Positions 1 through 64,000 of a stretch of 64,000 nucleotides of DNA are shown one piece after another. Position 1 is the first letter of the stretch. Every line of letters begins with the position of its first letter. A program made the translations under genes and the position numbers. Below the pieces are notes generated by a model. The model was not told the DNA's origin and made no database searches. It saw only the letters and a list, made by a program, of their open reading frames with translations. Source of the stretch: Nitrospira tepida (GTDB lineage: Bacteria; Nitrospirota; Nitrospiria; Nitrospirales; Nitrospiraceae); contig NZ_OX365700.1 of assembly GCF_947241125.1 (NCBI RefSeq), forward strand, positions 3,504,001 through 3,568,000, in the 5' to 3' direction.

Positions 1-1011
1 GACAAGCCTGGATTCCTGTTCCTTGACCTCGGTTTGGACATCGGGCGTCACGGTTGTCTGCCCGCCGGTCGATCCGACGATCGGGGCGGGCGGCTGCGAC
101 ACGTTCAAGGTGTTCTTCACGGACACGATCAGGTTGCCGTGGGAGATTGCGCAATTCGAGATCCGCACATGCTGGCCCAGGACGACCGTCCCGGTCCGCT
201 CGTTCACCACCACCTTGGCCGGCGTATCGACGACCACATCCTGCCCTTCCAGCGCGGCAATGTAATGGGCGACACGGCCGCGATAATCGGCCGGCACCGC
301 AGCCCGCACCAACCCCGCATTGACCGGAGTCGCGGTGCCCGGCCCGAAGACCCCATCGATGGCCTCGGCCACGCGGATCGCGGTCGTAAAGTCCGCATGC
401 CGGAGGAGCACGGACACCGAGTCCCAGGCATCAAGATCCACCACGACTTCCTTTTCGATGAGGGCGCCGCTCGGCACCACTCCCGCCGCCTGATGGTTCT
501 TGACGACCGTGCTGCCTCCCGGACCGCCGACCCCGCCGAGAAAGCCGCCGATCGAAATCGGACCCTGCGCCACGGCATAGACCTGTTGGTTCGGCGCCTT
601 GAGCGGCGTCAGCAACAGGGTGCCTCCTTGCAGGCTCTTGGCATTGGCCATGGACGAGACAACCGCGTCAATCGCCATGCCGGGCTTCGCGAACGGCGGC
701 AACTTCGCCGTCACCATCACCGAGGCGATGTTGCGGGTGAGCAATTGAATGGGATCGATCACCAGGTTGATGCCCATCTTGTTCAACATCGACATCATGG
801 CCTGGACGGTGAATTGCCCGCCGATGACTTGATCGCCGGTCCGATCCAATCCAACCACGAGACCGTAGCCGATGAGCTGGTTCTCGCGGACGCCTTCAAT
901 AGAACCCACATCCTTGATCCGAACCGCCGAGGCCGGCTCCGCCAACACCGCCAGCAGGAGAGACAGGACCAACGAGCCATGCCACGCACGGCGACGGGAC
1001 GTGGCCTTCAT
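1..1011 (-). CDS. flgI: Flagellar P-ring protein FlgI (C-terminus cut by window edge)
   Basis: The reading frame is open from an ATG at 1011 to the left window edge, giving 337 residues without a stop. It starts with a Sec-type signal peptide (basic start, then a Leu/Ala-rich core ending near ASA, residues 1-29). FlgI hallmarks follow: RIKDVGSIEGVRENQLIGYG and GLVVGLDRTGDQ, and later the PAKVVVNERTGTVVLG region. FlgI monomers assemble in the periplasm into the P ring that bushes the flagellar rod, with FlgA as chaperone. It is the last visible gene of the flgF-flgG-flgA-flgH-flgI run. A GAGGGA motif lies just upstream of the chosen start. Confidence 0.95.
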   Translation of the reverse strand, partial: MKATSRRRAWHGSLVLSLLLAVLAEPASAVRIKDVGSIEGVRENQLIGYGLVVGLDRTGDQVIGGQFTVQAMMSMLNKMGINLVIDPIQLLTRNIASVMVTAKLPPFAKPGMAIDAVVSSMANAKSLQGGTLLLTPLKAPNQQVYAVAQGPISIGGFLGGVGGPGGSTVVKNHQAAGVVPSGALIEKEVVVDLDAWDSVSVLLRHADFTTAIRVAEAIDGVFGPGTATPVNAGLVRAAVPADYRGRVAHYIAALEGQDVVVDTPAKVVVNERTGTVVLGQHVRISNCAISHGNLIVSVKNTLNVSQPPAPIVGSTGGQTTVTPDVQTEVKEQESRLV

Positions 1012-1050
1012 CGCGATCCCTCACGTTGGTTCATTGCAGACCTCCGATGA

Positions 1051-1257
1051 TCACGCGGCAGGCTGACGATGAAATACCCTGGTCCACCAGCCGGCGGGGA
1101 CCGATTCCCCTTTGGCCGCCGGCGTCGCGGCTTCTTCGGCCTCTCCAGCTTCCCGAGTCATCACGATGAAAGATCGAGCCGAATCGGCGGGTCGCACCAC
1201 GCCGCTTGCCACCAAAAGCCACATCGGAACCTTTTGCCATTCCCGCTCTTGCTCCAT
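1051..1257 (-). CDS. Small hypothetical protein between flgH and flgI
   Basis: This 68-residue ORF begins at an ATG preceded by a very strong ribosome binding site (GGAGGGAGGAA, about 5 bases before the ATG). It lies in the 306-bp gap between flgH and flgI on the same strand. The protein begins MEQEREWQKV, has a short hydrophobic stretch (PMWLLVASGVV), then a polar Ala/Glu-rich part. I recognise no family. The ribosome binding site and operon position support translation; an unsupported in-frame extension to 1299 is possible. The function is unknown. Confidence 0.45.
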   Translation of the reverse strand: MEQEREWQKVPMWLLVASGVVRPADSARSFIVMTREAGEAEEAATPAAKGESVPAGWWTRVFHRQPAA

Positions 1258-1317
1258 CGCAGTTCCTCCCTCCACCCGCCAGGTCACCGGCCGGCCCACA
1301 ATCTCCGCAATTCCTCA

Positions 1318-2067
1318 CTAGAACGGATAGATCCAGTCCAAGATCCGCGTGAACCATCCCGGTCGCTGCACATCGTCCACCACCCCGAGCCCGGAATATT
1401 CAATCTTGGCATTGGCAATCGCGGAAGACAGCACGGTGTTTTTCGTGTCCACGTCCACCCGCCGGACGTGCCCGCTCAAGACCATCCGCTGCCGTTCGCT
1501 GTTGACCGTCACTTCTCGATGACCCTCGATCCGCAGGTCGCCGTTGGGCAACACTTCCATCACCATCGCCGACAGGGTACCGGTCAAGGTATCGGCCCGG
1601 CTGGTTGCTCCCTTGCCGCCGAACTTGTTCTTGGCACTGGCTTCGATCCCCAGGCTTTGGCGTCCGCCCGCGCTCAGGCTCACCCCGGGGATACCGAGAT
1701 ATCCGCGGCCGGTGCCGCCCATGCTGTGATCGATCGTGGATTCCCGTTCGGCCGTGGTGTCGGCGCTCTTCGATCCCTTGTGGTTTTCGACGATCTTCAC
1801 AGTCAAAATATCTCCCACCCGCATCGCCCGGAGATCTTCATAGAGATAGGCGCGGCCGTTCTCTTCCTGCCACAAGGACCCGACGGTTTTCGGAGGGGGC
1901 AACGGTTGCACGGTCACGGTCGGCGCCTTGGACGAATCCGAACTGCAAGCGGACAATAGCGCCAAGCAGGCCGCGCACCACACGAGTCCGGCGCAGGGGA
2001 CCCTTCTGTCGAGCGGTTTGGGTTGCCGCATGGGATCGAACGAGGCCCGGGACGAGTCGGGAGCCAT
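1318..2067 (-). CDS. flgH: Flagellar L-ring protein FlgH
   Basis: The 249-residue product carries a hydrophobic leader ending in a lipobox (LLSAC, Cys near residue 42), so it should be an outer-membrane lipoprotein. The conserved FlgH core follows: GSLWQEENGRAYLYEDLRAM, the VGDILTVKIVENHKGS region, and a C-terminal segment with the LPNGDLRIEGHREVTVNSE and SGHVRRVDV motifs. FlgH forms the L ring in the outer membrane. The gene lies 12 bp after flgA. The start at 2067 is preceded by AGGATG; an internal Met at residue 13 has no ribosome binding site. Confidence 0.95.
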   Translation of the reverse strand: MAPDSSRASFDPMRQPKPLDRRVPCAGLVWCAACLALLSACSSDSSKAPTVTVQPLPPPKTVGSLWQEENGRAYLYEDLRAMRVGDILTVKIVENHKGSKSADTTAERESTIDHSMGGTGRGYLGIPGVSLSAGGRQSLGIEASAKNKFGGKGATSRADTLTGTLSAMVMEVLPNGDLRIEGHREVTVNSERQRMVLSGHVRRVDVDTKNTVLSSAIANAKIEYSGLGVVDDVQRPGWFTRILDWIYPF

Positions 2068-2079
2068 CCATCATCCTGG

Positions 2080-2910
2080 TCAGAATTCGACGCGGACCAA
2101 TCCTGGCCCGGCCACGCGGCCGCGGACGTCCTTCCCCGAATCCTGATTCGTCACGGTGACATATTGCCCGAGCTGCGCCGCCGCCTTGGTGATGCCCGTG
2201 GCTTGAATCGAGAGCCCGCCCCGCCTGGCCTCGATCGTGACCCGGTCTCCCTTGCGCACCGTGAAGGGCTTGACCAGGGACGATCCGCGAATGGGCATCT
2301 GCGGCTGGAGGACCTTGCCGGGGCTCTTCCCGACCGCCTCGTCCGGATTCACCAGAAAATGGTGCGGCACGCCGTTGACTTTGACCCGGACGATCCCCAC
2401 ATCATCCGGCTCGATCAGTTCCTCCGGCTTCAACATTCGTGTCGGCGCAACCACGTCCGCGTAGAGCGAGACGTCGGCGATCACGTCGAGTGATTCGGTT
2501 TCCTGCCCGGCCACCACCGGAACGATCCGAAAGCGGCGGCGCCCAGCCGTATCCGCTCCGCCAGCATTGATTACCTCTAATTTCAGGGGACCGGCGGGAC
2601 GCAGGACCGGTTCGGAGGGATCCAGAATCTCCGCTTCGACCTCTCCGACCCGGCTGCCGAAGCGAGCCTCCAGATGGGCCACGATGGCTTTCCGAAGCTG
2701 GTCGACCGTGACCTGTTGAACGCTCTGTTTTGCCCCCTGCGAGGCCTTGCCCACGTTCGTCTTGTCCGCATGGTCCGATGTCGCTTTGGGCGCGGCCGTG
2801 AGACCGGACCCGGCAGAGGCCGATACGGTCCCGAATGAGGGGCAGATCAACAGGAACGCACCCATCAACAGCACAATCGGTCGAAAATGGTCATCGTGCA
2901 GCATCGTCAT
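2080..2910 (-). CDS. flgA: Flagellar P-ring assembly chaperone FlgA
   Basis: The 276-residue protein has an N-terminal signal peptide (hydrophobic core VLLMGAFLLICPSFG) and a C-terminal SAF-type domain. That domain contains the FlgA-typical segments VRVKVNGVPHHFLVNP, IRGSSLVKPFTVRKGDRVTI and QYVTVTNQDSGKDVRGRV. FlgA escorts FlgI in the periplasm during P-ring assembly. Its start overlaps the flgG stop by one base (TAATG), and flgH follows after 12 bp, so the three genes are translated from one transcript. The N-terminal 100 residues are poorly conserved, as usual in this family. Confidence 0.92.
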   Translation of the reverse strand: MTMLHDDHFRPIVLLMGAFLLICPSFGTVSASAGSGLTAAPKATSDHADKTNVGKASQGAKQSVQQVTVDQLRKAIVAHLEARFGSRVGEVEAEILDPSEPVLRPAGPLKLEVINAGGADTAGRRRFRIVPVVAGQETESLDVIADVSLYADVVAPTRMLKPEELIEPDDVGIVRVKVNGVPHHFLVNPDEAVGKSPGKVLQPQMPIRGSSLVKPFTVRKGDRVTIEARRGGLSIQATGITKAAAQLGQYVTVTNQDSGKDVRGRVAGPGLVRVEF

Positions 2911-3701
2911 TACCGCCGGATGTTGTTGGCGATCGCCATCATCTCGTCCGAGGCTTGAATCGTCTTCGAGTTGATCTCATAACTCCGCTGCGCGATGATC
3001 ATGTTGACCATCTCTTCGGCCAGGTTGACGTTCGAGCTTTCCACGAATCCCTGCTGGATCAACCCGAATCCGGTCGAGAATCCCGGAATCCCCTGAATGG
3101 CCGGTCCGGACGCGAAACTGTCCAGGTAGAGGTTGTTGCCCATTGAGACCAGGCCGGACGGATTGTCGAACCGCACGAGCTGAATCTGCCCGACCTGCGA
3201 CGCTTGCGTGACGCCCGGCAACAACACCGAGACCGTGCCGTCCTGGCCGATATCCACCTTCAAGGCGCCGGAGGGAATCGTGATGACGGGATTCAGAAGA
3301 TCGCCGTCTCCCGTCACCAGGTTGCCGACGTTGTCCCGCTTGAAGGCCCCGTTGCGGGTGTACATGATCGTGCCGTCAGGACGGGACACCTGGAAGAACC
3401 CTGGCCCGTCGATCGCGACATCCATGTCGTTCCCGGTTTGGCGCATATTGCCCTGTTGCCATTCCTTCGCGACGGTCGTAGGCCGGACGCCCGCTCCCAC
3501 CTGGATGCCGGCCGGGAACACGCCGACGCTCGACGCGCTGGTGCCGGGCATCCGTTGAATTTGGTACAGCAGGTCGGCGAATTCCGCCCGGCTGCGCTTG
3601 AAGGCGTTCGTGTTCACGTTCGCCAGGTTGTGCGCAATCGTATCGACATTCAGTTGTTGCGCCGTCATCCCCGTCGCCGCCGTCCACATTGCGCGAATCA
3701 T
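2910..3701 (-). CDS. flgG: Flagellar distal rod protein FlgG
   Basis: The 263-residue protein shows the full-length FlgG pattern. The N-terminal rod domain reads MIRAMWTAATGMTAQQLNVD then IAHNLANVNTNAFKRSRAEF. In the middle is DVAIDGPGFFQV with TRNGAF. The C-terminus has GFVESSNVNLAEEMVNMIIA and RSYEINSKTIQ. FlgG builds the distal rod beneath the hook. It lies downstream of flgF, separated by a 309-bp spacer that holds the inverted-repeat element at 3798-4014 and, at 3765-3776, two AGTGCTG-like heptamers. No separate promoter was recognised in that spacer. Confidence 0.96.
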   Translation of the reverse strand: MIRAMWTAATGMTAQQLNVDTIAHNLANVNTNAFKRSRAEFADLLYQIQRMPGTSASSVGVFPAGIQVGAGVRPTTVAKEWQQGNMRQTGNDMDVAIDGPGFFQVSRPDGTIMYTRNGAFKRDNVGNLVTGDGDLLNPVITIPSGALKVDIGQDGTVSVLLPGVTQASQVGQIQLVRFDNPSGLVSMGNNLYLDSFASGPAIQGIPGFSTGFGLIQQGFVESSNVNLAEEMVNMIIAQRSYEINSKTIQASDEMMAIANNIRR

Positions 3702-3797
3702 GGAATCCCCCTTCTCTCGGTACCGAACCCTCTATCGATCACAGACCACGAGCGACTGATTCTGAGTGCTGAGTGCGCTCATTTCACGCCTTTCAGG

Positions 3798-4014
3798 CTA
3801 ACCCACATTATTCATGACGGTTCGTCACGAAACCACTGAGACGCCAAGCGAGACGGGCACGCGGAGCCCCTTGCGGCGGAGGCGTACTTGAAACAGTACG
3901 TTGAGGCCGTGAGGGGCGAGCCTGCCCGCCCGCATGCCCCAGAGGCGCATGCGGGCTTGTCGCAGCGGCGTATCGGCGGTTGCAGTAGAAGCGTTCATGA
4001 ATAATGTGGGCTAG
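3798..4014. mobile_element. 217-bp element with 20-bp inverted ends (MITE-like), between flgF and flgG
   Basis: The left end (3798-3817, CTAACCCACATTATTCATGA) and right end (3995-4014) are reverse complements except for one base. Inside are further palindromes: GCCCGCATGC facing GCATGCGGGC around a 9-base loop (3929-3957), and CGTACT facing AGTACG (3883-3900). The right end supplies the TAG stop codon of flgF. A single end with 18 of 20 matching bases occurs at 28902-28921. The minus strand of the interior holds one 57-codon Arg-rich ORF (3825-3998) that resembles no transposase. This layout suits a non-autonomous miniature element. Confidence 0.65.
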
Positions 4015-4781
4015 GCCTGTACTCGGCCGAGTTCGTTGACCGCCAGTTCGGCCATCCGGTCGATCGTTTGAATCATCTTTTGCGCGGACTCGTACGAGCG
4101 CATCCCCTGAATCAGCTTTACCATTTCATCGAGCGGATTCACGTTGGACTCTTCCACCGCCGCGCTCATGACGGTGGAATTCTTCTGCACGGTGCCACCC
4201 TCCCCCGCGAAGAGGCTCTCCGCCACCTTGCGCGGCATCTGCTGCTCAGGAAACTCCACGACCTTCACGGTTCCGACCGGATGGCCGCCGACGGAGATGG
4301 TACCCCGCCCGTCGATCACGACCTCGCCGGGCGGCAGTTTCAATTCGCCCTTCGTGCCCATGACCGGAAGGCCGGCCTGCGTCACCAACCGCCGTTTCTC
4401 ATCCAGGTGAAACACCCCGTTCCTGGTATAGCGCAGCCCCTCCGGCGCGCGGACTTCGAAGAATCCCGGCCCGTCGATCGCCAAGTCGAAGGGATTGCCC
4501 GTCGTTCGCAACCGCCCTGAATCAAACTGCGTATGGTTCCCGTGCGGTCCGACGAAGACCCGCTCGGCCGCTCCGAAGATCGGCGGCGGCATTCCGGAGA
4601 CCAGACGGGCGTGAGAATCTGGCGAACCGGTAAGCCGGCGATGAGGCAGCAGGGCCTGAAACAGCGGTTCTTCCTGCTTGAACCCCTTGGTATTCACGTT
4701 GGCGATGTTGTGGGCGAAGACTTGAGTCCGTTGCTCCTGCGCCAGTGCTCCGGACAGGATCGGATAGATGCCTCGATTCAT
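4011..4781 (-). CDS. flgF: Flagellar proximal rod protein FlgF
   Basis: The protein has 256 residues with the rod/hook N-terminus GALAQEQRTQVFAHNIANVN followed by TKGFKQEEPLFQ. It has the central LAIDGPGFFEV and TRNGVFHLD block, and the C-terminal ESNVNPLDEMVKLIQGMRSY signature. It is distinct from the longer-conserved FlgG next door and fits FlgF, a proximal rod component. The start at 4781 is chosen because GGAGAG lies 7 bases upstream; a longer frame to 4826 has no such site. Its TAG stop lies inside the inverted end of the element at 3798-4014, so the last codons may have been altered by that insertion. Confidence 0.9.
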   Translation of the reverse strand: MNRGIYPILSGALAQEQRTQVFAHNIANVNTKGFKQEEPLFQALLPHRRLTGSPDSHARLVSGMPPPIFGAAERVFVGPHGNHTQFDSGRLRTTGNPFDLAIDGPGFFEVRAPEGLRYTRNGVFHLDEKRRLVTQAGLPVMGTKGELKLPPGEVVIDGRGTISVGGHPVGTVKVVEFPEQQMPRKVAESLFAGEGGTVQKNSTVMSAAVEESNVNPLDEMVKLIQGMRSYESAQKMIQTIDRMAELAVNELGRVQA

Positions 4782-4989
4782 TGTTGTCTCTCCATCGTCT
4801 CCACGGTCTTCACGCCTTGATAGCAACCCCTATGCCATCGCCGGCCCTGTCGAACGACATGATTCTGCTGGTTCGATGGAGCATGACCGGCAGGCCGGCC
4901 ATCGCCGGCAACCTTTTGCCTGGTCGTTTCCTCCCGATCAGGAAACAATTTCCCATTCGCCTCTCTCCGGCTCGCTCCTGCATCGGCGT

Positions 4990-5763
4990 TCAGCTCTGGA
5001 GCATTTGGAGCTTGGCCTTCAGGCGGAGGATCGTTTTCGCATGGATCTGGCAGACGCGCGATTCCGTGATCGACAGAATCCCGCCGATCTCCTTCATGGT
5101 CAGCTCTTCGCAATAATAAAGCGTAAGCACCAGCCGCTCCTTCTCGGGTAGCTCCTCGATCGCCCGTTCCAGGGCGCGGCGGACATCCTCGGCCACGACG
5201 TGGGAGAGTGGATCGGGGTGCTGCGTATCCACCAGCATGCGGAGGATCTTGTCCCCATCCGAATCCTGCACCGCCAGATCCTCCAAGCTCATGACGATGG
5301 CGCCCTGCGCCTGGGTCAGGAAGTCGGACAACTCGCCGGCGGACATCTGCAGCGCCGAGGCCAGTTCCTCCTCGGTCGGCGACCGGCCGTACCGGCGCGT
5401 CAACTCCGTCTCGGTCTTGTGCAAGAGCGTGATGCGCTCGTGAACGGACCGCGGAATCCAGTCCATCGATCGGATCTCGTCCAGCATCGCCCCTCGAATC
5501 CGAAACTCCGCATAGGTCTTGAAGTTCGCCTCGCGGGTTGGATCGTATTTGGTCATCGCGTCCATCAGCCCGATCACGCCGACCGAGATCAGGTCCTCGA
5601 CGTCCATGTAGGCCGGCAGGCGAAAGGCCAGCCGATGGGCCATGACCCTGATCAGGGGAGCGAACTCCTGAATGACGCGCTCCCGATCCGAGGTCATCGG
5701 GGATCCCATTACCTTGGGGATCGCCCTCGTCCGCCCCAGAGGCGCCGCGTGCTCGTGTTTCAT
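4990..5763 (-). CDS. fliA: Flagellar sigma factor FliA (sigma-28)
   Basis: This is a 257-residue RNA polymerase sigma factor. Sigma region 2 shows MAHRLAFRLPAYMDVEDLIS then GVIGLMDAMTKYD and FKTYAEFRIRGAMLDEIRSM, with the FliA-typical DWIPRSV. Region 3 reads ELTRRYGRSPTEEELASAL. Region 4 reads LPEKERLVLTLYYCEELTMK with the helix-turn-helix ITESRVCQIHAKTI. FliA directs late flagellar and chemotaxis promoters and is held by FlgM, which is not in this window. The start at 5763 follows GAGGGATC; longer frames upstream overlap flhG out of frame. The gene follows flhG by 17 bp. Confidence 0.96.
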   Translation of the reverse strand: MKHEHAAPLGRTRAIPKVMGSPMTSDRERVIQEFAPLIRVMAHRLAFRLPAYMDVEDLISVGVIGLMDAMTKYDPTREANFKTYAEFRIRGAMLDEIRSMDWIPRSVHERITLLHKTETELTRRYGRSPTEEELASALQMSAGELSDFLTQAQGAIVMSLEDLAVQDSDGDKILRMLVDTQHPDPLSHVVAEDVRRALERAIEELPEKERLVLTLYYCEELTMKEIGGILSITESRVCQIHAKTILRLKAKLQMLQS

Positions 5764-5780
5764 GATCCCTCGTCCTGTCG

Positions 5781-6638
5781 TCAGGCTTGCGTGACGAGCC
5801 GGTTCCAAAAGAATTGAACCCCGCCTTTGAGATGGCGGGCGGGTTCCCACTCCAACACGACCTCGGCCAGACGCCGAAAGGCTGCGCTGGAGGGCGCATG
5901 GGGAAAAGCGGTCAGCACGGCCTGCTGGCGCTGCACGGCCATGGGAAGATAGTCGTCCGCGGGAATCATCCCCGCATAGTCGATCGAAATGTTCAGGAAA
6001 CGGCCTGAGACGAGCAGCAGCCGGCGGTAGACCTCCAGGGCCTCGCGCCGGGTCTTGGCCATGTTCACCAGCAACCGAAACCGAGTTTCGCGGTGCCGTT
6101 GGGCCAGGACCTTCATCAGCGCGTAGGCATCGGCCATCGACGTCGGCTCGGGAGCGGCGACCACCACAATCTCCTGCGAGGCAGCCGCAAAAAACAGGAC
6201 ATTGGATGAGATGCCGGCTCCGGTGTCGATCAACAGGACGTCGATCGAGGGAGACAGCCTCTCCAACTCCTCCTGGATCAGCACCTGTTGTTCGGGAGAG
6301 AGGGCGGTGAGATCCCATTCCGCGGAGCCGGCCGGTAAAATCATGATCCCCTCGGGGCCTTGGATCATGATCTCGCGCAACCTTCGCTCACCGGCCAACA
6401 CATCCGAGAGCGTATAGCGCGGCACGATCCCGAGCAGCACGTCCACGTTGCCCAGACCGAGATCGGCGTCGAACACCAGCACGCGCTGTCCAGACCGGGC
6501 CAGCGCAAGGGCGAGGTTGAGCACCACGTTGGTCTTGCCGACCCCGCCCTTCCCGCTCGTCACGGCGATCACCCGAAACGACGGCGGCGGATTCCCATCA
6601 GCCTCGCAAGGGTTCGCGACGATCAGCGCCTCATCCAT
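5781..6638 (-). CDS. flhG: MinD/ParA-like flagellar number regulator FlhG (FleN)
   Basis: The product is a 285-residue P-loop ATPase of the MinD/ParA type. The deviant Walker A (VTSGKGGVGKTNVVLNLA) is at residues 29-46, followed by VFDADLGLGNVDVLLG, switch II DVLLIDTGAGIS, and the FlhG-typical PEPTSMADAYALMKVL. It controls flagellar number and partners FlhF. The start at 6638 has AGGAGG six bases upstream and lies inside the end of flhF (16-bp overlap), so the pair is translationally coupled. fliA follows at once. There is no C-terminal amphipathic MinD helix that I can see. Confidence 0.93.
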   Translation of the reverse strand: MDEALIVANPCEADGNPPPSFRVIAVTSGKGGVGKTNVVLNLALALARSGQRVLVFDADLGLGNVDVLLGIVPRYTLSDVLAGERRLREIMIQGPEGIMILPAGSAEWDLTALSPEQQVLIQEELERLSPSIDVLLIDTGAGISSNVLFFAAASQEIVVVAAPEPTSMADAYALMKVLAQRHRETRFRLLVNMAKTRREALEVYRRLLLVSGRFLNISIDYAGMIPADDYLPMAVQRQQAVLTAFPHAPSSAAFRRLAEVVLEWEPARHLKGGVQFFWNRLVTQA

Positions 6639-8029
6639 CTCTGTCCTCCTTCCGAACAATAGGCTTCCATCAACGCCATCGGTGGCTCGGCCTCCGATGG
6701 CGACGTCCGGCCTTCAGAGGCCGTCATGTCTCCCCCGGCGACGCGATTGCGCCGATCACAGTCCCCGACATCGGACGGACCGCGGCAAAGCAGATCGGCC
6801 AGCCGTTCCGGCCTCGCAATCTCGAGATCCTCCGTCAGCCTCTGGCCGGCCGTGAGGTAGGACAGGGGCAACCGGCTCCGGCGCAGGATCTCGAACAGCC
6901 GTCCGAAGCGCGTGGTCTCATCGAGTTTGGTGAACAACAATCGGTGGATCGGCAGGCCTGTATAGCGGTTCGTCACGTCGAGGAAATCCTGGAGGTCCGT
7001 ATTGGCCGGCAACGCCAGGTGCACTTCGATCGGAAGGTCGCCCGAGAACAAGCCCCTCAGCCAATCCATCGCTTCCCAATCCAACAGGCTGTGCCCGGGC
7101 TGGTCGATCAGCAACAGCTCGGCTCCGAAGTTGGTCGAAACCAGATCGGTCAATTCGCGTTTTTCGCGCACCGTCTTGACGTTCAGGCCGATGGAGCCGG
7201 CAAAGATGCGCAGCGGATCGGCTCCGCCGGACGACTCCCGGTCGACCTTGGCCACAGCCACGCTTCGCCCTTCCTTCAGCTTGTAATAGGCGGCAAGCTT
7301 GCACACCGCACTGGTCTTGCCCACACCGGTCGAACCGATCACGGCAATGGCCTTCAACCGTTTCTGCCCGGAGAACAGGGGTCCGCCGACCCGCACCTGC
7401 TCCATCACCACGCCGCGCAGGGCTTGGCGCGCCCGCGGCTCCGTCGGCAACCCGCGCGCAGCCGCCCGGGCTAGCGCCTCATTCGCGAGTCTCGCGGCCG
7501 TCCAGAGATCACAACCCCTCGTCACCAATTCCTGGCTCAACCGGACGGTCAGCCGATCGACTTGCCCCGGTTCCTGATCCTCCACAGGAGAGGGCCCAGT
7601 CTCCCGATCCACCGACTCGGACTTGAAGGCATGGCCGGACGCGCGGTACCGCTCTTGAGCCTTGCGTTGGGCGAACGACCCGGTGCGAGCCGGCTCGTCG
7701 GATACTTGGGGGTGCGGCTCGGCCTCATCCCGTCCCAGCGAGGCTTCGAGCCAGGACCGGAACGTCACAAAGCCGGCAGCCTGTCCCGTCGTATCGGTCT
7801 TGCCGGCGGCAGAAGCCCGGCTCGCGGTTGCGGCGCTCGGGGGCGCGGCCGGCGCATTTCGGTCCACCGCAGCAACCACGTGAACCTGCTGGTGCCCGAT
7901 CGGATGCCGCCAACTCCATCCGGTCCGCACATACTTGGTGCTGAGAATGACCGCGTCCGGCCCCAATTCCGCCTTGATCGCGCGGAACGCCTCCGGGATG
8001 TTGTCCGCAACGAAGGTTTTGATCTTCAT
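6623..8029 (-). CDS. flhF: Flagellar SRP-like GTPase FlhF (divergent switch motifs)
   Basis: The 468-residue protein starts with the FlhF B-domain pattern MKIKTFVADNIPEAFRAIKA and ELGPDAVILS. A variable linker follows, then an SRP-type G domain from about residue 225: P-loop GSTGVGKTSAVCKLA and guanine-specificity motif FTKLDETTRFG. Two SRP-GTPase motifs deviate: the usual DTYR is DRES (VAKVDRESSGG) and the usual DTAGR is DQPGH (LLLIDQPGHS). FlhF positions the first flagellar components at the pole. It is sandwiched between flhA (12 bp) and flhG (16-bp overlap). Confidence 0.92.
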   Translation of the reverse strand: MKIKTFVADNIPEAFRAIKAELGPDAVILSTKYVRTGWSWRHPIGHQQVHVVAAVDRNAPAAPPSAATASRASAAGKTDTTGQAAGFVTFRSWLEASLGRDEAEPHPQVSDEPARTGSFAQRKAQERYRASGHAFKSESVDRETGPSPVEDQEPGQVDRLTVRLSQELVTRGCDLWTAARLANEALARAAARGLPTEPRARQALRGVVMEQVRVGGPLFSGQKRLKAIAVIGSTGVGKTSAVCKLAAYYKLKEGRSVAVAKVDRESSGGADPLRIFAGSIGLNVKTVREKRELTDLVSTNFGAELLLIDQPGHSLLDWEAMDWLRGLFSGDLPIEVHLALPANTDLQDFLDVTNRYTGLPIHRLLFTKLDETTRFGRLFEILRRSRLPLSYLTAGQRLTEDLEIARPERLADLLCRGPSDVGDCDRRNRVAGGDMTASEGRTSPSEAEPPMALMEAYCSEGGQRWMRR

Positions 8030-8041
8030 TCAAACGCCCCC

Positions 8042-10126
8042 TTACCCCGCATCCTCCGTCAACCGCACAGTCTCAAACGCGATCACCTTGGTCATGCCGT
8101 CGATTTCTCCGACAGACAGCACCGGCACGGAATGCAGCATCCGTTGGGTCAGCCGCCGCAGGTGCCGTCGCAAGGCCGGCGAACAGAGGACAATCGGTTG
8201 CTGGCCCTTGGCGGCCACCCGTTCGGCCGCCTGCTTGAGCGACGTCAGGAGACGCTGCGTCAGTCCCGGCTCAAGCCCCCACGGCGCGCCCTGCACCGCG
8301 GTCATGTGCTCGACGAGAGTCCGATCGAGCCGGGGATCGAGATTGATCACCGGCAGCGACCCGTCGGGGGCTGTGAATTGGTGGGTGATCAACCGCCCCA
8401 GCGCCTGCCGGACGATTTCGGTCAACGCATCCGGATCCTTGGTCGAAGCCGCATGGTCGGCCACCACTTCGAGAATCGTCCGCAGGTCTCGAATCGGCAC
8501 CTGCTCTTGAAGCAGATTCGCCAAGATCCGGACCAGAACCCCGAGCGACACTTGGGCCGGCACCACCTCCTCGACGAGTTTCGGGGCCGTCTTGGCCAAT
8601 TCATCCAACAGCGCTTGTACCTCTTGCCGCCCCAACAGCTCATGGGCATGGCGCTTGATGATTTCAGACAGATGCGTGGCGATGGCCGATCCCGCGTCGA
8701 CCACCGTGTAGCCGGCCACCTGGGCCTGATCGCGCGAGCCCTCCGGCACCCATAGAGCCGGCAAGCCGAAGGCCGGTTCCTTGGTGGGAATGCCCTGCAC
8801 GATATGCTTCTGGGCTGTTCCGGGATCGATCGCCAGCAGATGCCCGGGCAGCGCTTCGGTTCGAACCAGTTCGACCCCCTTCAGCAGCACGGCATACTCG
8901 TTGGGCCGCAACTGGAGATTATCCCGGATGTGGATGGAGGGGACGAGAAACCCCAACTCGTTGGCGATCTGGCGGCGCAGTCCTTTGATCCGGTCGAGCA
9001 ACAGGCCGCCGTCCTTTCCGTCCACCAGGCCGATGAGGCCGTAGCCGACCTGAAGCTCCATCAGATCGAGCGGGGTGATACGAGGCGACAGGTCCTCCTG
9101 CTTCGCCGGCGCCGCCGGCTCGGCCTGGGCGGCGCCGTCTCCCCGTTCCTTCTTCAACATCTCGTAGGCCACCCATCCGGCCACTGCTCCGAGCGTCAGA
9201 AAGGCCACGTGCGGGAGTCCGGGGACCAGCCCCAAGGCCATCAAGATGCCGGAGGCCGCCGCCAGCGCCTTGGGCGAAATCAACATCTGTTTGGTGATCT
9301 CTTCGCCCAGGTTCGTGTCCGTCGCCGCCCTGGTGACTACGATACCGGCGGCGGTCGAGACGATCAGGGCCGGCACCTGCGCAACGAGGCCTTCCCCGAT
9401 CGTGAGCAGGGTGTAGTTTTGCGCCGCCGCGGCCAGGCCCATCCCCTGTTGCCAGACGCCGATGGTCAGCCCGCCGACGATGTTCACCAGGATGATAACG
9501 ACCGCCGCGATCGCGTCCCCTCGCACGAACTTGCTGGCCCCGTCCATCGCCCCGTAGAAGTCCGCTTCTTCCGACACCTGGCGGCGGCGGCGGCGGGCTT
9601 CCGTGTCGTTGATCAAGCCGGCGTTCAGGTCCGCGTCGATGCTCATCTGTTTCCCGGGCATGGCGTCCAACGTGAACCGGGCGGCGACCTCCGCCACCCG
9701 GCCGGCGCCTTTGGTCACCACCACGAAGTTGATCACCACGAGAATGGCGAAGACCACGAGCCCGACCGTGTAATTGCCGCCCACCACGAAATTGCCGAAC
9801 GAGCGGATGACTTCGCCGGCCGCCCCCGGCCCCTCGTTGCCATGCAGGAGGATCAAGCGCGTCGAGGCGATGTTGAGCGACAGGCGGAAGAGGGTCACCA
9901 TGAGCAGGATCGACGGGAACACGGAAAACTCCAACGGCCGCCGCACCTGCATGCCGACCAACAGCACGATGATCGACAGCGCGATGTTGAAGGCCAGCAG
10001 CAGGTCCAGGATGACCCGCGGCAGCGGAAGCAGCATGATCATCAGCACGCCGACGACGCAGAGCGACATCAGGACGTCGGAGTGTCGCAAGAGCTGGAGC
10101 AGGGATTGATTCGGGGATTCCGTCAC
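8042..10126 (-). CDS. flhA: Flagellar export apparatus protein FlhA
   Basis: At 694 residues this is full-length FlhA. The N-terminal half holds about eight membrane helices with the FHIPEP signature region (PRVILDLLLAFNIALSIIVL, FSVFPSILLMVTLFRLSLN and the DALPGKQMSID-like DAMPGKQMSIDADLNAG). The C-terminal half is the soluble nonameric-ring domain (LDLMELQVGYGLIGLVDG, then IRDNLQLRPNEYAVLLKG). FlhA is the proton-driven export gate and docks chaperone-substrate complexes. It sits 35 bp after flhB and 12 bp before flhF in the export-gene run. Confidence 0.97.
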   Translation of the reverse strand: MTESPNQSLLQLLRHSDVLMSLCVVGVLMIMLLPLPRVILDLLLAFNIALSIIVLLVGMQVRRPLEFSVFPSILLMVTLFRLSLNIASTRLILLHGNEGPGAAGEVIRSFGNFVVGGNYTVGLVVFAILVVINFVVVTKGAGRVAEVAARFTLDAMPGKQMSIDADLNAGLINDTEARRRRRQVSEEADFYGAMDGASKFVRGDAIAAVVIILVNIVGGLTIGVWQQGMGLAAAAQNYTLLTIGEGLVAQVPALIVSTAAGIVVTRAATDTNLGEEITKQMLISPKALAAASGILMALGLVPGLPHVAFLTLGAVAGWVAYEMLKKERGDGAAQAEPAAPAKQEDLSPRITPLDLMELQVGYGLIGLVDGKDGGLLLDRIKGLRRQIANELGFLVPSIHIRDNLQLRPNEYAVLLKGVELVRTEALPGHLLAIDPGTAQKHIVQGIPTKEPAFGLPALWVPEGSRDQAQVAGYTVVDAGSAIATHLSEIIKRHAHELLGRQEVQALLDELAKTAPKLVEEVVPAQVSLGVLVRILANLLQEQVPIRDLRTILEVVADHAASTKDPDALTEIVRQALGRLITHQFTAPDGSLPVINLDPRLDRTLVEHMTAVQGAPWGLEPGLTQRLLTSLKQAAERVAAKGQQPIVLCSPALRRHLRRLTQRMLHSVPVLSVGEIDGMTKVIAFETVRLTEDAG

Positions 10127-10161
10127 GACATCGTCTCTTCAGGCGCGATCCAGCCCGCCCA

Positions 10162-11247
10162 TCATGTGGTCCCGACCCGCAGGCCTTTGGCCCGGTAGAC
10201 CAGCGCCAGGATTTCCGCCACCGCGCGATAGAGGTCGGCCGGGATTTCCTGTCCGATCCGGACCAGCTTGTACAGGCTGCGGGCGACCATCGGTTGCTCC
10301 ACGATCATGATTCCGTGCTCGCGCGCCACCTCCTTGATCCGCTCGGCGAGCAGTTCGGCCCCCTTCGCCACCACCACCGGCGCCTTCATGGCCCGCTGGT
10401 CGTACCGCAAGGCCACCGCGATATGCGTCGGGTTGGTCACCACGACATCCGCCTGGGGCACCGCCGCCATCATCCGCTGCCGGGCCATCTGGCGCTGGAG
10501 GGTCTTGATCCGCGAGCGGACCAGCGGATCGCCTTCCGATTCGCGTGTCTCGTCTTTGACTTCCTGGCGCGTCATTCTGAGATTGCGGCTCCATTCGAAG
10601 CGCTGATAGCCGTAGTCCGCCACCGCCAACGCCGTCAGCGCGAGCCCGACCCAGAGCGACACGCTCAACAATAGCCATCCCGTGGCGCCGAGCAGGTGAT
10701 CGACACCCCGCTGAACCCACAAGGGCAAGGACTCCACGTCGGTACGGATCGCCAGATACCCGGCGACCGCCACGACCACGACCTTGAGGCCCGCCTTGGC
10801 CAACTCCACGACTGCGCGCAGCGAGCACAGCCGTTGCAAGCCTGCGATCGGGCTGATGCGGCTGAGATCGAAGCCGAACGCATCCTGTTTCCAGAGCAGG
10901 CCGGTTTGCGCCACCGTCGCCCCGGTGGCCATGACGAGCACGCAGGCCAGGACCGGCAGGAGGATGATCAGCGAATCGGACCCCATCTTGAGCATCGCAG
11001 CCTGGAGCATTTCGGCAGTGGCGGCGGACCAGGACCGCGGATCGGCGGCCATGCTCCACCATTCGCGCAGGATGCGGAGGAGGGCCTGAATGGTCGCTTC
11101 CGAAGTCAACGACAACACGCCCAAGGCCGCCATGAGAACCAGCGCCATCGACAGGTCCCGGCTGAACGGGACCTGTCCCTTGCGCCGCGCCTCGGCTTTG
11201 CGCCGTGCGCTCGCCGGTTCCGTTCGCGCGCCCGCCTGCTCAGCCAT
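10162..11247 (-). CDS. flhB: Flagellar export gate protein FlhB
   Basis: The 361-residue protein begins with the FlhB N-terminus (ARRKAEARRKGQVPFSRDLS), has four membrane spans to about residue 210, then the linker YQRFEWSRNLRMTRQEVKDE. The autocleavage motif NPTH is intact in VVVTNPTHIAVALRYD, followed by KGAELLAERIKEVAREHGI. Cleavage between Asn and Pro switches export from rod/hook to filament substrates, working with FliK. The start overlaps the fliR end by 8 bp, so translation is coupled. Confidence 0.96.
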   Translation of the reverse strand: MAEQAGARTEPASARRKAEARRKGQVPFSRDLSMALVLMAALGVLSLTSEATIQALLRILREWWSMAADPRSWSAATAEMLQAAMLKMGSDSLIILLPVLACVLVMATGATVAQTGLLWKQDAFGFDLSRISPIAGLQRLCSLRAVVELAKAGLKVVVVAVAGYLAIRTDVESLPLWVQRGVDHLLGATGWLLLSVSLWVGLALTALAVADYGYQRFEWSRNLRMTRQEVKDETRESEGDPLVRSRIKTLQRQMARQRMMAAVPQADVVVTNPTHIAVALRYDQRAMKAPVVVAKGAELLAERIKEVAREHGIMIVEQPMVARSLYKLVRIGQEIPADLYRAVAEILALVYRAKGLRVGTT

Positions 11248-12022
11248 GTCCCATGGCCCTCATCAGGTCCAGGATGCTCTCATGCAGCTTCAGAAATTCC
11301 GTTTCGCACAGGCTCGCGATCGCCGGCAGGGCCAGGCCGAGGACGAACAGCCCGCAGAGAATTGTCAGGGGAAAACTCAGCACGAACACGTTCAGTTGCG
11401 GGACGGTCCTCCCCAGCAAGGCCAGCACGAGATTGACCACCAACGTCACCACCAATACCGGCGCCGCCAGCTTGAGAGCGACGAGAAACCCGCCCTCGAA
11501 GAGCCGCACGACCTCGTCGCCCATGGTCTCTGACAGTCTCGCGCCGAATGGAGGAATCAACCGGAAGCTCTCGCCGATCGCATGGACGACCAGCACATGC
11601 GCGTTCAGGGACAGGAAGATCAGCGAAGCCAGCACCGTGTGCAATTGCCCGATGAGCGGAACGTTGTGCGACATGACAGGGTCGAAGAGTTGGACGATGC
11701 TGAATCCCATCTGGCTGCCGACAAGTTCCCCGGCCACCTCGAAGCTCGCGAACAGACTCCGCACGGCCAGGCCGATCACCAGCCCGATCAGAAACTCCGC
11801 GATCAGACCGAGCAGGAACAGCGACGTATCGGCAGGCCACGAGGCCGCGCCGACGAAGGGCACCAGAACCAACGCCAGCGCGACCGCCAGTCCCGCCTTG
11901 ACCTGACCCGGCAACGACCGGCTGCCGAGCATCGGCATCGCCGCCAGGATCGTCCCGATGCGGATCAGCACCACCACAAAGGTCTGAAAGTGCGGCAGGC
12001 CGAGCTGAATCGTTTGCGTCAT
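11240..12022 (-). CDS. fliR: Flagellar export gate protein FliR
   Basis: The 260-residue protein has roughly six hydrophobic spans and FliR-type segments: FVVVLIRIGTILAAMPMLG near the N-terminus, LIAEFLIGLVIGLAVR and VAGELVGSQMGFSIVQLFDP in the middle, and LNVFVLSFPLTILCGLFVL toward the end. FliR forms the core of the export channel with FliP and FliQ. It lies directly after fliQ (12 bp) and overlaps flhB by 8 bp, in the canonical fliP-fliQ-fliR-flhB-flhA order. Confidence 0.95.
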   Translation of the reverse strand: MTQTIQLGLPHFQTFVVVLIRIGTILAAMPMLGSRSLPGQVKAGLAVALALVLVPFVGAASWPADTSLFLLGLIAEFLIGLVIGLAVRSLFASFEVAGELVGSQMGFSIVQLFDPVMSHNVPLIGQLHTVLASLIFLSLNAHVLVVHAIGESFRLIPPFGARLSETMGDEVVRLFEGGFLVALKLAAPVLVVTLVVNLVLALLGRTVPQLNVFVLSFPLTILCGLFVLGLALPAIASLCETEFLKLHESILDLMRAMGHG

Positions 12023-12034
12023 CGAGTGAGAGCC

Positions 12035-12304
12035 CTACCGTGCATATTGCGGGATCGTGATGAGCAGATGCGTCATGAACCCGGTCAGCACCCGGATCAT
12101 CCAGGGAAAGAACAGCATCGTCGCGAGAAAGACGCCAAGGATCTTCGGCACAAACGAGAGCGTGGCTTCGTTGATCTGCGTCAAGGCCTGAAAGAGGCTC
12201 ACCAGCAAGCCGATCACGAGACTCATCCCGAGCATGGGCGCCGCCACCAGCAACGTGGTCTCCACCGCCCCGCGTCCGATCTCCACCACCATGTCCGGCG
12301 TCAT
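12035..12304 (-). CDS. fliQ: Flagellar export gate protein FliQ
   Basis: The 89-residue product has the usual FliQ length and two membrane helices (ETTLLVAAPMLGMSLVIGLL and KILGVFLATMLFFPWMIRVL). Between them is the conserved loop SLFQALTQINEATLSFVPKI. Several copies of FliQ pack around FliP/FliR in the export gate. It is separated from fliP by 134 bp that carry the inverted heptamer array at 12345-12428, an interruption of an otherwise tight operon. Confidence 0.96.
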   Translation of the reverse strand: MTPDMVVEIGRGAVETTLLVAAPMLGMSLVIGLLVSLFQALTQINEATLSFVPKILGVFLATMLFFPWMIRVLTGFMTHLLITIPQYAR

Positions 12305-12344
12305 CGTTCTGTGCTCCTGTGGTTCACCGCGCTAGTCGCTGCCC

Positions 12345-12428
12345 GTCATCCGTCAAACGTCAATCGTCATTCGTAGGAAGAGCTGCCTGCCGCTTCCTCT
12401 GCGTTTCGGTTGACGCTTGACGATTGAC
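12345..12428. repeat. Inverted array of 7-bp repeats (GTCAANC family), fliP-fliQ gap
   Basis: Four consecutive 7-bp units (GTCATCC, GTCAAAC, GTCAATC, GTCATTC; 12345-12372) are followed after 35 bp by three units in reverse complement (GGTTGAC, GCTTGAC, GATTGAC; 12408-12428). The arms can pair into a hairpin. It is one of five such arrays in the window and lies between two co-directional genes, so it may act as a processing or attenuation hairpin. That role is inferred. Confidence 0.75.
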
Positions 12429-12438
12429 ATCTCTGCCG

Positions 12439-13257
12439 CTACTGAAAACTCTTGACCATCGAGCCGACCACGAGATACCAGCCGTCGGCCAGCACGAACA
12501 GGATCAATTTGAACGGCAGTGAAATCATGACCGGTGGCAGGAGCATCATGCCCATCGACATCAAGACGCTGGCGACGACCATGTCGATGATCAGGAACGG
12601 GATATAGATCAAAAACCCGATCTGAAACGCGATCCGGAGCTCGCTCAGCATGAAGGCCGGCAGCACGACCTGCATCGGCAACTCCGCCGGTGAAGACACG
12701 CGCGGCAGTTTCGCCAAGTCGATGAACAATTCGAGGTCCTTCTCGCGCACCTGGTTCAGCATGAAGGTCCGGAGCGGAGCCGAAGCCTTGGTCCAGGCCT
12801 CTTCGTAGCCGATCCGTTCGGCCATTAGCGGCTGCACGGCGTCCTCATAGACCGCCTTCCCCACCGGCGCCATCACGAACGAGGTCAGAAACAGCGCCAG
12901 GCTGATAAGGACCTGATTCGGCGGCACCTGCTGGGTCCCCATCGCCTGCCGGAGAAAGGACAGGACGATGACGATGCGCGTGAACGAGGTGGCCATGATG
13001 AACAACGCGGGAACCAGCGACAGAACGGTCAGGAGGGCGAGAACCTGGAGGACGACCGCGACCTGACCCTGCCCGCTTCGGCCGAGATCGATGGTCAACG
13101 AGGGACCGTCTCCCGCCACAGCATCGGCCGAACCACACACACTCACCAGCAGAAGGACCACGGCCAGCGAGCCGAACAGGGGGAGTCGGCCAAACCGAGT
13201 CGGTCGCCCGAGTCGCTGAAGCAACGGCGCGACAGTCGACCGAGACACCGTCCTCAT
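12439..13257 (-). CDS. fliP: Flagellar export gate protein FliP
   Basis: The 272-residue protein carries a cleavable-looking N-terminal leader (LFGSLAVVLLLVSVCGSADA) typical of FliP. Conserved segments follow: LALLTVLSLVPALFIMATSF, RIVIVLSFLRQAMGTQQVPP, NQVLISLALFLTSFVMAPV, and the C-terminal LRIAFQIGFLIYIPFLIIDM with SMGMMLLPP. FliP nucleates the export gate. Its ATG overlaps the fliO stop by four bases (ATGA), giving tight coupling. Confidence 0.97.
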   Translation of the reverse strand: MRTVSRSTVAPLLQRLGRPTRFGRLPLFGSLAVVLLLVSVCGSADAVAGDGPSLTIDLGRSGQGQVAVVLQVLALLTVLSLVPALFIMATSFTRIVIVLSFLRQAMGTQQVPPNQVLISLALFLTSFVMAPVGKAVYEDAVQPLMAERIGYEEAWTKASAPLRTFMLNQVREKDLELFIDLAKLPRVSSPAELPMQVVLPAFMLSELRIAFQIGFLIYIPFLIIDMVVASVLMSMGMMLLPPVMISLPFKLILFVLADGWYLVVGSMVKSFQ

Positions 13258-13592
13258 TCCATGACCCCGGCATCGGCCTCCGCGAGCGAGGCCGTTTCGA
13301 CAGACTCTTCTATCTGTTTACGAACGGCTGCTTGGCGGGCATGCACCGTTCCCAGACGCACCAGTTCGGTGGCGGTGGCGCCGATAATCAGCGTCTGGTC
13401 TGCCACGGAGACCAGCAGAATGCTCTTGCGGCCGCCCAAATGCGCGGTGGCCAGCACTCGGATGGCGGGGACCGCTCCCGGCATCAACGGTTTGCCCAAG
13501 AAGCGCCGGGCGCTCCAGGCCAAGGCGGCCATCAGGCTCAAGACCACCGTCAGGGCTGCGATCATGCGAACCACGCTATCGTACAGTTCCAC
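13254..13592 (-). CDS. fliO: Flagellar biosynthesis protein FliO
   Basis: The 112-residue protein has one N-terminal membrane span (MIAALTVVLSLMAALAWSAR) and a small cytoplasmic domain with the FliO-type pattern RVLATAHLGGRKSILLVSVA then DQTLIIGATATELVRLG. FliO helps assemble the FliP ring. The start is a GTG at 13592, chosen because it gives the usual short N-terminal segment before the membrane helix; no clear ribosome binding site is visible. The stop overlaps fliP by four bases. Confidence 0.9.
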   Translation of the reverse strand: MELYDSVVRMIAALTVVLSLMAALAWSARRFLGKPLMPGAVPAIRVLATAHLGGRKSILLVSVADQTLIIGATATELVRLGTVHARQAAVRKQIEESVETASLAEADAGVME

Positions 13593-13634
13593 CGGGTTAT
13601 CCGCGTTGAGGCAATGGAGATGATGCGAGAAGTG

Positions 13635-14000
13635 TTACCCTAGCTTCTGTACGCGTTCGACGGGGCTCACGACGTCGGTCAAGCGGACGCCGAACTTCTC
13701 GTTGACCACGACCACTTCGCCCCGCGCCACCAAGCGATGATTCACCAGGACTTCCAGCGGTTCGCCCGCCAGCTTGTCCAATTCCACGACGGACCCCTGC
13801 CCCAATTGCAGGAGTTCCCTGATGATCATGCGGGTCGTGCCCAGTTGCACCGACACCTGCATGGGGATATCCAGCAGCACATCGAGATTCTTGGCTCCCG
13901 CCAGCGGCTTCGCTTCTTGCGCGGGAATCGTCGTTGGTTGCGTCCCCGCCTCCGCTCCCGTTGCGTCCATCGCTCCCTGGCTGGCTTCACGTCCCTCCAT
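13635..14000 (-). CDS. fliN: Flagellar motor switch protein FliN
   Basis: The 121-residue product has a short acidic/Ala-rich lead and the C-terminal SpoA domain: LDVLLDIPMQVSVQLGTTRM, IRELLQLGQGSVVELDKLAG, EPLEVLVNHRLVARGEVVVV and KFGVRLTDVVSPVERVQKL. FliN forms the lower C ring and docks FliH. The start at 14000 has GGAGG upstream; a longer frame to 14108 runs back into fliM and lacks one. It follows fliM by 10 bp. Confidence 0.96.
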   Translation of the reverse strand: MEGREASQGAMDATGAEAGTQPTTIPAQEAKPLAGAKNLDVLLDIPMQVSVQLGTTRMIIRELLQLGQGSVVELDKLAGEPLEVLVNHRLVARGEVVVVNEKFGVRLTDVVSPVERVQKLG

Positions 14001-14010
14001 TTCCGCCTCC

Positions 14011-14994
14011 TCACCCAACCGGTCCCGAGATCGACTTGACGACCCGGTACGCATTGGCTCCCTTGACCACGCCCGCCGCGCCGAGCAGTTTCGGAACGCC
14101 CTCGACAAACCCCGTCATCAGGTCCCCAGGGCTTTGATCCAACAGCACGACGTCGCCCACTCCGAACTGCAACACGTCCTTCATCGGCACCGCGGTGACG
14201 CCCAGTTGCACCGTCAGTTCCACCGGACAATCCAGCAGTTGCTCTCTGAACCGGTTCATCCAGCTCTGATCCTCTTCCATCTGATCGGCGAAGAAGCCAG
14301 CCGACAGTTTTTCTTTGATCGGCTCGATCATCGAATAGGGATACATCACCATGACCTTGTGCGAGATCCCCGCCAGATCGACATGGAAGGAGACGGACAC
14401 CACGATCTCCGGAATCGACACGACCATCGCGAACTGGGGGTTGCTTTCCGAGCGGACGAAATGGATTTTGGCCGGAAGAACGGCGTGCCATGCCTTTTCG
14501 AGGTCGGTCAGCAGCCGTTCCAGCATGGTCTTGATCACGCGCTGCTGGACCGGCGTAAAATCCCGCCCTTCGGTCTTCACGTGCGTCTGGCCGTGCCCGC
14601 CGAAAAAATTATCCACGAGGGCATAGACGAGCGGCGCGCCCATGATGACCAAGCCGTGGCCCCGCAGCGGCTTGAGTTGAAACAGGCTCAGCGACGCGGG
14701 CACGGGCACCTTCTTCAGCATCTCCCCGAACTTCATGATGTCGGTGGCGCCCATCGAGAATTCCACGGGCCGGCGGAGGGCGGCCGCCCAGGACACGGTC
14801 TGCATGCGGCAAAACCGGTCGTTGATCATCTCGAAGGTCGGCATCTTGCCGCGCACCATCCGCTCTTGCGCGGACAGGTCCAACGTGCGGATGCCGCCGG
14901 TCTCTTCTTCCTTCGGCGTCGTGTCGACGTCGCCCGCGTCCATGCCGCGGAGCAATGCATCGACTTCGTCCTGGCTCAGAATTTTATCGGCCAT
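14011..14994 (-). CDS. fliM: Flagellar motor switch protein FliM
   Basis: The 327-residue protein starts with the CheY-P-binding peptide pattern (ILSQDEVDALLRGMD). The CheC-like middle domain has RTLDLSAQERMVRGKMPTFE and the motif GAPLVYALVDNFFGG around residues 118-132. A C-terminal SpoA domain follows (CPVELTVQLGVTAVPMKDVL, GDVVLLDQSPGDLM). FliM is the switch component that receives CheY-P and reverses or stops the motor. It lies 64 bp after fliL and 10 bp before fliN. Confidence 0.97.
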   Translation of the reverse strand: MADKILSQDEVDALLRGMDAGDVDTTPKEEETGGIRTLDLSAQERMVRGKMPTFEMINDRFCRMQTVSWAAALRRPVEFSMGATDIMKFGEMLKKVPVPASLSLFQLKPLRGHGLVIMGAPLVYALVDNFFGGHGQTHVKTEGRDFTPVQQRVIKTMLERLLTDLEKAWHAVLPAKIHFVRSESNPQFAMVVSIPEIVVSVSFHVDLAGISHKVMVMYPYSMIEPIKEKLSAGFFADQMEEDQSWMNRFREQLLDCPVELTVQLGVTAVPMKDVLQFGVGDVVLLDQSPGDLMTGFVEGVPKLLGAAGVVKGANAYRVVKSISGPVG

Positions 14995-15058
14995 CCGGAA
15001 TCACCCCTGTTCAAACGAGCAGGCAGGCCTCCCATATGGCGCCGCCCACTCCCTTGGT

Positions 15059-15604
15059 TCACTGCACGATGAAATCCGTGAAATACACGCCCCGCGCGCC
15101 GCCCTTGGGCAAGAGCGCGTTCACCCGTTGCAGAATCTCCTCGCGCAGTTGGAGTTTCCCCTGTGTGCTGCGCACGGCTGCGGCTTCCTTGCTGGAGAGC
15201 AACACGAGGATCGCGTCTCTCGTCTGGGGGAGCCGCTTGTTCAGCTCTTCGGTCACGTCCGGTCGTTCCAGCTCGAACTTGACCGTGACCTTGAGATAGT
15301 GAATCTCCGGCGTATCGGCGAGGTTGACGATGAAGGGATCCAAATCGTAGATGACCCCGACCTGGGCCGTGGCTCCTGTTTGCGGCTTCGAGCCGATGTC
15401 ATGCCCTTCCTTGGCTGGGACCGGGGCCTCCGAGGCCTGCTCCTCGTTTTTCGCCGATGGGCCGGCTCCCTTCATGAAGTGAAATAGCAAGGCCGCCCCG
15501 CCCAGCCCCAGCAGCAACATGCCCACCGCGATCATGATGACCATTTTCATGGGCAGCCCCGGCGCGAGCGCCGGCGCTTTGGCTTCTTCCGCAACTTCCG
15601 CCAT
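15059..15604 (-). CDS. fliL: Flagellar basal body-associated protein FliL
   Basis: The 181-residue protein has a short cytoplasmic tail, one membrane span (MVIMIAVGMLLLGLGGAALL), a Pro/Glu/Lys linker and the periplasmic FliL domain (VIYDLDPFIVNLADTPEIHY, LKVTVKFELE, and the C-terminal REEILQRVNALLP with VYFTDFIVQ). FliL surrounds stator units. The start at 15604 follows AGGGGACTGCC; a longer frame to 15703 has no support. It opens the fliL-fliM-fliN-fliO part of the run after a 313-bp spacer. Confidence 0.94.
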   Translation of the reverse strand: MAEVAEEAKAPALAPGLPMKMVIMIAVGMLLLGLGGAALLFHFMKGAGPSAKNEEQASEAPVPAKEGHDIGSKPQTGATAQVGVIYDLDPFIVNLADTPEIHYLKVTVKFELERPDVTEELNKRLPQTRDAILVLLSSKEAAAVRSTQGKLQLREEILQRVNALLPKGGARGVYFTDFIVQ

Positions 15605-15917
15605 GGCAGTCCCCTTTGGTGGAGTGATCGGGCCGGTGTTTTTGCAATGGATATGCCATGGTAAACCGGCTTCTGCCATGGCCAGCAGCGCGGCCAACTG
15701 CACGCCCCGCTTGGGTTCGCGCCGATCAGCGTAATGAGGGATCCTCCGGTGACGGTCGGCCGGCCAGCCAGGACCTTGACATCGTCAGAATCCTGACGCC
15801 TGTTGAGGAAGAGTGGAAAAGAGGAAGAACAATGCGTCAAACGTCAATCGTCAACCGCCACGCGCCCGGACCGGCCACATCACGATTGACGAGTGACGGA
15901 TGACGAATGACTGTGCT
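15605..15917. other. Spacer between flgE and fliL
   Basis: This 313-bp stretch has no ORF I can support. Its flgE-proximal end is the inverted heptamer array at 15836-15911. The remainder (15605-15835) reads through in short minus-strand frames with no ribosome binding site and no recognisable product; it probably holds the fliL leader. No clear sigma-54, sigma-28 or sigma-70 promoter could be picked by eye. Confidence 0.5.
15836..15911. repeat. Inverted array of 7-bp repeats (GTCAANC family), flgE-fliL gap
   Basis: Three units (GTCAAAC, GTCAATC, GTCAACC; 15836-15856) are followed after 27 bp by four reverse-complement units (GATTGAC, GAGTGAC, GGATGAC, GAATGAC; 15884-15911). The array ends 6 bp before the flgE stop codon complement at 15918, so it sits immediately 3' of flgE on the minus strand. 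Confidence 0.75.
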
Positions 15918-17144
15918 TTACCGCTTCAGGTTCACAAGTTCCTGCAGCATCTCGTCGCTGGTCGTGATGGCGCGCGAGTTGGCCTGGAACGCCCGCTGCG
16001 TGATGATCATGTCGACGAACTCCTCGCCCAGATCGACGTTGGACTGTTCGATCGCGCCGGAGATGATCCGCCCCAGGCCGTTGCTGCTCGGCGAGCCCTG
16101 GATCGCCGTCCCCGATTCCGCCGTCGGGGAGAACACGTTATTGCCGAGACGGGCAAGCCCCTGCGGATTCGGGAAGCGGGTCAGGACGAGTTGCGCAAGC
16201 AGTTGGGATTGGCCGTTGCTGTATTGCGCCAGGAGTTGCCCGTTGGAATCGATGGAGAACTCGGTCAACGAGCCCGCGGCGAATCCATTCTGGGTCTGGT
16301 CCAGCAATGCGGAGTTGGCGCCATATTGGGTCAAGCGGGTGAAATCCACGGCCACGTTCTGTGGGGTGGCTGCGCCGCCCCCGATCGCGAGAGACAGGTT
16401 TTGCGTCCCTCCGGACGTGAGTGCCCCGGTCGAATTGAACACAAGATTGGCGCCGACGGTTGCCGCACCGCTGTTCAACTGAGAGTAGAGGTTCCAGGTG
16501 TTGGCGGTCGCGGTTTTCACAAAATAGAACTGGAGCTGATGGGACTGCCCCAGGGAGTCATAGATGGTCAACCCGGTCGAGAAATTATAGGTCGTGGGAT
16601 CGGAGACATTGAACGCGCCGGCCGGAACCGTGGCGGCCGCATCCAAGTTGGCCCGGAGGTTCGCGGTCGTGGTGGCCTGCGGGGCGCGGTTGGTGGTGCT
16701 CATCGAGATGTTGCCGATCGCGGTGGTGATCACACCGGCCGAGTTGGCCTGATAGCCCTGCAAGAGATAGTTGTTCGCATCGACGATGCGGCCCTGGTTG
16801 TCGAGGCGGAACTGACCGTTGCGGGTAAACATATTCTGTCCCGCGGCACTCTGGACCATGAAGAACCCGTTCCCATCGATGGCGAGATCCAGCACCGATC
16901 CCGTCGTCGTCAACGCGCCTTGCGAAAAATCCCCCTGGAGGTCGTTCAGAAAGACCCCCAGGCCCACCTGATCCGTTCCGGCCCCTCCCACTAGATTGCT
17001 TGACACGAGATCCGCGAACGAGGCCCGGCTGCCCTTAAACCCGATTGTCCCCACATTGGCGATGTTGTTCCCGATCACTCCCATCGCGTTGCCGTACGCG
17101 CTGAGCCCGCTGACTGCCGTGAACATCGACGTGAGAATCCCCAT
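15918..17144 (-). CDS. flgE: Flagellar hook protein FlgE
   Basis: The 408-residue protein has the hook N-terminus (TSMFTAVSGLSAYGNAMGVI, then GNNIANVGTIGFKGSRASF) and the LAIDGNGFFMV and FTRNGQFRLDNQGRIVD blocks. A Ser/Thr/Ala/Asn-rich middle domain is followed by the C-terminal EQSNVDLGEEFVDMIITQRA and FQANSRAITTSDEMLQELVN. FlgE polymerises into the hook. GGAGGAG precedes the start. It lies 134 bp downstream of flgD, with AGTGCTG heptamers in between. Confidence 0.96.
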   Translation of the reverse strand: MGILTSMFTAVSGLSAYGNAMGVIGNNIANVGTIGFKGSRASFADLVSSNLVGGAGTDQVGLGVFLNDLQGDFSQGALTTTGSVLDLAIDGNGFFMVQSAAGQNMFTRNGQFRLDNQGRIVDANNYLLQGYQANSAGVITTAIGNISMSTTNRAPQATTTANLRANLDAAATVPAGAFNVSDPTTYNFSTGLTIYDSLGQSHQLQFYFVKTATANTWNLYSQLNSGAATVGANLVFNSTGALTSGGTQNLSLAIGGGAATPQNVAVDFTRLTQYGANSALLDQTQNGFAAGSLTEFSIDSNGQLLAQYSNGQSQLLAQLVLTRFPNPQGLARLGNNVFSPTAESGTAIQGSPSSNGLGRIISGAIEQSNVDLGEEFVDMIITQRAFQANSRAITTSDEMLQELVNLKR

Positions 17145-17230
17145 GTTCGCTCCTCCTGGTGTGTCGTGTGCTCTATCCTGACCGACGTGGAACCACTGTC
17201 AGTTATCAGGTATTAAAGGGAATCTTCTTC

Positions 17231-17262
17231 AGTGCTGAGTGCTGAGTGCTGAGTGCTGAGTG
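17231..17262. repeat. Tandem 7-bp repeat AGTGCTG, flgD-flgE gap
   Basis: Four perfect AGTGCTG copies (17231-17258) plus a partial fifth lie between the flgD stop and the flgE start. A shorter two-unit version occurs at 3765-3776 upstream of flgG. In both places a TTTCACGCC sequence follows within about 30 bp, suggesting a shared origin. Confidence 0.75.
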
Positions 17263-17278
17263 TCTTCGTTTCCACGTT

Positions 17279-17620
17279 TCACGCCTGCTGAGTGCTCGGG
17301 GCCGCTGGCGCAACCGACGAGGCCTGCGCCTCCTGCAGTTCCACCATTCGTTCCAAGAGCGTCACGACCTTGGTCAGTTGCTCGATCTGGCTGAATTGCG
17401 CGGTCTGGGCGACCATCTGTTCATTGTTGGTCGGATTCAACGGATCTTGGTTTTCAAGCTGAGCGACCAGCAACTTGAGAAAGTCGTCCTTCCCCAATTG
17501 AGCATGCCCGGCGATGGCGGACGCCGCCCCGGCCGTTGCGCCGCCGACCGAAGGAGCCCCGGCCGGAGTCGAGTTGTTCAACGCAGCCTGAACGACTTGT
17601 ATGCCCGGCGAAAGTTCCAT
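17279..17620 (-). CDS. flgD: Flagellar hook-capping protein FlgD (short form)
   Basis: The 113-residue protein contains the conserved FlgD N-terminal region ([40 protein letters not shown]) and ends soon after in an Ala/Pro/Ser tail. The Tudor and Fn3-like domains that make up the C-terminal half of enteric FlgD (about 230 residues) are absent. It should still cap the growing hook and be exported, since the retained part carries the export and assembly region. AGGGGG precedes the start. fliK is 43 bp upstream and flgE downstream. Confidence 0.88.
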
Positions 17621-17663
17621 CCAATCCCCCTGTTCTTACTCATCAGCCTGCTGTTCAACAGCT

Positions 17664-19133
17664 CTAGGCAAACAGATTCACGCGCCGCTGCTCGCCTGCT
17701 TCGAAGCCGGCCGAGACCGCCGCGTCCGCTTCCATCGGAGACGGAATCCCCTGGCTCCGCCGGTCCGACTGTTGCCAGGTCTTCTCCCATCCATATGACA
17801 ACGGCTCCTGCCCCTGTCGATCCACCGAGACGGAGAACTGCCCCATCTCCAATCCGTGACTCTGTAGCTGAGATTCCAGGCGCGATTGATTCTTCAGCAG
17901 GAAGTCCTGTACTTCTGGTTGATCCGTGACGACTTTGGCATAGACGGTCTGCTCGACCAGCGAGACGTGCAGCCGAAGCGGGGGGCCGTCCGGAGACTGA
18001 AGCTCCAACCTCATGGTCCGGGGAGCCGACATATCCCAGACAGTTCCCGGTTGTGGCGCCGGACGAACCGGCTCCGAGACAGGAGCAGCCGATCTCGTCT
18101 CGGGACCCTGGCCTCCGGAGGGCGTCTGGCCGCCCAACGCAGTTCCCTGAACCGGATCTCCATGAAAACTCGAGCCTGAACCGGCAGGCTCTCCGTTCCC
18201 GCTCCATTGATCCTGTGGCGTCCTGGCGCCGGAAGCGGGATCACCGAGTGGTTTGACCGACATCGCCCATTCAGTTTGGTCGCCTCCCAGACCGACTGGG
18301 CTTGAAAACAGCAGCTGGTTGTCGCTGATGGGCGCCCCTCCTACCTGCTGCCCGCCGTAGAGAATGGACGGCGGCCCTTTGGCGGCAACGGCAGCAGGCG
18401 GCAGATCTCCTTGCGGTCCCATCAAGCGTGGCTCCGTCGGCCCGGCTGGCCCACTCAGCGAGGCATCGGTTCCCATAGGCGTCGCGGCGACGGCCGGCTG
18501 CCGGTCCGGGGAAAGCATCACGTCCCCATCCGTTCGCGGCCTTCCCGTTGCCAGTCCGGAGTCCATCTGCGTCTCGCGAACATCCAGGGAAGCTTCTCCA
18601 ACGCTGGTGGAAAACGCCGGGACAAGGTTCGGAGGCTTGTTTCCCGGCGTCGTCGCCGGCTGCGAAATCGCCTGAGCCTGGTCTGGGTCCACTTCCTTCG
18701 TTGTTCTTGCTCCATCGCCATTCTGCACCGGCGCCGTTTGGACCTGCGGCCCGACAGCCGGCGCCGTCTCTAACAACGTTTCGACAGGAGAGGCTGCTGA
18801 TGCCGCCTTTTCATCCACCGGCGTCGCATCGGCCTGGCCTCCGGAATCCACGTCAGCGAACTCAATCAGAAGGTGATCGACGACTGCATGCACCGTCGCC
18901 GACTCCTCCGATGGTTGGTCGTCCGACGGTGCTTCCTCCGGTTGAAGACCGGCCGAAGAGCCTTCGCCGGATGCTTCGGGAACTGTTGGTCTGCCGCCGG
19001 CCACATCCTGAAGCATCCGGGAGAATGCTCCGCCATCCCCCGACGGCCCTTCGGTCGCTCCAAGGGAGGGACGCACTCCGCTCTCGGCGGACGAGCCCAC
19101 AGCCGCAGTCGGGACAGGACTGATCTCACTCAT
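17664..19133 (-). CDS. fliK: Flagellar hook-length control protein FliK
   Basis: The 489-residue protein is low-complexity (Pro, Gly, Ser, Ala, Gln) for about 360 residues. It ends with a Flg_hook domain: RLELQSPDGPPLRLHVSLVE, then QTVYAKVVTDQPEVQDFLLK and LESQLQSHGLEMGQFSVSVD. FliK is exported as a molecular ruler and triggers the FlhB substrate switch. Its ATG overlaps the stop of a small upstream ORF by four bases (ATGA). flgD and flgE follow, the usual hook-gene order. Confidence 0.93.
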   Translation of the reverse strand: MSEISPVPTAAVGSSAESGVRPSLGATEGPSGDGGAFSRMLQDVAGGRPTVPEASGEGSSAGLQPEEAPSDDQPSEESATVHAVVDHLLIEFADVDSGGQADATPVDEKAASAASPVETLLETAPAVGPQVQTAPVQNGDGARTTKEVDPDQAQAISQPATTPGNKPPNLVPAFSTSVGEASLDVRETQMDSGLATGRPRTDGDVMLSPDRQPAVAATPMGTDASLSGPAGPTEPRLMGPQGDLPPAAVAAKGPPSILYGGQQVGGAPISDNQLLFSSPVGLGGDQTEWAMSVKPLGDPASGARTPQDQWSGNGEPAGSGSSFHGDPVQGTALGGQTPSGGQGPETRSAAPVSEPVRPAPQPGTVWDMSAPRTMRLELQSPDGPPLRLHVSLVEQTVYAKVVTDQPEVQDFLLKNQSRLESQLQSHGLEMGQFSVSVDRQGQEPLSYGWEKTWQQSDRRSQGIPSPMEADAAVSAGFEAGEQRRVNLFA

Positions 19134-19363
19134 GGTGCGTGGATCTCATCAAACTGCTCCGGCAATCCGATCGGCACTATCTCAAGTCCGATGCCATGCA
19201 CCGCCCGATCACGGTCTCCCGCCAAATCAACACCTTCCGCCGAGTCACCCCATCCCCGTTCGGCAACCCCGGCAATTCTTTCCTCACAGGCGGGGCAGTT
19301 TGCTCCTCCCGCGAGGCAGAGATGAACCGCTGTCAATCGCCAACAACCGGTCAAGTCCGCCAT
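19130..19363 (-). CDS. Small Cys-containing protein coupled to fliK
   Basis: This 77-residue ORF ends in the TGA that overlaps the fliK ATG (ATGA), the coupling used elsewhere in this run. It begins [20 protein letters not shown] and contains CPAC (residues 23-26) plus two other cysteines near residues 7 and 16, so metal or disulfide chemistry is possible. Codon use looks like the neighbours. I do not recognise the family. The ATG at 19363 lacks a strong ribosome binding site, and a GTG nine codons upstream is an alternative start. It would be the first gene of the fliK-flgD-flgE run, divergent from cheY. Confidence 0.5.
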
Positions 19364-19493
19364 CCAAGCTGCCGATAGTGAGATGGTCACGATGCCCAAG
19401 CGGCGCCGATCCGTCGCGTCTTGCCGCTGCCGGCACGGCCTGTGTCCTGCTATTTCGAATCGATCTTCGGAAGGAACCAGAGGAGGAGCCCCT

Positions 19494-19874
19494 ATGCCAG
19501 CCGATCCGAACATGAAGATTCTGGTCGTGGACGACATGTCCACCATGCGCCGCATCACCAAGAACTTTCTGAAGCAACTGGGGTTCAACAACGTCGAAGA
19601 GGCGGAGAACGGACAGGACGGCCTCGCCAAGCTCCGCGCCGAGAGCTACGGCTTTGTCGTCTCGGACTGGAACATGCCCGTCATGACCGGCATTGAAATG
19701 CTGCGGGCGATCCGGGCGGATGAGAAACTGAAAACGCTTCCCGTTCTGATGGTCACGGCCGAAGCCCAAAAGGACAATATCGTCGAAGCCGCGCAGGCGG
19801 GGGTCAGCAATTATATCGTCAAACCCTTCACGGCCGAGACCCTGCAAGACAAGATGAACAAGATCTTCAAGTGA
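19494..19874 (+). CDS. cheY: Chemotaxis response regulator CheY
   Basis: The 126-residue stand-alone receiver closely matches enteric CheY: acid pocket [20 protein letters not shown], phosphoacceptor Asp in [17 protein letters not shown], Thr in [13 protein letters not shown], and Lys in [11 protein letters not shown]. CheY-P binds FliM to change motor rotation. AGAGGAGGAG upstream of 19494 fixes the start. It is the first gene of the plus-strand chemotaxis operon and is followed by its phosphatase cheZ. Confidence 0.96.
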
Positions 19875-19929
19875 GACGCGGGGCTGGTCCATCCGCGACA
19901 GCCCTGCCCAGACCGACGTGGAGGCTCCG

Positions 19930-20520
19930 GTGAGCGATCAGAATCGGAAATTGTATGAAGAACTCGGCGACCTGGCCCGTTATATCGAGCAGACGATGCA
20001 CGGCTTTCAGAACCTGCAACAGCCGATCGAGGCGGCTTCGCACCAGCTCCCCCAGGCGACAGAACACCTGTCGGACCTCCGCAAGATGAGCGAGGAGGCC
20101 ACCCACAACGTGATGGGGCAAACCGAGGCCATTCAAGACAACCACGGCCGCCTGCTGACAGCCTTGAACGGCATCCTCGCCAGGCTGAGCCACGCCGGCA
20201 TCGGCGGGCCGCTTCTGGATGACTTGGAGGCCATACGGCAACTGTTGAACGACGACGAGAAGCGGCTGATCGAAATCTTCACCGCCCTGTCGTTTCAGGA
20301 TCTCCTGGCCCAGCGCGTCAACAAATTGGTGACCGTGCTGACCGATGTCGAACATAAGCTGCTGGAGCTGCTCGTGATCTTCGGCTCGCAACACCCCAAT
20401 GGCCAACAACGCGACCAGGGTAAGACCGGCGACATGTTGAAGTGGCTGGAGGCCTCGAAGACCACCGCGCTGAAACAGGACCTCGTGGACGACGTGTTGG
20501 AGCAGTTGGGATTCGGTTGA
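19930..20520 (+). CDS. cheZ: CheY-P phosphatase CheZ
   Basis: The 196-residue helical protein contains the CheZ active-site motif FQDLLAQ (residues 122-128; the Gln acts in hydrolysis) and ends with the CheY-binding peptide pattern LVDDVLEQLGFG. These two features identify CheZ. The GTG at 19930 is chosen because GGAGG lies six bases upstream; a GTG at 19918 overlaps that site. It follows cheY by 55 bp. Outside proteobacteria, CheZ is less usual than CheC/CheX. Confidence 0.93.
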   Translation: MSDQNRKLYEELGDLARYIEQTMHGFQNLQQPIEAASHQLPQATEHLSDLRKMSEEATHNVMGQTEAIQDNHGRLLTALNGILARLSHAGIGGPLLDDLEAIRQLLNDDEKRLIEIFTALSFQDLLAQRVNKLVTVLTDVEHKLLELLVIFGSQHPNGQQRDQGKTGDMLKWLEASKTTALKQDLVDDVLEQLGFG

Positions 20521-20574
20521 CTCACCACGGCCATCGCTCAAGAAACTCCGCGCGACATCCGAACAAGGAATGTC

Positions 20575-20880
20575 ATGGATGCGAATCCGTCCCAGGAATC
20601 TCCGCCGGCGCCTGTCGATGCGCCGGCCCCGGCCATCATGCGACCGGAGGGGAACCTGACCGTCGCAGAAGCGCGGCGTTTCAAGAGCGAGATGCTCGAA
20701 TGGACTGCCGGGAACCGGCGGATCACGGTGGATCTCCGGCAGGTGGAACGGCTCGACAGCGCCGCGCTGCAAATTCTCATCGCCGCGGTTCAGACGGGAC
20801 GCTGTACGGTGGCGGAGCTTCCCGAGGGCATCCGGACGAAACTCGACCAGGCAGGCTGCCTTGGACTACTTGGCCGCTGA
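20575..20880 (+). CDS. STAS-domain protein in the chemotaxis operon
   Basis: The 101-residue product has a Pro/Ala-rich lead and a STAS (anti-sigma-factor-antagonist-like) fold: MRPEGNLTVAEARRFKSEML, then ITVDLRQVERLDSAALQILI and an AAVQTGRC segment. The position normally holding a phosphorylatable Ser in the D-S-(A/S) turn is RLDSAALQ, so a Ser is present. Small STAS proteins often accompany chemotaxis operons as scaffolds or signal-transfer modules. Its partner kinase is not evident here. It lies between cheZ and a membrane protein with a CheZ-like motif. Confidence 0.8.
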   Translation: MDANPSQESPPAPVDAPAPAIMRPEGNLTVAEARRFKSEMLEWTAGNRRITVDLRQVERLDSAALQILIAAVQTGRCTVAELPEGIRTKLDQAGCLGLLGR

Positions 20881-20882
20881 GC

Positions 20883-20968
20883 GTCAAACGACAGAACAAG
20901 TCGTCAACCGTCATTTGTCAAACGTCAACCGCAAGAGACAGTTCCACGATTGACGATTGACTGTTGAC
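20883..20968. repeat. Inverted array of 7-bp repeats (GTCAANC family) after the STAS gene
   Basis: A first unit GTCAAAC (20883-20889) is followed by four units (GTCAACC, GTCATTT, GTCAAAC, GTCAACC; 20903-20930), then, after 17 bp, three reverse-complement units (GATTGAC, GATTGAC, TGTTGAC; 20948-20968). It fills most of the gap between the STAS gene and the next gene at 20997. Confidence 0.75.
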
Positions 20969-20996
20969 GCCTTTGCACGTCCCGGGAGGGAAAGCA

Positions 20997-21707
20997 GTGA
21001 GTGCCGGATTCGCAACCATGGCCTGGGGCTTCATCCTTGGGCTGGGGCTCGGTTTGGGCGCCGGCGTCTGGTGGGTGGCGCGGTGGGGCTTGACGAGCCG
21101 GAACACCCAGCCGTCGGCGGCGAATCGCGATACGGCGCAACAGCGAGCCTGGCGGCAGTTGGCGGCGGACGCCGTCCCGCTCATTCCGATTTTGACGAGG
21201 CAAATCGAAGGGGTCATGGAACAAACGGAAACGGCCACGATTCGGATCAATACCGGCATCCTCGCCATCGCGGCACGGGCGGAATCTCAGGTAGCTCGCA
21301 TCAGGACCCTGCTTGAATCCTTGAAGGCCAGGCCTGCCCACCCCGCATTCCCGATCGAGACACTGGCGGCCGCCACCGAGACCCTGACCGCTTCTGCCAG
21401 AGAGCTGTCCTCGGACGTGACGCGCATCGTCATGGCGCTTCAATTCCAGGACATCACCAAGCAACAACTCCAGCATGTGGTCACGCCGTTGGAACAGCTC
21501 CGGGCCTCGATCGAAGCCCTGGTGCGGGGAGACGGACTGGAAGACGACAAGGCCAGCAACCTGCTCCAGGCACTGCACCAGAGCTACACCATGGAAAGCG
21601 AACGAGCGGTCATGGCGCACAGTCTCACGGGACAGGCCGCTTCGTCGGCAGGAACCGGTTCGCCCGACGGCGACCGGGAAGGACACGTGACCCTGTTCGC
21701 ATTGTGA
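20997..21707 (+). CDS. Membrane-anchored protein with CheZ-like FQD-Q motif
   Basis: This 236-residue protein has one Gly-rich N-terminal membrane helix (residues 9-29) and then long helices. In the second half it carries MALQFQDITKQQLQHV, where FQDITKQ (150-156) aligns with the catalytic FQDLxxQ of CheZ. The GTG start at 20997 has GGGAGGG upstream. Standing between cheZ and a CheY-type receiver, it may be a membrane-bound CheY phosphatase or chemotaxis accessory. It lacks an MCP signalling hairpin. The function is an inference from motif and context. Confidence 0.7.
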   Translation: MSAGFATMAWGFILGLGLGLGAGVWWVARWGLTSRNTQPSAANRDTAQQRAWRQLAADAVPLIPILTRQIEGVMEQTETATIRINTGILAIAARAESQVARIRTLLESLKARPAHPAFPIETLAAATETLTASARELSSDVTRIVMALQFQDITKQQLQHVVTPLEQLRASIEALVRGDGLEDDKASNLLQALHQSYTMESERAVMAHSLTGQAASSAGTGSPDGDREGHVTLFAL

Positions 21708-21741
21708 CCGGCCCCTGCGGCGGGCCCGGAGGAACCGAGAT

Positions 21742-22113
21742 ATGGAACAGACCGTCTTTGTCATCGACGACTCGCCGACCATGCGCCAGATGGTGGCCTT
21801 CACCCTTGCCAATGCCGGCTTCCAGGTGGTCGAGGCGGGCAACGGCCAGGAGGCCTTGGCGAAACTGGAGGCGTCGCCGCAGCCGGCCCTGGTCGTGACC
21901 GACTTGAACATGCCGGGCATGGACGGACTGAGCCTGATCCGCGAACTCCGCAAGCTCCCGGCGATGAAATTCGTGCCCATCCTCATCCTGACCACCGAAT
22001 CGTCCGCGGACAAGAAAGCCGAAGGGCGGTCCGCCGGGGCCACGGGCTGGATCGTCAAACCGTTCAACCCCGACCAATTCATGAAGGTCGTGCAGAAGGT
22101 GTTGCCGGCATGA
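21742..22113 (+). CDS. CheY-type response regulator (second receiver)
   Basis: The 123-residue single receiver domain has all key residues: VFVIDDSPTMRQMVAFTLAN, phosphoacceptor Asp in LVVTDLNMPGMDGLSLI, Thr in LILTTESSADKK, and Lys in WIVKPFNPDQF. It resembles the CheY paralogues that sit directly upstream of cheA in many operons. Its stop overlaps the cheA start by four bases (ATGA), so it is made with CheA. It may act as a phosphate sink or an alternative output beside the CheY at 19494. Confidence 0.92.
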   Translation: MEQTVFVIDDSPTMRQMVAFTLANAGFQVVEAGNGQEALAKLEASPQPALVVTDLNMPGMDGLSLIRELRKLPAMKFVPILILTTESSADKKAEGRSAGATGWIVKPFNPDQFMKVVQKVLPA

Positions 22114-24311
22114 GCGGCGAACTCTCCCAATTCAACGACGCGTTTTTCGAAGAAGCCTCGGAGCACATGACCAACATCGAGGACGGCCTGCTTCAACTGG
22201 AGCAGCGCCCGACCGACCTGGACCTGCTCAATACGATCTTCCGCTCGGCCCATTCCATCAAGGGCGTCGCCGGCATGTTGGGCTTCTCGGCGGTCGCGCA
22301 ATTCACCCATAAGATGGAGACGCTGCTCGATCAGCTCCGCACCAACAGGCTGGGTGTGACTCCGCCGGTGGCCGATCTGCTGCTCAAGTGCACGGATTGC
22401 CTCAAGGCGCTCATCGGAGCCGCAAAGGGAGGAGACCATCCGGACCAGAGGCTGGTGGCGGGCCTCGAACAGCAATTGGCCGACTATGCGGCCGGGAAGG
22501 TGCCTTCGACAGCCTCTGCCGATCCAGCGTCTGTCGCAACCCCGCCGAAAGACACGGCCCCGGTTCAGTCCGGGCCAGCTTCATCGCCGGCCGGAACAGC
22601 GCACTACCAATTCACCATCGGCTGGACGCCGCCGGGCAATATTTTTCAGATCGGCCTCGACCCGATCCAGGTGATCAAGGACCTGCGGAACCTTGGAACG
22701 GTGTCTCGTCTCAAGGTCGATGCCGGACGCCTGCCAGACCTCGCCGCGATGGACCCGGAACGTTGTTACCTGTCCTGGTCTCTGGTGTTGGACACGGCCA
22801 AGACGCAAGAAGTCGTCGAGTCGGTGTTTGAGTTCGTCAAGGAGGACAGCATCCTCAGCATCCTCGATACGACGCCGGATGAGCCGGCGGCGATCGCTTC
22901 CCTGCCGCCTTCGCCGTCCGAGAGCCCAGGCGCGCACGTGAAGCCCTTGGGAGAGATCCTCGTCGAGAGCGGCGCCGTCACGCAGGAGGATTTGCACCGG
23001 GCCTTATCGCAGCAGAAGAAAGTCGGCGAGATCCTGGTCGAACAGCAGGTCGTCACACCCCAGCAGGTCGCGCAGGCGCTGGAGACGCAGAAGCAGGCGG
23101 AGGCCGCGGCGCAGGCCAAGAAGGCCGACACCACCACGATCCGGGTGGATACGGCCAAGATCGACCGGCTGATCAATCTGGTCGGCGAGCTCGTCATCAC
23201 CCAATCCATGTTGACCGATCTGGGCAAACATTTTTCTCTGGCCAAGATGCCCCTGCTCCTCGAACGCATGGCGCAGCTCGAGCGGAATACCCGCGAGATC
23301 CAGGAGCGCGTCATGGGCATCCGAATGCTGCAGATCGGCACCGCGTTCCAGCGATTCCCCAGGTTGGTCCGGGACCTCGCGCAAAAGAGCGGCAAAAAGA
23401 TTCAGCTTGTCACCGCCGGCGAGGAAACCGAACTGGACAAGAGCGTCATCGAGAGCATCGGCGACCCCTTGACCCATTTGATCCGCAACTCGGCGGACCA
23501 CGGCCTGGAGCCTCCCGATGAACGGCTGGCGGCCGGCAAGCCCGAACAGGGCACGATCAAGCTGAACGCCTTCCACGAGGGCGGGAACATCTGCATCACG
23601 GTCGAGGACGACGGGCGCGGCCTCAACCGCGATCGCATCCTCGCGAAGGCCGTCAAGCAGGGCTTGGTCCTGGAAGGCGAGAAGCTCCCCGACGACCAAA
23701 TCTGGCAACTGATCTTCAAACCCGGCTTCTCGACCGCGGAGAAAATCACGGATGTGTCCGGCCGCGGCGTGGGCATGGATGTCGTCAAGCGCAACATCGA
23801 GGCGCTGGGCGGCACCGTCGGGATCAAGACGACGCCGGGCAAGGGCACCCTGTTCACGCTGAAACTGCCGCTCACGCTCGCCATCATCGACGGCATGACC
23901 GTGCGGGTGGGCAAAGAACTGTACATCATCCCGCTGGTGTCGATCGTCGAGTCGATCCAACCTTGTCCCGACACGATCCGCACGATCATCGGACAGGCCG
24001 AGCTGATCAACGTGCGCGGCGCTTACCATCCGATCCTACGACTGCACCAGGCGTTCCATATCGAACCGGAACACACGGATCTACTGGACAGCATCCTGGT
24101 GATCGTCGAAACCGAAGGAGAGCGGGTGGCCGTGATGGTGGACGAGTTGGTCGGGCAACAGCAGGTCGTGATCAAGAGCCTGGAGAAGAATTTCCGGAAG
24201 GTGCAGGGCATCGCCGGCGCTACGATCCTGGGGGACGGGACGGTCGGCTTCATCCTGGACGTGCGCGGCCTGCTGGACTTGACCAGACGGCTCGAGCCCG
24301 TGGCGGCCTAG
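22110..24311 (+). CDS. cheA: Chemotaxis histidine kinase CheA with MshEN-like linker repeats
   Basis: The 733-residue kinase has an N-terminal HPt domain with phosphorylated His48 in SAHSIKGVAGMLGF, and a second alpha/beta domain (about 165-260). Next come two tandem repeats (about 279-328) of the type LGEILVESGAVTQEDLHRAL, like the N-terminal MshEN/GspE repeats. The dimerisation helices start at RVDTAKIDRLINLVGELVIT. The HATPase motifs are LTHLIRNSADHG, EDDGRGLNRD and GRGVGMDVVKRNI, and a CheW-like regulatory domain forms the C-terminus. It phosphorylates CheY and CheB in response to receptor state. Confidence 0.96.
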   Translation: MSGELSQFNDAFFEEASEHMTNIEDGLLQLEQRPTDLDLLNTIFRSAHSIKGVAGMLGFSAVAQFTHKMETLLDQLRTNRLGVTPPVADLLLKCTDCLKALIGAAKGGDHPDQRLVAGLEQQLADYAAGKVPSTASADPASVATPPKDTAPVQSGPASSPAGTAHYQFTIGWTPPGNIFQIGLDPIQVIKDLRNLGTVSRLKVDAGRLPDLAAMDPERCYLSWSLVLDTAKTQEVVESVFEFVKEDSILSILDTTPDEPAAIASLPPSPSESPGAHVKPLGEILVESGAVTQEDLHRALSQQKKVGEILVEQQVVTPQQVAQALETQKQAEAAAQAKKADTTTIRVDTAKIDRLINLVGELVITQSMLTDLGKHFSLAKMPLLLERMAQLERNTREIQERVMGIRMLQIGTAFQRFPRLVRDLAQKSGKKIQLVTAGEETELDKSVIESIGDPLTHLIRNSADHGLEPPDERLAAGKPEQGTIKLNAFHEGGNICITVEDDGRGLNRDRILAKAVKQGLVLEGEKLPDDQIWQLIFKPGFSTAEKITDVSGRGVGMDVVKRNIEALGGTVGIKTTPGKGTLFTLKLPLTLAIIDGMTVRVGKELYIIPLVSIVESIQPCPDTIRTIIGQAELINVRGAYHPILRLHQAFHIEPEHTDLLDSILVIVETEGERVAVMVDELVGQQQVVIKSLEKNFRKVQGIAGATILGDGTVGFILDVRGLLDLTRRLEPVAA

Positions 24312-24326
24312 AGAGAGTGGCGGGGC

Positions 24327-24405
24327 GTCAACCGTCATCCGTCAAACGGTTCGATCCCAAGCCGGCAGACGATTGGCGAATGACGCATGACGATTGCCGA
24401 ATAAC
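24327..24405. repeat. Inverted array of 7-bp repeats (GTCAANC family), cheA-cheW gap
   Basis: Three units (GTCAACC, GTCATCC, GTCAAAC; 24327-24347) are followed after 23 bp by five degenerate reverse units (GATTGGC, GAATGAC, GCATGAC, GATTGCC, GAATAAC; 24371-24405). It lies between the cheA stop and the cheW ribosome binding site and could form an intercistronic hairpin. Confidence 0.75.
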
Positions 24406-24417
24406 AGGGAGGGATAA

Positions 24418-24909
24418 ATGGATTCCACGCTTGAAATCTCCAAAGACAGCCATCAGCAGATCGGCCTCGCCACGGACGGCAGCCAGTACCTGACGTTTCA
24501 ACTGGGCGAGGAACTCTACGGAGTGGACATCCTTCGGGTCCAGGAAATCAAGGGCTACACGGCGGTCACCCGCATCCCAAACACCCCTGGATACATCAAG
24601 GGAGTCCTGAACCTCCGGGGCACCATCGTGCCGATCGTCGATCTGCGCAGCAAGTTTAATATGGAAGAAACGAAGTACACGATGTTCACGGTCATCGTGG
24701 TGGTGGTGGTGCGGGAGAAGGTGGTCGGGTTGATCGTGGACGCCGTGTCCGACGTGTTGAACATCGGCGCGCAGGACATCCAAGAGCCGCCCGCGTTCGG
24801 CCAGAAGATCGACATCGGTTTCTTGAGCGGGATCGGCAAGGCGGGAGACAAGCTCGTCGCCATCCTGGACATCGACCGCCTCTTGGCCGACACGGAACTG
24901 CCGGCCTGA
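24418..24909 (+). CDS. cheW: Chemotaxis coupling protein CheW
   Basis: The 163-residue protein is a single CheW domain: YLTFQLGEELYGVDILRVQE, IPNTPGYIKGVLNLRGTIVP, IVDLRSKFNME, and VVGLIVDAVSDVLNI with the GFLSGIGKAGDKLVAILDID C-terminal strand. CheW links receptors to CheA in signalling arrays. GGGAGGG lies upstream of the ATG. It is followed by the receptor gene at 25024, a likely direct partner. Confidence 0.95.
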   Translation: MDSTLEISKDSHQQIGLATDGSQYLTFQLGEELYGVDILRVQEIKGYTAVTRIPNTPGYIKGVLNLRGTIVPIVDLRSKFNMEETKYTMFTVIVVVVVREKVVGLIVDAVSDVLNIGAQDIQEPPAFGQKIDIGFLSGIGKAGDKLVAILDIDRLLADTELPA

Positions 24910-25023
24910 CGGCGGAGCGGCTCGGCCCGAGCGGGGTGTGCATCCGAATCGTGCTCGTTTCTAACATATGCTTTGTGCGCGATTCCAAAGTTCTATACGA
25001 CCTACTTATTGCAGGAGGAGATG

Positions 25024-27327
25024 ATGACAAACTGGTGGGAGTCACGAAGCCTGACGACAAAGATCCTGATCGGAACCGTCTCGACAGTGCTCATCGTGTT
25101 GAGCTGTCTGGCTTATTGGATCGGCGATCAGATGCGAAGCAGCGTACGTGACCGGCTGCAGGAGCGCAGTCTGGTCATTCAGAAGCAGATTGAGGTGACC
25201 CGCGCGTACATCGCGGGCCAGTATATCGCCAAGATCAAGAACGCCGGCGACGGCAAGATCAAGATCTCACAGGACCATACCGCGCCGGATACGGTTCCCC
25301 TGCCCGCCACCGCCACCAGGGAAATGTCGGAGGAACTGAGCAAAGACGGATTCTATTCGGCCCGCGTGATCAGCCGCACCCCCTTGAATCCGGCCAACAG
25401 TCCCCAGGGATCATTCGAGGAGGACGCGATCAAGGCGCTGGAGGCGGGCGAGAAGGAAGTGACCCGCGTGGAACCGGTCGACGGGATCATGATGTTCCGC
25501 CGTCTGACGCCGGACATCATCAAGAACGAAGCCTGCATCAGTTGCCACGCCGGGAAGAAGATGGGCGAGATGGTGGGAGCGATTTCCATTCAGATCCCCA
25601 TGACCAAGGCCCTCGCCCAGATCGACCACAGCGTGAACATCCTGTATACGGCATCGGGCATTTCCGCCGTCATCCTCGCCGGCGTGCTGTTCGTCCTGTT
25701 GCGCAGCCAGGTCCTGGTTCCCATCCAACGCCTCAGTTCGGTCGTGGAACAGCTCACCAAAGGCAACTACGGCGCCCGCGTCGCCGTGACCAATCGGGAC
25801 GAAATCGGCGAGACCGGCCGCGCCTTCAACCAGATGGCCGAACAACTGCACAGGTCTCTGGAAGAGCAGAAGAAGGCGATGGCCGAGGTCAAGGGCATCA
25901 CCAATGCGGTCAACAAGGCCCAAGCCGCCGTCGAGTTCAATCTGGACGGCACGATCCTCACCGCCAACGACAATTTCCTCGCCGCCCTCGGCTACCAACT
26001 GGCCGAAATCCAAGGCCAGCATCATCGCCTGTTCTGCGAGCCCGCCTACGCCGCCTCCGGCGACTACCAGGCCTTCTGGGCCAAGCTCGCCCGGGGTGAG
26101 TTCGAGGTCGGCACCTATCGCTTCCTCGGCAAGGGCGGCAAGGAAGTCTGGCTCCAGGCCTCTTATAACCCGATCCTGGATGCCGCCGGGAAGCCCTATA
26201 AGGTCGTCAACTTCGCCTCCGACATCACCGCGCAGAAAAAGGCGCAACTGGAGCAAGAGCACCTGGTCACGGAAGCGCAGACGGTCTTGGGCGCCCTGGC
26301 CCAAGGCGATCTGACGCAGCACATGGCCGGGGCCTATCAGGGCGAATTGGAAAAATTGAAAGTCAGCGTCAATACCGCCATCGCCACCCTGCTGACCACC
26401 CTCACCACGGTCCGGGCCGCCGCCGAGAGCGTCAGCACCGGCGCCGAGCAGATCACCCGCGGCAACGAGGACCTCTCCCAGCGGACGGCCGAGCAAGCCA
26501 GCGCGCTGGAGGAGACCTCCGCCTCCATGGAACAAATGACCTCGACGGTGAAGCAGAACGCGGACAACGCCAAGCAGGCCAACCAGTTGGCCATCGCCGC
26601 CCGCGACATCGCCGATAAGGGCGGAGCCATCACGACCCGCGCCGTCAGCGCCATGGAGGAGATCAACAAGAGCAGCAAGAAGATCGCCGACATCATCACG
26701 GTGATCGACGAGATCGCCTTCCAGACCAACCTGCTGGCCTTGAACGCGGCGGTGGAGGCGGCCCGGGCCGGGGAGCATGGCCGCGGGTTTGCGGTCGTGG
26801 CGGCGGAGGTGCGAAATCTCGCGCAGCGCTCGGCCACCGCGGCCAAGGAGATCAAGGGGTTGATCAATGAGTCGATCCAGCGAGTGACGGACGGGAGCGA
26901 GCTGGTCAATCAGTCGGGCAAGACGCTCGATGAGATCGTGGGCTCGGTCAAGCGGGTGACGGACATCATCGCCGAGATCGCCGCGGCCTCGCAAGAGCAG
27001 GCCCAAGGGATCGATCAGGTCACGAAGGCCGTCAGCCAGATGGACGAGACCACGCAACAGAACGCGGCCTTGGTGGAGGAGACGACCAGCGCCAGCCAGT
27101 CGATGAAGGAGCAGGCGCAGGAGCTGATGCGCCAGGTGAACGGGTTCAAGATCCAGGGGACGGACAGCGGGCGAAGCCCGGTGGCCGCCCCTGTCCCGCG
27201 CCCGGCAACAAAACCGACCGCCGCCAAGCCGAAAGCGGCCTCGAAGTCCGAGCCGGCGACCGCCGCTGTGGGTGCCGGCAACGGCCATGATCGTCGCCGC
27301 AAGGACGACGACTTTGAAGAGTTCTAG
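25024..27327 (+). CDS. Methyl-accepting chemotaxis protein with periplasmic c-type heme motif and PAS domain
   Basis: The 767-residue receptor has a first membrane helix (about 11-33) and a periplasmic DUF3365/Tll0287-like domain with one heme-attachment motif CISCH (171-175). A second membrane helix (about 205-230) leads to HAMP, a PAS domain (about 305-420; [20 protein letters not shown]) and the MCP hairpin tip [21 protein letters not shown] Pro/Ala/Lys tail ends in DFEEF, resembling the CheR/CheB docking pentapeptide. Heme plus PAS suggests redox, oxygen or NO sensing. AGGAGG sits five bases before the ATG at 25024; the ATG at 25021 is closer than ideal. Confidence 0.93.
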
Positions 27328-27332
27328 GGAAT

Positions 27333-27390
27333 AGTGAGGAGTGAAGAGTGAGAAGGGAGGAGGCGCGGCCTTCACAGACGCCCTCCTCCC
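27333..27390. repeat. 7-bp AGTGAGG-type repeats running into a GC-rich inverted repeat after the receptor gene
   Basis: Four degenerate heptamers (AGTGAGG, AGTGAAG, AGTGAGA, AGGGAGG; 27333-27360) start just after the receptor stop codon. The last unit begins a hairpin: GGGAGGAGGCG (27355-27365) can pair with CGCCCTCCTCCC near 27379-27390. It may serve as a transcription terminator or pause between the receptor gene and cheR, though no U-tract follows. Confidence 0.6.
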
Positions 27391-27473
27391 ACATTGAAGA
27401 CCCGGAGCGGCCTGCTTGGCGTAGCTGATGCTCGTATGGCTTCCCACCCCAACGCGAACAGACACCCTGCCCT

Positions 27474-28292
27474 ATGGAATACAATCTGAGCGATCGGGAG
27501 TATGCGCAGTTTCGAGCGTTGATTTACGGCAAGAGCGGCATCGCCCTCGGCGACAACAAGAAGTCCTTGGTCATCTCCCGCCTCTCCAAACGACTGCGCG
27601 ATCTGGGCATGCCCGGCTTTCAGGCCTACTACGAACTGGTCGCGCAGGACCCCGAGGGGGAAGAATTCACCCGGATGCTCGACCTGATTTCCACGAACAA
27701 GACGGACTTCTTCCGGGAACCCAAACATTTCGAGTTTCTACGCGAGCAGATTCTGCCCGAACAACGCCGGTCCCGAAGCCTGCGCGTTTGGTCGTCTGCC
27801 TGCTCGACGGGCGAGGAGCCCTATTCCATCGCCATGACCCTATACGACGGAGTGGAGGAACCAGGCCAATGGGACTTCCGCATCCTCGCCTCGGACCTTT
27901 CCACGCGGGTCTTGGCCAAGGCGGCCTCCGGCATCTACGACCGGGAGCGGATCCGGGATCTTGATGCCGAGATGCTGCGCCGGCATTTCCTCCAAGGGCG
28001 AGGGGCGCATGAAGGCTGCGTCAAGATCAAGCCGCATCTCGGACGGATGATCTCGTTCCGCCGGCTCAATCTTATGGACGCCTCCTTTCCCATTAGGAGC
28101 CCGCTGGACGTGATCTTCTGCCGCAACGTGATGATCTACTTCGACCGGCCGACCCAGGAAACCCTGATCGCCAAATTTCACCGGTATCTGCGTCCGGGCG
28201 GCTACCTCTTCATCGGCCATTCCGAGAGCCTGCAATGGATCCGCCATTCCTTTCTCTCTCTGGCGCCCACCATTTACCGAAAGGCGGACTGA
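27474..28292 (+). CDS. cheR: Chemotaxis protein methyltransferase CheR
   Basis: The 272-residue protein has the CheR N-terminal helical domain (YNLSDREYAQFRALIYGKSG, LDLISTNKTDFFREPKHFEF) and an SAM-dependent methyltransferase domain with the binding motif RVWSSACSTGEEPYSIAM. Later come ASDLSTRVLAKAASGIYD, VIFCRNVMIYFDRPTQE and the GGYLFIGHSESL motif. It methylates receptor glutamates using S-adenosylmethionine, and would dock on the DFEEF tail of the neighbouring receptor. cheD starts four bases later. Confidence 0.96.
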   Translation: MEYNLSDREYAQFRALIYGKSGIALGDNKKSLVISRLSKRLRDLGMPGFQAYYELVAQDPEGEEFTRMLDLISTNKTDFFREPKHFEFLREQILPEQRRSRSLRVWSSACSTGEEPYSIAMTLYDGVEEPGQWDFRILASDLSTRVLAKAASGIYDRERIRDLDAEMLRRHFLQGRGAHEGCVKIKPHLGRMISFRRLNLMDASFPIRSPLDVIFCRNVMIYFDRPTQETLIAKFHRYLRPGGYLFIGHSESLQWIRHSFLSLAPTIYRKAD

Positions 28293-28296
28293 CGTG

Positions 28297-28905
28297 ATGC
28301 CGACACCCGACCAGACTGCCTTCGCCCATATCCGGCGCATGCGCGATCCCCGGTTTTCGGAAGAGATCGCGGCCATCCTGCCGGGAGAATTCTTCGTCAC
28401 ACGGGAGCCCATGATCATCTACACCGTGCTTGGCTCCTGCGTCTCGGCCTGCATTCGCGATCCGATTGCCGGCGTGGGCGGGATGAACCATTTCATGCTG
28501 CCGGCTCCAAAGGGAGACAGCCGCACCGACACCTGGGGCGAATCCACGCGCTACGGCTCCTACGCCATGGAGCGGGTGATCAACGAGATTCTGAAGCTGG
28601 GAGGCGTCAAGCATCGTCTCGAGATCAAGCTGTTCGGCGGCGGGAAGATCTATGACGGGGCCATGGACGTCGGAGCCAACAACGCGCGCTGGGTCCTCGA
28701 TTTCATGAAACGGGAGGGCTTCGTGCCGGCCAAGGCGGACCTCGGCGACGTGCACCCCCGCAAGGTGTACTTCTTCGCCCAGACCGGGCGAGTATTGGTG
28801 AAGAAGATCGAGCGGGTCAAAAACGACACGATCTTCGCACGCGAGGCGGAATATCAACAACGCCTGCAACGCGAGGCCGAGGCGAGCGACGTCACGCTCT
28901 TCTAA
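28297..28905 (+). CDS. cheD: Chemoreceptor glutamine deamidase CheD
   Basis: The 202-residue protein contains the CheD catalytic pattern: the Cys in YTVLGSCVSACIRDP, the His in GGMNHFMLP, and the downstream Thr/Ser region, plus LEIKLFGGGKIYDG. CheD deamidates receptor Gln residues and stimulates phosphatases of the CheC type; CheC is not seen here. The start is ATG 28297, with GTG 28294 as an alternative. The TAA stop lies inside a copy of the inverted end of the element found at 3798-4014. Confidence 0.95.
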   Translation: MPTPDQTAFAHIRRMRDPRFSEEIAAILPGEFFVTREPMIIYTVLGSCVSACIRDPIAGVGGMNHFMLPAPKGDSRTDTWGESTRYGSYAMERVINEILKLGGVKHRLEIKLFGGGKIYDGAMDVGANNARWVLDFMKREGFVPAKADLGDVHPRKVYFFAQTGRVLVKKIERVKNDTIFAREAEYQQRLQREAEASDVTLF

Positions 28906-28921
28906 CCCGCATTACTCATGA
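28902..28921. repeat. Solitary copy of the 20-bp element end at the cheD stop codon
   Basis: The sequence CTAACCCGCATTACTCATGA matches the left end of the 3798-4014 element at 18 of 20 positions. The TAA in it is the cheD stop codon. No facing inverted copy was found within the following 160 bp, so this is a solo or decayed end. Confidence 0.6.
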
Positions 28922-28961
28922 ACAGCCGGGCTGTACCCGCAAAGATTGGGCATGCAATTGC

Positions 28962-29019
28962 GTCAACCGTCAACCGAGGAGACCAGGTCGCGCCTGACGA
29001 ATGACGGTTGACGAATGAC
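28962..29019. repeat. Inverted array of 7-bp repeats (GTCAANC family), cheD-cheB gap
   Basis: Two GTCAACC units (28962-28975) are followed after about 18 bp by a partial unit and three reverse-complement units (GAATGAC, GGTTGAC, GAATGAC; 28999-29019). It lies 60 bp before the cheB start. Confidence 0.75.
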
Positions 29020-29081
29020 GTGTCTTGAGGGAACAGTTCCGTCACGAATCGTATGAACCATATAGGCTGAAGGGGAAGGCT

Positions 29082-30149
29082 ATGGGCAAGATCCGCACGT
29101 TGATCGTCGATGATTCGGCCCTGATCCGGCAGATCCTCACCGAACTCCTCTCCCGCGACCAGGAGATCGAGGTCATCGGCACGGCGCAGGACCCGTTCGT
29201 TGCGCGCGAGAAGATCAAGGCCATGAACCCCGACGTGATCACCCTCGATGTCGAGATGCCCCGGATGGACGGGTTGACGTTTCTGGAAAAGCTGATGGCC
29301 GCGCGCCCGATGCCGGTGGTCATGGTGAGCTCGCTGACGGAAACCGGTTGCCAGACCACGTTACGCGCGCTCGAGCTCGGCGCGGTCGATTTTGTCACCA
29401 AGCCCAAGATCGACGTCCGAGAAGGCATGACCGAGTTGGCTCGGGATCTGGTGGGAAAGATCAAGGCGGCGGCCTGTGCCAACGTGAAGCGCACCGCCTG
29501 GAAAGTCAAGGGAGGAGAGCCGTCTCCGACTCCCCAGGCCGCGCGTCTCGCGTCTTCGGGCGCCATGATCAAGACCACCGATACGATCATCGCCATCGGA
29601 GCCTCGACCGGCGGCACGGAAGCGCTTAAGGAAGTCCTTGAAGCCCTGCCGCCGAACACGCCGCCCATCATCATGACCCAACATATGCCGGAAAAGTTCA
29701 CCAAAACCTTTGCGGACCGGTTGAACCAGCTCTGCCGCATTTCGGTCAAGGAAGCCGAGGACGGCGACAGCGTGCTCCCCGGCCACGCGCTCCTGGCGCC
29801 CGGCAACTACCACATGGTCCTGGTCCGAAGCGGCGCCCGCTACAGCGTGAGGCTGACGCAGGAAGAGCCGGTGAACCGGCACCGCCCCTCCGTGGACGTG
29901 ATGTTCGATTCTGTCGCCCGCACGGCCGGCGCCAACAGCGTGGGAGTCATCCTGACCGGCATGGGAAACGACGGGGCGAAAGGACTCCTGGCCATGAAAC
30001 AGGCCGGCGCGATCACGATCGCCCAGGATGAAGCCACCTGTGTGGTGTTCGGGATGCCTAAGGAAGCGATCAAGCTGGGCGGCGTGGATCAGGTGCTGCC
30101 GCTCTCACAGATCGCCCAGGCCGTGCTCGACCGGATCAGCAAGAAATAG
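29082..30149 (+). CDS. cheB: Chemotaxis protein-glutamate methylesterase CheB
   Basis: The 355-residue protein has an N-terminal receiver ([20 protein letters not shown], phosphoacceptor Asp in [17 protein letters not shown], Lys in FVTKPK) and a C-terminal methylesterase domain. The catalytic Ser lies in [16 protein letters not shown], the His in [16 protein letters not shown] and the Asp in [14 protein letters not shown]. It removes receptor methyl groups opposite CheR and is activated by CheA. AAGGGGAAGG precedes the start. It ends the plus-strand operon and converges on motE, 21 bp away, with no strong terminator between them. Confidence 0.96.
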
Positions 30150-30170
30150 CGGGATATTGAGAGAGCCTGC

Positions 30171-30920
30171 TCAGCGGGTCGCTTTGCTTGGCACGGAGGA
30201 AGCCGGCGCTGCCGCGGCGTTGACAATCTGCTCGGTCAATTTGGCAGCCTTGTCGGGTCTCACCTGGGCGAGGATCGCGCCCGCCGTCTTGCTCTTCACG
30301 GTCCGCAGCACCTGCACCGCCATCGGAGCCGGCATCTTTTCGATTCTGGCCGCGGCCTCTTCGGCCGGCATGCCCTCGTACATCTTGGCAACCACGTCCA
30401 GCTTCGCCTGAACCTCCGCCGCCTGCTGCCCGCGGGTCTTCTTGTCCCGCTCCTCCTTCGCCTGTTGAGCCTGGCGCTGCTTCTCCTCGAAGGCTTGGAC
30501 CGAGGCTTCGTAACGGGCCAAGAGGTCTTCGAGGTCGCTCTTGAGGTTCTCAAGCCGTTCTATTTCCGCCCGCAGCGATTCCTCCCGGCGATCGAGATGG
30601 CGCTTCCGCTGATCCAAGAGATCGAGCACCTCGCGAGGCACGTCAACGGCCGGTCCCTGTAGGCGCAGGTCCTGCGGCTCGCTTTCTCTTGTCTCTTCGC
30701 GCCCCCTCCCCGTCTCCCTGTCGTCCGAACCTCTTGCGGGCGGCGCGTCGCGGGGCGACTCGGGAACCGCCTCCAATTGGCCGGCAGAGACCGACGCGAT
30801 ATGCTGAACCGAAACGGCCATCCCCGGAACGCTCGCGGCCAAGACGGACCAGAGGATCAATCGAAGGACATCTCGGCGGACCGGACGGACCTGGGTCAGT
30901 GCTTGCTCCTGCTCGCGCAT
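30171..30920 (-). CDS. MotE-like flagellar protein (MgtE-N domain)
   Basis: The 249-residue protein has one N-terminal membrane helix (about 21-40, LRLILWSVLAASVPGMAV), a Pro/Arg/Glu linker, a coiled coil (about 105-170, rich in Arg, Glu and Gln) and a C-terminal MgtE intracellular-N domain with MYEGMPAEEAAARIEKMPAP. This matches MotE, a periplasmic chaperone-like protein encoded next to fliJ in many non-enteric bacteria. The start codon overlaps the fliJ stop (TGATG); longer frames run back through fliJ. Confidence 0.82.
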   Translation of the reverse strand: MREQEQALTQVRPVRRDVLRLILWSVLAASVPGMAVSVQHIASVSAGQLEAVPESPRDAPPARGSDDRETGRGREETRESEPQDLRLQGPAVDVPREVLDLLDQRKRHLDRREESLRAEIERLENLKSDLEDLLARYEASVQAFEEKQRQAQQAKEERDKKTRGQQAAEVQAKLDVVAKMYEGMPAEEAAARIEKMPAPMAVQVLRTVKSKTAGAILAQVRPDKAAKLTEQIVNAAAAPASSVPSKATR

Positions 30921-31351
30921 CACGAGGAGTCCCTCGCCCACCGGTGACCGGCCAAGTCGTCGAGCATTCGTTGTTCGAGACGTCGCTGTATCTGCTGCTT
31001 CCGGTCGGCCGCCCGTTTCATCACCAACTCGATCTTCCTGCGATCGCGGACGGCCTCCATCAGCTCTGCCTGCTTCTTGGTTCGTCGATCCATCGCCGCG
31101 GCAACCGCCCGATCGACGTTCGTCACGGTCATCTGGATGGCGTTCCACTCGCCCAACCATCCGTGCGCCAGTCCCGCCTCGACCCCCCGTCGGGCTTCCG
31201 TCAAGAGCCGATCCGCGTCGTCATCCGAGATCCGTTGCCATTGTGCGCGGACCTCGTGGACCTTCTGCACGGCCCGGTCGAGTTCCGCCAGCTCCATCCG
31301 CAAAGCCTCCTCGACCTGCACCCGGTACCGGTACAGCCGCGCCCAGCTCAT
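30920..31351 (-). CDS. fliJ: Flagellar export protein FliJ
   Basis: The 143-residue product is almost entirely alpha-helical coiled coil, highly charged, of the size and position of FliJ, beginning MSWARLYRYRVQVEEALRME. FliJ is the central stalk of the FliI hexamer and helps couple export to the FlhA gate. The call rests mainly on size, coiled coil and position: it overlaps the fliI end by four bases (ATGA) and precedes motE. Confidence 0.88.
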   Translation of the reverse strand: MSWARLYRYRVQVEEALRMELAELDRAVQKVHEVRAQWQRISDDDADRLLTEARRGVEAGLAHGWLGEWNAIQMTVTNVDRAVAAAMDRRTKKQAELMEAVRDRRKIELVMKRAADRKQQIQRRLEQRMLDDLAGHRWARDSS

Positions 31352-32655
31352 CCCGCCTGCCCGGCCAATTTGATCAACGCCTCGACGGAGGCGGGAAAGC
31401 TCGCGCGCTCGTCCTTCTCCTGCCTCAGATAGGCATGGATCGCCTCGATCATGCCGACCGCGCGGTCCAGTTTCGGATTGACGCCCGGCTTATAGGCCCC
31501 CACGGTGATCAGGTCTTCGGCCCGCTGATAAGTGGCCATCAACTCGACGACGGTGCGCGCGGCTGCATGGTGAGCAGGCGTGATGATCCCGTGCATGACC
31601 CGGCTCGTGCTCTGGAGAATATCAATGGCCGGATAGTGATTCCGCGAGGCCAGATCACGGGACAGCACGATATGTCCGTCGAGGATCGAGCGGGCGGAAT
31701 CGGCGATCGGATCGTTCAGATCGTCCCCCTCGACGAGAATCGTATAGAGCCCGGTCAGGGTTCCGCTGCCCTCGCAGGTCCCGACGCGCTCCAGCAGTCT
31801 CGGCAGCAGGGAGAACACGGAAGGCGTGTAGCCTTTGCTCGTCGGCGGCTCCCCGATCGCCAGGCCGACCTCGCGCTGCCCCTGCGCGAACCTCGTGAGC
31901 GAATCCATGAGTAACAGCACGTGCCGCCCCTGATCCCGGAAGTATTCGGCGATGGCGGTCGCCAGGAAGGCCCCGCGAATCCGCACGAGCGGGGGCTGGT
32001 CCGAGGTGGAGGCGACGACCACGGTGCGCTGCATCCCGTCCGGCCGGAGATCGCGTTCGAGAAACTCCTTCACCTCGCGGCCCCGCTCGCCGATCAGCGC
32101 GATCACGCTCACGTCCGCCACCACGTTCCGGCTCAACATCCCCAACAAAATACTCTTCCCCACGCCGGCCCCGGCGAAGATGCCGATCTTCTGCCCCAGG
32201 CCGCAGGTCAGGAGACCGTTGATGGCCCGCACCCCAAGGTCGAGCGGTTGGGTGATACGCCGGCGATGAAGCGGATTAAGCGGCGATTGATAGAGCGGGT
32301 ATTCGCTTTCCGCCTCGATCGACCCCTTTTCATCAAGCGGCTGGCCCAGCCCGTCCAACACACGCCCGAGCAGTTTGGGCCCGACCGTGACGGACGCCTG
32401 CCGCCCTTTGGTCATCAGTCGGCTGGCCGGACCGATGCCGCGCATGTCACCCAACGGCATGAGCATGATGCGATCGCCGCGGAATCCGACCACTTCGGCC
32501 GTGAGCGGCGCCGTGCCGTCCTCGCGCGTGACTTCGCACAGCTCCCCGATGGTCGTGGCCGTGCCGTATCCTTCGAGCACGATCCCGGCTGCCTGGGCGA
32601 TCCGCCCGTGCACGGTCAAGGGATCAAGCCCTTCAAACAAGTCGAGCCGCTTCAC
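31348..32655 (-). CDS. fliI: Flagellar export ATPase FliI
   Basis: The 435-residue protein is a F1-beta-like ATPase: Walker A GIFAGAGVGKSILLGML, then DVSVIALIGERGREVKEFLE, Walker B HVLLLMDSLTRFAQGQREVG, and the export-ATPase signature GEPPTSKGYTPSVFSLLPRL. It energises substrate unloading in the cytoplasm at the base of the flagellum, regulated by FliH. It overlaps the REC-FliH gene by four bases upstream and fliJ by four bases downstream. Confidence 0.97.
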   Translation of the reverse strand: MKRLDLFEGLDPLTVHGRIAQAAGIVLEGYGTATTIGELCEVTREDGTAPLTAEVVGFRGDRIMLMPLGDMRGIGPASRLMTKGRQASVTVGPKLLGRVLDGLGQPLDEKGSIEAESEYPLYQSPLNPLHRRRITQPLDLGVRAINGLLTCGLGQKIGIFAGAGVGKSILLGMLSRNVVADVSVIALIGERGREVKEFLERDLRPDGMQRTVVVASTSDQPPLVRIRGAFLATAIAEYFRDQGRHVLLLMDSLTRFAQGQREVGLAIGEPPTSKGYTPSVFSLLPRLLERVGTCEGSGTLTGLYTILVEGDDLNDPIADSARSILDGHIVLSRDLASRNHYPAIDILQSTSRVMHGIITPAHHAAARTVVELMATYQRAEDLITVGAYKPGVNPKLDRAVGMIEAIHAYLRQEKDERASFPASVEALIKLAGQAG

Positions 32656-33743
32656 GCGCCCTGGCCCTTCCTTAAGGCCTCTGCAATCCTGGCCAACTGT
32701 CCGTCGAGCGTCGCATCGACACAGTGCGTCGGCGTCTGGACCAGACAGCCGCCCGGCGCAATGGCCGGATCGGCCTCCAACCGGACCGTCACGGGTCCGT
32801 CGCAGACGGCGGCCAACCGATCGTGCGCCGCTTCCAACGTGGGCAGATCGCGAGGATGCGCAAGAATTCTGATGAGCGGGCTCTCCCGTACCCGCTGCAC
32901 GGCCTGCCTGGCCTGTTCGACGATCAGGTCGCGCTTCTCCTCGGCGCAGGCATGCACCACCTTGCGGGCGATCTCGAAGGCCAACTGGGCCGCCTCCGAT
33001 TCAACCAGCTTGGGTACGTCGGCACAGGCCTCCGCCAACCGGCGAACAGCCTCGACCAGATACTGTTCCTGCTGTTTGGCCAACACGATCTGCTCGTCGG
33101 CCCGGCGTAGCCCCTCTGCTAGGCCCCGCTCGTATTCCTGTGCGCGCGTTGAGGAAGCGCGATGTGATCCCGTCTGGACGGCTTCTCCCCGCTCGTCCAA
33201 ATCCGCCAGGCGAAAGGCATTCACGTGCAGTCCCTGCATCTTGCAGACGGTCTGCTTCAAGACCCGGTTCTCCTGGCGGAGTCGTTGCATCTCAAGCACG
33301 CGCCGGATCGCTATCAGCACGTCGTTGGGTTTGAACGGCTTGGTGAGCATGTCGGCCGCGCCCACCCTCATCGCCTTCACCGCCAACTCGACCGTGCCGT
33401 GTCCGGTAATTATGATCGCGACCGCCTTGGGGTCCTTGAGGGTCGCCTGTTCGAGCAGCGAGAGCCCGTCCATATCGGGCAACTGGTAGTCCACCAGCAG
33501 GACGGATGCCGGGTGGTCGGCGATGGCCCGAAGGCCGGCCTGTCCGGTTTCGGCCGATCTGACGGCGAACCCGTTCTGCGCCAGCAGGCGGGTCAGGAGT
33601 GCTCGCACACTCTCCTCATCTTCAATGACGAGGACCTGCGTCGGCCCGCCACTCCAAGGAAGGGGCTCCTCCCGGGGAACCGGCTCCCCGCCGGTCCCGA
33701 ACGACTGGAAGGAATCATGCCGCCCGGATGAAGCCGTCACCAT
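32652..33743 (-). CDS. fliH: Receiver-FliH fusion: NtrC-type REC domain joined to flagellar export regulator FliH
   Basis: The 363-residue protein is one uninterrupted frame. Residues about 36-150 form a complete response-regulator receiver: EDE at 41-43, phosphoacceptor Asp85 in LLVDYQLPDMDG, Thr113 in IIITGHG, Lys135 in MLTKPFKP. A helical linker (EMQRLRQENRVLKQ) leads to a FliH-like part starting near VNAFRLADLDERGEA. A coiled coil follows, then the FliH C-terminal signature DPAIAPGGCLVQT with VDATLDGQLARIAEAL. The operon position (after fliG, before fliI, ATGA overlap) is that of fliH. The fusion suggests that phosphorylation could modulate the export ATPase. The start at 33743 has no strong ribosome binding site. 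Confidence 0.93.
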   Translation of the reverse strand: MVTASSGRHDSFQSFGTGGEPVPREEPLPWSGGPTQVLVIEDEESVRALLTRLLAQNGFAVRSAETGQAGLRAIADHPASVLLVDYQLPDMDGLSLLEQATLKDPKAVAIIITGHGTVELAVKAMRVGAADMLTKPFKPNDVLIAIRRVLEMQRLRQENRVLKQTVCKMQGLHVNAFRLADLDERGEAVQTGSHRASSTRAQEYERGLAEGLRRADEQIVLAKQQEQYLVEAVRRLAEACADVPKLVESEAAQLAFEIARKVVHACAEEKRDLIVEQARQAVQRVRESPLIRILAHPRDLPTLEAAHDRLAAVCDGPVTVRLEADPAIAPGGCLVQTPTHCVDATLDGQLARIAEALRKGQGA

Positions 33744-33787
33744 CCGCTCGCCTGCGCGATGCCCGTCACCTGTTGTGCCATGGGGCG

Positions 33788-34783
33788 TTACACCATCGCC
33801 TCGGCGCCGGCGCCGCCGACGACGATCTTGCCTTCCTCTTCCAATCGGCGGACCGTCTGGAGGATTTTCTGTTGCGCCCGCTCGATGTCCGTCAACTTCG
33901 CCGGCCCCTTCGCCTCCATATCCTCTCGCAAACCTTCCGCCGCCCGGCTCGACATGTTCTTGAAAATCTTGTCCTTGACCGGATTATTCGCGGCCCTGAG
34001 CGCGAGGGTCAGTTCTTCCTTCCCCACATCTTTCAGCAATTCCTGAATGCCGCGATCGTCGATCTTGACCAGGTCATCGAACACAAACATCAGCGACCGA
34101 ATCGTATCGGCCAGCGCCGCATCCCGTTCGGCCAGCTTGGCCATGATGGTCCCGCCGTTGCTCTTGTCCAACCGGTTCAGGATGTCCGCTGTCACCTTCG
34201 TGCCGCCGATGCTCATGGATTGCGGACGAGACCGGTCTTGCAGCACCTCTTCCAACACCTCGCTCAGATGCTGCAACGTGTCCGGCTGGACTTCGTCCAT
34301 CGTGGCCAATCGATGCAGGGTGTCGCTCCGCAGCCCCTCCGGCAGCAGCGCAATCACCTGGCTCGCATGTTCCGGGTCCAGGTGGGCCAAGACCACCGCG
34401 ATGGTCTGCGGATGCTCGACCCGCAACAGATTGGCCACCGCCTTGGCGTCCATCCATTTCAGCGTGTCGATGCCCGGATAGGTCTCCGTCGTCAACGAAC
34501 GCATGAGTTGCGTCGCCTTGCCGCTGCCCAGGGCCTTATCGAGCACGGTTTTCACGTATTTCCTGCCCTCGACGCCGATCTCGCCGCCGGAGGCCGCCGA
34601 CTTGAATTCCTGAATCACCTCGATCTCTTGCTCCTTGGAAATCGACGACAGGGCGGCAAGGTGGGCGCCGAGCTTGCGGATTTCCGTTGGCGATAAGTGT
34701 TTCATCACCGCCGCAGCGGCGTCCTCGCCGATCGTCAACAGCAGAATCGCGGCCTTTTGCTCGCCCGTCAGCCGATTCGTCAT
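33788..34783 (-). CDS. fliG: Flagellar motor switch protein FliG
   Basis: The 331-residue protein is full-length FliG: N-terminal GEQKAAILLLTIGEDAAAAV, middle domain with LLRVEHPQTIAVVLAHLDPE and the EHASQV-type EHASQVIALLPEGL, and the torque helix region DLVKIDDRGIQELLKDVGKE with ALRAANNPVKDKIFKNMSSR. FliG binds the FliF tail and transmits stator torque. The gene starts 9 bp past the ancestral fliF stop at 34793, but in the present frame overlaps the altered fliF stop by four bases. Confidence 0.97.
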   Translation of the reverse strand: MTNRLTGEQKAAILLLTIGEDAAAAVMKHLSPTEIRKLGAHLAALSSISKEQEIEVIQEFKSAASGGEIGVEGRKYVKTVLDKALGSGKATQLMRSLTTETYPGIDTLKWMDAKAVANLLRVEHPQTIAVVLAHLDPEHASQVIALLPEGLRSDTLHRLATMDEVQPDTLQHLSEVLEEVLQDRSRPQSMSIGGTKVTADILNRLDKSNGGTIMAKLAERDAALADTIRSLMFVFDDLVKIDDRGIQELLKDVGKEELTLALRAANNPVKDKIFKNMSSRAAEGLREDMEAKGPAKLTDIERAQQKILQTVRRLEEEGKIVVGGAGAEAMV

Positions 34784-36180
34784 GGGGCGATCCTATGCGT
34801 TATTGTTGAGCCACTGTTTGACGACCAACGCGGTGGATTCGGGATTGTTCTTGGCCATGTCGAGAATCTGAGCATGGTTGGACGATCCGGGGAGGCCTCG
34901 ACGCTGGCGCCCCCGTCCTCCTCCTGGCCGAACCCGAACTGCGCGTTCACCACCTGCACCTCGTCGCCCCGTTCCGCGTTGTACCCCATTGCTTTCTTCA
35001 CGATCTCCTCGATCTGCTTCATCTCCTCTTCGGAGCGCGGGATGTATTTCCTCGGCGCCTCCCCTTCGGCCGCAGCCTGGCCGGCATCGCCCTTGACGAT
35101 TTCATAGCGGCCGTCCACAAGCACGGCGGCGGACAGTTTCTTGACGGTGCCGATCGGCTCCACGATCTTGGAGACCGTCCGGCTGATCTCATAGTTGACG
35201 GTTTCGTTCTTGTTCTGGCTCGTGTTCGTGCTGGTCTGGGCCGGTTCCGCATCCTTTCCGGGCGGCACATTCGAGGCCACCCCGGGGACGCCGCCGGATA
35301 GGCCGCTCGTGCCCGCTGACTTCTCCTGGGATCGCTGTTCGCTTCGCACGACCTGTCCGTTGGGGTCGTACCGCTCCTCCGTCGTTTCGACCTGGCGGAA
35401 GTTCAACAGGCTGGAGACGCGGACCACCGCTTTATTCGCGCCAACGATATGCTCCAACATGGTTTGAATTCGGCCTTCGATGTCCTTTTCAAGAGTCCGC
35501 TGATACTCCAGTTGCGAATCCGTCAGGCGCGCCCCCTCGTCCTGCGAGGATCCGGACAACAACCGCCCATGCCCGTCGACAATCGTGACGTCCTGAGGTT
35601 GGAGCCCCTCCACGCTGCTCGCCACCAGATGCACGATCCCCTGGATCTGCGCTTTGCCCAGAGACTGCCCGCCACGCAGGCTCAGCACCACGGACGCGCG
35701 GGACCGTTCTTGATTCGCGTTGAACAAGCGCCGCTCGGGAATCGAGAGGTGGACGCGCGCCCGCTCGACCTCCGGCATCTGGGCGATCGTGCGGGCTAAT
35801 TCCCCCTGCAACGCCCGCCGGTAATTCACCTTCTGCACAAACTCCGACACGCCCAACGATGTCCGATCGAAAATCTCGAATCCGAATCCGCCGCCGTGAG
35901 GCAGGCCCTGCCCGGCCAATCGGAGGCGGAGATCATGGACCTGCGCGCTGGGCACCAGGATGGACGTGCCTCCCGCGCCGAGTTCGTAGGGCACCTTCAT
36001 CTCTTTGAGTCGGTCTACGATCGAGCCGGCGTCATCGGCGGCAAGGTTCGTGAACAGCACCTGCATGTCCGGCTGTTGGGTCCAGAGGGCGACCGCGGCG
36101 AGGCCGGCGATGGCCGCCGCCAGGGCGACCATGACGGCGAACCGCTGCGTAAGGGGGAGCGTGGCGAACTTCGCAAGCAT
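34780..36180 (-). CDS. fliF: Flagellar MS-ring protein FliF, lacking second membrane helix and normal C-terminus
   Basis: The first 420 or so of 466 residues are normal FliF: first membrane helix (MVALAAAIAGLAAVALWTQQ), ring-building motifs with QGLPHGGGFGFEIFDRTSLG and FVQKVNYRRALQGELARTIA, the beta-collar region, and the DEVQVVNAQFGF strand that normally precedes the second membrane helix. That helix is missing. After residue 420 the frame reads a Pro/Arg/Ser/Thr tail unlike FliF. The true C-terminal FliG-binding tail is still present in another frame (34793-34897). A deletion with frameshift is the simplest reading; an assembly error is possible. As written, the product should not anchor FliG. 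Confidence 0.85.
   Translation of the reverse strand: MLAKFATLPLTQRFAVMVALAAAIAGLAAVALWTQQPDMQVLFTNLAADDAGSIVDRLKEMKVPYELGAGGTSILVPSAQVHDLRLRLAGQGLPHGGGFGFEIFDRTSLGVSEFVQKVNYRRALQGELARTIAQMPEVERARVHLSIPERRLFNANQERSRASVVLSLRGGQSLGKAQIQGIVHLVASSVEGLQPQDVTIVDGHGRLLSGSSQDEGARLTDSQLEYQRTLEKDIEGRIQTMLEHIVGANKAVVRVSSLLNFRQVETTEERYDPNGQVVRSEQRSQEKSAGTSGLSGGVPGVASNVPPGKDAEPAQTSTNTSQNKNETVNYEISRTVSKIVEPIGTVKKLSAAVLVDGRYEIVKGDAGQAAAEGEAPRKYIPRSEEEMKQIEEIVKKAMGYNAERGDEVQVVNAQFGFGQEEDGGASVEASPDRPTMLRFSTWPRTIPNPPRWSSNSGSTITHRIAP
34793..34897 (-). pseudogene. fliF: Out-of-frame remnant of the FliF C-terminal FliG-binding tail
   Basis: In a different minus-strand frame from the main fliF ORF, this stretch encodes GLPGSSNHAQILDMAKNNPE followed by STALVVKQWLNNNA and a TAG stop at 34793-34795. 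That matches the conserved end of FliF (an ...LAKxNPExxAxVVKxWL pattern). The stop lies 9 bp before the fliG start, the expected operon spacing. The region confirms that the main ORF lost its frame, together with the membrane-helix segment, near 34890-34930. Confidence 0.8.
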
Positions 36181-36202
36181 AGATCAGGCGACCTGCGACG
36201 GG

Positions 36203-36505
36203 TTAAATCTGCATCCGGTTGATTTCTTCGTAGGCGGCCACCAATTTATTGCGGACCTGCATCATCAACTGGAACGAGGCATCGGCCTTCTGCAAGGCGA
36301 CCATCGTTTGATGGACATTCTCGGTCTGGCCCGTCATCAGGGCGTCGACCGCGCGGCCGGCCTCCAGTTGCACGTCGTTCACCTGGCTGATCGCCGATTT
36401 CAAAGAATCCAGAAACTGGCTTCCTCCCCGGCCGGCCTGTCCAGACGGCGTGGCCACCTCTTGGAGGTTCGACGGAGCGATGCCGTGAATCGTGGTCGGA
36501 TCCAT
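36203..36505 (-). CDS. fliE: Flagellar hook-basal body complex protein FliE
   Basis: The 100-residue protein has the FliE pattern: FLDSLKSAISQVNDVQLEAG, VDALMTGQTENVHQTMVALQ and KADASFQLMMQVRNKLVAAY ending EEINRMQI. FliE joins the MS ring to the proximal rod and is the first export substrate. GGAGG six bases upstream supports the start at 36505 rather than the longer frame to 36538. It lies 16 bp after flgC and 22 bp before fliF. Confidence 0.95.
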   Translation of the reverse strand: MDPTTIHGIAPSNLQEVATPSGQAGRGGSQFLDSLKSAISQVNDVQLEAGRAVDALMTGQTENVHQTMVALQKADASFQLMMQVRNKLVAAYEEINRMQI

Positions 36506-36521
36506 ATGTTCCTCCTCGCCG

Positions 36522-36971
36522 TTATCGACCAATATCAAGCGCCCGGTTCCACATTGCGCGCGTCGCGTTAATCGCCTGCACGTTCGCCTCGTAGGCCCGG
36601 GACGCTCCGATCATGTTGACCATCTCTTCCATGACATTCACGTTCGGCATGATGACGTACCCTTTGTCGTTCGCGTCCGGATGCTTGGGATCGTAGATCG
36701 ATTGACCGGGCTTGTAGTCCTCAATGACGCGCGCGACCCTCACGCCTTGGGGATTGCCGCCCTGTCCGCCGGCGAACGCCCGATTCAGCGCCCGCTGGAA
36801 CGGAGGGGTGACCGGCGTCGCCTGGAACAGGACATCCCGCCGGCGGTAGGGGCCGCCGTTCGCCGACCGGGTCGACTGCGCGTTGGCGAGATTGCTCGCG
36901 ATGACGTTGATGCGCCGGCGCTGCGCATCGAGCGCCGAGACGGAAGGAGCAAGGCTTTCAGAAATGTCCAT
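36522..36971 (-). CDS. flgC: Flagellar proximal rod protein FlgC
   Basis: The 149-residue protein shows FlgC motifs: SVSALDAQRRRINVIASNLA with NAQSTRSANGGPYRRRDVLF, then VARVIEDYKPGQSIYDPKHP and the C-terminal YVIMPNVNVMEEMVNMIGAS with RAYEANVQAINATRAM. It forms part of the proximal rod with FlgB and FlgF. The start at 36971 has GGAGG at 36979-36983, directly adjoining the tandem hairpin element upstream. The gap to flgB is 245 bp, unusual for a pair that is normally nearly adjacent. Confidence 0.96.
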   Translation of the reverse strand: MDISESLAPSVSALDAQRRRINVIASNLANAQSTRSANGGPYRRRDVLFQATPVTPPFQRALNRAFAGGQGGNPQGVRVARVIEDYKPGQSIYDPKHPDANDKGYVIMPNVNVMEEMVNMIGASRAYEANVQAINATRAMWNRALDIGR

Positions 36972-36981
36972 GACTCCACCT

Positions 36982-37156
36982 CCATACCAACCTTCGGTTG
37001 AACCGGCGGCTCTTCGGGCGAAGCCCTTCTTCATTGTCGCCGCCGGAGAAGCACCACCAGTGATTTCTTTTCGTCTCTTTCCATACCAAGCTTCGCTTGA
37101 GCCGGCTGCCCTTCAGATTGCTCTTGGCAGCCGGAGACAACACGCCTCAAGTGATT
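36982..37156 (-). promoter_or_regulatory. Two tandem copies of a structured (hairpin) element in the flgB-flgC gap
   Basis: Two related blocks start at 36982 and 37081 (plus-strand CCATACCAA). Each has a 5-bp stem with a three-base loop: CAACC/GGTTG at 36988-37000 and CAAGC/GCTTG at 37087-37099. A longer stem follows: CCGGCGGC/GCCGCCGG (37003-37046) and CCGGCTGCC/GGCAGCCGG (37102-37134). The two copies differ at paired positions in both stems in a compensatory way, which indicates that structure is kept. On the transcribed minus strand the flgC-proximal copy ends at the flgC ribosome binding site. I cannot assign a known RNA class. Confidence 0.6.
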
Positions 37157-37216
37157 CTCTTCCTCATCTCCTGTTCGCGTGGTTTGCGGTCAGATCGTGC
37201 CTCCGCCCCGGGGGCC

Positions 37217-37624
37217 TCAGCGTCCTTCCCTGATGGCCCCCAGCAGTTGCCGTAACCGTGCACCCATGATCGTCGCCGCAGTGTTGTAATGCATGGCATT
37301 ATCCGACAGCTTGGCCATCTCGATTTCCAAATTGACCGTGTTGGCATCGAGCGGTAGATCGCCTTCGCCGGTTTCCACCACCCGGCCGGCCGTGCGGGCC
37401 ATCGCGTCGCCGCGGACACCGAGGTGCCGCCCGTGGGTGGCAATCAGGGAGACTCCCGGCCGGCCTTGGACCGCCGACGCGAGGGCATCCTGAAACCGCA
37501 TGTCTTTCGACCGATAGCCCGGCGTTTCCTCATTCGCGATATTGGAGACGATGACCTGATGTCGGGCCGCCCGCAAATCCAAGGTCCGCTCGATCAACCG
37601 CATGGTCTTGTCGAAAATGGTCAT
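37217..37624 (-). CDS. flgB: Flagellar proximal rod protein FlgB
   Basis: The 135-residue protein has FlgB features: FDKTMRLIERTLDLRAARHQ, VIVSNIANEETPGYRSKDMR then FQDALAS, and the C-terminal NTVNLEIEMAKLSDNAMHYN with TAATIMGARLRQLLGAIREG. It is the most proximal rod subunit. The ATG at 37624 has no strong ribosome binding site, but the frame upstream is unrelated to FlgB. A likely sigma-54 promoter lies at 37655-37670, so flgB probably heads the flgB-to-motE operon. Confidence 0.95.
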   Translation of the reverse strand: MTIFDKTMRLIERTLDLRAARHQVIVSNIANEETPGYRSKDMRFQDALASAVQGRPGVSLIATHGRHLGVRGDAMARTAGRVVETGEGDLPLDANTVNLEIEMAKLSDNAMHYNTAATIMGARLRQLLGAIREGR

Positions 37625-37654
37625 GGCTCGTACCGGTTCATCCCCATCGGCCTT

Positions 37655-37670
37655 AGCAAGGGCCGTTCCT
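37655..37670 (-). promoter_or_regulatory. Candidate sigma-54 promoter of the flgB operon
   Basis: The minus strand reads AGGAAC, five bases, TTGCT: the -24 GG and -12 GC are separated by the required 10 bases, with a perfect TTGC box and a weaker -24 box (consensus TGGCAC-N5-TTGC). The predicted transcription start lies about 18-20 bases before the flgB ATG. The NtrC-type activator genes just upstream make sigma-54 control plausible. Confidence 0.45.
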
Positions 37671-37794
37671 CTGACGATCCTCAGACCCGGCGCCTGATGC
37701 ACGGTCCTGCGCAGCCATTCACCGGTTCAACCGGCCGGTAAGGGGCCACATACATTCTCCCCCGGCAGGGCTTGCCACAGAGGGAACATTTTTC

Positions 37795-39228
37795 CTACCG
37801 GCCGCCAACTATCCTATTCCCGCAGAACTCTCCCCCGGTCTCTCGATACTCCCGCAGCTTGTTGCGCAGGGTCCTGACACTGATCCCCAACTGCCTGGCG
37901 GCCTTGGTCCGGTTGTGATTCACTTGGGCCAGCGTGCCGACGATCAATTCCCGCTCCATGTCGCGAAGGGACCCGGCGGGCGCGATCTCCACCCGGCTGA
38001 CCGGATGAACAGCCGGTGCTTGAGCGGGGCTGGACAGTGAATTCGGCTCAATCGGAATGTGCATGGGCTCGATCACTCTATCGACCGCCAGCAGCACGGC
38101 CCGTTCGACCACGTTCTCAAGCTCGCGGATATTGCCTTTCCACGTCCGCTTGACCAGTTCTTGTTCCGCCGCCTCTGACAACAACGGCGCGGGCACGCCG
38201 TTGCGCGACGCGGCCAATTGCACGAAGTGCCGGGCCAGCAAGGGAATGTCGGCGCGCCGTTCCCGCAACGGCGGCAACGTGACGGGGAACACATTCAACC
38301 GATAGTAGAGATCTTCCCTGAATCGTCCCTGCTCGACCTCCCGATCCAGCGGGCGGTTCGTGGTCGCAATCACGCGGATGTTGACCGACACGGGAGCGAT
38401 CCCGCCGATGCGATCGACCTCCCGTTCCTGCAACACGCGCAACAGCTTGGCCTGCAACGGCAGGGCCATTTCGCTGATTTCATCGAGCAGGATCGTCCCC
38501 TGATGAGCCAGTTCGAACTTCCCGAGCTTCCGAATGATCGCCCCTGTAAACGCGCCCCGTTCATGGCCGAAGAGTTCGCTCTCCAAGAGCCCGTCCGGCA
38601 GGGCCGCGCAATTCACCGCCACGAACGGCCGCTGCGCGCGGGGGCTGCGGCTATGAATGAATCGGGCGAGAAGTTCCTTGCCTGTTCCACTCTCTCCCGC
38701 GATCAGGATCGTCGCCTGGGAGAGCGCCACGCTCTCCACTTGCTTCAACAACCGCCGCATTGCCGGATCGTCGCTCAGGATCGGCCGCGCAGAGGCCAAC
38801 CGTGACCCCTCCGGCGCCGTCACGTCCCGTCCCGCTCCCGGAAGCCCCGACACCACCCGCTCCAGCACGTCCGTTGCAAAGGGCTTCAACAAGAAATCGC
38901 TGGCGCCCAACTTGATCGCCTCGACCGCCGTTTCCACGGACCCGAAGGCGGTCATGACCACCACGTGCGTCTGCGGCGTCCGCTTCTTGATCTCCCGCAC
39001 CAGGGCGATGCCGCCCAGCTTCGGCATCTTCATATCGGTGAGGACCAGCCAGGGCTTGGCGTCGTCCAACCGGTCCAGCGCGTCGCGCCCGTCCACAGCC
39101 TGCAACACCACATAGCCTCGACGGCGCAGGGATTCCGTCAGCGCGGTCCGCATCGCCGGTTCGTCGTCCACGACCAGGACCGTGCGGGTGGCTGTGAGCG
39201 CAGCCTCTTCGGCGGGACTTGTCAACAT
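37795..39228 (-). CDS. Sigma-54-dependent response regulator, FlrC/FlgR-like
   Basis: The 477-residue protein has a receiver (TVLVVDDEPAMRTALTESLR, phosphoacceptor Asp in LVLTDMKMPKLGGIALV, Lys in FLLKPF) and an AAA+ sigma-54 interaction domain: Walker A AGESGTGKELLARFIH, the GAFTGA loop in HERGAFTGAII, Walker B GTILLDEISEMALPLQAKLL. A C-terminal Fis-type helix-turn-helix follows (NHNRTKAARQLGISVRTLRN). It most likely activates sigma-54 flagellar promoters. Its start overlaps the kinase gene by seven bases, so the two form a two-component pair. flgB follows downstream. Confidence 0.92.
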   Translation of the reverse strand: MLTSPAEEAALTATRTVLVVDDEPAMRTALTESLRRRGYVVLQAVDGRDALDRLDDAKPWLVLTDMKMPKLGGIALVREIKKRTPQTHVVVMTAFGSVETAVEAIKLGASDFLLKPFATDVLERVVSGLPGAGRDVTAPEGSRLASARPILSDDPAMRRLLKQVESVALSQATILIAGESGTGKELLARFIHSRSPRAQRPFVAVNCAALPDGLLESELFGHERGAFTGAIIRKLGKFELAHQGTILLDEISEMALPLQAKLLRVLQEREVDRIGGIAPVSVNIRVIATTNRPLDREVEQGRFREDLYYRLNVFPVTLPPLRERRADIPLLARHFVQLAASRNGVPAPLLSEAAEQELVKRTWKGNIRELENVVERAVLLAVDRVIEPMHIPIEPNSLSSPAQAPAVHPVSRVEIAPAGSLRDMERELIVGTLAQVNHNRTKAARQLGISVRTLRNKLREYRETGGEFCGNRIVGGR

Positions 39229-40520
39229 GTGCGCGAGGCCTCCCGCAGGCCGATCGGCCTGATGCTGCGACGGGCCTGCGCACTCAATGCCCGAATCTCT
39301 TGCGGCAGCACAACGGTGAAGACGGTGCCCTGCTTGGGCTCGCTCTCCACTTCCACCCGTCCTCCATGCCCTTCCACCAGAGCGTGCACGATGGCCAGCC
39401 CCAGACCGGTGCCGTCCTCGCGGGTCGTAAAAAAGGGATCGAACAACCGGGAGAGGTGCGTGGGCTCGATGCCCGTCCCCGTATCCCTGACCGCCAGGTG
39501 GACCACCGGTTGGTCCCGCGATGAGCGGGCATGCTCGCTCACCGTGATCGTCAGGGTGCCCCCGTCCGGCATGGCCTCGACTGCGTTCAGAATCAGATTC
39601 ACGAGCACCTGGCGCATCTGCATCGCGTCGCACCAGAGATTGGGCGGCGCTTCCTTCAGATCCACGGCCGTCGTCACGTGCGACCGGTTCAGGACATGCG
39701 CCGCCAAGGTCAGCGACTCGCCCACCAGCCCGTCGGTCGCCTGCCAGGCCTTGTTCGGCTTCGCCGGCCTGGTGTAGGTCAAGAGATTGGACAACAGCCG
39801 ATCCATGGCCTGCACCGCGAGGGAGATATGCTCCGTATAGGAGCGCAGGATCGGATCCTGCTCCAGGTCCTGCCGCAACATCGAGGCAAACAATTCGACG
39901 CTCCCCAGCGGGTTGCGGATCTCGTGCGCGATCCGGCCGACCATCTCCCCCATGGAGGCCAGCCGGTCCCGCCGATGCAACCGTTCCTCCAGCCGATGCA
40001 GGTCCGTGATGTCGTGCAGCAGAACCACCGTGCCCGCCGCCTGCCCGCCGTCCCGGTGGGCCGAGGTTCGCGCGATCGTGATCAACGCTCCCGTCTTCGT
40101 GACCAAGGGATACGGCGAGGCGCCCTGAAAAGGATGCTGCAAGACGTCCCGATGTCCATCGAGCCCTTGCTCCGCGAGGAACGGCTCCAACTCGCGCCCG
40201 AGAATCCCGTCCGGCCCAATGCCCAACAGCCGCGTCGTCGCCCGATTGCAGCGATGAATCGTCCCCTGCTGGTTCGCGACCAGCACGCCGGTGGACAACG
40301 ATTCCAGAATGGCCTGAAGTTCGCCGCACATGGCCTCGTTCTTGAGGAGGTTGAGGCGTAACGCTTCGTTTCGATCGGCCAGTTCGAGATCCAATCGCTC
40401 GACCTTGGCCTGGAGCGCCCGATAGGACTGTTCCAGCGCCGCGGTAGCCGCTCCGAAACTGCGGAAGGCTTCTTGAAGCAGCTCAGCTCCGACCGGCTCT
40501 GTCGAGACCGCCTGATCCAT
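39222..40520 (-). CDS. PAS-containing histidine kinase, FlrB/FlgS-like
   Basis: The 432-residue kinase is cytoplasmic (no membrane helix). It has an N-terminal coiled coil (about 20-70), a PAS domain (ILESLSTGVLVANQQGTIHR), the phosphoaccepting His in GRIAHEIRNPLGSVELFASM, and a HATPase domain with N box QVLVNLILNAVEAMPDG, DTGTGIEPTHLSRLFDPFFT and GTGLGLAIVHALVEGHGG. This architecture matches FlrB/FleS-type flagellar kinases. AGGAGA about eight bases upstream supports the start, which lies 38 bp inside the end of the preceding TPR gene. Confidence 0.92.
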   Translation of the reverse strand: MDQAVSTEPVGAELLQEAFRSFGAATAALEQSYRALQAKVERLDLELADRNEALRLNLLKNEAMCGELQAILESLSTGVLVANQQGTIHRCNRATTRLLGIGPDGILGRELEPFLAEQGLDGHRDVLQHPFQGASPYPLVTKTGALITIARTSAHRDGGQAAGTVVLLHDITDLHRLEERLHRRDRLASMGEMVGRIAHEIRNPLGSVELFASMLRQDLEQDPILRSYTEHISLAVQAMDRLLSNLLTYTRPAKPNKAWQATDGLVGESLTLAAHVLNRSHVTTAVDLKEAPPNLWCDAMQMRQVLVNLILNAVEAMPDGGTLTITVSEHARSSRDQPVVHLAVRDTGTGIEPTHLSRLFDPFFTTREDGTGLGLAIVHALVEGHGGRVEVESEPKQGTVFTVVLPQEIRALSAQARRSIRPIGLREASRTC

Positions 40521-42738
40521 GATGCGTCTCTCCTTTTCGTCCCTGTTCGGTTTTGGCGGTGGCAGTGACCAGCGCCATCGCCCGCCTGACGATTTTGTTT
40601 CTGACCGCAGTCCTGCCCTTGTCCGCAATCAAGACGGCCTCGGCATATTGCCGTTGCGTCAGCCACAATCTGGATAGTTGGAACCTGGCGAGATCCGCCT
40701 CATCGGACGCGGGGGCCAGGCGCACGACATCGCCATAGCGGGCCGCTGCGGCCGTGATGCGGCCGGCTTGCGCCAGCACGCGCGCGAATTGCAGGACTGT
40801 CGTGAGGTCGGCAATCGCTCCGACCCGCTCCGCCAGATCCAAGGTCGCCGCCGCCTCCGCATGGGCTCCGAGCGAGGCCTGCGCGTCGGCCAATTGGAGC
40901 AACATCTCATTGTACTGGGCGTCTTGCGTCGGCTGGGCGTCGTGCAGCTTGAGCCAGCGTCGGCAGACCTTGACGACACTGCGGGCGTTGCCCAGCCGAG
41001 TCCAGGCTTCGGCCAGATACCGCAACGCTTCCATCCGGTAGGGCCCGAGCGGATTCTCCAATTGGTATCGCTCAAAAACTCGCCGGGCGGCGCCCGGATC
41101 GTCCTGGTCGAGATAAGCCCGCCCGAGGCCGATCAGCGCCTCCTGCCGCCGGCGCGAGCCGGCTTGCCGATGCAGCACCTGTTGATAGAGTTCAACCGCC
41201 CCAGCGCTGAAACCCAGACGACGGTGCGCGTCGGCCCCCCGCAGCACGAGGTCCTCCTCCAAGGCCAGCCAATCGACGCAGCCGTCCGCTCGATGAAAGG
41301 CCACCACGACGCGCCAATCGTCTGCGGAGCGAAGGGCTTCTTCCAGCGCCGGCTGTGCCAGCTCGGCCAGGCGCCGGCGCGCCGCCCCCGGCCAGGGATC
41401 TCCGGAGACGACGCCGTCACGCCGGCAGGCCGATAGGAAATGGCGAACCGCTTCCTCCTCCTTGCCTTGCGCCTGGAAATGCTCTCCCAGCCGAACCAAT
41501 GCCTCGCTTCCGAGCGAGTCGAGCGGCTGCTGCTGAGAAATGGCTCTCAGGATCTGGGCCCGCTCTTCGGGCGCCACCGGCAGCGGCGGATGCACTCCAA
41601 AGCCCGATTGCACTTCCAAGGCGAGCGCGCGATCACCGGCCTGCATGGCCAGAGCCTTGCCCGCCTCCGTCAGACGCAACCGCGCTCGGTCCGCTTCCGG
41701 TGCATCGGGGAACCGGGCAATCACCGTCCGATACAGCATTTCGCTCGCCGAGAACCGGCGGCTCTGATGCAGACTGTCCGCCCATTGCAGCAGGGCAGAC
41801 GGCGCCCGCTCGTCTCGTGGATACAGATTGACAAACGACGACCAGAGTTGCCGCGCTGTTGCTGCCCGTCCCTGTCCCTGTTCGATGTCGGCCAGTTCCA
41901 GCAGACAGGATGGGCAGGCTCTGACCAGATCCGGCCACCGCCTCATGGCGGACTCATACAGCGACGCCGCTTCCGGCAAGCGGCCAGCCCCATACTGCGC
42001 CGCCGCCGCGCCGAGCGTCGCCCATTGCACGAGCATTTCCTGTTCGGTGCCGGCACGGACCTGCTGAAACGCATGGAGGGCCTGTTTCCATTCCTGCGCC
42101 GCCAGCCATGTCATGCCCAATCCCAGGAAGGCCCGCGCCGCATCCCTGGCATTCATCGATTCCGCCACCGCGCGCTGGTAGGCCGCTTGCGATTCGGCTG
42201 TCCATCCCAGCTCCCGGTAAAGATCGCCGATCCGCCAACGGGCCCGCTGGGCATTGGCGGATTCCGGAAAGTCACGGATCAATTCGACATAGGCCTGAAC
42301 CGCGTCCAGCCGACGTTGGGTTGTCCGATCTTGACGGACGAGGATCTCCGCAAGAAACGCGCGCGCCATCGGGACGACTGTCGGACCGGGAAACTGTTCC
42401 GCAGCTTGACGGAAGGCCAGATGCGCGGCATCCCACTCGCCGCGGTCAAAAAATGACAGGGCGCGGGCCAGGTGCAGGTCGGCCGCCTCTGTCAGATGAG
42501 GTTCCGCACACGGGCCTGGATCGGGCAGGTCGGACCAAGCTAGGGCTGTCCGGCTTCCGGATTTCTGGACCGGTTCGGGTCGAACCTGATCAGCCAAACC
42601 GTCCGACCCAGCGGCAGAGGCGGAGCGGACACAGACATAAGGGAACGGGACGATTGCGATGAGGAGGACCGACAGGGAGGCAATGGTCAGTGGCATTCGC
42701 ATCAGAAGTACCATCCAGCAACTTCTGTGCCCCATCAC
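40483..42738 (-). CDS. Large exported TPR-repeat protein
   Basis: The roughly 751-residue product begins with a signal peptide (core PLTIASLSVLLIAIVPF, cleavage near ASAAG) and consists almost entirely of degenerate TPR/SEL1-type helical repeats, for example LARALSFFDRGEWDAAHLAF and AVELYQQVLHRQAGSRRRQE. It overlaps the downstream kinase start by 38 bp, so the two are co-translated. A periplasmic scaffold or sensor linked to flagellar control is possible but inferred. The start is uncertain: GTG 42738, ATG 42735 and an ATG nearer the signal peptide all lack a clear ribosome binding site. Confidence 0.8.
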   Translation of the reverse strand: MMGHRSCWMVLLMRMPLTIASLSVLLIAIVPFPYVCVRSASAAGSDGLADQVRPEPVQKSGSRTALAWSDLPDPGPCAEPHLTEAADLHLARALSFFDRGEWDAAHLAFRQAAEQFPGPTVVPMARAFLAEILVRQDRTTQRRLDAVQAYVELIRDFPESANAQRARWRIGDLYRELGWTAESQAAYQRAVAESMNARDAARAFLGLGMTWLAAQEWKQALHAFQQVRAGTEQEMLVQWATLGAAAAQYGAGRLPEAASLYESAMRRWPDLVRACPSCLLELADIEQGQGRAATARQLWSSFVNLYPRDERAPSALLQWADSLHQSRRFSASEMLYRTVIARFPDAPEADRARLRLTEAGKALAMQAGDRALALEVQSGFGVHPPLPVAPEERAQILRAISQQQPLDSLGSEALVRLGEHFQAQGKEEEAVRHFLSACRRDGVVSGDPWPGAARRRLAELAQPALEEALRSADDWRVVVAFHRADGCVDWLALEEDLVLRGADAHRRLGFSAGAVELYQQVLHRQAGSRRRQEALIGLGRAYLDQDDPGAARRVFERYQLENPLGPYRMEALRYLAEAWTRLGNARSVVKVCRRWLKLHDAQPTQDAQYNEMLLQLADAQASLGAHAEAAATLDLAERVGAIADLTTVLQFARVLAQAGRITAAAARYGDVVRLAPASDEADLARFQLSRLWLTQRQYAEAVLIADKGRTAVRNKIVRRAMALVTATAKTEQGRKGETHHGSGGLDRAGRS

Positions 42739-42806
42739 AATTGGCGCGATGGCGTAGGAATTCTCGATGTCCTGTCAGAATGCAGACAGGCGGACGTGGG
42801 AGACGG

Positions 42807-44276
42807 TCAAATCATTGACGGCCCCGTCAACGGGCAGGACTCGTCGCGACGGACGGGTTCGTAAGCCGTGAGCGCGGGCTTTCCCCCGAGTCTTTTGCGC
42901 TTGAGCTTCTCGACGAGCGTGGTGCGATTGAGGCGAAGGAGTTTGGCGGCTTTGCTAGTGATGCCCTTAGCTTGGACCAGAGCCTCCGCGATCAATCGAT
43001 TCTCATACCGTTCGACTTCCCGCACGAGATCGATGCCGCCTTCGGCGAATGAGAAGGTCTCGGCTTCCAGTCCTGTGGCAGGTCCCGTTGGTCGTTCGGC
43101 CCGCTGAACCACTGGCTCGGGAATATCCTCGATCCCGATCAGGCCTTCCCGCTTCAGCACGATAAGCCGCTCGATGAGATTTTCCAGCTCTCGGATGTTG
43201 CCAGGCCAATCGTACCGCGTCAGAGCCCGCAGCGCGTCCGGCGTCAGCCCGGTGATGGAGGCGCGCTTCAGCCGGTTGAAGCGGTCCACGAAATGCGCCA
43301 CCAACAACGGCAGGTCATTCCGCCGTTCGCGCAAGGGAGGGATCATGATGGGAATGACGTTGAGTCGGTAGTAGAGATCTTTACGAAAGCGGCCCTGGCG
43401 GACCGCCTGCTCCAGATCCTGGTTGGTCGCCGCGACAAGACGCACATCGACGGCGATCGAGCGGGTCCCCCCCACCCGCTCGAAACGGCGTTCCTGAATC
43501 ACCCGCAGCAACTTGACCTGCAACGGCAGGCTCAGTTCCCCGATTTCGTCCAAGAAGATCGTCCCTCGATGGGCCAGCTCGAAACGTCCCGGCCGGGCGC
43601 TGTGCGCGCCGCTGAAGGCCCCCTTCTCGTGCCCAAACAGTTCGGATTCCAAGAGCTGTTCCGGAATCGCCCCGCAATTGATCGGAATCCAGGGGCCATG
43701 ACGTCGTGAACTCCGGGCATGGAGCATCCTCGCCAAGACCTCCTTGCCTGTTCCGCTTTCGCCCTGGATCAAGACTGTGCTGTCGCTGTCGGCGACGCGC
43801 TTGACCACCTGCATGACCGCCTGCATCGATGCACTGGTGCCGATCGGGGCGTCATAAGCCGGCGGTTCACCGGGACGCAGGCCGGCACCGGCCTCGCCGC
43901 GCCGGCCTTGGCGAGAGCGCGCCGCCCGCTCCAAGGTCTGCGAGAGCAGCGCCGGGTCGAAAGGCTTTGTGATGAAGTCCATCGCGCCGGCGCGCATCGC
44001 GCGCACGGCCCGCTCGACGGTGCCGTCTCCGGTCATCGCTATGCTGCAGATCCCCCGCTCCAGCGCGGCGACCCGTTCGATCACGGCCACGCCGTCCATG
44101 TCCGGGAGTTGAAGGTCGATCAACAGCACATCGACGGCTTGGTCCTGCGCCCGCTGAATCGCCGACCGTCCGTCGGCTGCGGCGGCAACCGTCCATCCTT
44201 CCTCGCTGAGCGTGGCTTGAATCAAGGTCCGAACGGCGGGGTCGTCTTCCACAACCAACACATGCAGTGGTCCCAT
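42807..44276 (-). CDS. Second sigma-54-dependent response regulator (NtrC family)
   Basis: The 489-residue regulator has a receiver (VLVVEDDPAVRTLIQATLSE, phosphoacceptor in VLLIDLQLPDMDG, Lys in FITKPFDP). Its AAA+ domain has Walker A QGESGTGKEVLARMLHARS and sigma-54 loop KGAFSGAHSA (GAFSGA, Ser for the usual Thr), with GTIFLDEIGELSLPLQVKLL. The C-terminal Fis-type helix-turn-helix contains ITSKAAKLLRLNRTTLVEKL. It differs from the FlrC-like protein and may be a FlrA/FleQ-like master or an unrelated regulator. A short inverted repeat (CCTGTC/GACAGG, 42771-42790) lies just after the gene. Confidence 0.9.
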   Translation of the reverse strand: MGPLHVLVVEDDPAVRTLIQATLSEEGWTVAAAADGRSAIQRAQDQAVDVLLIDLQLPDMDGVAVIERVAALERGICSIAMTGDGTVERAVRAMRAGAMDFITKPFDPALLSQTLERAARSRQGRRGEAGAGLRPGEPPAYDAPIGTSASMQAVMQVVKRVADSDSTVLIQGESGTGKEVLARMLHARSSRRHGPWIPINCGAIPEQLLESELFGHEKGAFSGAHSARPGRFELAHRGTIFLDEIGELSLPLQVKLLRVIQERRFERVGGTRSIAVDVRLVAATNQDLEQAVRQGRFRKDLYYRLNVIPIMIPPLRERRNDLPLLVAHFVDRFNRLKRASITGLTPDALRALTRYDWPGNIRELENLIERLIVLKREGLIGIEDIPEPVVQRAERPTGPATGLEAETFSFAEGGIDLVREVERYENRLIAEALVQAKGITSKAAKLLRLNRTTLVEKLKRKRLGGKPALTAYEPVRRDESCPLTGPSMI

Positions 44277-44543
44277 AACACTCCCTTGTCAGTCGGTGAA
44301 CGGGCATTGCGGCTCCACACTCCACCCCCTGGGCGCGCGGGGCGCCTGTCAGGAAGCCGCGGCTCACGAGGGGGACGTCGTCGCTGAAGCGAATGTGTGA
44401 ATCAACGGACAAGAACAAGCATAGATGACGGAGGATGGCTGAGAAGAACCGTTTGGACGGTCCTTTAGCAGGAATATGGCCCTATATGATAGGGACTTAT
44501 GATTCTATCGTGTGTAGAACTGCTATACGAAACTCATACCGAC

Positions 44544-46502
44544 TTATGGACTTGCTTCCATGGTCTGACCCTGTAGGTCGGCCTGTATCCCATGCGGCTG
44601 GTCCAGCACTTTTCGAATCCGATTCGCCAGGGCGTGAGGCGTAAAGGGCTTCTGCAGGAATTCCACTCGCGCAGCGACCACCCCGTGTTTGAGAATTTCG
44701 TCATCCGTATAGCCAGACATGAACATGACCTTGAGATCGGGAGACTGGCCGCGCAGATGTTCCGCGAGCTCACGCCCGCCCATCTGCGGCATCACGATGT
44801 CCGTCAAAAGCAGATCGATCGCATCCCGATACTGGCTGACAAGCAAGAGCGCTTCCATTCCATCATTGGCCTCCAGCACGCGATACCCTCGCGATCGAAG
44901 CGTATCGCGCACCAGGGCCCGGACGGCCGGCTCGTCCTCGACCACGAGAATGATTTCGGTCCCCCGTTGCTTGGACACGTCGTGATCTTCGGTATGGTCC
45001 GACGTCACCGGTCCTTCAATGCGAGGGAAGTACATGGTGAAGGTCGTCCCCCGCCCCGGTTCGCTGGCCACGGTAATGAGCCCGCCGCTTTGCTTGACGA
45101 CGCCGTACACCGTGGAGAGCCCCAATCCGGTTCCCTTGCCCTTCGGCTTGGTCGTGAAAAACGGCTCGAAGATATGGGAGAGCACGCCGGGATCGATCCC
45201 GGTCCCGGTATCCGCCACGACGACCTGCACATACCGGCCGGGAGCCGCGTCGAGTTGCCGCTCGCCGAGCTCCTGCGGCCCAAGATCGATGTTGCCAGGC
45301 TCGATCATGATCCGGCCGCCTTCCGGCATGGCATCGCGCGCGTTCACGGCCAGATTCAGGATCACCTGCTCAAGCTGGCCGGGATCAACTCGAATCGTCC
45401 CGAGGCCGGGACAGGAACGGACAAGCAGTTCGATGTTATCCCCGGCCAGCGTGCGCAACATCTGCATCATTCCCTGCAGCACCTGGTTCACGTCAATGAC
45501 CTTCGGCTGCAGAACCTGGCGGCGGCTGAACGCGAGCAGTTGCGAGGTCAAGCCCGCCGCTCGCTCGCCGGCTTGCAGGATCTGATCGACGCTCTGGCGC
45601 TGGTCCTCCGTCAAGGTGCCGTCTTCGGCCAACAAGCAACCGTGACCGTTGATGACCGTCAGCATGTTGTTGAAATCGTGCGCGACGCCGCCGGCCAGCT
45701 TGCCGACCGCCTCCATCTTCTGAGATTGCCGGACTTGCTCTTCCAGTTGTTGTTGCTTGCTGAGATTGCGAAGGAGGACTTGCGCGACCTCATCGCCTGT
45801 GCCAGCCGAGGGGGCGGCCCGCAGTTCCACATCCACCCCCTTGCCGTCCAGGCGAAGGCATTTGACGGTGGCTCCGCCGACCGGTTCGCTCCGTTCCAGG
45901 CTGCCACGGATCTGGTCGAGCTTGCTTCGATCATAGTCGGGATGCACAAAATCCCAGAGGGATCGTCCGACGAGCATCTCGGCGTTCGCCGCGCCGAATA
46001 GATTGGCGGCCTCGCGATTGGCGGAGACGACACGCCCTTTCTGCACTAACACGATGGCATCGGGAAACAGGTCCAGCAGACGCCGGTACCATTCGTATCC
46101 CTGGCCGTGGACTCCAACGTGATCCCGGCACGGATCGCCATCGGCGATCAAGCCTCCCACCAGGAGCGGCGCCGTGGACAGGCGGACCGGGAAGACCTTG
46201 ACGGTCGGAGCGAGCTCGGTGCCGTCCGGAAGGTACAAAGGGGCGATCGTCTTTTCGGAAGCGCCCTCCGCCACTATCTGCGCAGCCTGCGCCTGGACAT
46301 GTTTCCACCAGGCCTGAAGCTGCGGAGAAGGTTCCGGCGTTCCGTGACCGGCGCTGGCGACAACCAGTCGCCCGAATTTCAACAGGAAGGCAGGGTTGGC
46401 ATACAACAGGCTCCCGTTTCCTGCCAGAACGAACAGCTTGGCCGGATGCCGGTCCAGCAGGGCCGTAGCCAGTTCACAATCGGCGGCGCCAAATAAGGGC
46501 AT
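44544..46502 (-). CDS. Hybrid histidine kinase (PAS-HisKA-HATPase-REC)
   Basis: The 652-residue protein lacks membrane helices. It has an N-terminal PAS-like region (LFVLAGNGSLLYANPAFLLK), a second PAS (LLDLFPDAIVLVQKGRVVSA), and a HisKA phosphoacceptor in LAGGVAHDFNNMLTVINGHG. The HATPase domain has LEQVILNLAVNARDAMPEGG, VADTGTGIDPGV and GKGTGLGLSTVYGVVKQSGG, and a C-terminal receiver has phosphoacceptor LLLTDIVMPQMGGREL and Lys in FLQKPFTPHA. Its output partner is unknown; the lone receiver at 46664 is the nearest candidate. No DNA-binding domain is present. Confidence 0.9.
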   Translation of the reverse strand: MPLFGAADCELATALLDRHPAKLFVLAGNGSLLYANPAFLLKFGRLVVASAGHGTPEPSPQLQAWWKHVQAQAAQIVAEGASEKTIAPLYLPDGTELAPTVKVFPVRLSTAPLLVGGLIADGDPCRDHVGVHGQGYEWYRRLLDLFPDAIVLVQKGRVVSANREAANLFGAANAEMLVGRSLWDFVHPDYDRSKLDQIRGSLERSEPVGGATVKCLRLDGKGVDVELRAAPSAGTGDEVAQVLLRNLSKQQQLEEQVRQSQKMEAVGKLAGGVAHDFNNMLTVINGHGCLLAEDGTLTEDQRQSVDQILQAGERAAGLTSQLLAFSRRQVLQPKVIDVNQVLQGMMQMLRTLAGDNIELLVRSCPGLGTIRVDPGQLEQVILNLAVNARDAMPEGGRIMIEPGNIDLGPQELGERQLDAAPGRYVQVVVADTGTGIDPGVLSHIFEPFFTTKPKGKGTGLGLSTVYGVVKQSGGLITVASEPGRGTTFTMYFPRIEGPVTSDHTEDHDVSKQRGTEIILVVEDEPAVRALVRDTLRSRGYRVLEANDGMEALLLVSQYRDAIDLLLTDIVMPQMGGRELAEHLRGQSPDLKVMFMSGYTDDEILKHGVVAARVEFLQKPFTPHALANRIRKVLDQPHGIQADLQGQTMEASP

Positions 46503-46663
46503 CGTTCGTTCAAGCCTGGCTAAGCATCAGTGCGTCGAGCGACGACGCGTGGGTTCCCGCAGCGCAGATTAAGCCTGCGCCGTTCTTCTGGTCCGGTTAC
46601 GATCGTCGCGAGTATGCAGTGGAAGGCACGAGACCGTGAGCCGGCCTCGCCTGCAAAACCGAT

Positions 46664-47044
46664 TCACGCCGGCCTGGCCTGCTTGCCCTGAGCCAATGCG
46701 CGAGTCAGCGCATCTCCCAGCCGATGCAGAGAGAATTCTTTCGGCAAAAAATCGACGACGCCCAGTTCCCTCGCCTCATCCTGTGCGGTTTCCGTTCCGC
46801 CACCGGTCAGAATGATCACGGGGGCCGCCGGGTTGACGGTCCGAATCTGCTTGAGCACGGAAATCCCGTCCATATCGGGGAGATTGAGATCCAGGATGGT
46901 CACCTGCGGCGACTCCTGGACGAACGATTCGATGCCACGCTGCGCGGCAGTGGCTAAGAGGACCTGATGTCCCTTGCGTTTCAACACTGTTTTTAAGAGT
47001 TCGAGGACGAACGGCTCATCATCGATCACCAGGACTTTGGCCAT
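46664..47044 (-). CDS. Single-domain response regulator
   Basis: The 126-residue receiver has the acid pocket VLVIDDEPFVLELLKTVLKR, phosphoacceptor Asp in VTILDLNLPDMDGISVL, and Thr in VIILTGGGTETA. The Lys lies in FLPKEFSLHR: K is kept but the usual Pro-Phe is Glu-Phe. AGGGGG about eight bases upstream supports the start at 47044; a longer frame to 47077 is less likely. It lies 161 bp before the hybrid kinase gene on the same strand, with no output domain of its own. Confidence 0.88.
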   Translation of the reverse strand: MAKVLVIDDEPFVLELLKTVLKRKGHQVLLATAAQRGIESFVQESPQVTILDLNLPDMDGISVLKQIRTVNPAAPVIILTGGGTETAQDEARELGVVDFLPKEFSLHRLGDALTRALAQGKQARPA

Positions 47045-47224
47045 ACTGATACCCCCTAGGGCTACATCGGCATCCAATCCCTTGTTCTTTAGCGGCAGCG
47101 GGGTGCCCCCATGCCGAGCCAGCCTCTGTGGAGCGAAAAACAGGCGCTGATGACGAAATTGGCGAACCAGTCCGTGGGGGAACAGACCGCGGGAATTGCG
47201 GAGAGAGGGAAGGGCGTTGAAACG

Positions 47225-47260
47225 AGACGGGCGGCATGGGGAACCCCATGCCGCCCGTCT
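47225..47260 (-). terminator. Long perfect palindrome after the cytochrome c gene
   Basis: A 17-bp perfectly complementary stem (47225-47241 with 47244-47260) closes on a two-base centre, starting 25 bp beyond the cytochrome c stop codon on the minus strand. It is followed by CGTTTC rather than a full U-tract. It probably ends cytochrome transcription and protects the 3' end. Confidence 0.7.
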
Positions 47261-47284
47261 ATGAGAAATGTAATCGGCCTAAAA

Positions 47285-47728
47285 TTACTCTTTGCAGAAG
47301 CTGCGCTCGTAGTTGATGATCGTCCAGGCCTCTTCCTCGGTAATCGCAGCCGGGACCAGGGACACCATGCCGGTTCCCGCGCTGCCGTTCTTGATCACCC
47401 AGAACAGCTCGCCGTCTTTCCGCTTCTTGTGGAACTTGCAGTTCGTGAAGTTGCGCGGGCTGGGATTCAGAATCGCACCGGCCGGTCCGTCGCCCTTCCC
47501 CTCTTTCCCGTGGCAATTCACGCAGGTGCCCTTGCCCTCGAACAGCGCCTTGCCCTTGGCGATGTTCTCCGGCGTGGCCTCGACGGGATTCTTCATCTGC
47601 TTGGCCTCGGCCAGTTGGTCCGCCGGAACGCGAGGCTTCAAGGGATCCTTTTCTTCCGCCACAGACGCCGTGGCGGACACGAACATACCAACCGCGACTA
47701 ACGCCAGAACCCTAGCAACGTACCCCAT
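47285..47728 (-). CDS. Small periplasmic c-type cytochrome (monoheme)
   Basis: The 147-residue protein has a signal peptide (VARVLALVAVGMFVSATASV, cleavage near ASVA-EE) and one heme-c attachment motif CVNCH in GKGTCVNCHGKEGKGDGPAG. A Met axial-ligand candidate lies in the GTGMVSLVPAAITEEEAW segment, followed by a C-terminal helix. It should shuttle electrons in the periplasm; the partner complex is not in the window. AGGAGGAG fixes the start at 47728. A strong sigma-70-type promoter lies at 47860-47889, and a palindromic terminator follows, so the gene is monocistronic. Confidence 0.9.
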   Translation of the reverse strand: MGYVARVLALVAVGMFVSATASVAEEKDPLKPRVPADQLAEAKQMKNPVEATPENIAKGKALFEGKGTCVNCHGKEGKGDGPAGAILNPSPRNFTNCKFHKKRKDGELFWVIKNGSAGTGMVSLVPAAITEEEAWTIINYERSFCKE

Positions 47729-47859
47729 CACACTCCTCCTTTGTGGTAAACACTTGACGACACACTCCGTCCGCCCGTGCCGTTGAGCAGCTTTCCTTCT
47801 CCCGACAGGCCGCAACAAGGATCACGACAAAAAAGGACGTCGGGCATGAAAGGCGTCGA

Positions 47860-47889
47860 ACTATAGCAACGCCTTCTCAACCTTGTCAA
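47860..47889 (-). promoter_or_regulatory. Sigma-70-type promoter of the cytochrome c gene
   Basis: The minus strand reads TTGACA (47884-47889), an 18-base spacer, then TATAGT (47860-47865). This is a perfect -35 and a near-perfect -10 box, about 130 bp before the cytochrome start, and implies a strong housekeeping promoter with a long leader. Confidence 0.7.
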
Positions 47890-48237
47890 CCCGGCGACAC
47901 GAAGATCGCCGCATCTGACGCGGCGGAGACCCTCGCGACAGCCCGCACCGCCTCGCATTGAGATCAGACTCGATCGACCTGGTCCGAGACAGAGGAACAT
48001 CAAGAGTCGTGCCGGATTCCATATATTCAAGGCCGCCGGGTTCCAATCACTTGCAGTAAGATCGGCTCCGGATTTGGATTCCAGAACAAACGTTGTGGTG
48101 ATTTTGTGCCTCACGGCGAGGCCGGACGCCTCAATCGGGGCCGTGGGACAACCAAGAGCCTCGCAAAATCGGCCTTGCGAAGAGCACTGAGGAGAATGGA
48201 AGGAGATATGAGGGGGGGGAAACGTTGAAGGCTGGTG
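47890..48237. other. Non-coding stretch between cytochrome promoter and rodZ-like gene
   Basis: No ORF with a ribosome binding site or recognisable product is visible on either strand here. The minus-strand operon ending with the rodZ-like gene at 48238 must terminate in this region, but no clear hairpin with a U-tract was found. Confidence 0.45.
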
Positions 48238-49170
48238 CTAACTTTCCCGTTTCAACACGACATCCCGAACGACTCGGCCCGTCTGTCCAAACGGCTTCTG
48301 CGGCTTGCCGTTCAACAGGGCTTTGACACCGCCCGCATTGCCGAGCGTGAGGGCAAATTGATCCTGCGCTTTCCAGCGGGCCCGTTCTCCGGGACGGAGC
48401 AAGGCCTCGACCGGGCTCCCGCCGTCGATTTGTACCACCACCCAACTAAGCTCGACGGCCTCCAAATCAAGCACCAGCGGTTCTGTCGCGCCCGGGCCTT
48501 CCACCGAGAGACCCGCCAGGGGTCCTTCGGATCGCACCGTCAATTCCCCGGGAACCGAGTCCGACGCCATGGCGGGAGGCGGGACCGATGAAGCGGCCGG
48601 AGCCGGCGCGGCCGCCTGCGGCGGCTCGCTCGCCTCCCGCGTTGGAGCGGCCGCTCCCTTGCCGGCAGGCCGTGCCTCCTCGACAGGGCCAGTGGAAGCC
48701 GCCTTCGTTTCCCTGTTTGCCGACAAGGGCCTTGTGCTGCCGCTTGGGCTGCCGGCGAACTCGGAGGCGGTCCGTTTGATCAATTGCCCGGACTGTTGGC
48801 GGGTCAGCAACACCACCAGCGAGGCCACGGCCACGGCTATGGCGATGCCGACCGCCTTGCGGCTCGCGCGACGCCGACGGTCTTCCTCCTCCTGTTTTTG
48901 CTTGAGCCGCTCGCGTTCGTTTTGCCGATCATAATAGGACCCCGCCGACTGGACGAACCGTTGCAGCGCGTCCTCTTCATCCAATCCCAACGAACGGGCA
49001 TAGGAGCGCACAAATCCCCGTGCGAACACCTGATCCGGAAGCCGGGCGTAGTTGCCCTCTTCGATCGCGCGCACGAAGTCGGCGCGGATCCTCGTTTTGG
49101 AGGCCACTTCATCGACCGTCAAGCCTTTGGTCTCCCGCACCTGTCGAAAGAAATCTCCGATGGAGTCCAT
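48238..49170 (-). CDS. RodZ-like membrane protein (HTH_25 + TM + DUF4115)
   Basis: The 310-residue protein has a Cro/C1-type helix-turn-helix at residues 5-70 (DFFRQVRETKGLTVDEVASK, TRIRADFVRAIEEGNYARLP with FARGFVRSYARSLGL). A basic stretch, a single membrane span (about 107-125, AVGIAIAVAVASLVVLL), a Pro/Ala-rich periplasmic linker and a C-terminal RodZ-like domain follow (SWVVVQIDGGSPVEALLRPG, ending GNAGGVKALLNGKP). RodZ connects MreB to the elongation machinery. The ATG at 49170 follows GGGAG. It is the last gene of the long tolQ-to-rodZ run. Confidence 0.87.
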   Translation of the reverse strand: MDSIGDFFRQVRETKGLTVDEVASKTRIRADFVRAIEEGNYARLPDQVFARGFVRSYARSLGLDEEDALQRFVQSAGSYYDRQNERERLKQKQEEEDRRRRASRKAVGIAIAVAVASLVVLLTRQQSGQLIKRTASEFAGSPSGSTRPLSANRETKAASTGPVEEARPAGKGAAAPTREASEPPQAAAPAPAASSVPPPAMASDSVPGELTVRSEGPLAGLSVEGPGATEPLVLDLEAVELSWVVVQIDGGSPVEALLRPGERARWKAQDQFALTLGNAGGVKALLNGKPQKPFGQTGRVVRDVVLKRES

Positions 49171-49184
49171 GCCGCTCCCTATCA

Positions 49185-49874
49185 CTAATACTGCTTCATT
49201 CGTTGGAGGAGTTGTTCCGCCGCCTGACCGTACTCTCCTCCCTTATCCAGACTCGACACGCGCGTCAGCGCGTCCTTGGCCTTCTGCTCATGTCCCATCT
49301 TGTAATAGGCCTGCGCCAGCTCGAGGTTCACCCTGGCCGGAGAAATGCTGGGCGGATTGACCTGCAACGCATCCTCGAACGCGGCGGCCGCCGCCCTCAT
49401 GTCCCCCTGATGCACCAACGCCCGCCCTAGGTGGAAGCGGGCCAGATCCGGCGTCACGTACAGGGGGTTGGCCAGGGCCTGCTTGTAACTCTTGATGGCT
49501 TCGTCCCAACGCCCCTGGCTTGCCTGTACCTGGCCCAGGTACGTGAGGGTCTCGGAATGTTCGGGATCGATCAGCAGCACCTGGCGGAACTCCTCTTCCG
49601 CCTCGGCAAACCGCCCCTGTTGCGCATAGATATGGCCCAGCCCGTAATGGGCATCCTTGTTCTTGGGATCGAGTTGGATCGCCTTCTGAAACGACACGAA
49701 CGCCCGTTGGCGGTCGGTCGTCAGGTTGGCCAACCCTTCTTGGTAATACCCGGCCGACTTCTTGATCTGCTCTTCGGATGCGGCACAACCGACCAGGAGG
49801 CCGGCAACGGCCGCGCAGGGAATAATAGACCGCACCGCCCGCGACTTCATCATACAGGAAAGGCCGCTGCTCAT
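49185..49874 (-). CDS. TPR lipoprotein, PilW/PilF- or NlpI-like
   Basis: The 229-residue protein has a lipoprotein signal (SIIPCAAVAGLLVGC, Cys near residue 30) and then five or six TPR units, for example AFVSFQKAIQLDPKNKDAHY and AEEEFRQVLLIDPEHSETLT. Outer-membrane TPR lipoproteins of this size assist type IV pilus secretin assembly (PilF/PilW) or envelope enzymes; no pilus gene is nearby to decide. The start overlaps the PfkB gene stop by four bases, and the rodZ-like gene follows after 14 bp. Confidence 0.82.
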   Translation of the reverse strand: MSSGLSCMMKSRAVRSIIPCAAVAGLLVGCAASEEQIKKSAGYYQEGLANLTTDRQRAFVSFQKAIQLDPKNKDAHYGLGHIYAQQGRFAEAEEEFRQVLLIDPEHSETLTYLGQVQASQGRWDEAIKSYKQALANPLYVTPDLARFHLGRALVHQGDMRAAAAAFEDALQVNPPSISPARVNLELAQAYYKMGHEQKAKDALTRVSSLDKGGEYGQAAEQLLQRMKQY

Positions 49875-50788
49875 GTGGGGAGGTCCTCGAAATGAGTGAG
49901 CCGCTTGAATTCTTTGAATCGGGCTTCAATCTCTTTGTAATCCAGGACTCGCAAACGGTCAAGGCTAAAGGCCTCTACTGTAAAGGAGGCCATGACGCTG
50001 CCGAAGATCGTGGCCTGACGGAACGCGTCGGGCGAGCGGTTGCCGGTGGCCGCCAAGTACCCGAGGAATCCTCCGGCAAAGGTGTCGCCTGCTCCCGTCG
50101 GATCGAGCACCTGTTCCAGTGGGTAGGCCGGCGCCCCGAAGTATCCGCGTCCATCGAACATGAGCACGCCGTACTCGCCCCGCTTGATGACCAGATGCTT
50201 GGGGCCCCGGCTCAGGATCTTCTTCGCGACCTGGACCAGATTGGGGTGCTCGCCCAGGGCCCGCGCCTCCCCGTCGTTGATGATCAAGACATCGATCTGT
50301 TCCAGGACCTTCCATAAGGCGTCGCGCTTCCCGTTGATCCAGAAATTCATGGTGTCGCACGCCACCAGCGCCGGCCGCGTCACCTGAGAGAGCACTTCAA
50401 GTTGCAGTTCCGGGTCGATGTTCCCGAGAAACAGCACGTCCGGCGTTCGATACTGGGCCGGAAGCTTGGGCCGGAAGCTTTCAAATACGTTCAGCTTGGT
50501 ATCGAGCGTCTGGGCCTCATTGAGCTGATGGCTGTATTGGCCCCGCCACCGAAAGGTTTGCCCGGGCCGCCGCTCCAACCCGGCCAGATCGATCCGCCGG
50601 CTCTTCAGAAACGCCAGATGTTTCTCGGGGAAATCCTCTCCGACGACGGCGATCAAATCCACGCTCGTGAAATAACTGGCCGACGTGGAAAAATACGTGG
50701 CCGACCCGCCTAGCACCTCGTTCGCTTCCCCGAACGGCGTCGCCACGGTATCCAATGCGACCGACCCCACCACCAGCAGTTTCCCCAT
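49871..50788 (-). CDS. PfkB-family sugar/nucleoside kinase
   Basis: The 305-residue protein begins LLVVGSVALDTVATPFGEAN, has the PfkB-type LGGSATYFSTSASYFTSVDL, and near the C-terminus the signature DPTGAGDTFAGGFLGYLAAT, where the Asp is the catalytic base. It phosphorylates a sugar or nucleoside with ATP; the substrate cannot be read from sequence. Immediate linkage to methylthioadenosine phosphorylase (3-bp gap) suggests a role in nucleoside or methylthioribose-related salvage, as an inference. It overlaps the TPR lipoprotein start by four bases. Confidence 0.88.
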   Translation of the reverse strand: MGKLLVVGSVALDTVATPFGEANEVLGGSATYFSTSASYFTSVDLIAVVGEDFPEKHLAFLKSRRIDLAGLERRPGQTFRWRGQYSHQLNEAQTLDTKLNVFESFRPKLPAQYRTPDVLFLGNIDPELQLEVLSQVTRPALVACDTMNFWINGKRDALWKVLEQIDVLIINDGEARALGEHPNLVQVAKKILSRGPKHLVIKRGEYGVLMFDGRGYFGAPAYPLEQVLDPTGAGDTFAGGFLGYLAATGNRSPDAFRQATIFGSVMASFTVEAFSLDRLRVLDYKEIEARFKEFKRLTHFEDLPT

Positions 50789-50791
50789 ACG

Positions 50792-51697
50792 TCAGCCCCG
50801 TCCTTTCTTCGCTTCGATATAGCGGCCGATCAGCAGATGCAGCCGCGTCCGAGCCGCGGCCGGGATCGCCTCCGGCGCGGTGATAATGGCGCCCTTCAGC
50901 GCCTGTTGGCACCCGCAGACCGCCTTCTCTTCCAGTTGACCGACCACCTCCCGCAGCAACCGCTTCGCGAGCAGGACATTCTGCCGGAGCACGGTCAAAA
51001 TCGCCTCGACCTGCACGGCTTCTTCCGTCTCGTGCCAACAATCATAGTCGGTGACCAGGGCGATCGTGGCATAACACAGTTCCGCCTCCCTGGCCAGCTT
51101 GGCCTCCGGCATGTTGGTCATGCCGATCACGCTGACGTGCCAACTGCGATACAGATGCGATTCCGCTTTGGTCGAGAATTGCGGGCCTTCGATGCAGAGG
51201 TACGATCCGCCGCGGTGCGCGACGGCCCCGACCGACCGCGTGGCCTGTTCCACGATCTGACCCAGGCGGCCGCAGACCGGCTCCGCCAACCCCACATGGG
51301 CCACGACATCCGCATCGAAAAATGTGGAGGCCCGCCGTTTGGTCCAATCCAGAAACTGATCGGGCAACACGACATGGCCCGGTTGGATCGTTTCCCGCAT
51401 GCTGCCGACGGCGCTGACGGAGAGGACCTGTGAGACCCCGATCGCCTTCAGCGCGTAGATGTTCGCGCGATAATTGATGGTGCTCGGGCTGAATCGATGG
51501 CCCTGTCCATGTCGGGCGAGAAACGCGACCCGGCGTCCTTCAAGCTGTCCAAGGATCACCGGCCCGGACGGATCGCCGAACGGCGTCTTGATCCGCGCCT
51601 CCCGAACCTGCGTGAGCCCCTCCATCTCATAGAGCCCGCTGCCGCCGATGATTCCGATGTCGGCCCGTGCCTGGCCTGCTCCGCTGCGCCGGCTCAT
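50792..51697 (-). CDS. mtnP: S-methyl-5'-thioadenosine phosphorylase
   Basis: The 301-residue protein is a PNP/MTAP-family phosphorylase: IGIIGGSGLYEMEGL, TPFGDPSGPVILGQLEGRRV, AFLARHGQGHRFSPSTINYR, and the substrate region CIEGPQFSTKAES with VIGMTNMPEAKLAREAELCY. The TNMPE-type motif favours methylthioadenosine over guanosine or inosine. It cleaves MTA with phosphate to adenine and methylthioribose-1-phosphate, salvaging the by-product of polyamine synthesis. It overlaps miaA by four bases and precedes the PfkB kinase. Confidence 0.92.
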   Translation of the reverse strand: MSRRSGAGQARADIGIIGGSGLYEMEGLTQVREARIKTPFGDPSGPVILGQLEGRRVAFLARHGQGHRFSPSTINYRANIYALKAIGVSQVLSVSAVGSMRETIQPGHVVLPDQFLDWTKRRASTFFDADVVAHVGLAEPVCGRLGQIVEQATRSVGAVAHRGGSYLCIEGPQFSTKAESHLYRSWHVSVIGMTNMPEAKLAREAELCYATIALVTDYDCWHETEEAVQVEAILTVLRQNVLLAKRLLREVVGQLEEKAVCGCQQALKGAIITAPEAIPAAARTRLHLLIGRYIEAKKGRG

Positions 51698-52722
51698 CGC
51701 GCTCCCGCCCCGATGGAGGAGAGATCCGTTTGAGACCGGGCCGGCGCCCGACCGCCGACAAGCCGGCTAAGAAAATCGTGGACGAGGGCCGCTACACGAG
51801 CGGTCACCTGTTCCGCCGTTTCCTCCGGTGCGATCGTCACCCAATGAACATCCGATTCCGCCCGAAACCAGGTAAGCTGGCGCTTGGCAAACCGGCGCGT
51901 GTCCCGTTTCAGCCGGCGCACCGCCTCGTCATAGTCGTACTGGCCCAGGAGATAACCCGCCATCTGCTTATACCCGACTCCCCTCATCGCGCTCAGGTGC
52001 GGACCGTATCCTCGGTCGAGCAGGCGCTGAGTTTCTTCTCGGAGCCCGCGGGCCAACATGCCATCGATCCGTTCCTCTATCCGCCGATACAACTCGGCTC
52101 GCTCGCGGAGCAGACCGATCGTCACCGATGCATATGGCGATTCGGCAAACCGGTGGGCGCCGTGGATGCCTGACAGGGCCCGACCTGTCCGTGCATACAC
52201 CTCCAGCGCCCTGATGATCTTGACGTGATCATGCGGATGCAGGCGCGCGGCCGCCGCCGGGTCCACGTCCGCCAGCTTGCGGTGCAACGACTCGGCTCCC
52301 TGCGCCCGTGCCTCCTTCTCCAGCCTCACGCGCATCGTCCAGTCCGCCGGAGGCCCTTCACAGAGCCCCCGCAGAAGCGCCCTGATATAGAGTCCCGTCC
52401 CACCGACGACCAGTGGCAGCTTGCCCTGCCGGTGTAACCGGGCGATCTCGCTCTCCGCATGCCGACGGTAGAGGCTGACATTGAACGGTTGGTCGGGATC
52501 GACAAGGTCGATGAGCCGATGCGGAACCGTGAGCAGCTCTTCCGAACAAGGCTTGTCGGTGCCGATGTCCATGCCCCGGTAGACTTGACGGGAATCCGCC
52601 GCCAGCACCTCCGTCTCCAAGGCTTGGGCCAGCCGCAGACCCACCGCGGACTTCCCCACGGCCGTGGGGCCCACCAGCGCCACGACCGGCTTGAGCAAAG
52701 GATATTGGTCCGCCGTCAGCAC
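51694..52722 (-). CDS. miaA: tRNA dimethylallyltransferase MiaA
   Basis: The protein has P-loop ALVGPTAVGKSAVGLRLA and the MiaA motifs ADSRQVYRGMDIGTDKP, VPHRLIDLVDPDQPFNVSLY, VVGGTGLYIRALLRGL and, near the C-terminus, the RRFAKRQLTWFR motif. It transfers a dimethylallyl group to A37 of UNN-reading tRNAs. I prefer a GTG start at 52722 (342 residues), preceded by AGGGG and clear of mutL. An ATG at 52794 would overlap mutL by 32 bp and has no ribosome binding site. The mutL-miaA pairing is common in bacteria. Confidence 0.94.
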   Translation of the reverse strand: MLTADQYPLLKPVVALVGPTAVGKSAVGLRLAQALETEVLAADSRQVYRGMDIGTDKPCSEELLTVPHRLIDLVDPDQPFNVSLYRRHAESEIARLHRQGKLPLVVGGTGLYIRALLRGLCEGPPADWTMRVRLEKEARAQGAESLHRKLADVDPAAAARLHPHDHVKIIRALEVYARTGRALSGIHGAHRFAESPYASVTIGLLRERAELYRRIEERIDGMLARGLREETQRLLDRGYGPHLSAMRGVGYKQMAGYLLGQYDYDEAVRRLKRDTRRFAKRQLTWFRAESDVHWVTIAPEETAEQVTARVAALVHDFLSRLVGGRAPARSQTDLSSIGAGAR

Positions 52723-52762
52723 GATTCCCCTATCTCCGAAAGATTGAAGATGGTCCTGTCTC

Positions 52763-54568
52763 TCACGTGCGGTCGAAGAGGCGGTTGAGATCATCGAACG
52801 GCAGACGGAGCGCCACGCGCCGGCCGTGCGGACAGGTCATGATCATGCCCTCTTGCGCCCAGTCTCGGACCAGTTGAGCGATTTCTGGCAACGTCATCGA
52901 CCGGCCGGCGCGCACCGCTGAATGGCAGGCCAGGGTGGCCGCCACTGCTTGCATCCGCGCGTCGAAGGAAGATGTCGTTCCCCACTCCTCCAAGTCTTCC
53001 AACATGCCCTGCACCACCCCGGCGACATCGCCCATGCGCAGGATCGCCGGCACCGCCCGGACGGCGAACGTCCGATCTCCGAACGGCTCGACATGGAACC
53101 CGCAGGCTTCCAAATCTCCCAGATACTGCTGCAACTGTTCGGCCTGTTGAGCCGTGGTCTCCACCGGCAACGGTGTCACCAAGGTTTGCGCCTGCACGGC
53201 GCGGTCCTGCCAGGCCCGCCACAGCCGCTGAAATAACACCCGTTCATGGGCCGTATGTTGGTCGATCACCTGCAACTCATCCCCGATTTGAGCCAGCAGA
53301 AACGTCCGACCGACCTGTCCGAAGGCCATGACATCCGGGATCGATTGACACGCCGGCTCGGTCTCTGTTGCAGATAACCCGGACCGCCTGGCATCCCCGC
53401 CGACGGCCGGCCTGGCTGTTCCGGATATATCCGCGGCGACCGAACCGGCAAATAATCCAAGAGTCTGAGAGACAAACCCGGCCGAACCCTGAGCGGAATA
53501 GCTCTGATCAGGAATCGAAAGAGCCGGGCCTGCTGCCGCGTCGGCAACGGAAACGCCATCGCCCTGATCTCCCAACGCGGTCTTGACGGCCTGCCGGACC
53601 GTCTGGTGAATCACGTCCTGCTCGGCGAAACGCACTTCGCGCTTGGTCGGGTGCACGTTCACGTCGATGCGGGCCGGGTCGACATCCACGAACAGGATGA
53701 ACTGGGCATGGCGCCCCTTCGCCAATTGGACCCCGTACGCATCGGCGATCGCGTGCAGGATCGTGGAATTCTTCACCGGACGCCGGTTGACGAAGAGTTC
53801 TTGGGGGCTCCGGGTCCCGCGAAGGTGCAGCGCGTTGACCGTGACCCCTTCGATCCGGACTCCCGGCCGTTCCCCGCGAACGACCAGCGTCTGATTCAGA
53901 AACTGGCCGCGATAGATCTGCACTATGCGATCCCGCCTCGTCGCCACGGCCGCGCAATGCAGGACTTCCTGCCCGTTGTGCGTCAGCCGAAAGTGCACCT
54001 GCGGCCAGGCCAGGCTGGCCTGTTGGACGACCTGTGCGATGTGCGAGAACTCGGTGGCCGGCGATTTGAGGAACTTCTTCCGCGCGGGGGTGTTGAAGAA
54101 CAGGTCGGTCACGTCCATCTGGGTGCCCGGGGCGGCGGCGGCATCCTCGACCGACGTGATCGAGCCCCCGACCACCTCCACCTTGCTGCCGACGGCTTCG
54201 TCTCGGCGGCAGGTGACCAGCCGAACCTTGGACACGGCGGCGATGCTGGGCACAGCCTCGCCCCGAAAGCCCATGGTTTGGATGGACGCGAGATCCCGAT
54301 CGGAGCGCAGCTTGCTGGTCGCGTGCCGCCGAAAGGCCAACAGCGCATCGTCCCGCGTCATGCCTTCCCCGTTGTCGGTCACGCGGATTCGGCTCAGACC
54401 GCCGTCGACGACCTCGACCGTGATCATCGTGCCGCCGGCATCGAGACTATTATCGATAAGCTCTTTGACCACGGCGGCCGGACGTTCGATGACCTCGCCC
54501 GCAGCGATGCGGCCGACGACCTCGGCAGGCAGAATCCTGATTTTCGCCTGAGGGCTGCCCGTCATCAT
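52763..54568 (-). CDS. mutL: DNA mismatch repair protein MutL
   Basis: The 601-residue protein has the GHKL ATPase N-terminus (AAGEVIERPAAVVKELIDNS, then LDAGGTMITVEV, DNGEGMTRDDALLAFRRHAT and TMGFRGEAVPSIAAVSKVRL) and a C-terminal dimerisation/endonuclease domain. The metal-binding motif reads DQHTAHER (usual DQHAxxE; D, H and E kept) and the CPHGRP-type motif reads CPHGRR. It couples MutS recognition to strand incision; no mutS is in the window. Two Met codons start the frame (54568 and 54565). Confidence 0.96.
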   Translation of the reverse strand: MMTGSPQAKIRILPAEVVGRIAAGEVIERPAAVVKELIDNSLDAGGTMITVEVVDGGLSRIRVTDNGEGMTRDDALLAFRRHATSKLRSDRDLASIQTMGFRGEAVPSIAAVSKVRLVTCRRDEAVGSKVEVVGGSITSVEDAAAAPGTQMDVTDLFFNTPARKKFLKSPATEFSHIAQVVQQASLAWPQVHFRLTHNGQEVLHCAAVATRRDRIVQIYRGQFLNQTLVVRGERPGVRIEGVTVNALHLRGTRSPQELFVNRRPVKNSTILHAIADAYGVQLAKGRHAQFILFVDVDPARIDVNVHPTKREVRFAEQDVIHQTVRQAVKTALGDQGDGVSVADAAAGPALSIPDQSYSAQGSAGFVSQTLGLFAGSVAADISGTARPAVGGDARRSGLSATETEPACQSIPDVMAFGQVGRTFLLAQIGDELQVIDQHTAHERVLFQRLWRAWQDRAVQAQTLVTPLPVETTAQQAEQLQQYLGDLEACGFHVEPFGDRTFAVRAVPAILRMGDVAGVVQGMLEDLEEWGTTSSFDARMQAVAATLACHSAVRAGRSMTLPEIAQLVRDWAQEGMIMTCPHGRRVALRLPFDDLNRLFDRT

Positions 54569-54643
54569 GGCCTGTGGTGCATGGTCGCTCGGACCGTCCG
54601 AATTGCGTGCGAGGCGGCGGCGAGCGTTCCGCCGGCCGGCGGA

Positions 54644-55444
54644 TTATCGAAGCTCGGCGAGACGGTTCTTGGCAAGCTTGGCTTCTTCGGACATCGCAAA
54701 TTCTTCAAGCACGCGCTTCAAATACTTCTTGGCCTTTCCCGTATCGCCGGTTTCCGATGCGGACAGGCCGATCTTATAGAGCGCCGCCGGCACCTTCTCG
54801 CTGCCGGGATGTTCGGTGACAACCTGCTCATAGGCTTGGATCGCCCGGACATAATCCTTCAAGTTGTAATAGGATTCGCCGAGCCAATAATACGCGTTCG
54901 GAACCAAGGACGCGGTCGGAAAATCCTTCACGAATCTCTGAAAGCCGATCACCGCCATGTCGTAACGGCCGTTGAGATAGTCGTTGTAGGCGAGATTGAA
55001 CGCGGAAGTCGGCGAGAGACCCGGCACCCCGGGCAACAGCGGACTTGTCTCGGGAGTTGGCGACGGCTTCGTCGGCTTGATGCTCTTGCCCAGATCCGTC
55101 GCGGGAGGCGGTTCGACCTTCGAGGACAGGGACGGCGTCCCAGACCCGGGTGATTCTTCCAGCCTCGCCATCCGGCTTTCCAGTTTTGTCAGACGGGCCG
55201 CGAGATCGTCAAGCCGCTGCCGGAGTGGATCCGCGTCCTTTTCCTTGACGGCCTCCAACGTTTGAACCCGCCGCGTGAGTCCCTCCAACCGCTTTTGCTC
55301 CTGATCCTGCGTCTTCACCACCGCCCGGAGCTCCTCCCGGATATCCACAAAATCCGAATGCTTGGCGCAACCGGAGAAGAGCAGGCCCACGGAAAACACC
55401 ATCAGCAGACTCGTCGCACTGACTAACAATCTGGAACCGTGCAT
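54644..55444 (-). CDS. cpoB: CpoB/YbgF-like TPR lipoprotein of the Tol-Pal cluster
   Basis: The 266-residue product has a lipobox (SVGLLFSGC), a short coiled coil (about 40-100) and a C-terminal run of three TPR units typical of YbgF/CpoB (AFNLAYNDYLNGRYDMAVIG, YYWLGESYYNLKDYVRAIQA, ALYKIGLSASETGDTGKAKK). CpoB coordinates Tol-Pal with peptidoglycan synthesis at division; the lipid anchor is a variation on the soluble enteric protein. It lies 7 bp after a longer paralogue. The start at 55444 precedes the signal; a frame to 55582 overlaps the paralogue out of frame. Confidence 0.88.
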   Translation of the reverse strand: MHGSRLLVSATSLLMVFSVGLLFSGCAKHSDFVDIREELRAVVKTQDQEQKRLEGLTRRVQTLEAVKEKDADPLRQRLDDLAARLTKLESRMARLEESPGSGTPSLSSKVEPPPATDLGKSIKPTKPSPTPETSPLLPGVPGLSPTSAFNLAYNDYLNGRYDMAVIGFQRFVKDFPTASLVPNAYYWLGESYYNLKDYVRAIQAYEQVVTEHPGSEKVPAALYKIGLSASETGDTGKAKKYLKRVLEEFAMSEEAKLAKNRLAELR

Positions 55445-55451
55445 CGCGAGG

Positions 55452-57266
55452 TCAATGCTCCTTCTTGAGTTGCGCGAGCTTCTCGGTGGCCTTGCCCGCT
55501 TCCTGGCTGTTCGGATAGCGCGACAGCAGTTGCTGCAATGTGGCCGTCGCCTTGGCGCGGTCCCGCAAGGCCAGGTAGGCATAGCCCTTTTTCAAGATCG
55601 CGGAGGGGACCTTCTCACTGTGGGGGTAGTCGCGTTCGACTCGTTCATAGGCATCGATGGCCCGGCGGTAATCCTTCTGGCCGTAATAGGATTCGCCGAG
55701 CCAAAAACGGGCGTTCGGGGACAGATCGGAATTCGGATAGTCCGACAGAAACGCCGCGAATCCTTCCTGCGCGCCGGGCAGATCCCCCTCGCGCAGGCGC
55801 CCCAATAATTGTTCATAGCGTTCCCTCGCAGGATCGCGTCCGGTCGGCCCTGAAAAACTGGCCGGCTGCGGCGGCCGTTCGCTCGGTGCCGCTACCCGCG
55901 GGGCTGCGGCTTTCGCCTGAATCGAGACCTGGTCGTTGCTGTTCGACGAGGCCGCGGGATGGTTCACCGGCGCCGGTGCAGGAACCGCATGGGCCGTCCG
56001 ATCTGCGAACTGCTGCTCCACCCGCTTGGTGAATTCCTGGACAGCCGTGAGGTACTTGGTGAGCTCGTCCAGGCGCCGGTCCTGCTCCTCCAGCCGGCTG
56101 ACGACCTTGGCGTATTCCGGCCCCTGCTGCTCCACCCGTTTGGTGAATTCCTGGACACCTGTCACATACTTGCCGAGCTCGTCCAGGCGCCGGTCCTGTT
56201 CCTCCAGCCGGCTGACGAACCTATCGCCGGCCGACTCCAGCGCCTTCGCGACAGTGTTCACGCTCTTGTTCACGTCCTCGAGATGCGCGGCCGTCGTCTT
56301 ATTGACCTCATTGACGTGAGTGGTCATCGACTTCATATCGGCGTCGAGTTTCGCCGACAAGCCGTCGAGCCGCTTGGCCAACACCGACGCTTGCTGGTTC
56401 ACCGATCCGGACAGATCGGTCGCGACCTTATCCTGGTTGACGATCTTGTCGCCCAATCCCGAGAGGGCCTGCTTAAAGTCACCCAAGGCCTGCCTAAGAT
56501 CCGCCACATTCTTGTCTTGCGCATCCAGCTTCTGGGTCAAACCCGCCGACTTGGCCTCGGCGTTTTTGATGTCCCGCTGTTGTTCGTCGAGGCGCTCGCT
56601 GACTTTTTCCAATCGCTCGCTGACCTTCTTGAAAATATTCTCCGTCGTCGCCAGCCGGGCGGCGATTTCGTCCAAGCGGATCGACAGCTTGGCCACCTGC
56701 GCGGTGGAATCGCCGGACAGTTTGCTCAGATCCTTGGTGACCGCCTCCTTGAAGTCGTTCCGAAACCGCTCCTGGTCGCTCCGCAGCCGATCCTGCTCCG
56801 CCTTGATCTCGTTTCGGAACCGGTCCTGCTCCAGCTTGAGTTCCTGCCGCGAGGCCGTCACCAGATTGGACTGTTCGGTCAACTCCTTTCGCAGCTTGTT
56901 CGCGGCCTGGGACAACTCGCTGCGGATGTCGTCCTGCGACCGCCGCAGCTTATCCTCTTCATGCGCCCGCTTCTCGACGTCGCCCCGGAGCGCCGCCAGT
57001 TCCCGCTCGCGAATCTGGCTGATATCTTCGTTCAGTCGCGCGCGGGTTTCCCGCACGATGCGGTCCATCTCGGTTTTCATCTCGGCCTTGGATTCACTGA
57101 TGCTTTTCTGGAGTTCGGTCTTGGACTCACGTATGCTTTTTTGCAGCTCGAGTTTCTGATTCTTGACATCCGCCTGCTGGGCGAGACACCCGGCGAGGAC
57201 GAGACCACTCAGCCCGCCGGCCGCCGTCAGGCTCCACTTCCAGACTGCCTGCGCGATGAGACTCAT
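55452..57266 (-). CDS. Long coiled-coil lipoprotein with C-terminal CpoB/YbgF domain
   Basis: The 604-residue protein has a lipoprotein signal (GGLSGLVLAGC, Cys near residue 27), then about 400 residues of nearly continuous coiled coil. Within it a 35-residue block SRLEEQDRRLDEL followed by KYxTxVQEFTKRVEQQ occurs twice. A Pro/Ala linker leads to three TPR units matching the CpoB paralogue next door (FWLGESYYGQKDYRRAIDAY). The length suggests a tether reaching from the outer membrane across the periplasm. It lies between pal and cpoB. Confidence 0.85.
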   Translation of the reverse strand: MSLIAQAVWKWSLTAAGGLSGLVLAGCLAQQADVKNQKLELQKSIRESKTELQKSISESKAEMKTEMDRIVRETRARLNEDISQIRERELAALRGDVEKRAHEEDKLRRSQDDIRSELSQAANKLRKELTEQSNLVTASRQELKLEQDRFRNEIKAEQDRLRSDQERFRNDFKEAVTKDLSKLSGDSTAQVAKLSIRLDEIAARLATTENIFKKVSERLEKVSERLDEQQRDIKNAEAKSAGLTQKLDAQDKNVADLRQALGDFKQALSGLGDKIVNQDKVATDLSGSVNQQASVLAKRLDGLSAKLDADMKSMTTHVNEVNKTTAAHLEDVNKSVNTVAKALESAGDRFVSRLEEQDRRLDELGKYVTGVQEFTKRVEQQGPEYAKVVSRLEEQDRRLDELTKYLTAVQEFTKRVEQQFADRTAHAVPAPAPVNHPAASSNSNDQVSIQAKAAAPRVAAPSERPPQPASFSGPTGRDPARERYEQLLGRLREGDLPGAQEGFAAFLSDYPNSDLSPNARFWLGESYYGQKDYRRAIDAYERVERDYPHSEKVPSAILKKGYAYLALRDRAKATATLQQLLSRYPNSQEAGKATEKLAQLKKEH

Positions 57267-57350
57267 GCGTCACCCCCCTCCACCGACCGCGTTGCTCGCG
57301 ATGGGCTCATTCCGGATCATCCTGATGCACCCCGATCCTGCCGGCAGGCG

Positions 57351-58217
57351 CTACTTCTTCCTCACGACCAGATGGCCGCGGCGATTCTGCTGGTAGCAGC
57401 TCTCGGCATGTTCGTGGCAGAAAGGCCGCTCCTTGCCATACGAGACGACCGACAATTGGTTGGCCGCCACCCCCAGCTCTACCAGGTAATTTCTGACGGC
57501 CTTGGCCCGTTTTTCGCCCAGCACCAGGTTATAGGCCGAGGTACCGCGCTCATCGCAATGGCCCTCGATCTTGACCAAGCTGCCGGGGTTTGTTCTGATC
57601 CAGTCCGCATCGACCGCCAACACGCGCCGGCCCTCTTCATTGATCTGCCAGCTATCGTAGGCAAAAAACACGTCATGCAAACCGGAGGCTGCCGAGGCCA
57701 ATTGCTCTTGCCGCAGTTCCTCAGTCTGGCGTGCCGCGCTTTCGGACGGCTGCACTTTCGCCAACAACGGGCCGCCTCCGAGCCGCTCTTCAGCCGGAGC
57801 GCCCCCCGATTTCATGGAATCCAATCCGCTCAGATGGCCCGTGTCTCCGGCCGGATTGCCCGGCGCGCTTCCCATGTCTCCGCCTGACATGGATAGGCTT
57901 GGAATGTTGGAATTATAGTCCGGTTCGATCGTGCGTCCGGTTCCGCCCGACGAATCGGGCATCCTGCCCATCCCGCTCGTTGATTCCGGCGTCCCGCTCG
58001 ATGAATCCGGCGTCCCTCCAGGTCCGATCGGTTGCTCCGAGACGCTGCCGGTCCCGAACCCGCCTGTCCCGGCGCTCCCGCCTCCGCCGCGTTTGGCCAT
58101 CTCCGACGACTTGGAGCCGGAACTGGCTTGCACGGATTTTTTGGAACATCCCGGGGTCGTCAACAGCAGCAATCCGACTGCTGCGACAAGGCTGATGGTG
58201 ACACACGATATCTTCAT
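57351..58217 (-). CDS. pal: Peptidoglycan-associated lipoprotein Pal (extended)
   Basis: The 288-residue protein has a lipoprotein signal (VGLLLLTTPGC), a long Gly/Ser/Pro-rich region of about 140 residues, and a C-terminal OmpA-like peptidoglycan-binding domain: HDVFFAYDSWQINEEGRRVL then SLVKIEGHCDERGTSAYNLV and LGEKRAKAVRNYLVELGV. The extra linker makes it longer than enteric Pal (about 170 residues). GAGGAG precedes the ATG at 58217. It follows tolB by 70 bp, the standard tol-pal order. Confidence 0.95.
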   Translation of the reverse strand: MKISCVTISLVAAVGLLLLTTPGCSKKSVQASSGSKSSEMAKRGGGGSAGTGGFGTGSVSEQPIGPGGTPDSSSGTPESTSGMGRMPDSSGGTGRTIEPDYNSNIPSLSMSGGDMGSAPGNPAGDTGHLSGLDSMKSGGAPAEERLGGGPLLAKVQPSESAARQTEELRQEQLASAASGLHDVFFAYDSWQINEEGRRVLAVDADWIRTNPGSLVKIEGHCDERGTSAYNLVLGEKRAKAVRNYLVELGVAANQLSVVSYGKERPFCHEHAESCYQQNRRGHLVVRKK

Positions 58218-58287
58218 GGCTGCACTCCTCAGGTGAAAGTAAAGAGATGGCGTTATCGGTCGGGTCATCCTCAACGCCCGGCCGGCC

Positions 58288-59610
58288 TCAGGCAGGAGAC
58301 CACGTCGGAGAGCTGTTGTGATGCCCGTCGAAGGTGATGCGTTCGATGTCTTTTCCGTCAGCATTTATCATATAGATGTGGCTTTTCCCATCAACGATGG
58401 AACTGAATACAATGTGCCGCCCGTCGGGCGACCATGACGGCGAATCGTCGAGTCCGGAGCCGGTCGTGACCTGTTCCCGCCGCTGGCCGTCCGGGCTGAT
58501 CAGGCAGATTTTGTATTCGCGACGCGGCGTCCGGCAGACATAGGCGATCCAGTTCCCCTTCGGCGACCAGGCCGGCGCCGCGTTGTAGTCGCCCTCGAAT
58601 GTCAAGCGCCGGACATTGGAGCCGTCGGCGCTCATGATGTAGACCTGCGGCCCCCCGCTTCGATCCGAGACGAAGGCCAGCTCGCGGCCGGTCGGAGACC
58701 AAGTGGGCGAGAGATCCCCGGCCTGATTCGTCGTCAACCGCTCAAACGCCTTGGTCCTGGTATCCTGCTTGTAGATTTCGGAGTTGCCGTCCTCGCTGGA
58801 GGCAAAGGCCAAATAATTCCCGTCCGGTGACAGCGCGGGGGTGATGTTGAGGCCCTTTTTGGAGATCAACGTCCATCGCTTGCCGGTCGCCAGCTCGATC
58901 ATGTCGATGTCCTGAGTGTTGCGGCTTCGATAGGCGGTGAAAATCAGAAACCGGCGGTCGGCCGACCATCGGGGCATGAGGTTGAGGTACCCGTCGGCTG
59001 TGACTTGCCTCGGATCATGGCCGTCATAATCCATGACGAAGAGTTCCCGCGCCCCTTTCTGTTCAGAAACATAGGCGATCTTCGTCCGGGCGATCCCCTG
59101 TTCGCCCGTGTACCGAAACACCAGCTCGTCGGCAAAACGATGGGCGATCAGGCGGGCCACGCCGGTCGCCCCGACATACCGCTTGCCGCTGATCACCTCA
59201 TCCGTGCCCCCATCGTAGACGTAAGCATCGACATGCGCGTCGGTGTTGTTGCCTCCGTCCTTGGCGGCCGCCTTCCCCCATACCAGCACGGAAATGCCGT
59301 TGTCCGTAGCCTGCTTGAACACCGCCTTCTCGTCGCCCTTGAGTTCCCGCACCTTGATGCCACGGCTCGGCAAATCCACGACGTCGAAGATCAATGAGCG
59401 GCGCAGATCAGCCTTCAACACCTCTTCGATGCGACTGCCCAGCCATTCGGACCCGTTGCTGGCCCGGAACCCCACGACCCCGAGCGGAATCTTCTGAAAG
59501 TCCGGGCGCGTCGCTTCCAGAAAGACATCGGTCGCCCGCGATTCAAAGATCGAGGCCACCCCGATCATCGCGATCATCGCTCCACCGATCAAGAGAGCAC
59601 GCATGAGCAT
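58288..59610 (-). CDS. tolB: Tol-Pal system protein TolB
   Basis: The 440-residue protein has a signal-like N-terminus, a TolB N-terminal domain (PLGVVGFRASNGSEWLGSRI) and a six-blade WD40-like propeller built of repeats such as LMPRWSADRRFLIFTAYRSR, LSPTWSPTGRELAFVSDRSG and DSPSWSPDGRHIVFSSIVDG. TolB shuttles between Pal and TolA in the periplasm. The start codon overlaps the tolA stop by one base (TAATG). Confidence 0.95.
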   Translation of the reverse strand: MLMRALLIGGAMIAMIGVASIFESRATDVFLEATRPDFQKIPLGVVGFRASNGSEWLGSRIEEVLKADLRRSLIFDVVDLPSRGIKVRELKGDEKAVFKQATDNGISVLVWGKAAAKDGGNNTDAHVDAYVYDGGTDEVISGKRYVGATGVARLIAHRFADELVFRYTGEQGIARTKIAYVSEQKGARELFVMDYDGHDPRQVTADGYLNLMPRWSADRRFLIFTAYRSRNTQDIDMIELATGKRWTLISKKGLNITPALSPDGNYLAFASSEDGNSEIYKQDTRTKAFERLTTNQAGDLSPTWSPTGRELAFVSDRSGGPQVYIMSADGSNVRRLTFEGDYNAAPAWSPKGNWIAYVCRTPRREYKICLISPDGQRREQVTTGSGLDDSPSWSPDGRHIVFSSIVDGKSHIYMINADGKDIERITFDGHHNSSPTWSPA

Positions 59611-60941
59611 TACCCCGTAGAGTCTCCGACCACGAAACTGAAGTGCGCGTCGAAATAGGCGCTGGACAGGTCCTTGGGAAAAGGCGGCAGCGGGTCCGCG
59701 TTCAACACGGCCCGCTTCCCGGCCAGGTCATAGTACACGTTTCCGGATGACTGCTCGACAACCACCCCGCTGACGGCGCCGGTGCGGCTCAAGCGAAACC
59801 GAATAACTACGGTCAGGGACTTGCCCGCCATCTCGACCTCATGAGCAGTCCAATGCTGGCTGATCAATTGTTGCACTCTCGCGAGATAGGCGTTCGACCC
59901 GGGCCCAGCGCCGGGGACGTTGATCGTCATTTCCGGACGGGTGCTCGCAAGCTTGGACATTGCCGCGGGAGGAACCGGCTTCGATTCCATCTCTTCATGC
60001 TTCACGCTCTCGCGCGGTCGCGTGTCAACCGTCTTGACCGTCGCGGTGCTGAAGGCCGGACTCTCCTGCGGCTTGGGCAGTGGCTGTTCCTTGGCTTTCT
60101 TGAGTTCCCGCTCCAATTCCTGCTGAAACTCGTCGGACAGGGATGCCCGCCGCTCACGCGGCTGCGGGCGATCCTCGACAGTCGGTGGCGGGACGGCAGG
60201 CAATTCCCTGGTCTCCGGCACCTTCAGCTTGCTGAGCAGGGATGTCACGTCCGTCCGCGTTCGGTCAGGCACCCGCTGGGGCCTGGCATCCGGGATCGGC
60301 TGCGGCGCGGGCGCCACCGGCCGGTCAGGGCTGAGCTCCCCGAACTTCGGGACTTCGCGAGGGAGATCGAAGTCCTTCAATGCGCCGCGAAACGGATTCT
60401 CCGCTCCGCGCTTCGGCCCGGAGACCGGAGGAGCGGGCGGAGGCGCGACGGGCTCCAACCTGGGCTGCGGAGGAACTGGCGACACAGCCGGCAATTTCGG
60501 CGCCACGGCAACCGGGGGCGGAGCCTTCTGGATCGGAGCGGGAGCCTTCTGGATCGGCCCCGGGGTCTTTTGAACTGCAGGCGGGGGCGGAGGCAAGGTC
60601 GGCGCAGGCTGCAGCTCTGGCTTGTTTTGTGGTTGCGTCACCGGTTTGGGCGGGGTTTGACCCACAGGCGGCTGACTCTTCTGCACGGTTGGCTTGGGTG
60701 CAGGCGGAGCCGGCGGCAAGGTAATCAACGATACCTGGACGGCAGAGGACAGGGGCCGTTCTCCGGTCTTAAACGACATGAGGGCAAAGACGAGCAGGAG
60801 TGCGAAATGGAGCAGCAGCGAGAGGGCGAGCGGACCGGTGACCGGTTCGGCTTTCCCCTTAGGCCCGCCCAGGGGCAGGACGAACGGCAAGGACTGTGAC
60901 GACGATTGAGACCGCGCGGCCATCTGCCCCATTGTTTCCAA
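59610..60941 (-). CDS. tolA: TolA-like protein (TonB/TolA C-terminal domain)
   Basis: The 443-residue protein has a single N-terminal membrane helix (about 37-57, LALSLLLHFALLLVFALMSF), a roughly 280-residue Pro/Lys/Gln/Arg-rich spacer with KAPAPIQKAPPP-type repeats, and a C-terminal TonB/TolA domain (YLARVQQLISQHWTAHEVEM, LTVVIRFRLSRTGAVSGVVV). Position between tolR and tolB identifies it as TolA, which spans the periplasm to Pal/TolB. The Pro-rich, rather than Ala/Lys/Glu helical, spacer is more TonB-like. Confidence 0.9.
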   Translation of the reverse strand: METMGQMAARSQSSSQSLPFVLPLGGPKGKAEPVTGPLALSLLLHFALLLVFALMSFKTGERPLSSAVQVSLITLPPAPPAPKPTVQKSQPPVGQTPPKPVTQPQNKPELQPAPTLPPPPPAVQKTPGPIQKAPAPIQKAPPPVAVAPKLPAVSPVPPQPRLEPVAPPPAPPVSGPKRGAENPFRGALKDFDLPREVPKFGELSPDRPVAPAPQPIPDARPQRVPDRTRTDVTSLLSKLKVPETRELPAVPPPTVEDRPQPRERRASLSDEFQQELERELKKAKEQPLPKPQESPAFSTATVKTVDTRPRESVKHEEMESKPVPPAAMSKLASTRPEMTINVPGAGPGSNAYLARVQQLISQHWTAHEVEMAGKSLTVVIRFRLSRTGAVSGVVVEQSSGNVYYDLAGKRAVLNADPLPPFPKDLSSAYFDAHFSFVVGDSTG

Positions 60942-60970
60942 CCGCCCCCGACCTCGGGCCGAAAGGCGCG

Positions 60971-61420
60971 TCAGCGCTTTCGTTCTCCGACCTTGGCTGG
61001 CTCCTCGGTGACCCGCTCGCTCCCCGTTGGTTCCGTCACCATGCCCATCTTTTCGATGCCGGCCTTCTTGACCCCGTCCATCACCTGCACGACCGTGCCG
61101 TACGGCACGTCCCGATCCGCCCGCAGAAACACCGATACGTCGGCATTCTGCTCCTTGGCCGAACGGAGACGCCGCTCAAGCTGCGCGACGCTGATCGGGT
61201 CCTTGTCCAGGTACAGCTTCTGATCCTTTTCAATGGTCAGCACCATCCGCACTTCCGGTTTGATGGTGTTGCTGGCCGAGGACGGCAGCTTGATGTCGAT
61301 CCCCCGGTAGAGCATGGGCGCGGTGATCATGAAAATGACCAACAGCACCAGGACGACGTCTACGAGCGGGATGACGTTGATCTCGGCCATGAAACGCCGA
61401 TGGCGGGATTCCATCATCAC
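60971..61420 (-). CDS. tolR: TolR/ExbD proton-channel protein
   Basis: The 149-residue protein has the ExbD/TolR pattern: AEINVIPLVDVVLVLLVIFM with the membrane Asp that carries protons, TAPMLYRGIDIKLPSS, and the periplasmic VFLRADRDVPYGTVVQVMDG region. It works with TolQ to power TolA. The start overlaps the tolQ stop by four bases (ATGA), and a 29-bp gap precedes tolA. Confidence 0.95.
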   Translation of the reverse strand: MMMESRHRRFMAEINVIPLVDVVLVLLVIFMITAPMLYRGIDIKLPSSASNTIKPEVRMVLTIEKDQKLYLDKDPISVAQLERRLRSAKEQNADVSVFLRADRDVPYGTVVQVMDGVKKAGIEKMGMVTEPTGSERVTEEPAKVGERKR

Positions 61421-62130
61421 GAGGCCGCCCCCCTGGCTCCCGTGCGTTGCAGCAACGAGTTCAACACCTCCACGCTGAAGGTCTCCAGACGGAACGCCAT
61501 CCGTCGAATGCGCGAGAGGAAATAATTGTAGGCGACCACCGCCGGAATAGCCGTAAACAACCCCATGGCCGTCGCCACCAATGCCTCGGCCACGCCTGGC
61601 GCCACGGCCCCGATGCTGGCCGTCCCCTGTTGCCCGATTTCCCGAAAGGAATCGATGATCCCCAGCACCGTCCCCAGCAACCCGATGAAGGGGGTGATGT
61701 TGCCCGTGGTCGCGAGAAAGGGCAGATAGGATTCCATCTTGGCCAATTGTCCCTGCACGATATATGCCATCGAACGCTCAAGATAATGCCGGTCAACTTG
61801 ATTGATGTCCGGTGGGCCAGGATTGTCTTTGTGCGGATTCCCGCCGGCTTCGGGCAGTTCCGGCAGCCGATCCAGGACGTTCAGGAGCACGGCCGCCGAC
61901 GGGCTGTCCCCGGCCCGGCGCGCCTGCCGTCGCATTTCCTCCACATCGTTCAGTTTTGCAACACTCGACAGGAACCGTTGATCCTCGGCATCGCTCCGAC
62001 GGTAGACCCGAAGTTTATAGAGGATGATGGCCCAGGACAAAACGGAAAACCCGAACAAGAAGAGCAGAATGATTTTGGATACAAGACCGAGTGAACTAAC
62101 GAGTCCGAGGGGACCGGCTTGCAAGTTCAT
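61417..62130 (-). CDS. tolQ: TolQ/ExbB proton-channel protein
   Basis: The 237-residue protein has three membrane segments: LVSKIILLFLFGFSVLSWAI near the N-terminus, then the conserved pair PFLATTGNITPFIGLLGTVL with GIIDSFREIG and VAEALVATAMGLFTAIPAVV AYNYFL. These match TolQ/ExbB. It forms the inner-membrane proton channel with TolR. AAAAGGGA precedes the ATG. It heads the long minus-strand envelope operon; the two tRNA genes lie upstream. Confidence 0.95.
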   Translation of the reverse strand: MNLQAGPLGLVSSLGLVSKIILLFLFGFSVLSWAIILYKLRVYRRSDAEDQRFLSSVAKLNDVEEMRRQARRAGDSPSAAVLLNVLDRLPELPEAGGNPHKDNPGPPDINQVDRHYLERSMAYIVQGQLAKMESYLPFLATTGNITPFIGLLGTVLGIIDSFREIGQQGTASIGAVAPGVAEALVATAMGLFTAIPAVVAYNYFLSRIRRMAFRLETFSVEVLNSLLQRTGARGAAS

Positions 62131-62213
62131 TCCCTTTTAACGTCCCTCCTGTACAGCTCGCGGGATACTGTGCACCGGTCGCGTACATAATGTCATCGAT
62201 CTGAAAACAAAAA

Positions 62214-62292
62214 TGGCGGGGCCGACGGGATTTGAACCCGCGACCTCCAGATTGACAATCTGGCGTCCTAAACCAGGCTGAACGACGGCCCC
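62214..62292 (-). tRNA. tRNA-Asp (GTC), CCA encoded
   Basis: The minus strand folds as a complete tRNA: acceptor GGGGCCG/CGGCCCC with discriminator G and encoded CCA, a D arm, anticodon stem CCAGA/TCTGG with loop TTGTCAA (anticodon GTC), and T arm GCGGG/CCCGT with TTCAAAT in the loop. The anticodon reads Asp codons GAC and GAT. Confidence 0.95.
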
Positions 62293-62414
62293 GCAATGGA
62301 TGGAGAAAGCTTGGCGACTGCGCGGTGCGAACTGTGGATGCAGATCGATGGTCAACGCAGCCCGAAATCAGCTCGTCAATAGGTTGAATACGTTGTTTGG
62401 TAGTCTTCTATTCC

Positions 62415-62490
62415 TGGTAGGCGGAACAGGGATCGAACCTGCGACCTCTGCCTTGTAAGGGCAGCGCTCTCCCGGCTGAGCTATCCGCCT
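62415..62490 (-). tRNA. tRNA-Val (TAC), CCA encoded
   Basis: The minus strand gives acceptor AGGCGGA/TCCGCCT with discriminator A and CCA, D arm GCTC/GAGC, anticodon stem CTGCC/GGCAG with loop CTTACAA (anticodon TAC), and T arm GCAGG/CCTGT with TTCGATC. The anticodon TAC decodes Val. It is 76 nt long with CCA and lies about 120 bp upstream of tRNA-Asp in the same orientation. Confidence 0.95.
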
Positions 62491-62628
62491 AAAGTTTTGT
62501 AATCACCGATAGTTGCGCATGCTATCAAGTCGCCCCTGCGATGTCAACCGATCCGCGACATCGTCTGGGCGTCGCGGCCATCGCGCCAATGCCGCAATTC
62601 CTTGGCTTCGGCGGCCGACGCCCTTCGT

Positions 62629-63651
62629 TCACGATCCTCCAACGGGATGCGGGCGCCGCGCCGATCCCCGGCGTCGCGGGAAGAACCGGTCGTGCACCTG
62701 TTTCAGCCGTTCCCGTTCCACATGCGTATAAATCTGAGTCGTCGCCAGACTCGCATGTCCCAGCATCGCCTGAACCGACCGCAGATCTGCGCCGCGATCC
62801 AACAGATGCGTGGCAAAGGAATGTCGCAGCACATGGGGAGACAGGCGCGCCGTGATGCCGGCTTGCCTGGCGCGGCGTCGGAGCAATTTCCAGAATCCCT
62901 GCCTGGTCAAGGGGCCGCCGCGGCGGGTCACGAACAACATCGGCGAAGTACGCCGTTTTAGCAGCAGCCCCCGCGCCTGGGAAAGATACTGAGCGAGCTT
63001 CCGGTGAGCCGTTTCGCCGATGGGCACGATGCGCTGCTTGCTCCCTTTCCCCGACACAAGCACATATCCGACTTGGAGGTTCAGCCCGGCAAGAGGCAGC
63101 GCCACCAGTTCCGACACCCGAAGTCCGGATGCATAGAGCAGCTCGATCATCGCATCGTCCCGCGCCGCTTCCGGACCGCCGGGAACAGGACCGTCGAGCA
63201 GGGCTGCCACCTCCTGTTTGGTCAAGGTACGGGGGAGTTTGACGCCCGTCTTCGGCGCGCTCAAATGTTGGGTGGGATCGTCCCGACAGAAACCTTCTTG
63301 GCGCAGGAACCGATACAATCCGCGGAGCGTGGCCAAATACCGAGCGCGGGAAGAGGCGGCGGCGCCGCCCTTCGCGACCTCGGCAAAAAATTCCGCCAAG
63401 ACGGAAGGCGTGACATCGGCAGGATCCGACCACTCTCGTTTGCGAAGATACGAGAAGAATTTCTCCAGATCCAACCGGTAGGACTCCGCCGTATTGGCGG
63501 CCAGTCCGCTCTCCACCCGCAGATACCGCACGAACCGATCAGTCCAGTGATCGGTTCGATCCTCCTGCCCCGCGTCGTCCTCGCGTGCGACAGAAGCATC
63601 GACGGGACGCCGGTTCCGGGCCGCCCGTATCGATCGTGTCGGATTCCTCAT
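62629..63651 (-). CDS. Tyrosine recombinase XerC/XerD
   Basis: The protein (up to 340 residues) has the N-terminal SAM-like core-binding domain (FVRYLRVESGLAANTAESYR) and a tyrosine-recombinase catalytic domain. The catalytic set is complete: Arg in YASGLRVSELVALPL, a Lys in VSGKGSKQRIVPI, HVLRHSFATHLLDRGADLRS, HASLATTQIYTHV. Xer proteins resolve chromosome dimers at dif. The C-terminal stretch HASLATTQIYTHVERERLKQ resembles XerD. The start is uncertain: the first 30 residues are Arg-rich and overlap another possible small ORF. It is not flanked by integron or phage features. Confidence 0.92.
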   Translation of the reverse strand: MRNPTRSIRAARNRRPVDASVAREDDAGQEDRTDHWTDRFVRYLRVESGLAANTAESYRLDLEKFFSYLRKREWSDPADVTPSVLAEFFAEVAKGGAAASSRARYLATLRGLYRFLRQEGFCRDDPTQHLSAPKTGVKLPRTLTKQEVAALLDGPVPGGPEAARDDAMIELLYASGLRVSELVALPLAGLNLQVGYVLVSGKGSKQRIVPIGETAHRKLAQYLSQARGLLLKRRTSPMLFVTRRGGPLTRQGFWKLLRRRARQAGITARLSPHVLRHSFATHLLDRGADLRSVQAMLGHASLATTQIYTHVERERLKQVHDRFFPRRRGSARRPHPVGGS

Positions 63652-63715
63652 CGACGGTCGAATCCTGTTTGCGACTATAGCGAAGCGCGACGCTCAACAC
63701 AAACACGAACTCCAT
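63539..63715 (-). CDS. Possible small ORF overlapping the xer start
   Basis: A 58-codon frame starts at an ATG with a good ribosome binding site (GAGGAG, six bases upstream). It reads MEFVFVLSVALRYSRKQDST then VDEESDTIDTGGPEPA before turning Arg/Gly/Ser-rich. It overlaps the xer frame over 113 bp. The first 35 residues look coding. It could be a leader peptide coupled to xer translation, or it may mark the true frame with xer starting further in. No family recognised. Confidence 0.25.
   Translation of the reverse strand: MEFVFVLSVALRYSRKQDSTVDEESDTIDTGGPEPASRRCFCRTRGRRGAGGSNRSLD
63674..63702 (-). promoter_or_regulatory. Possible sigma-70 promoter upstream of xer
   Basis: On the minus strand TTGTGT (63697-63702) is followed after 17 bases by TATAGT (63674-63679), 23 bp before the annotated xer start at 63651. 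The -10 is good and the -35 partial. If used, the small ORF starting at 63715 would not be transcribed from this site. Confidence 0.35.
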
Positions 63716-63749
63716 TTCGTTCTCCTCGCGCGTCGTATCGTACGATTCC

Positions 63750-63779
63750 TTGACAAGATTTCTCGTGCTTACCTATAGT
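63750..63779 (+). promoter_or_regulatory. Sigma-70 promoter for the rightmost plus-strand gene
   Basis: TTGACA (63750-63755), an 18-base spacer and TATAGT (63774-63779) form a strong housekeeping promoter on the plus strand, about 40 bp before the ATG at 63819. It is divergent from xer. Confidence 0.65.
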
Positions 63780-63818
63780 CACCTTCGTCGCGGCGAGTGT
63801 CGCCATGTTTACGTTCCC

Positions 63819-64000
63819 ATGCCTTCCATCTTGCTCCGACCGTCCCGACTGCTCCGAACCACGGTTCCCGACCGGCTTGCCCGGACGGCCGGCCTGATTC
63901 TCATCGCCGTCTTCTGCCTGCTTGTCCCGATTCCGCTGGCGGCCGCCCCATCACCGCCCGGGCCGACCGATGGCGCACGGACCCAACTAAGCCGCGCCGC
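63819..64000 (+). CDS. Exported protein, N-terminal fragment (cut by window edge)
   Basis: An ATG at 63819 opens a frame that runs to the right edge (60 codons). It encodes a Sec-type signal peptide: basic region MPSILLRPSRLLRTTVPDRL, hydrophobic core AGLILIAVFCLLVPIPL, cleavage near AAA, then a Pro/Gly-rich mature start. The strong promoter at 63750-63779 supports it. The mature domain is outside the window, so the function cannot be called. Confidence 0.6.
   Translation, partial: MPSILLRPSRLLRTTVPDRLARTAGLILIAVFCLLVPIPLAAAPSPPGPTDGARTQLSRA

Follow-up and report, generated by a model that had tools for sequence, protein, structure and literature searches.

A response-regulator receiver domain fused to the flagellar protein FliH in Nitrospira tepida and its relatives

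FliH holds the flagellar export ATPase and keeps it in check, and the usual view is that transcription, chaperones and gate switching set the order of flagellar type III export. In the window analyzed here, a stretch of 64,000 nucleotides from Nitrospira tepida, the frame in the fliH position also encodes a response-regulator receiver domain (REC). Is this fusion real, where does the REC come from, and might it bring two-component control to flagellar export? The features on which these questions turn are the following:

32652..33743, minus strand: REC-FliH gene encoding 363 aa, with no other fliH in the genome (frame, Pfam and genome profile search)
33294..33638, minus strand: NtrC-type receiver domain, residues 36-150, with the codon of the phospho-acceptor D85 at 33489-33491
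33237..33293, minus strand: coiled coil continuing alpha5, residues 151-169, LRQENRVLK, resembling the NtrC1 dimerising linker
33156..33236, minus strand: linker with a short conserved segment, located where FliH has its peptide for C-ring docking
32670..33155, minus strand: residues 197-358, comprising the stalk helix of FliH and its C-terminal domain for FliI binding
31348..32655, minus strand: fliI, export ATPase, with a GTGA overlap with REC-FliH
33788..34783, minus strand: fliG, upstream neighbor of REC-FliH

The initial annotation had placed the gene between fliG and fliI with an ATGA overlap; the position stands, while the overlap is GTGA, with the GTG start of fliI at 32655, and the strand is minus. 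Its reading of a complete NtrC-type REC and linker ahead of a full FliH in one frame holds. Pfam matches Response_reg at residues 37-146 (E 1.4e-25, far over the cut-off) and FliH at residues 225-352 (E 3.8e-16, 59.6 bits against a curated cut-off of 24.1). The residues it named for phosphorylation (E41/D42, D85, T113 and K135) are all present, together with K135-P136-F137, so that the acidic pair, Asp acceptor, Thr/Ser and Lys of a response regulator are complete and the domain is predicted to be competent for phosphorylation. With regard to the NtrC family, the REC and the coil linker are there, whereas neither a sigma-54 AAA+ domain nor an HTH is matched in Pfam. As in Salmonella and other FliH proteins (PF02108), the FliI-binding domain is C-terminal and preceded by a stalk helix, and the gene is single copy in the order fliG-fliH-fliI of a flagellar cluster. 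The genome is complete, a single contig of 4.73 Mb, and profile search finds one FliH only; therefore, REC-FliH has to be the FliH of the flagellum, provided that this cluster is in use. After fliJ, 30171-31160 (minus strand) encodes a coiled-coil protein whose sole Pfam match is a weak coiled-coil one and whose C-terminal end is like MgtE_N by eye.

The fusion extends well beyond one assembly. In the family scanned, which we take to correspond to the Nitrospiraceae of GTDB, a profile scan detected FliH in 129 of 175 genomes, and 127 of these 129 loci were read. REC-FliH is found at 122 of them, and the five REC-less loci (g12, g19, g20) form one clade. In Pfam, Response_reg was matched in 47/47 sampled REC-FliH and in 0/27 other FliH. 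We found no FliH REC in the sister family or the rest of the phylum among the loci read (L054-L081, L106-L121), and the FliH frames outside the family are all ≤313 aa among the phylum-scan matches listed, weak matches lying outside that listing. Nor is there a REC in any of 45 long-frame FliH loci (about 320 aa or more) from five further sampled phyla, whose reference genomes bear the labels Gammaproteobacteria, Proteobacteria, Acidobacteria, Nitrospinota and Treponema; a compact fusion could still lie among the many other spirochaete frames of 300-345 aa, in shorter frames or in matches outside the listing. Whole-genome profile searches were relied on for this mapping, since scanning contigs with the full-length protein gave mostly unrelated RECs of 27-38% identity. 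At three spirochaete loci (L289-L291), FliH frames of 526-568 aa run well past the FliH domain as a C-terminal extension.

An interrupted frame or a fusion unique to this assembly would have undermined the initial annotation. However, the fusion recurs in 121 further assemblies of the family and the spacing from coil to FliH is identical in 118 of the 122, so the frame is no sequencing accident. The fusion is thus confirmed as real, and mapping over Nitrospirota makes it a conserved trait of nearly the whole family. Besides, in agreement with the suspicion that the pairing had not been described, we found no earlier description of REC-FliH in a search of the open literature (5.39 million papers), and among the best 25 NCBIfam matches no model covers both halves. 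REC-FliH is a new domain architecture of a known protein.

The AlphaFold (AF2) model predicts two well-folded modules separated by a short flexible linker. The REC has a pLDDT of 96-98 and its alpha5 runs on as a coil to residue 169; the linker is weak around 183-196 and the FliH part is well predicted. With a pTM of 0.47, the model leaves the mutual placement of the two modules unfixed. The best PDB match of the REC is the phosphorylated REC of NtrC1 (TMt 0.89). Aquifex aeolicus NtrC1 (PDB 1zy2, 1ny5, 4l4u) is alike in REC fold, phospho-site and coiled-coil linker, with about 40% identity over residues 36-164, but in REC-FliH the output is FliH in place of the sigma-54 AAA+ and DNA-binding domains of such regulators.

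Compared to Salmonella FliH, the protein gains about 170 N-terminal residues of receiver and coil, and its linker lacks the Trp clamp that serves in docking to FliN. There is no Trp in any of the 122 linkers, and only 16 of the 122 proteins have one ahead of the REC; the N-terminal Trp docking motif (FliN/FlhA), which is a Salmonella-type feature and not a definition of the FliH family, is absent. Many REC-less FliH outside the family carry a Trp near the N-terminus, whereas those of the same family also seem to be without it, so the loss may predate the fusion. The segment of constant spacing has instead a near-invariant F182 (119/122), and C-ring docking must therefore differ from the Trp clamp.

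The sequence of the REC suggests a domain in use. D85 and K135 are invariant (122/122) although relatives are about 31-52% identical to the window protein, T or S stands at 113 in 121/122, the first acidic residue is kept in every sequence covering that site, and 93% have F as the switch aromatic at 132. Median omega over 48 independent close pairs is 0.125 for the REC and 0.137 for FliH; the REC is under purifying selection as strong as that on FliH. The second acidic residue is A, H or G in 13/122, and one protein has lost the Thr/Ser, so phosphorylation may be weak in those variants. Such second-acidic variants occur in a sub-clade (for example, L142, L148, L153, L156 and L188), one of them also having Ala for Thr/Ser.

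With respect to origin, every REC-FliH taxon sampled falls within a single clade (support 84/88) in a careful tree built on five flagellar proteins, next to the family's REC-less clade, and the RECs form one clade (98/93) in a careful REC tree. This distribution fits one gain. An early quick tree, with the REC-bearing G164 basal in the family, had suggested a gain plus a loss and is superseded by the careful one. The initial annotation had pointed to an NtrC regulator as the source, and both NtrC-type genes it saw in the cluster, at 37795-39225 and 42807-44276, are there. The second of them is the closest:

42807..44276, minus strand: ntrC2, NtrC-type regulator, closest REC paralogue and likely source of the REC

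The ntrC2 REC is the nearest in the genome to that of REC-FliH (41% identity), and the coil LRQENxxLK is common to REC-FliH and the family's ntrC2 proteins and absent from flrC. Coils of this type are, however, common in NtrC regulators. A quick tree nests the REC-FliH RECs with those of ntrC2 (support about 0.9), whereas the careful REC tree leaves that grouping open. As for flrC, neither REC tree favors it as the source, and its grouping is not formally rejected (p-AU 0.11). These sequence comparisons point, weakly, to ntrC2 of the same flagellar cluster as the likely donor, not a proven one. Unlike REC-FliH, ntrC2 is a full transcription factor retained separately; it is full length in 20/20 family loci checked upstream of the cluster, which indicates that the gene was copied and not broken. 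Its own phospho-site is intact, and throughout the family and the class it stands at the head of the flagellar cluster, with no conserved neighboring kinase.

How might such a protein work? In our opinion, an evenly balanced chance can be given to a FliH with a built-in two-component input, in which D85, phosphorylated by a kinase, would set the docking of FliH-FliI or the restraint of FliI. In the ancestor of one of the family's clades, the first ~165 codons (REC and coil) of an NtrC-type regulator, probably the ntrC2 gene of this flagellar cluster, would have come to stand before the only fliH. Phosphorylation of D85 by a histidine kinase might then change the REC/coil dimer, or let the REC bind a C-ring partner, and so set the docking of FliH2-FliI at FliM/FliN or the restraint of FliI; flagellar export could thereby be linked to a signal or an assembly checkpoint. 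In NtrC1-type proteins, REC and coil switch dimer form on phosphorylation, and FliH is a dimer, which makes a coupled dimer switch plausible. Salmonella FliH docks to FliM/FliN by its extreme N-terminus and forms the dimeric peripheral stalk for FliI (PMC4443714, PMC9114704), so that the REC sits at the docking end of FliH. By analogy, CheY on FliM/FliN is likewise a phospho-receiver at the C ring; it differs in being a free single-domain protein acting on rotation, whereas the REC of REC-FliH, probably placed at the ring, is fused to the export ATPase complex.

The phosphodonor could be the kinase of ntrC2, FlrB or CheA. The genes of the window that bear on this choice are:

39222..40628, minus strand: flrB, soluble PAS histidine kinase, candidate phosphodonor
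37795..39225, minus strand: flrC, NtrC-type regulator, presumed partner of FlrB
14011..14994, minus strand: fliM, with the CheY-binding motif ILSQDEVDALL retained at the N-terminus

FlrB is in the cluster at nearly all family loci read, and FlrBC/FleSR-type kinases of polar flagellates respond to the MS ring, rotor and export apparatus (PMC7064773). Alpha1 of REC-FliH, the kinase-contacting helix, is without M46 and A49, both invariant in FlrC; hence FlrB is a candidate and not a conclusion. CheA is another candidate, since FliM keeps the CheY-binding motif. In 20 family loci whose sequence upstream of the cluster was read, no kinase consistently adjoins ntrC2. The hybrid kinase at 44544-46502, which the initial annotation had proposed as a partner, is clearly recognizable there only in the window and its nearest relative (G006) and is thus unlikely as a family-wide one. 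Also in the window, the chemoreceptor encoded at 24973-27327 (plus strand) combines HAMP and PAS domains with a Tll0287-like sensor domain that bears a CISCH motif (CxxCH, c-heme-type); it may be a haem-based receptor for energy or redox taxis.

Other explanations have to be weighed against a two-component input. The REC might be mainly a protein-protein module that replaces the Trp-clamp peptide and binds FliM/FliN, as CheY does, or recruits a kinase to the motor, with phosphorylation fine-tuning or secondary. The position of the REC at precisely the C-ring docking end of FliH (PMC4443714), the linkers devoid of Trp while many REC-less FliH elsewhere have one, and the CheY-binding motif kept in FliM speak in favor of this docking role, but the seeming absence of Trp in the family's REC-less FliH and a conservation of D85, K135 and T113 that argues for a role of phospho-chemistry leave it rather unlikely. 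We consider it improbable that REC-FliH is a phosphate sink or feedback device, drawing phosphate from the kinase of ntrC2 or flrC and, as free or motor-bound FliH, tuning the transcription of class II/III genes while export itself is hardly affected. Such a role agrees with a REC closest to that of the regulator heading the same cluster, with the retention of both ntrC2 and flrC beside REC-FliH and with the coupling of FlrBC-type systems to formation of the export apparatus (PMC7064773); yet it needs no fusion to FliH, and the fusion persists at 122 loci with its spacing nearly always constant.

A REC that is a folded passenger, a structural relic with no signaling role, is very improbable in view of its invariant D85 and K135 at such sequence divergence and of an omega as low as FliH's, even if the second acidic residue is gone in some proteins and no kinase stands out as donor. 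The probability that annotation or assembly misleads us, or that internal starts yield two products, is close to negligible. Several SctQ/FliM-family genes of type III systems do use internal starts, which gives the two-product idea a precedent; SD-like sites are scattered in 49/122 REC-FliH, before mostly non-ATG codons. Nevertheless, the identical fusion recurs at 122 family loci, and no conserved internal start codon exists in the 122 sequences from which a REC-less FliH could be made.

Taking again the two-component input as our preferred reading, its extension to the whole family is a post-translational control in which FliH phosphorylation would gate the recruitment or activity of FliI at the C ring, independently of transcription and CheY; to this we assign slightly under an even chance. 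Through a receiver fixed to the regulator of the ATPase, a sensor kinase would be able to act directly on the export machine. D85 is a natural allele for asking when and why export goes up or down, and the REC-less sister clade offers a ready comparison to the carriers of REC-FliH.
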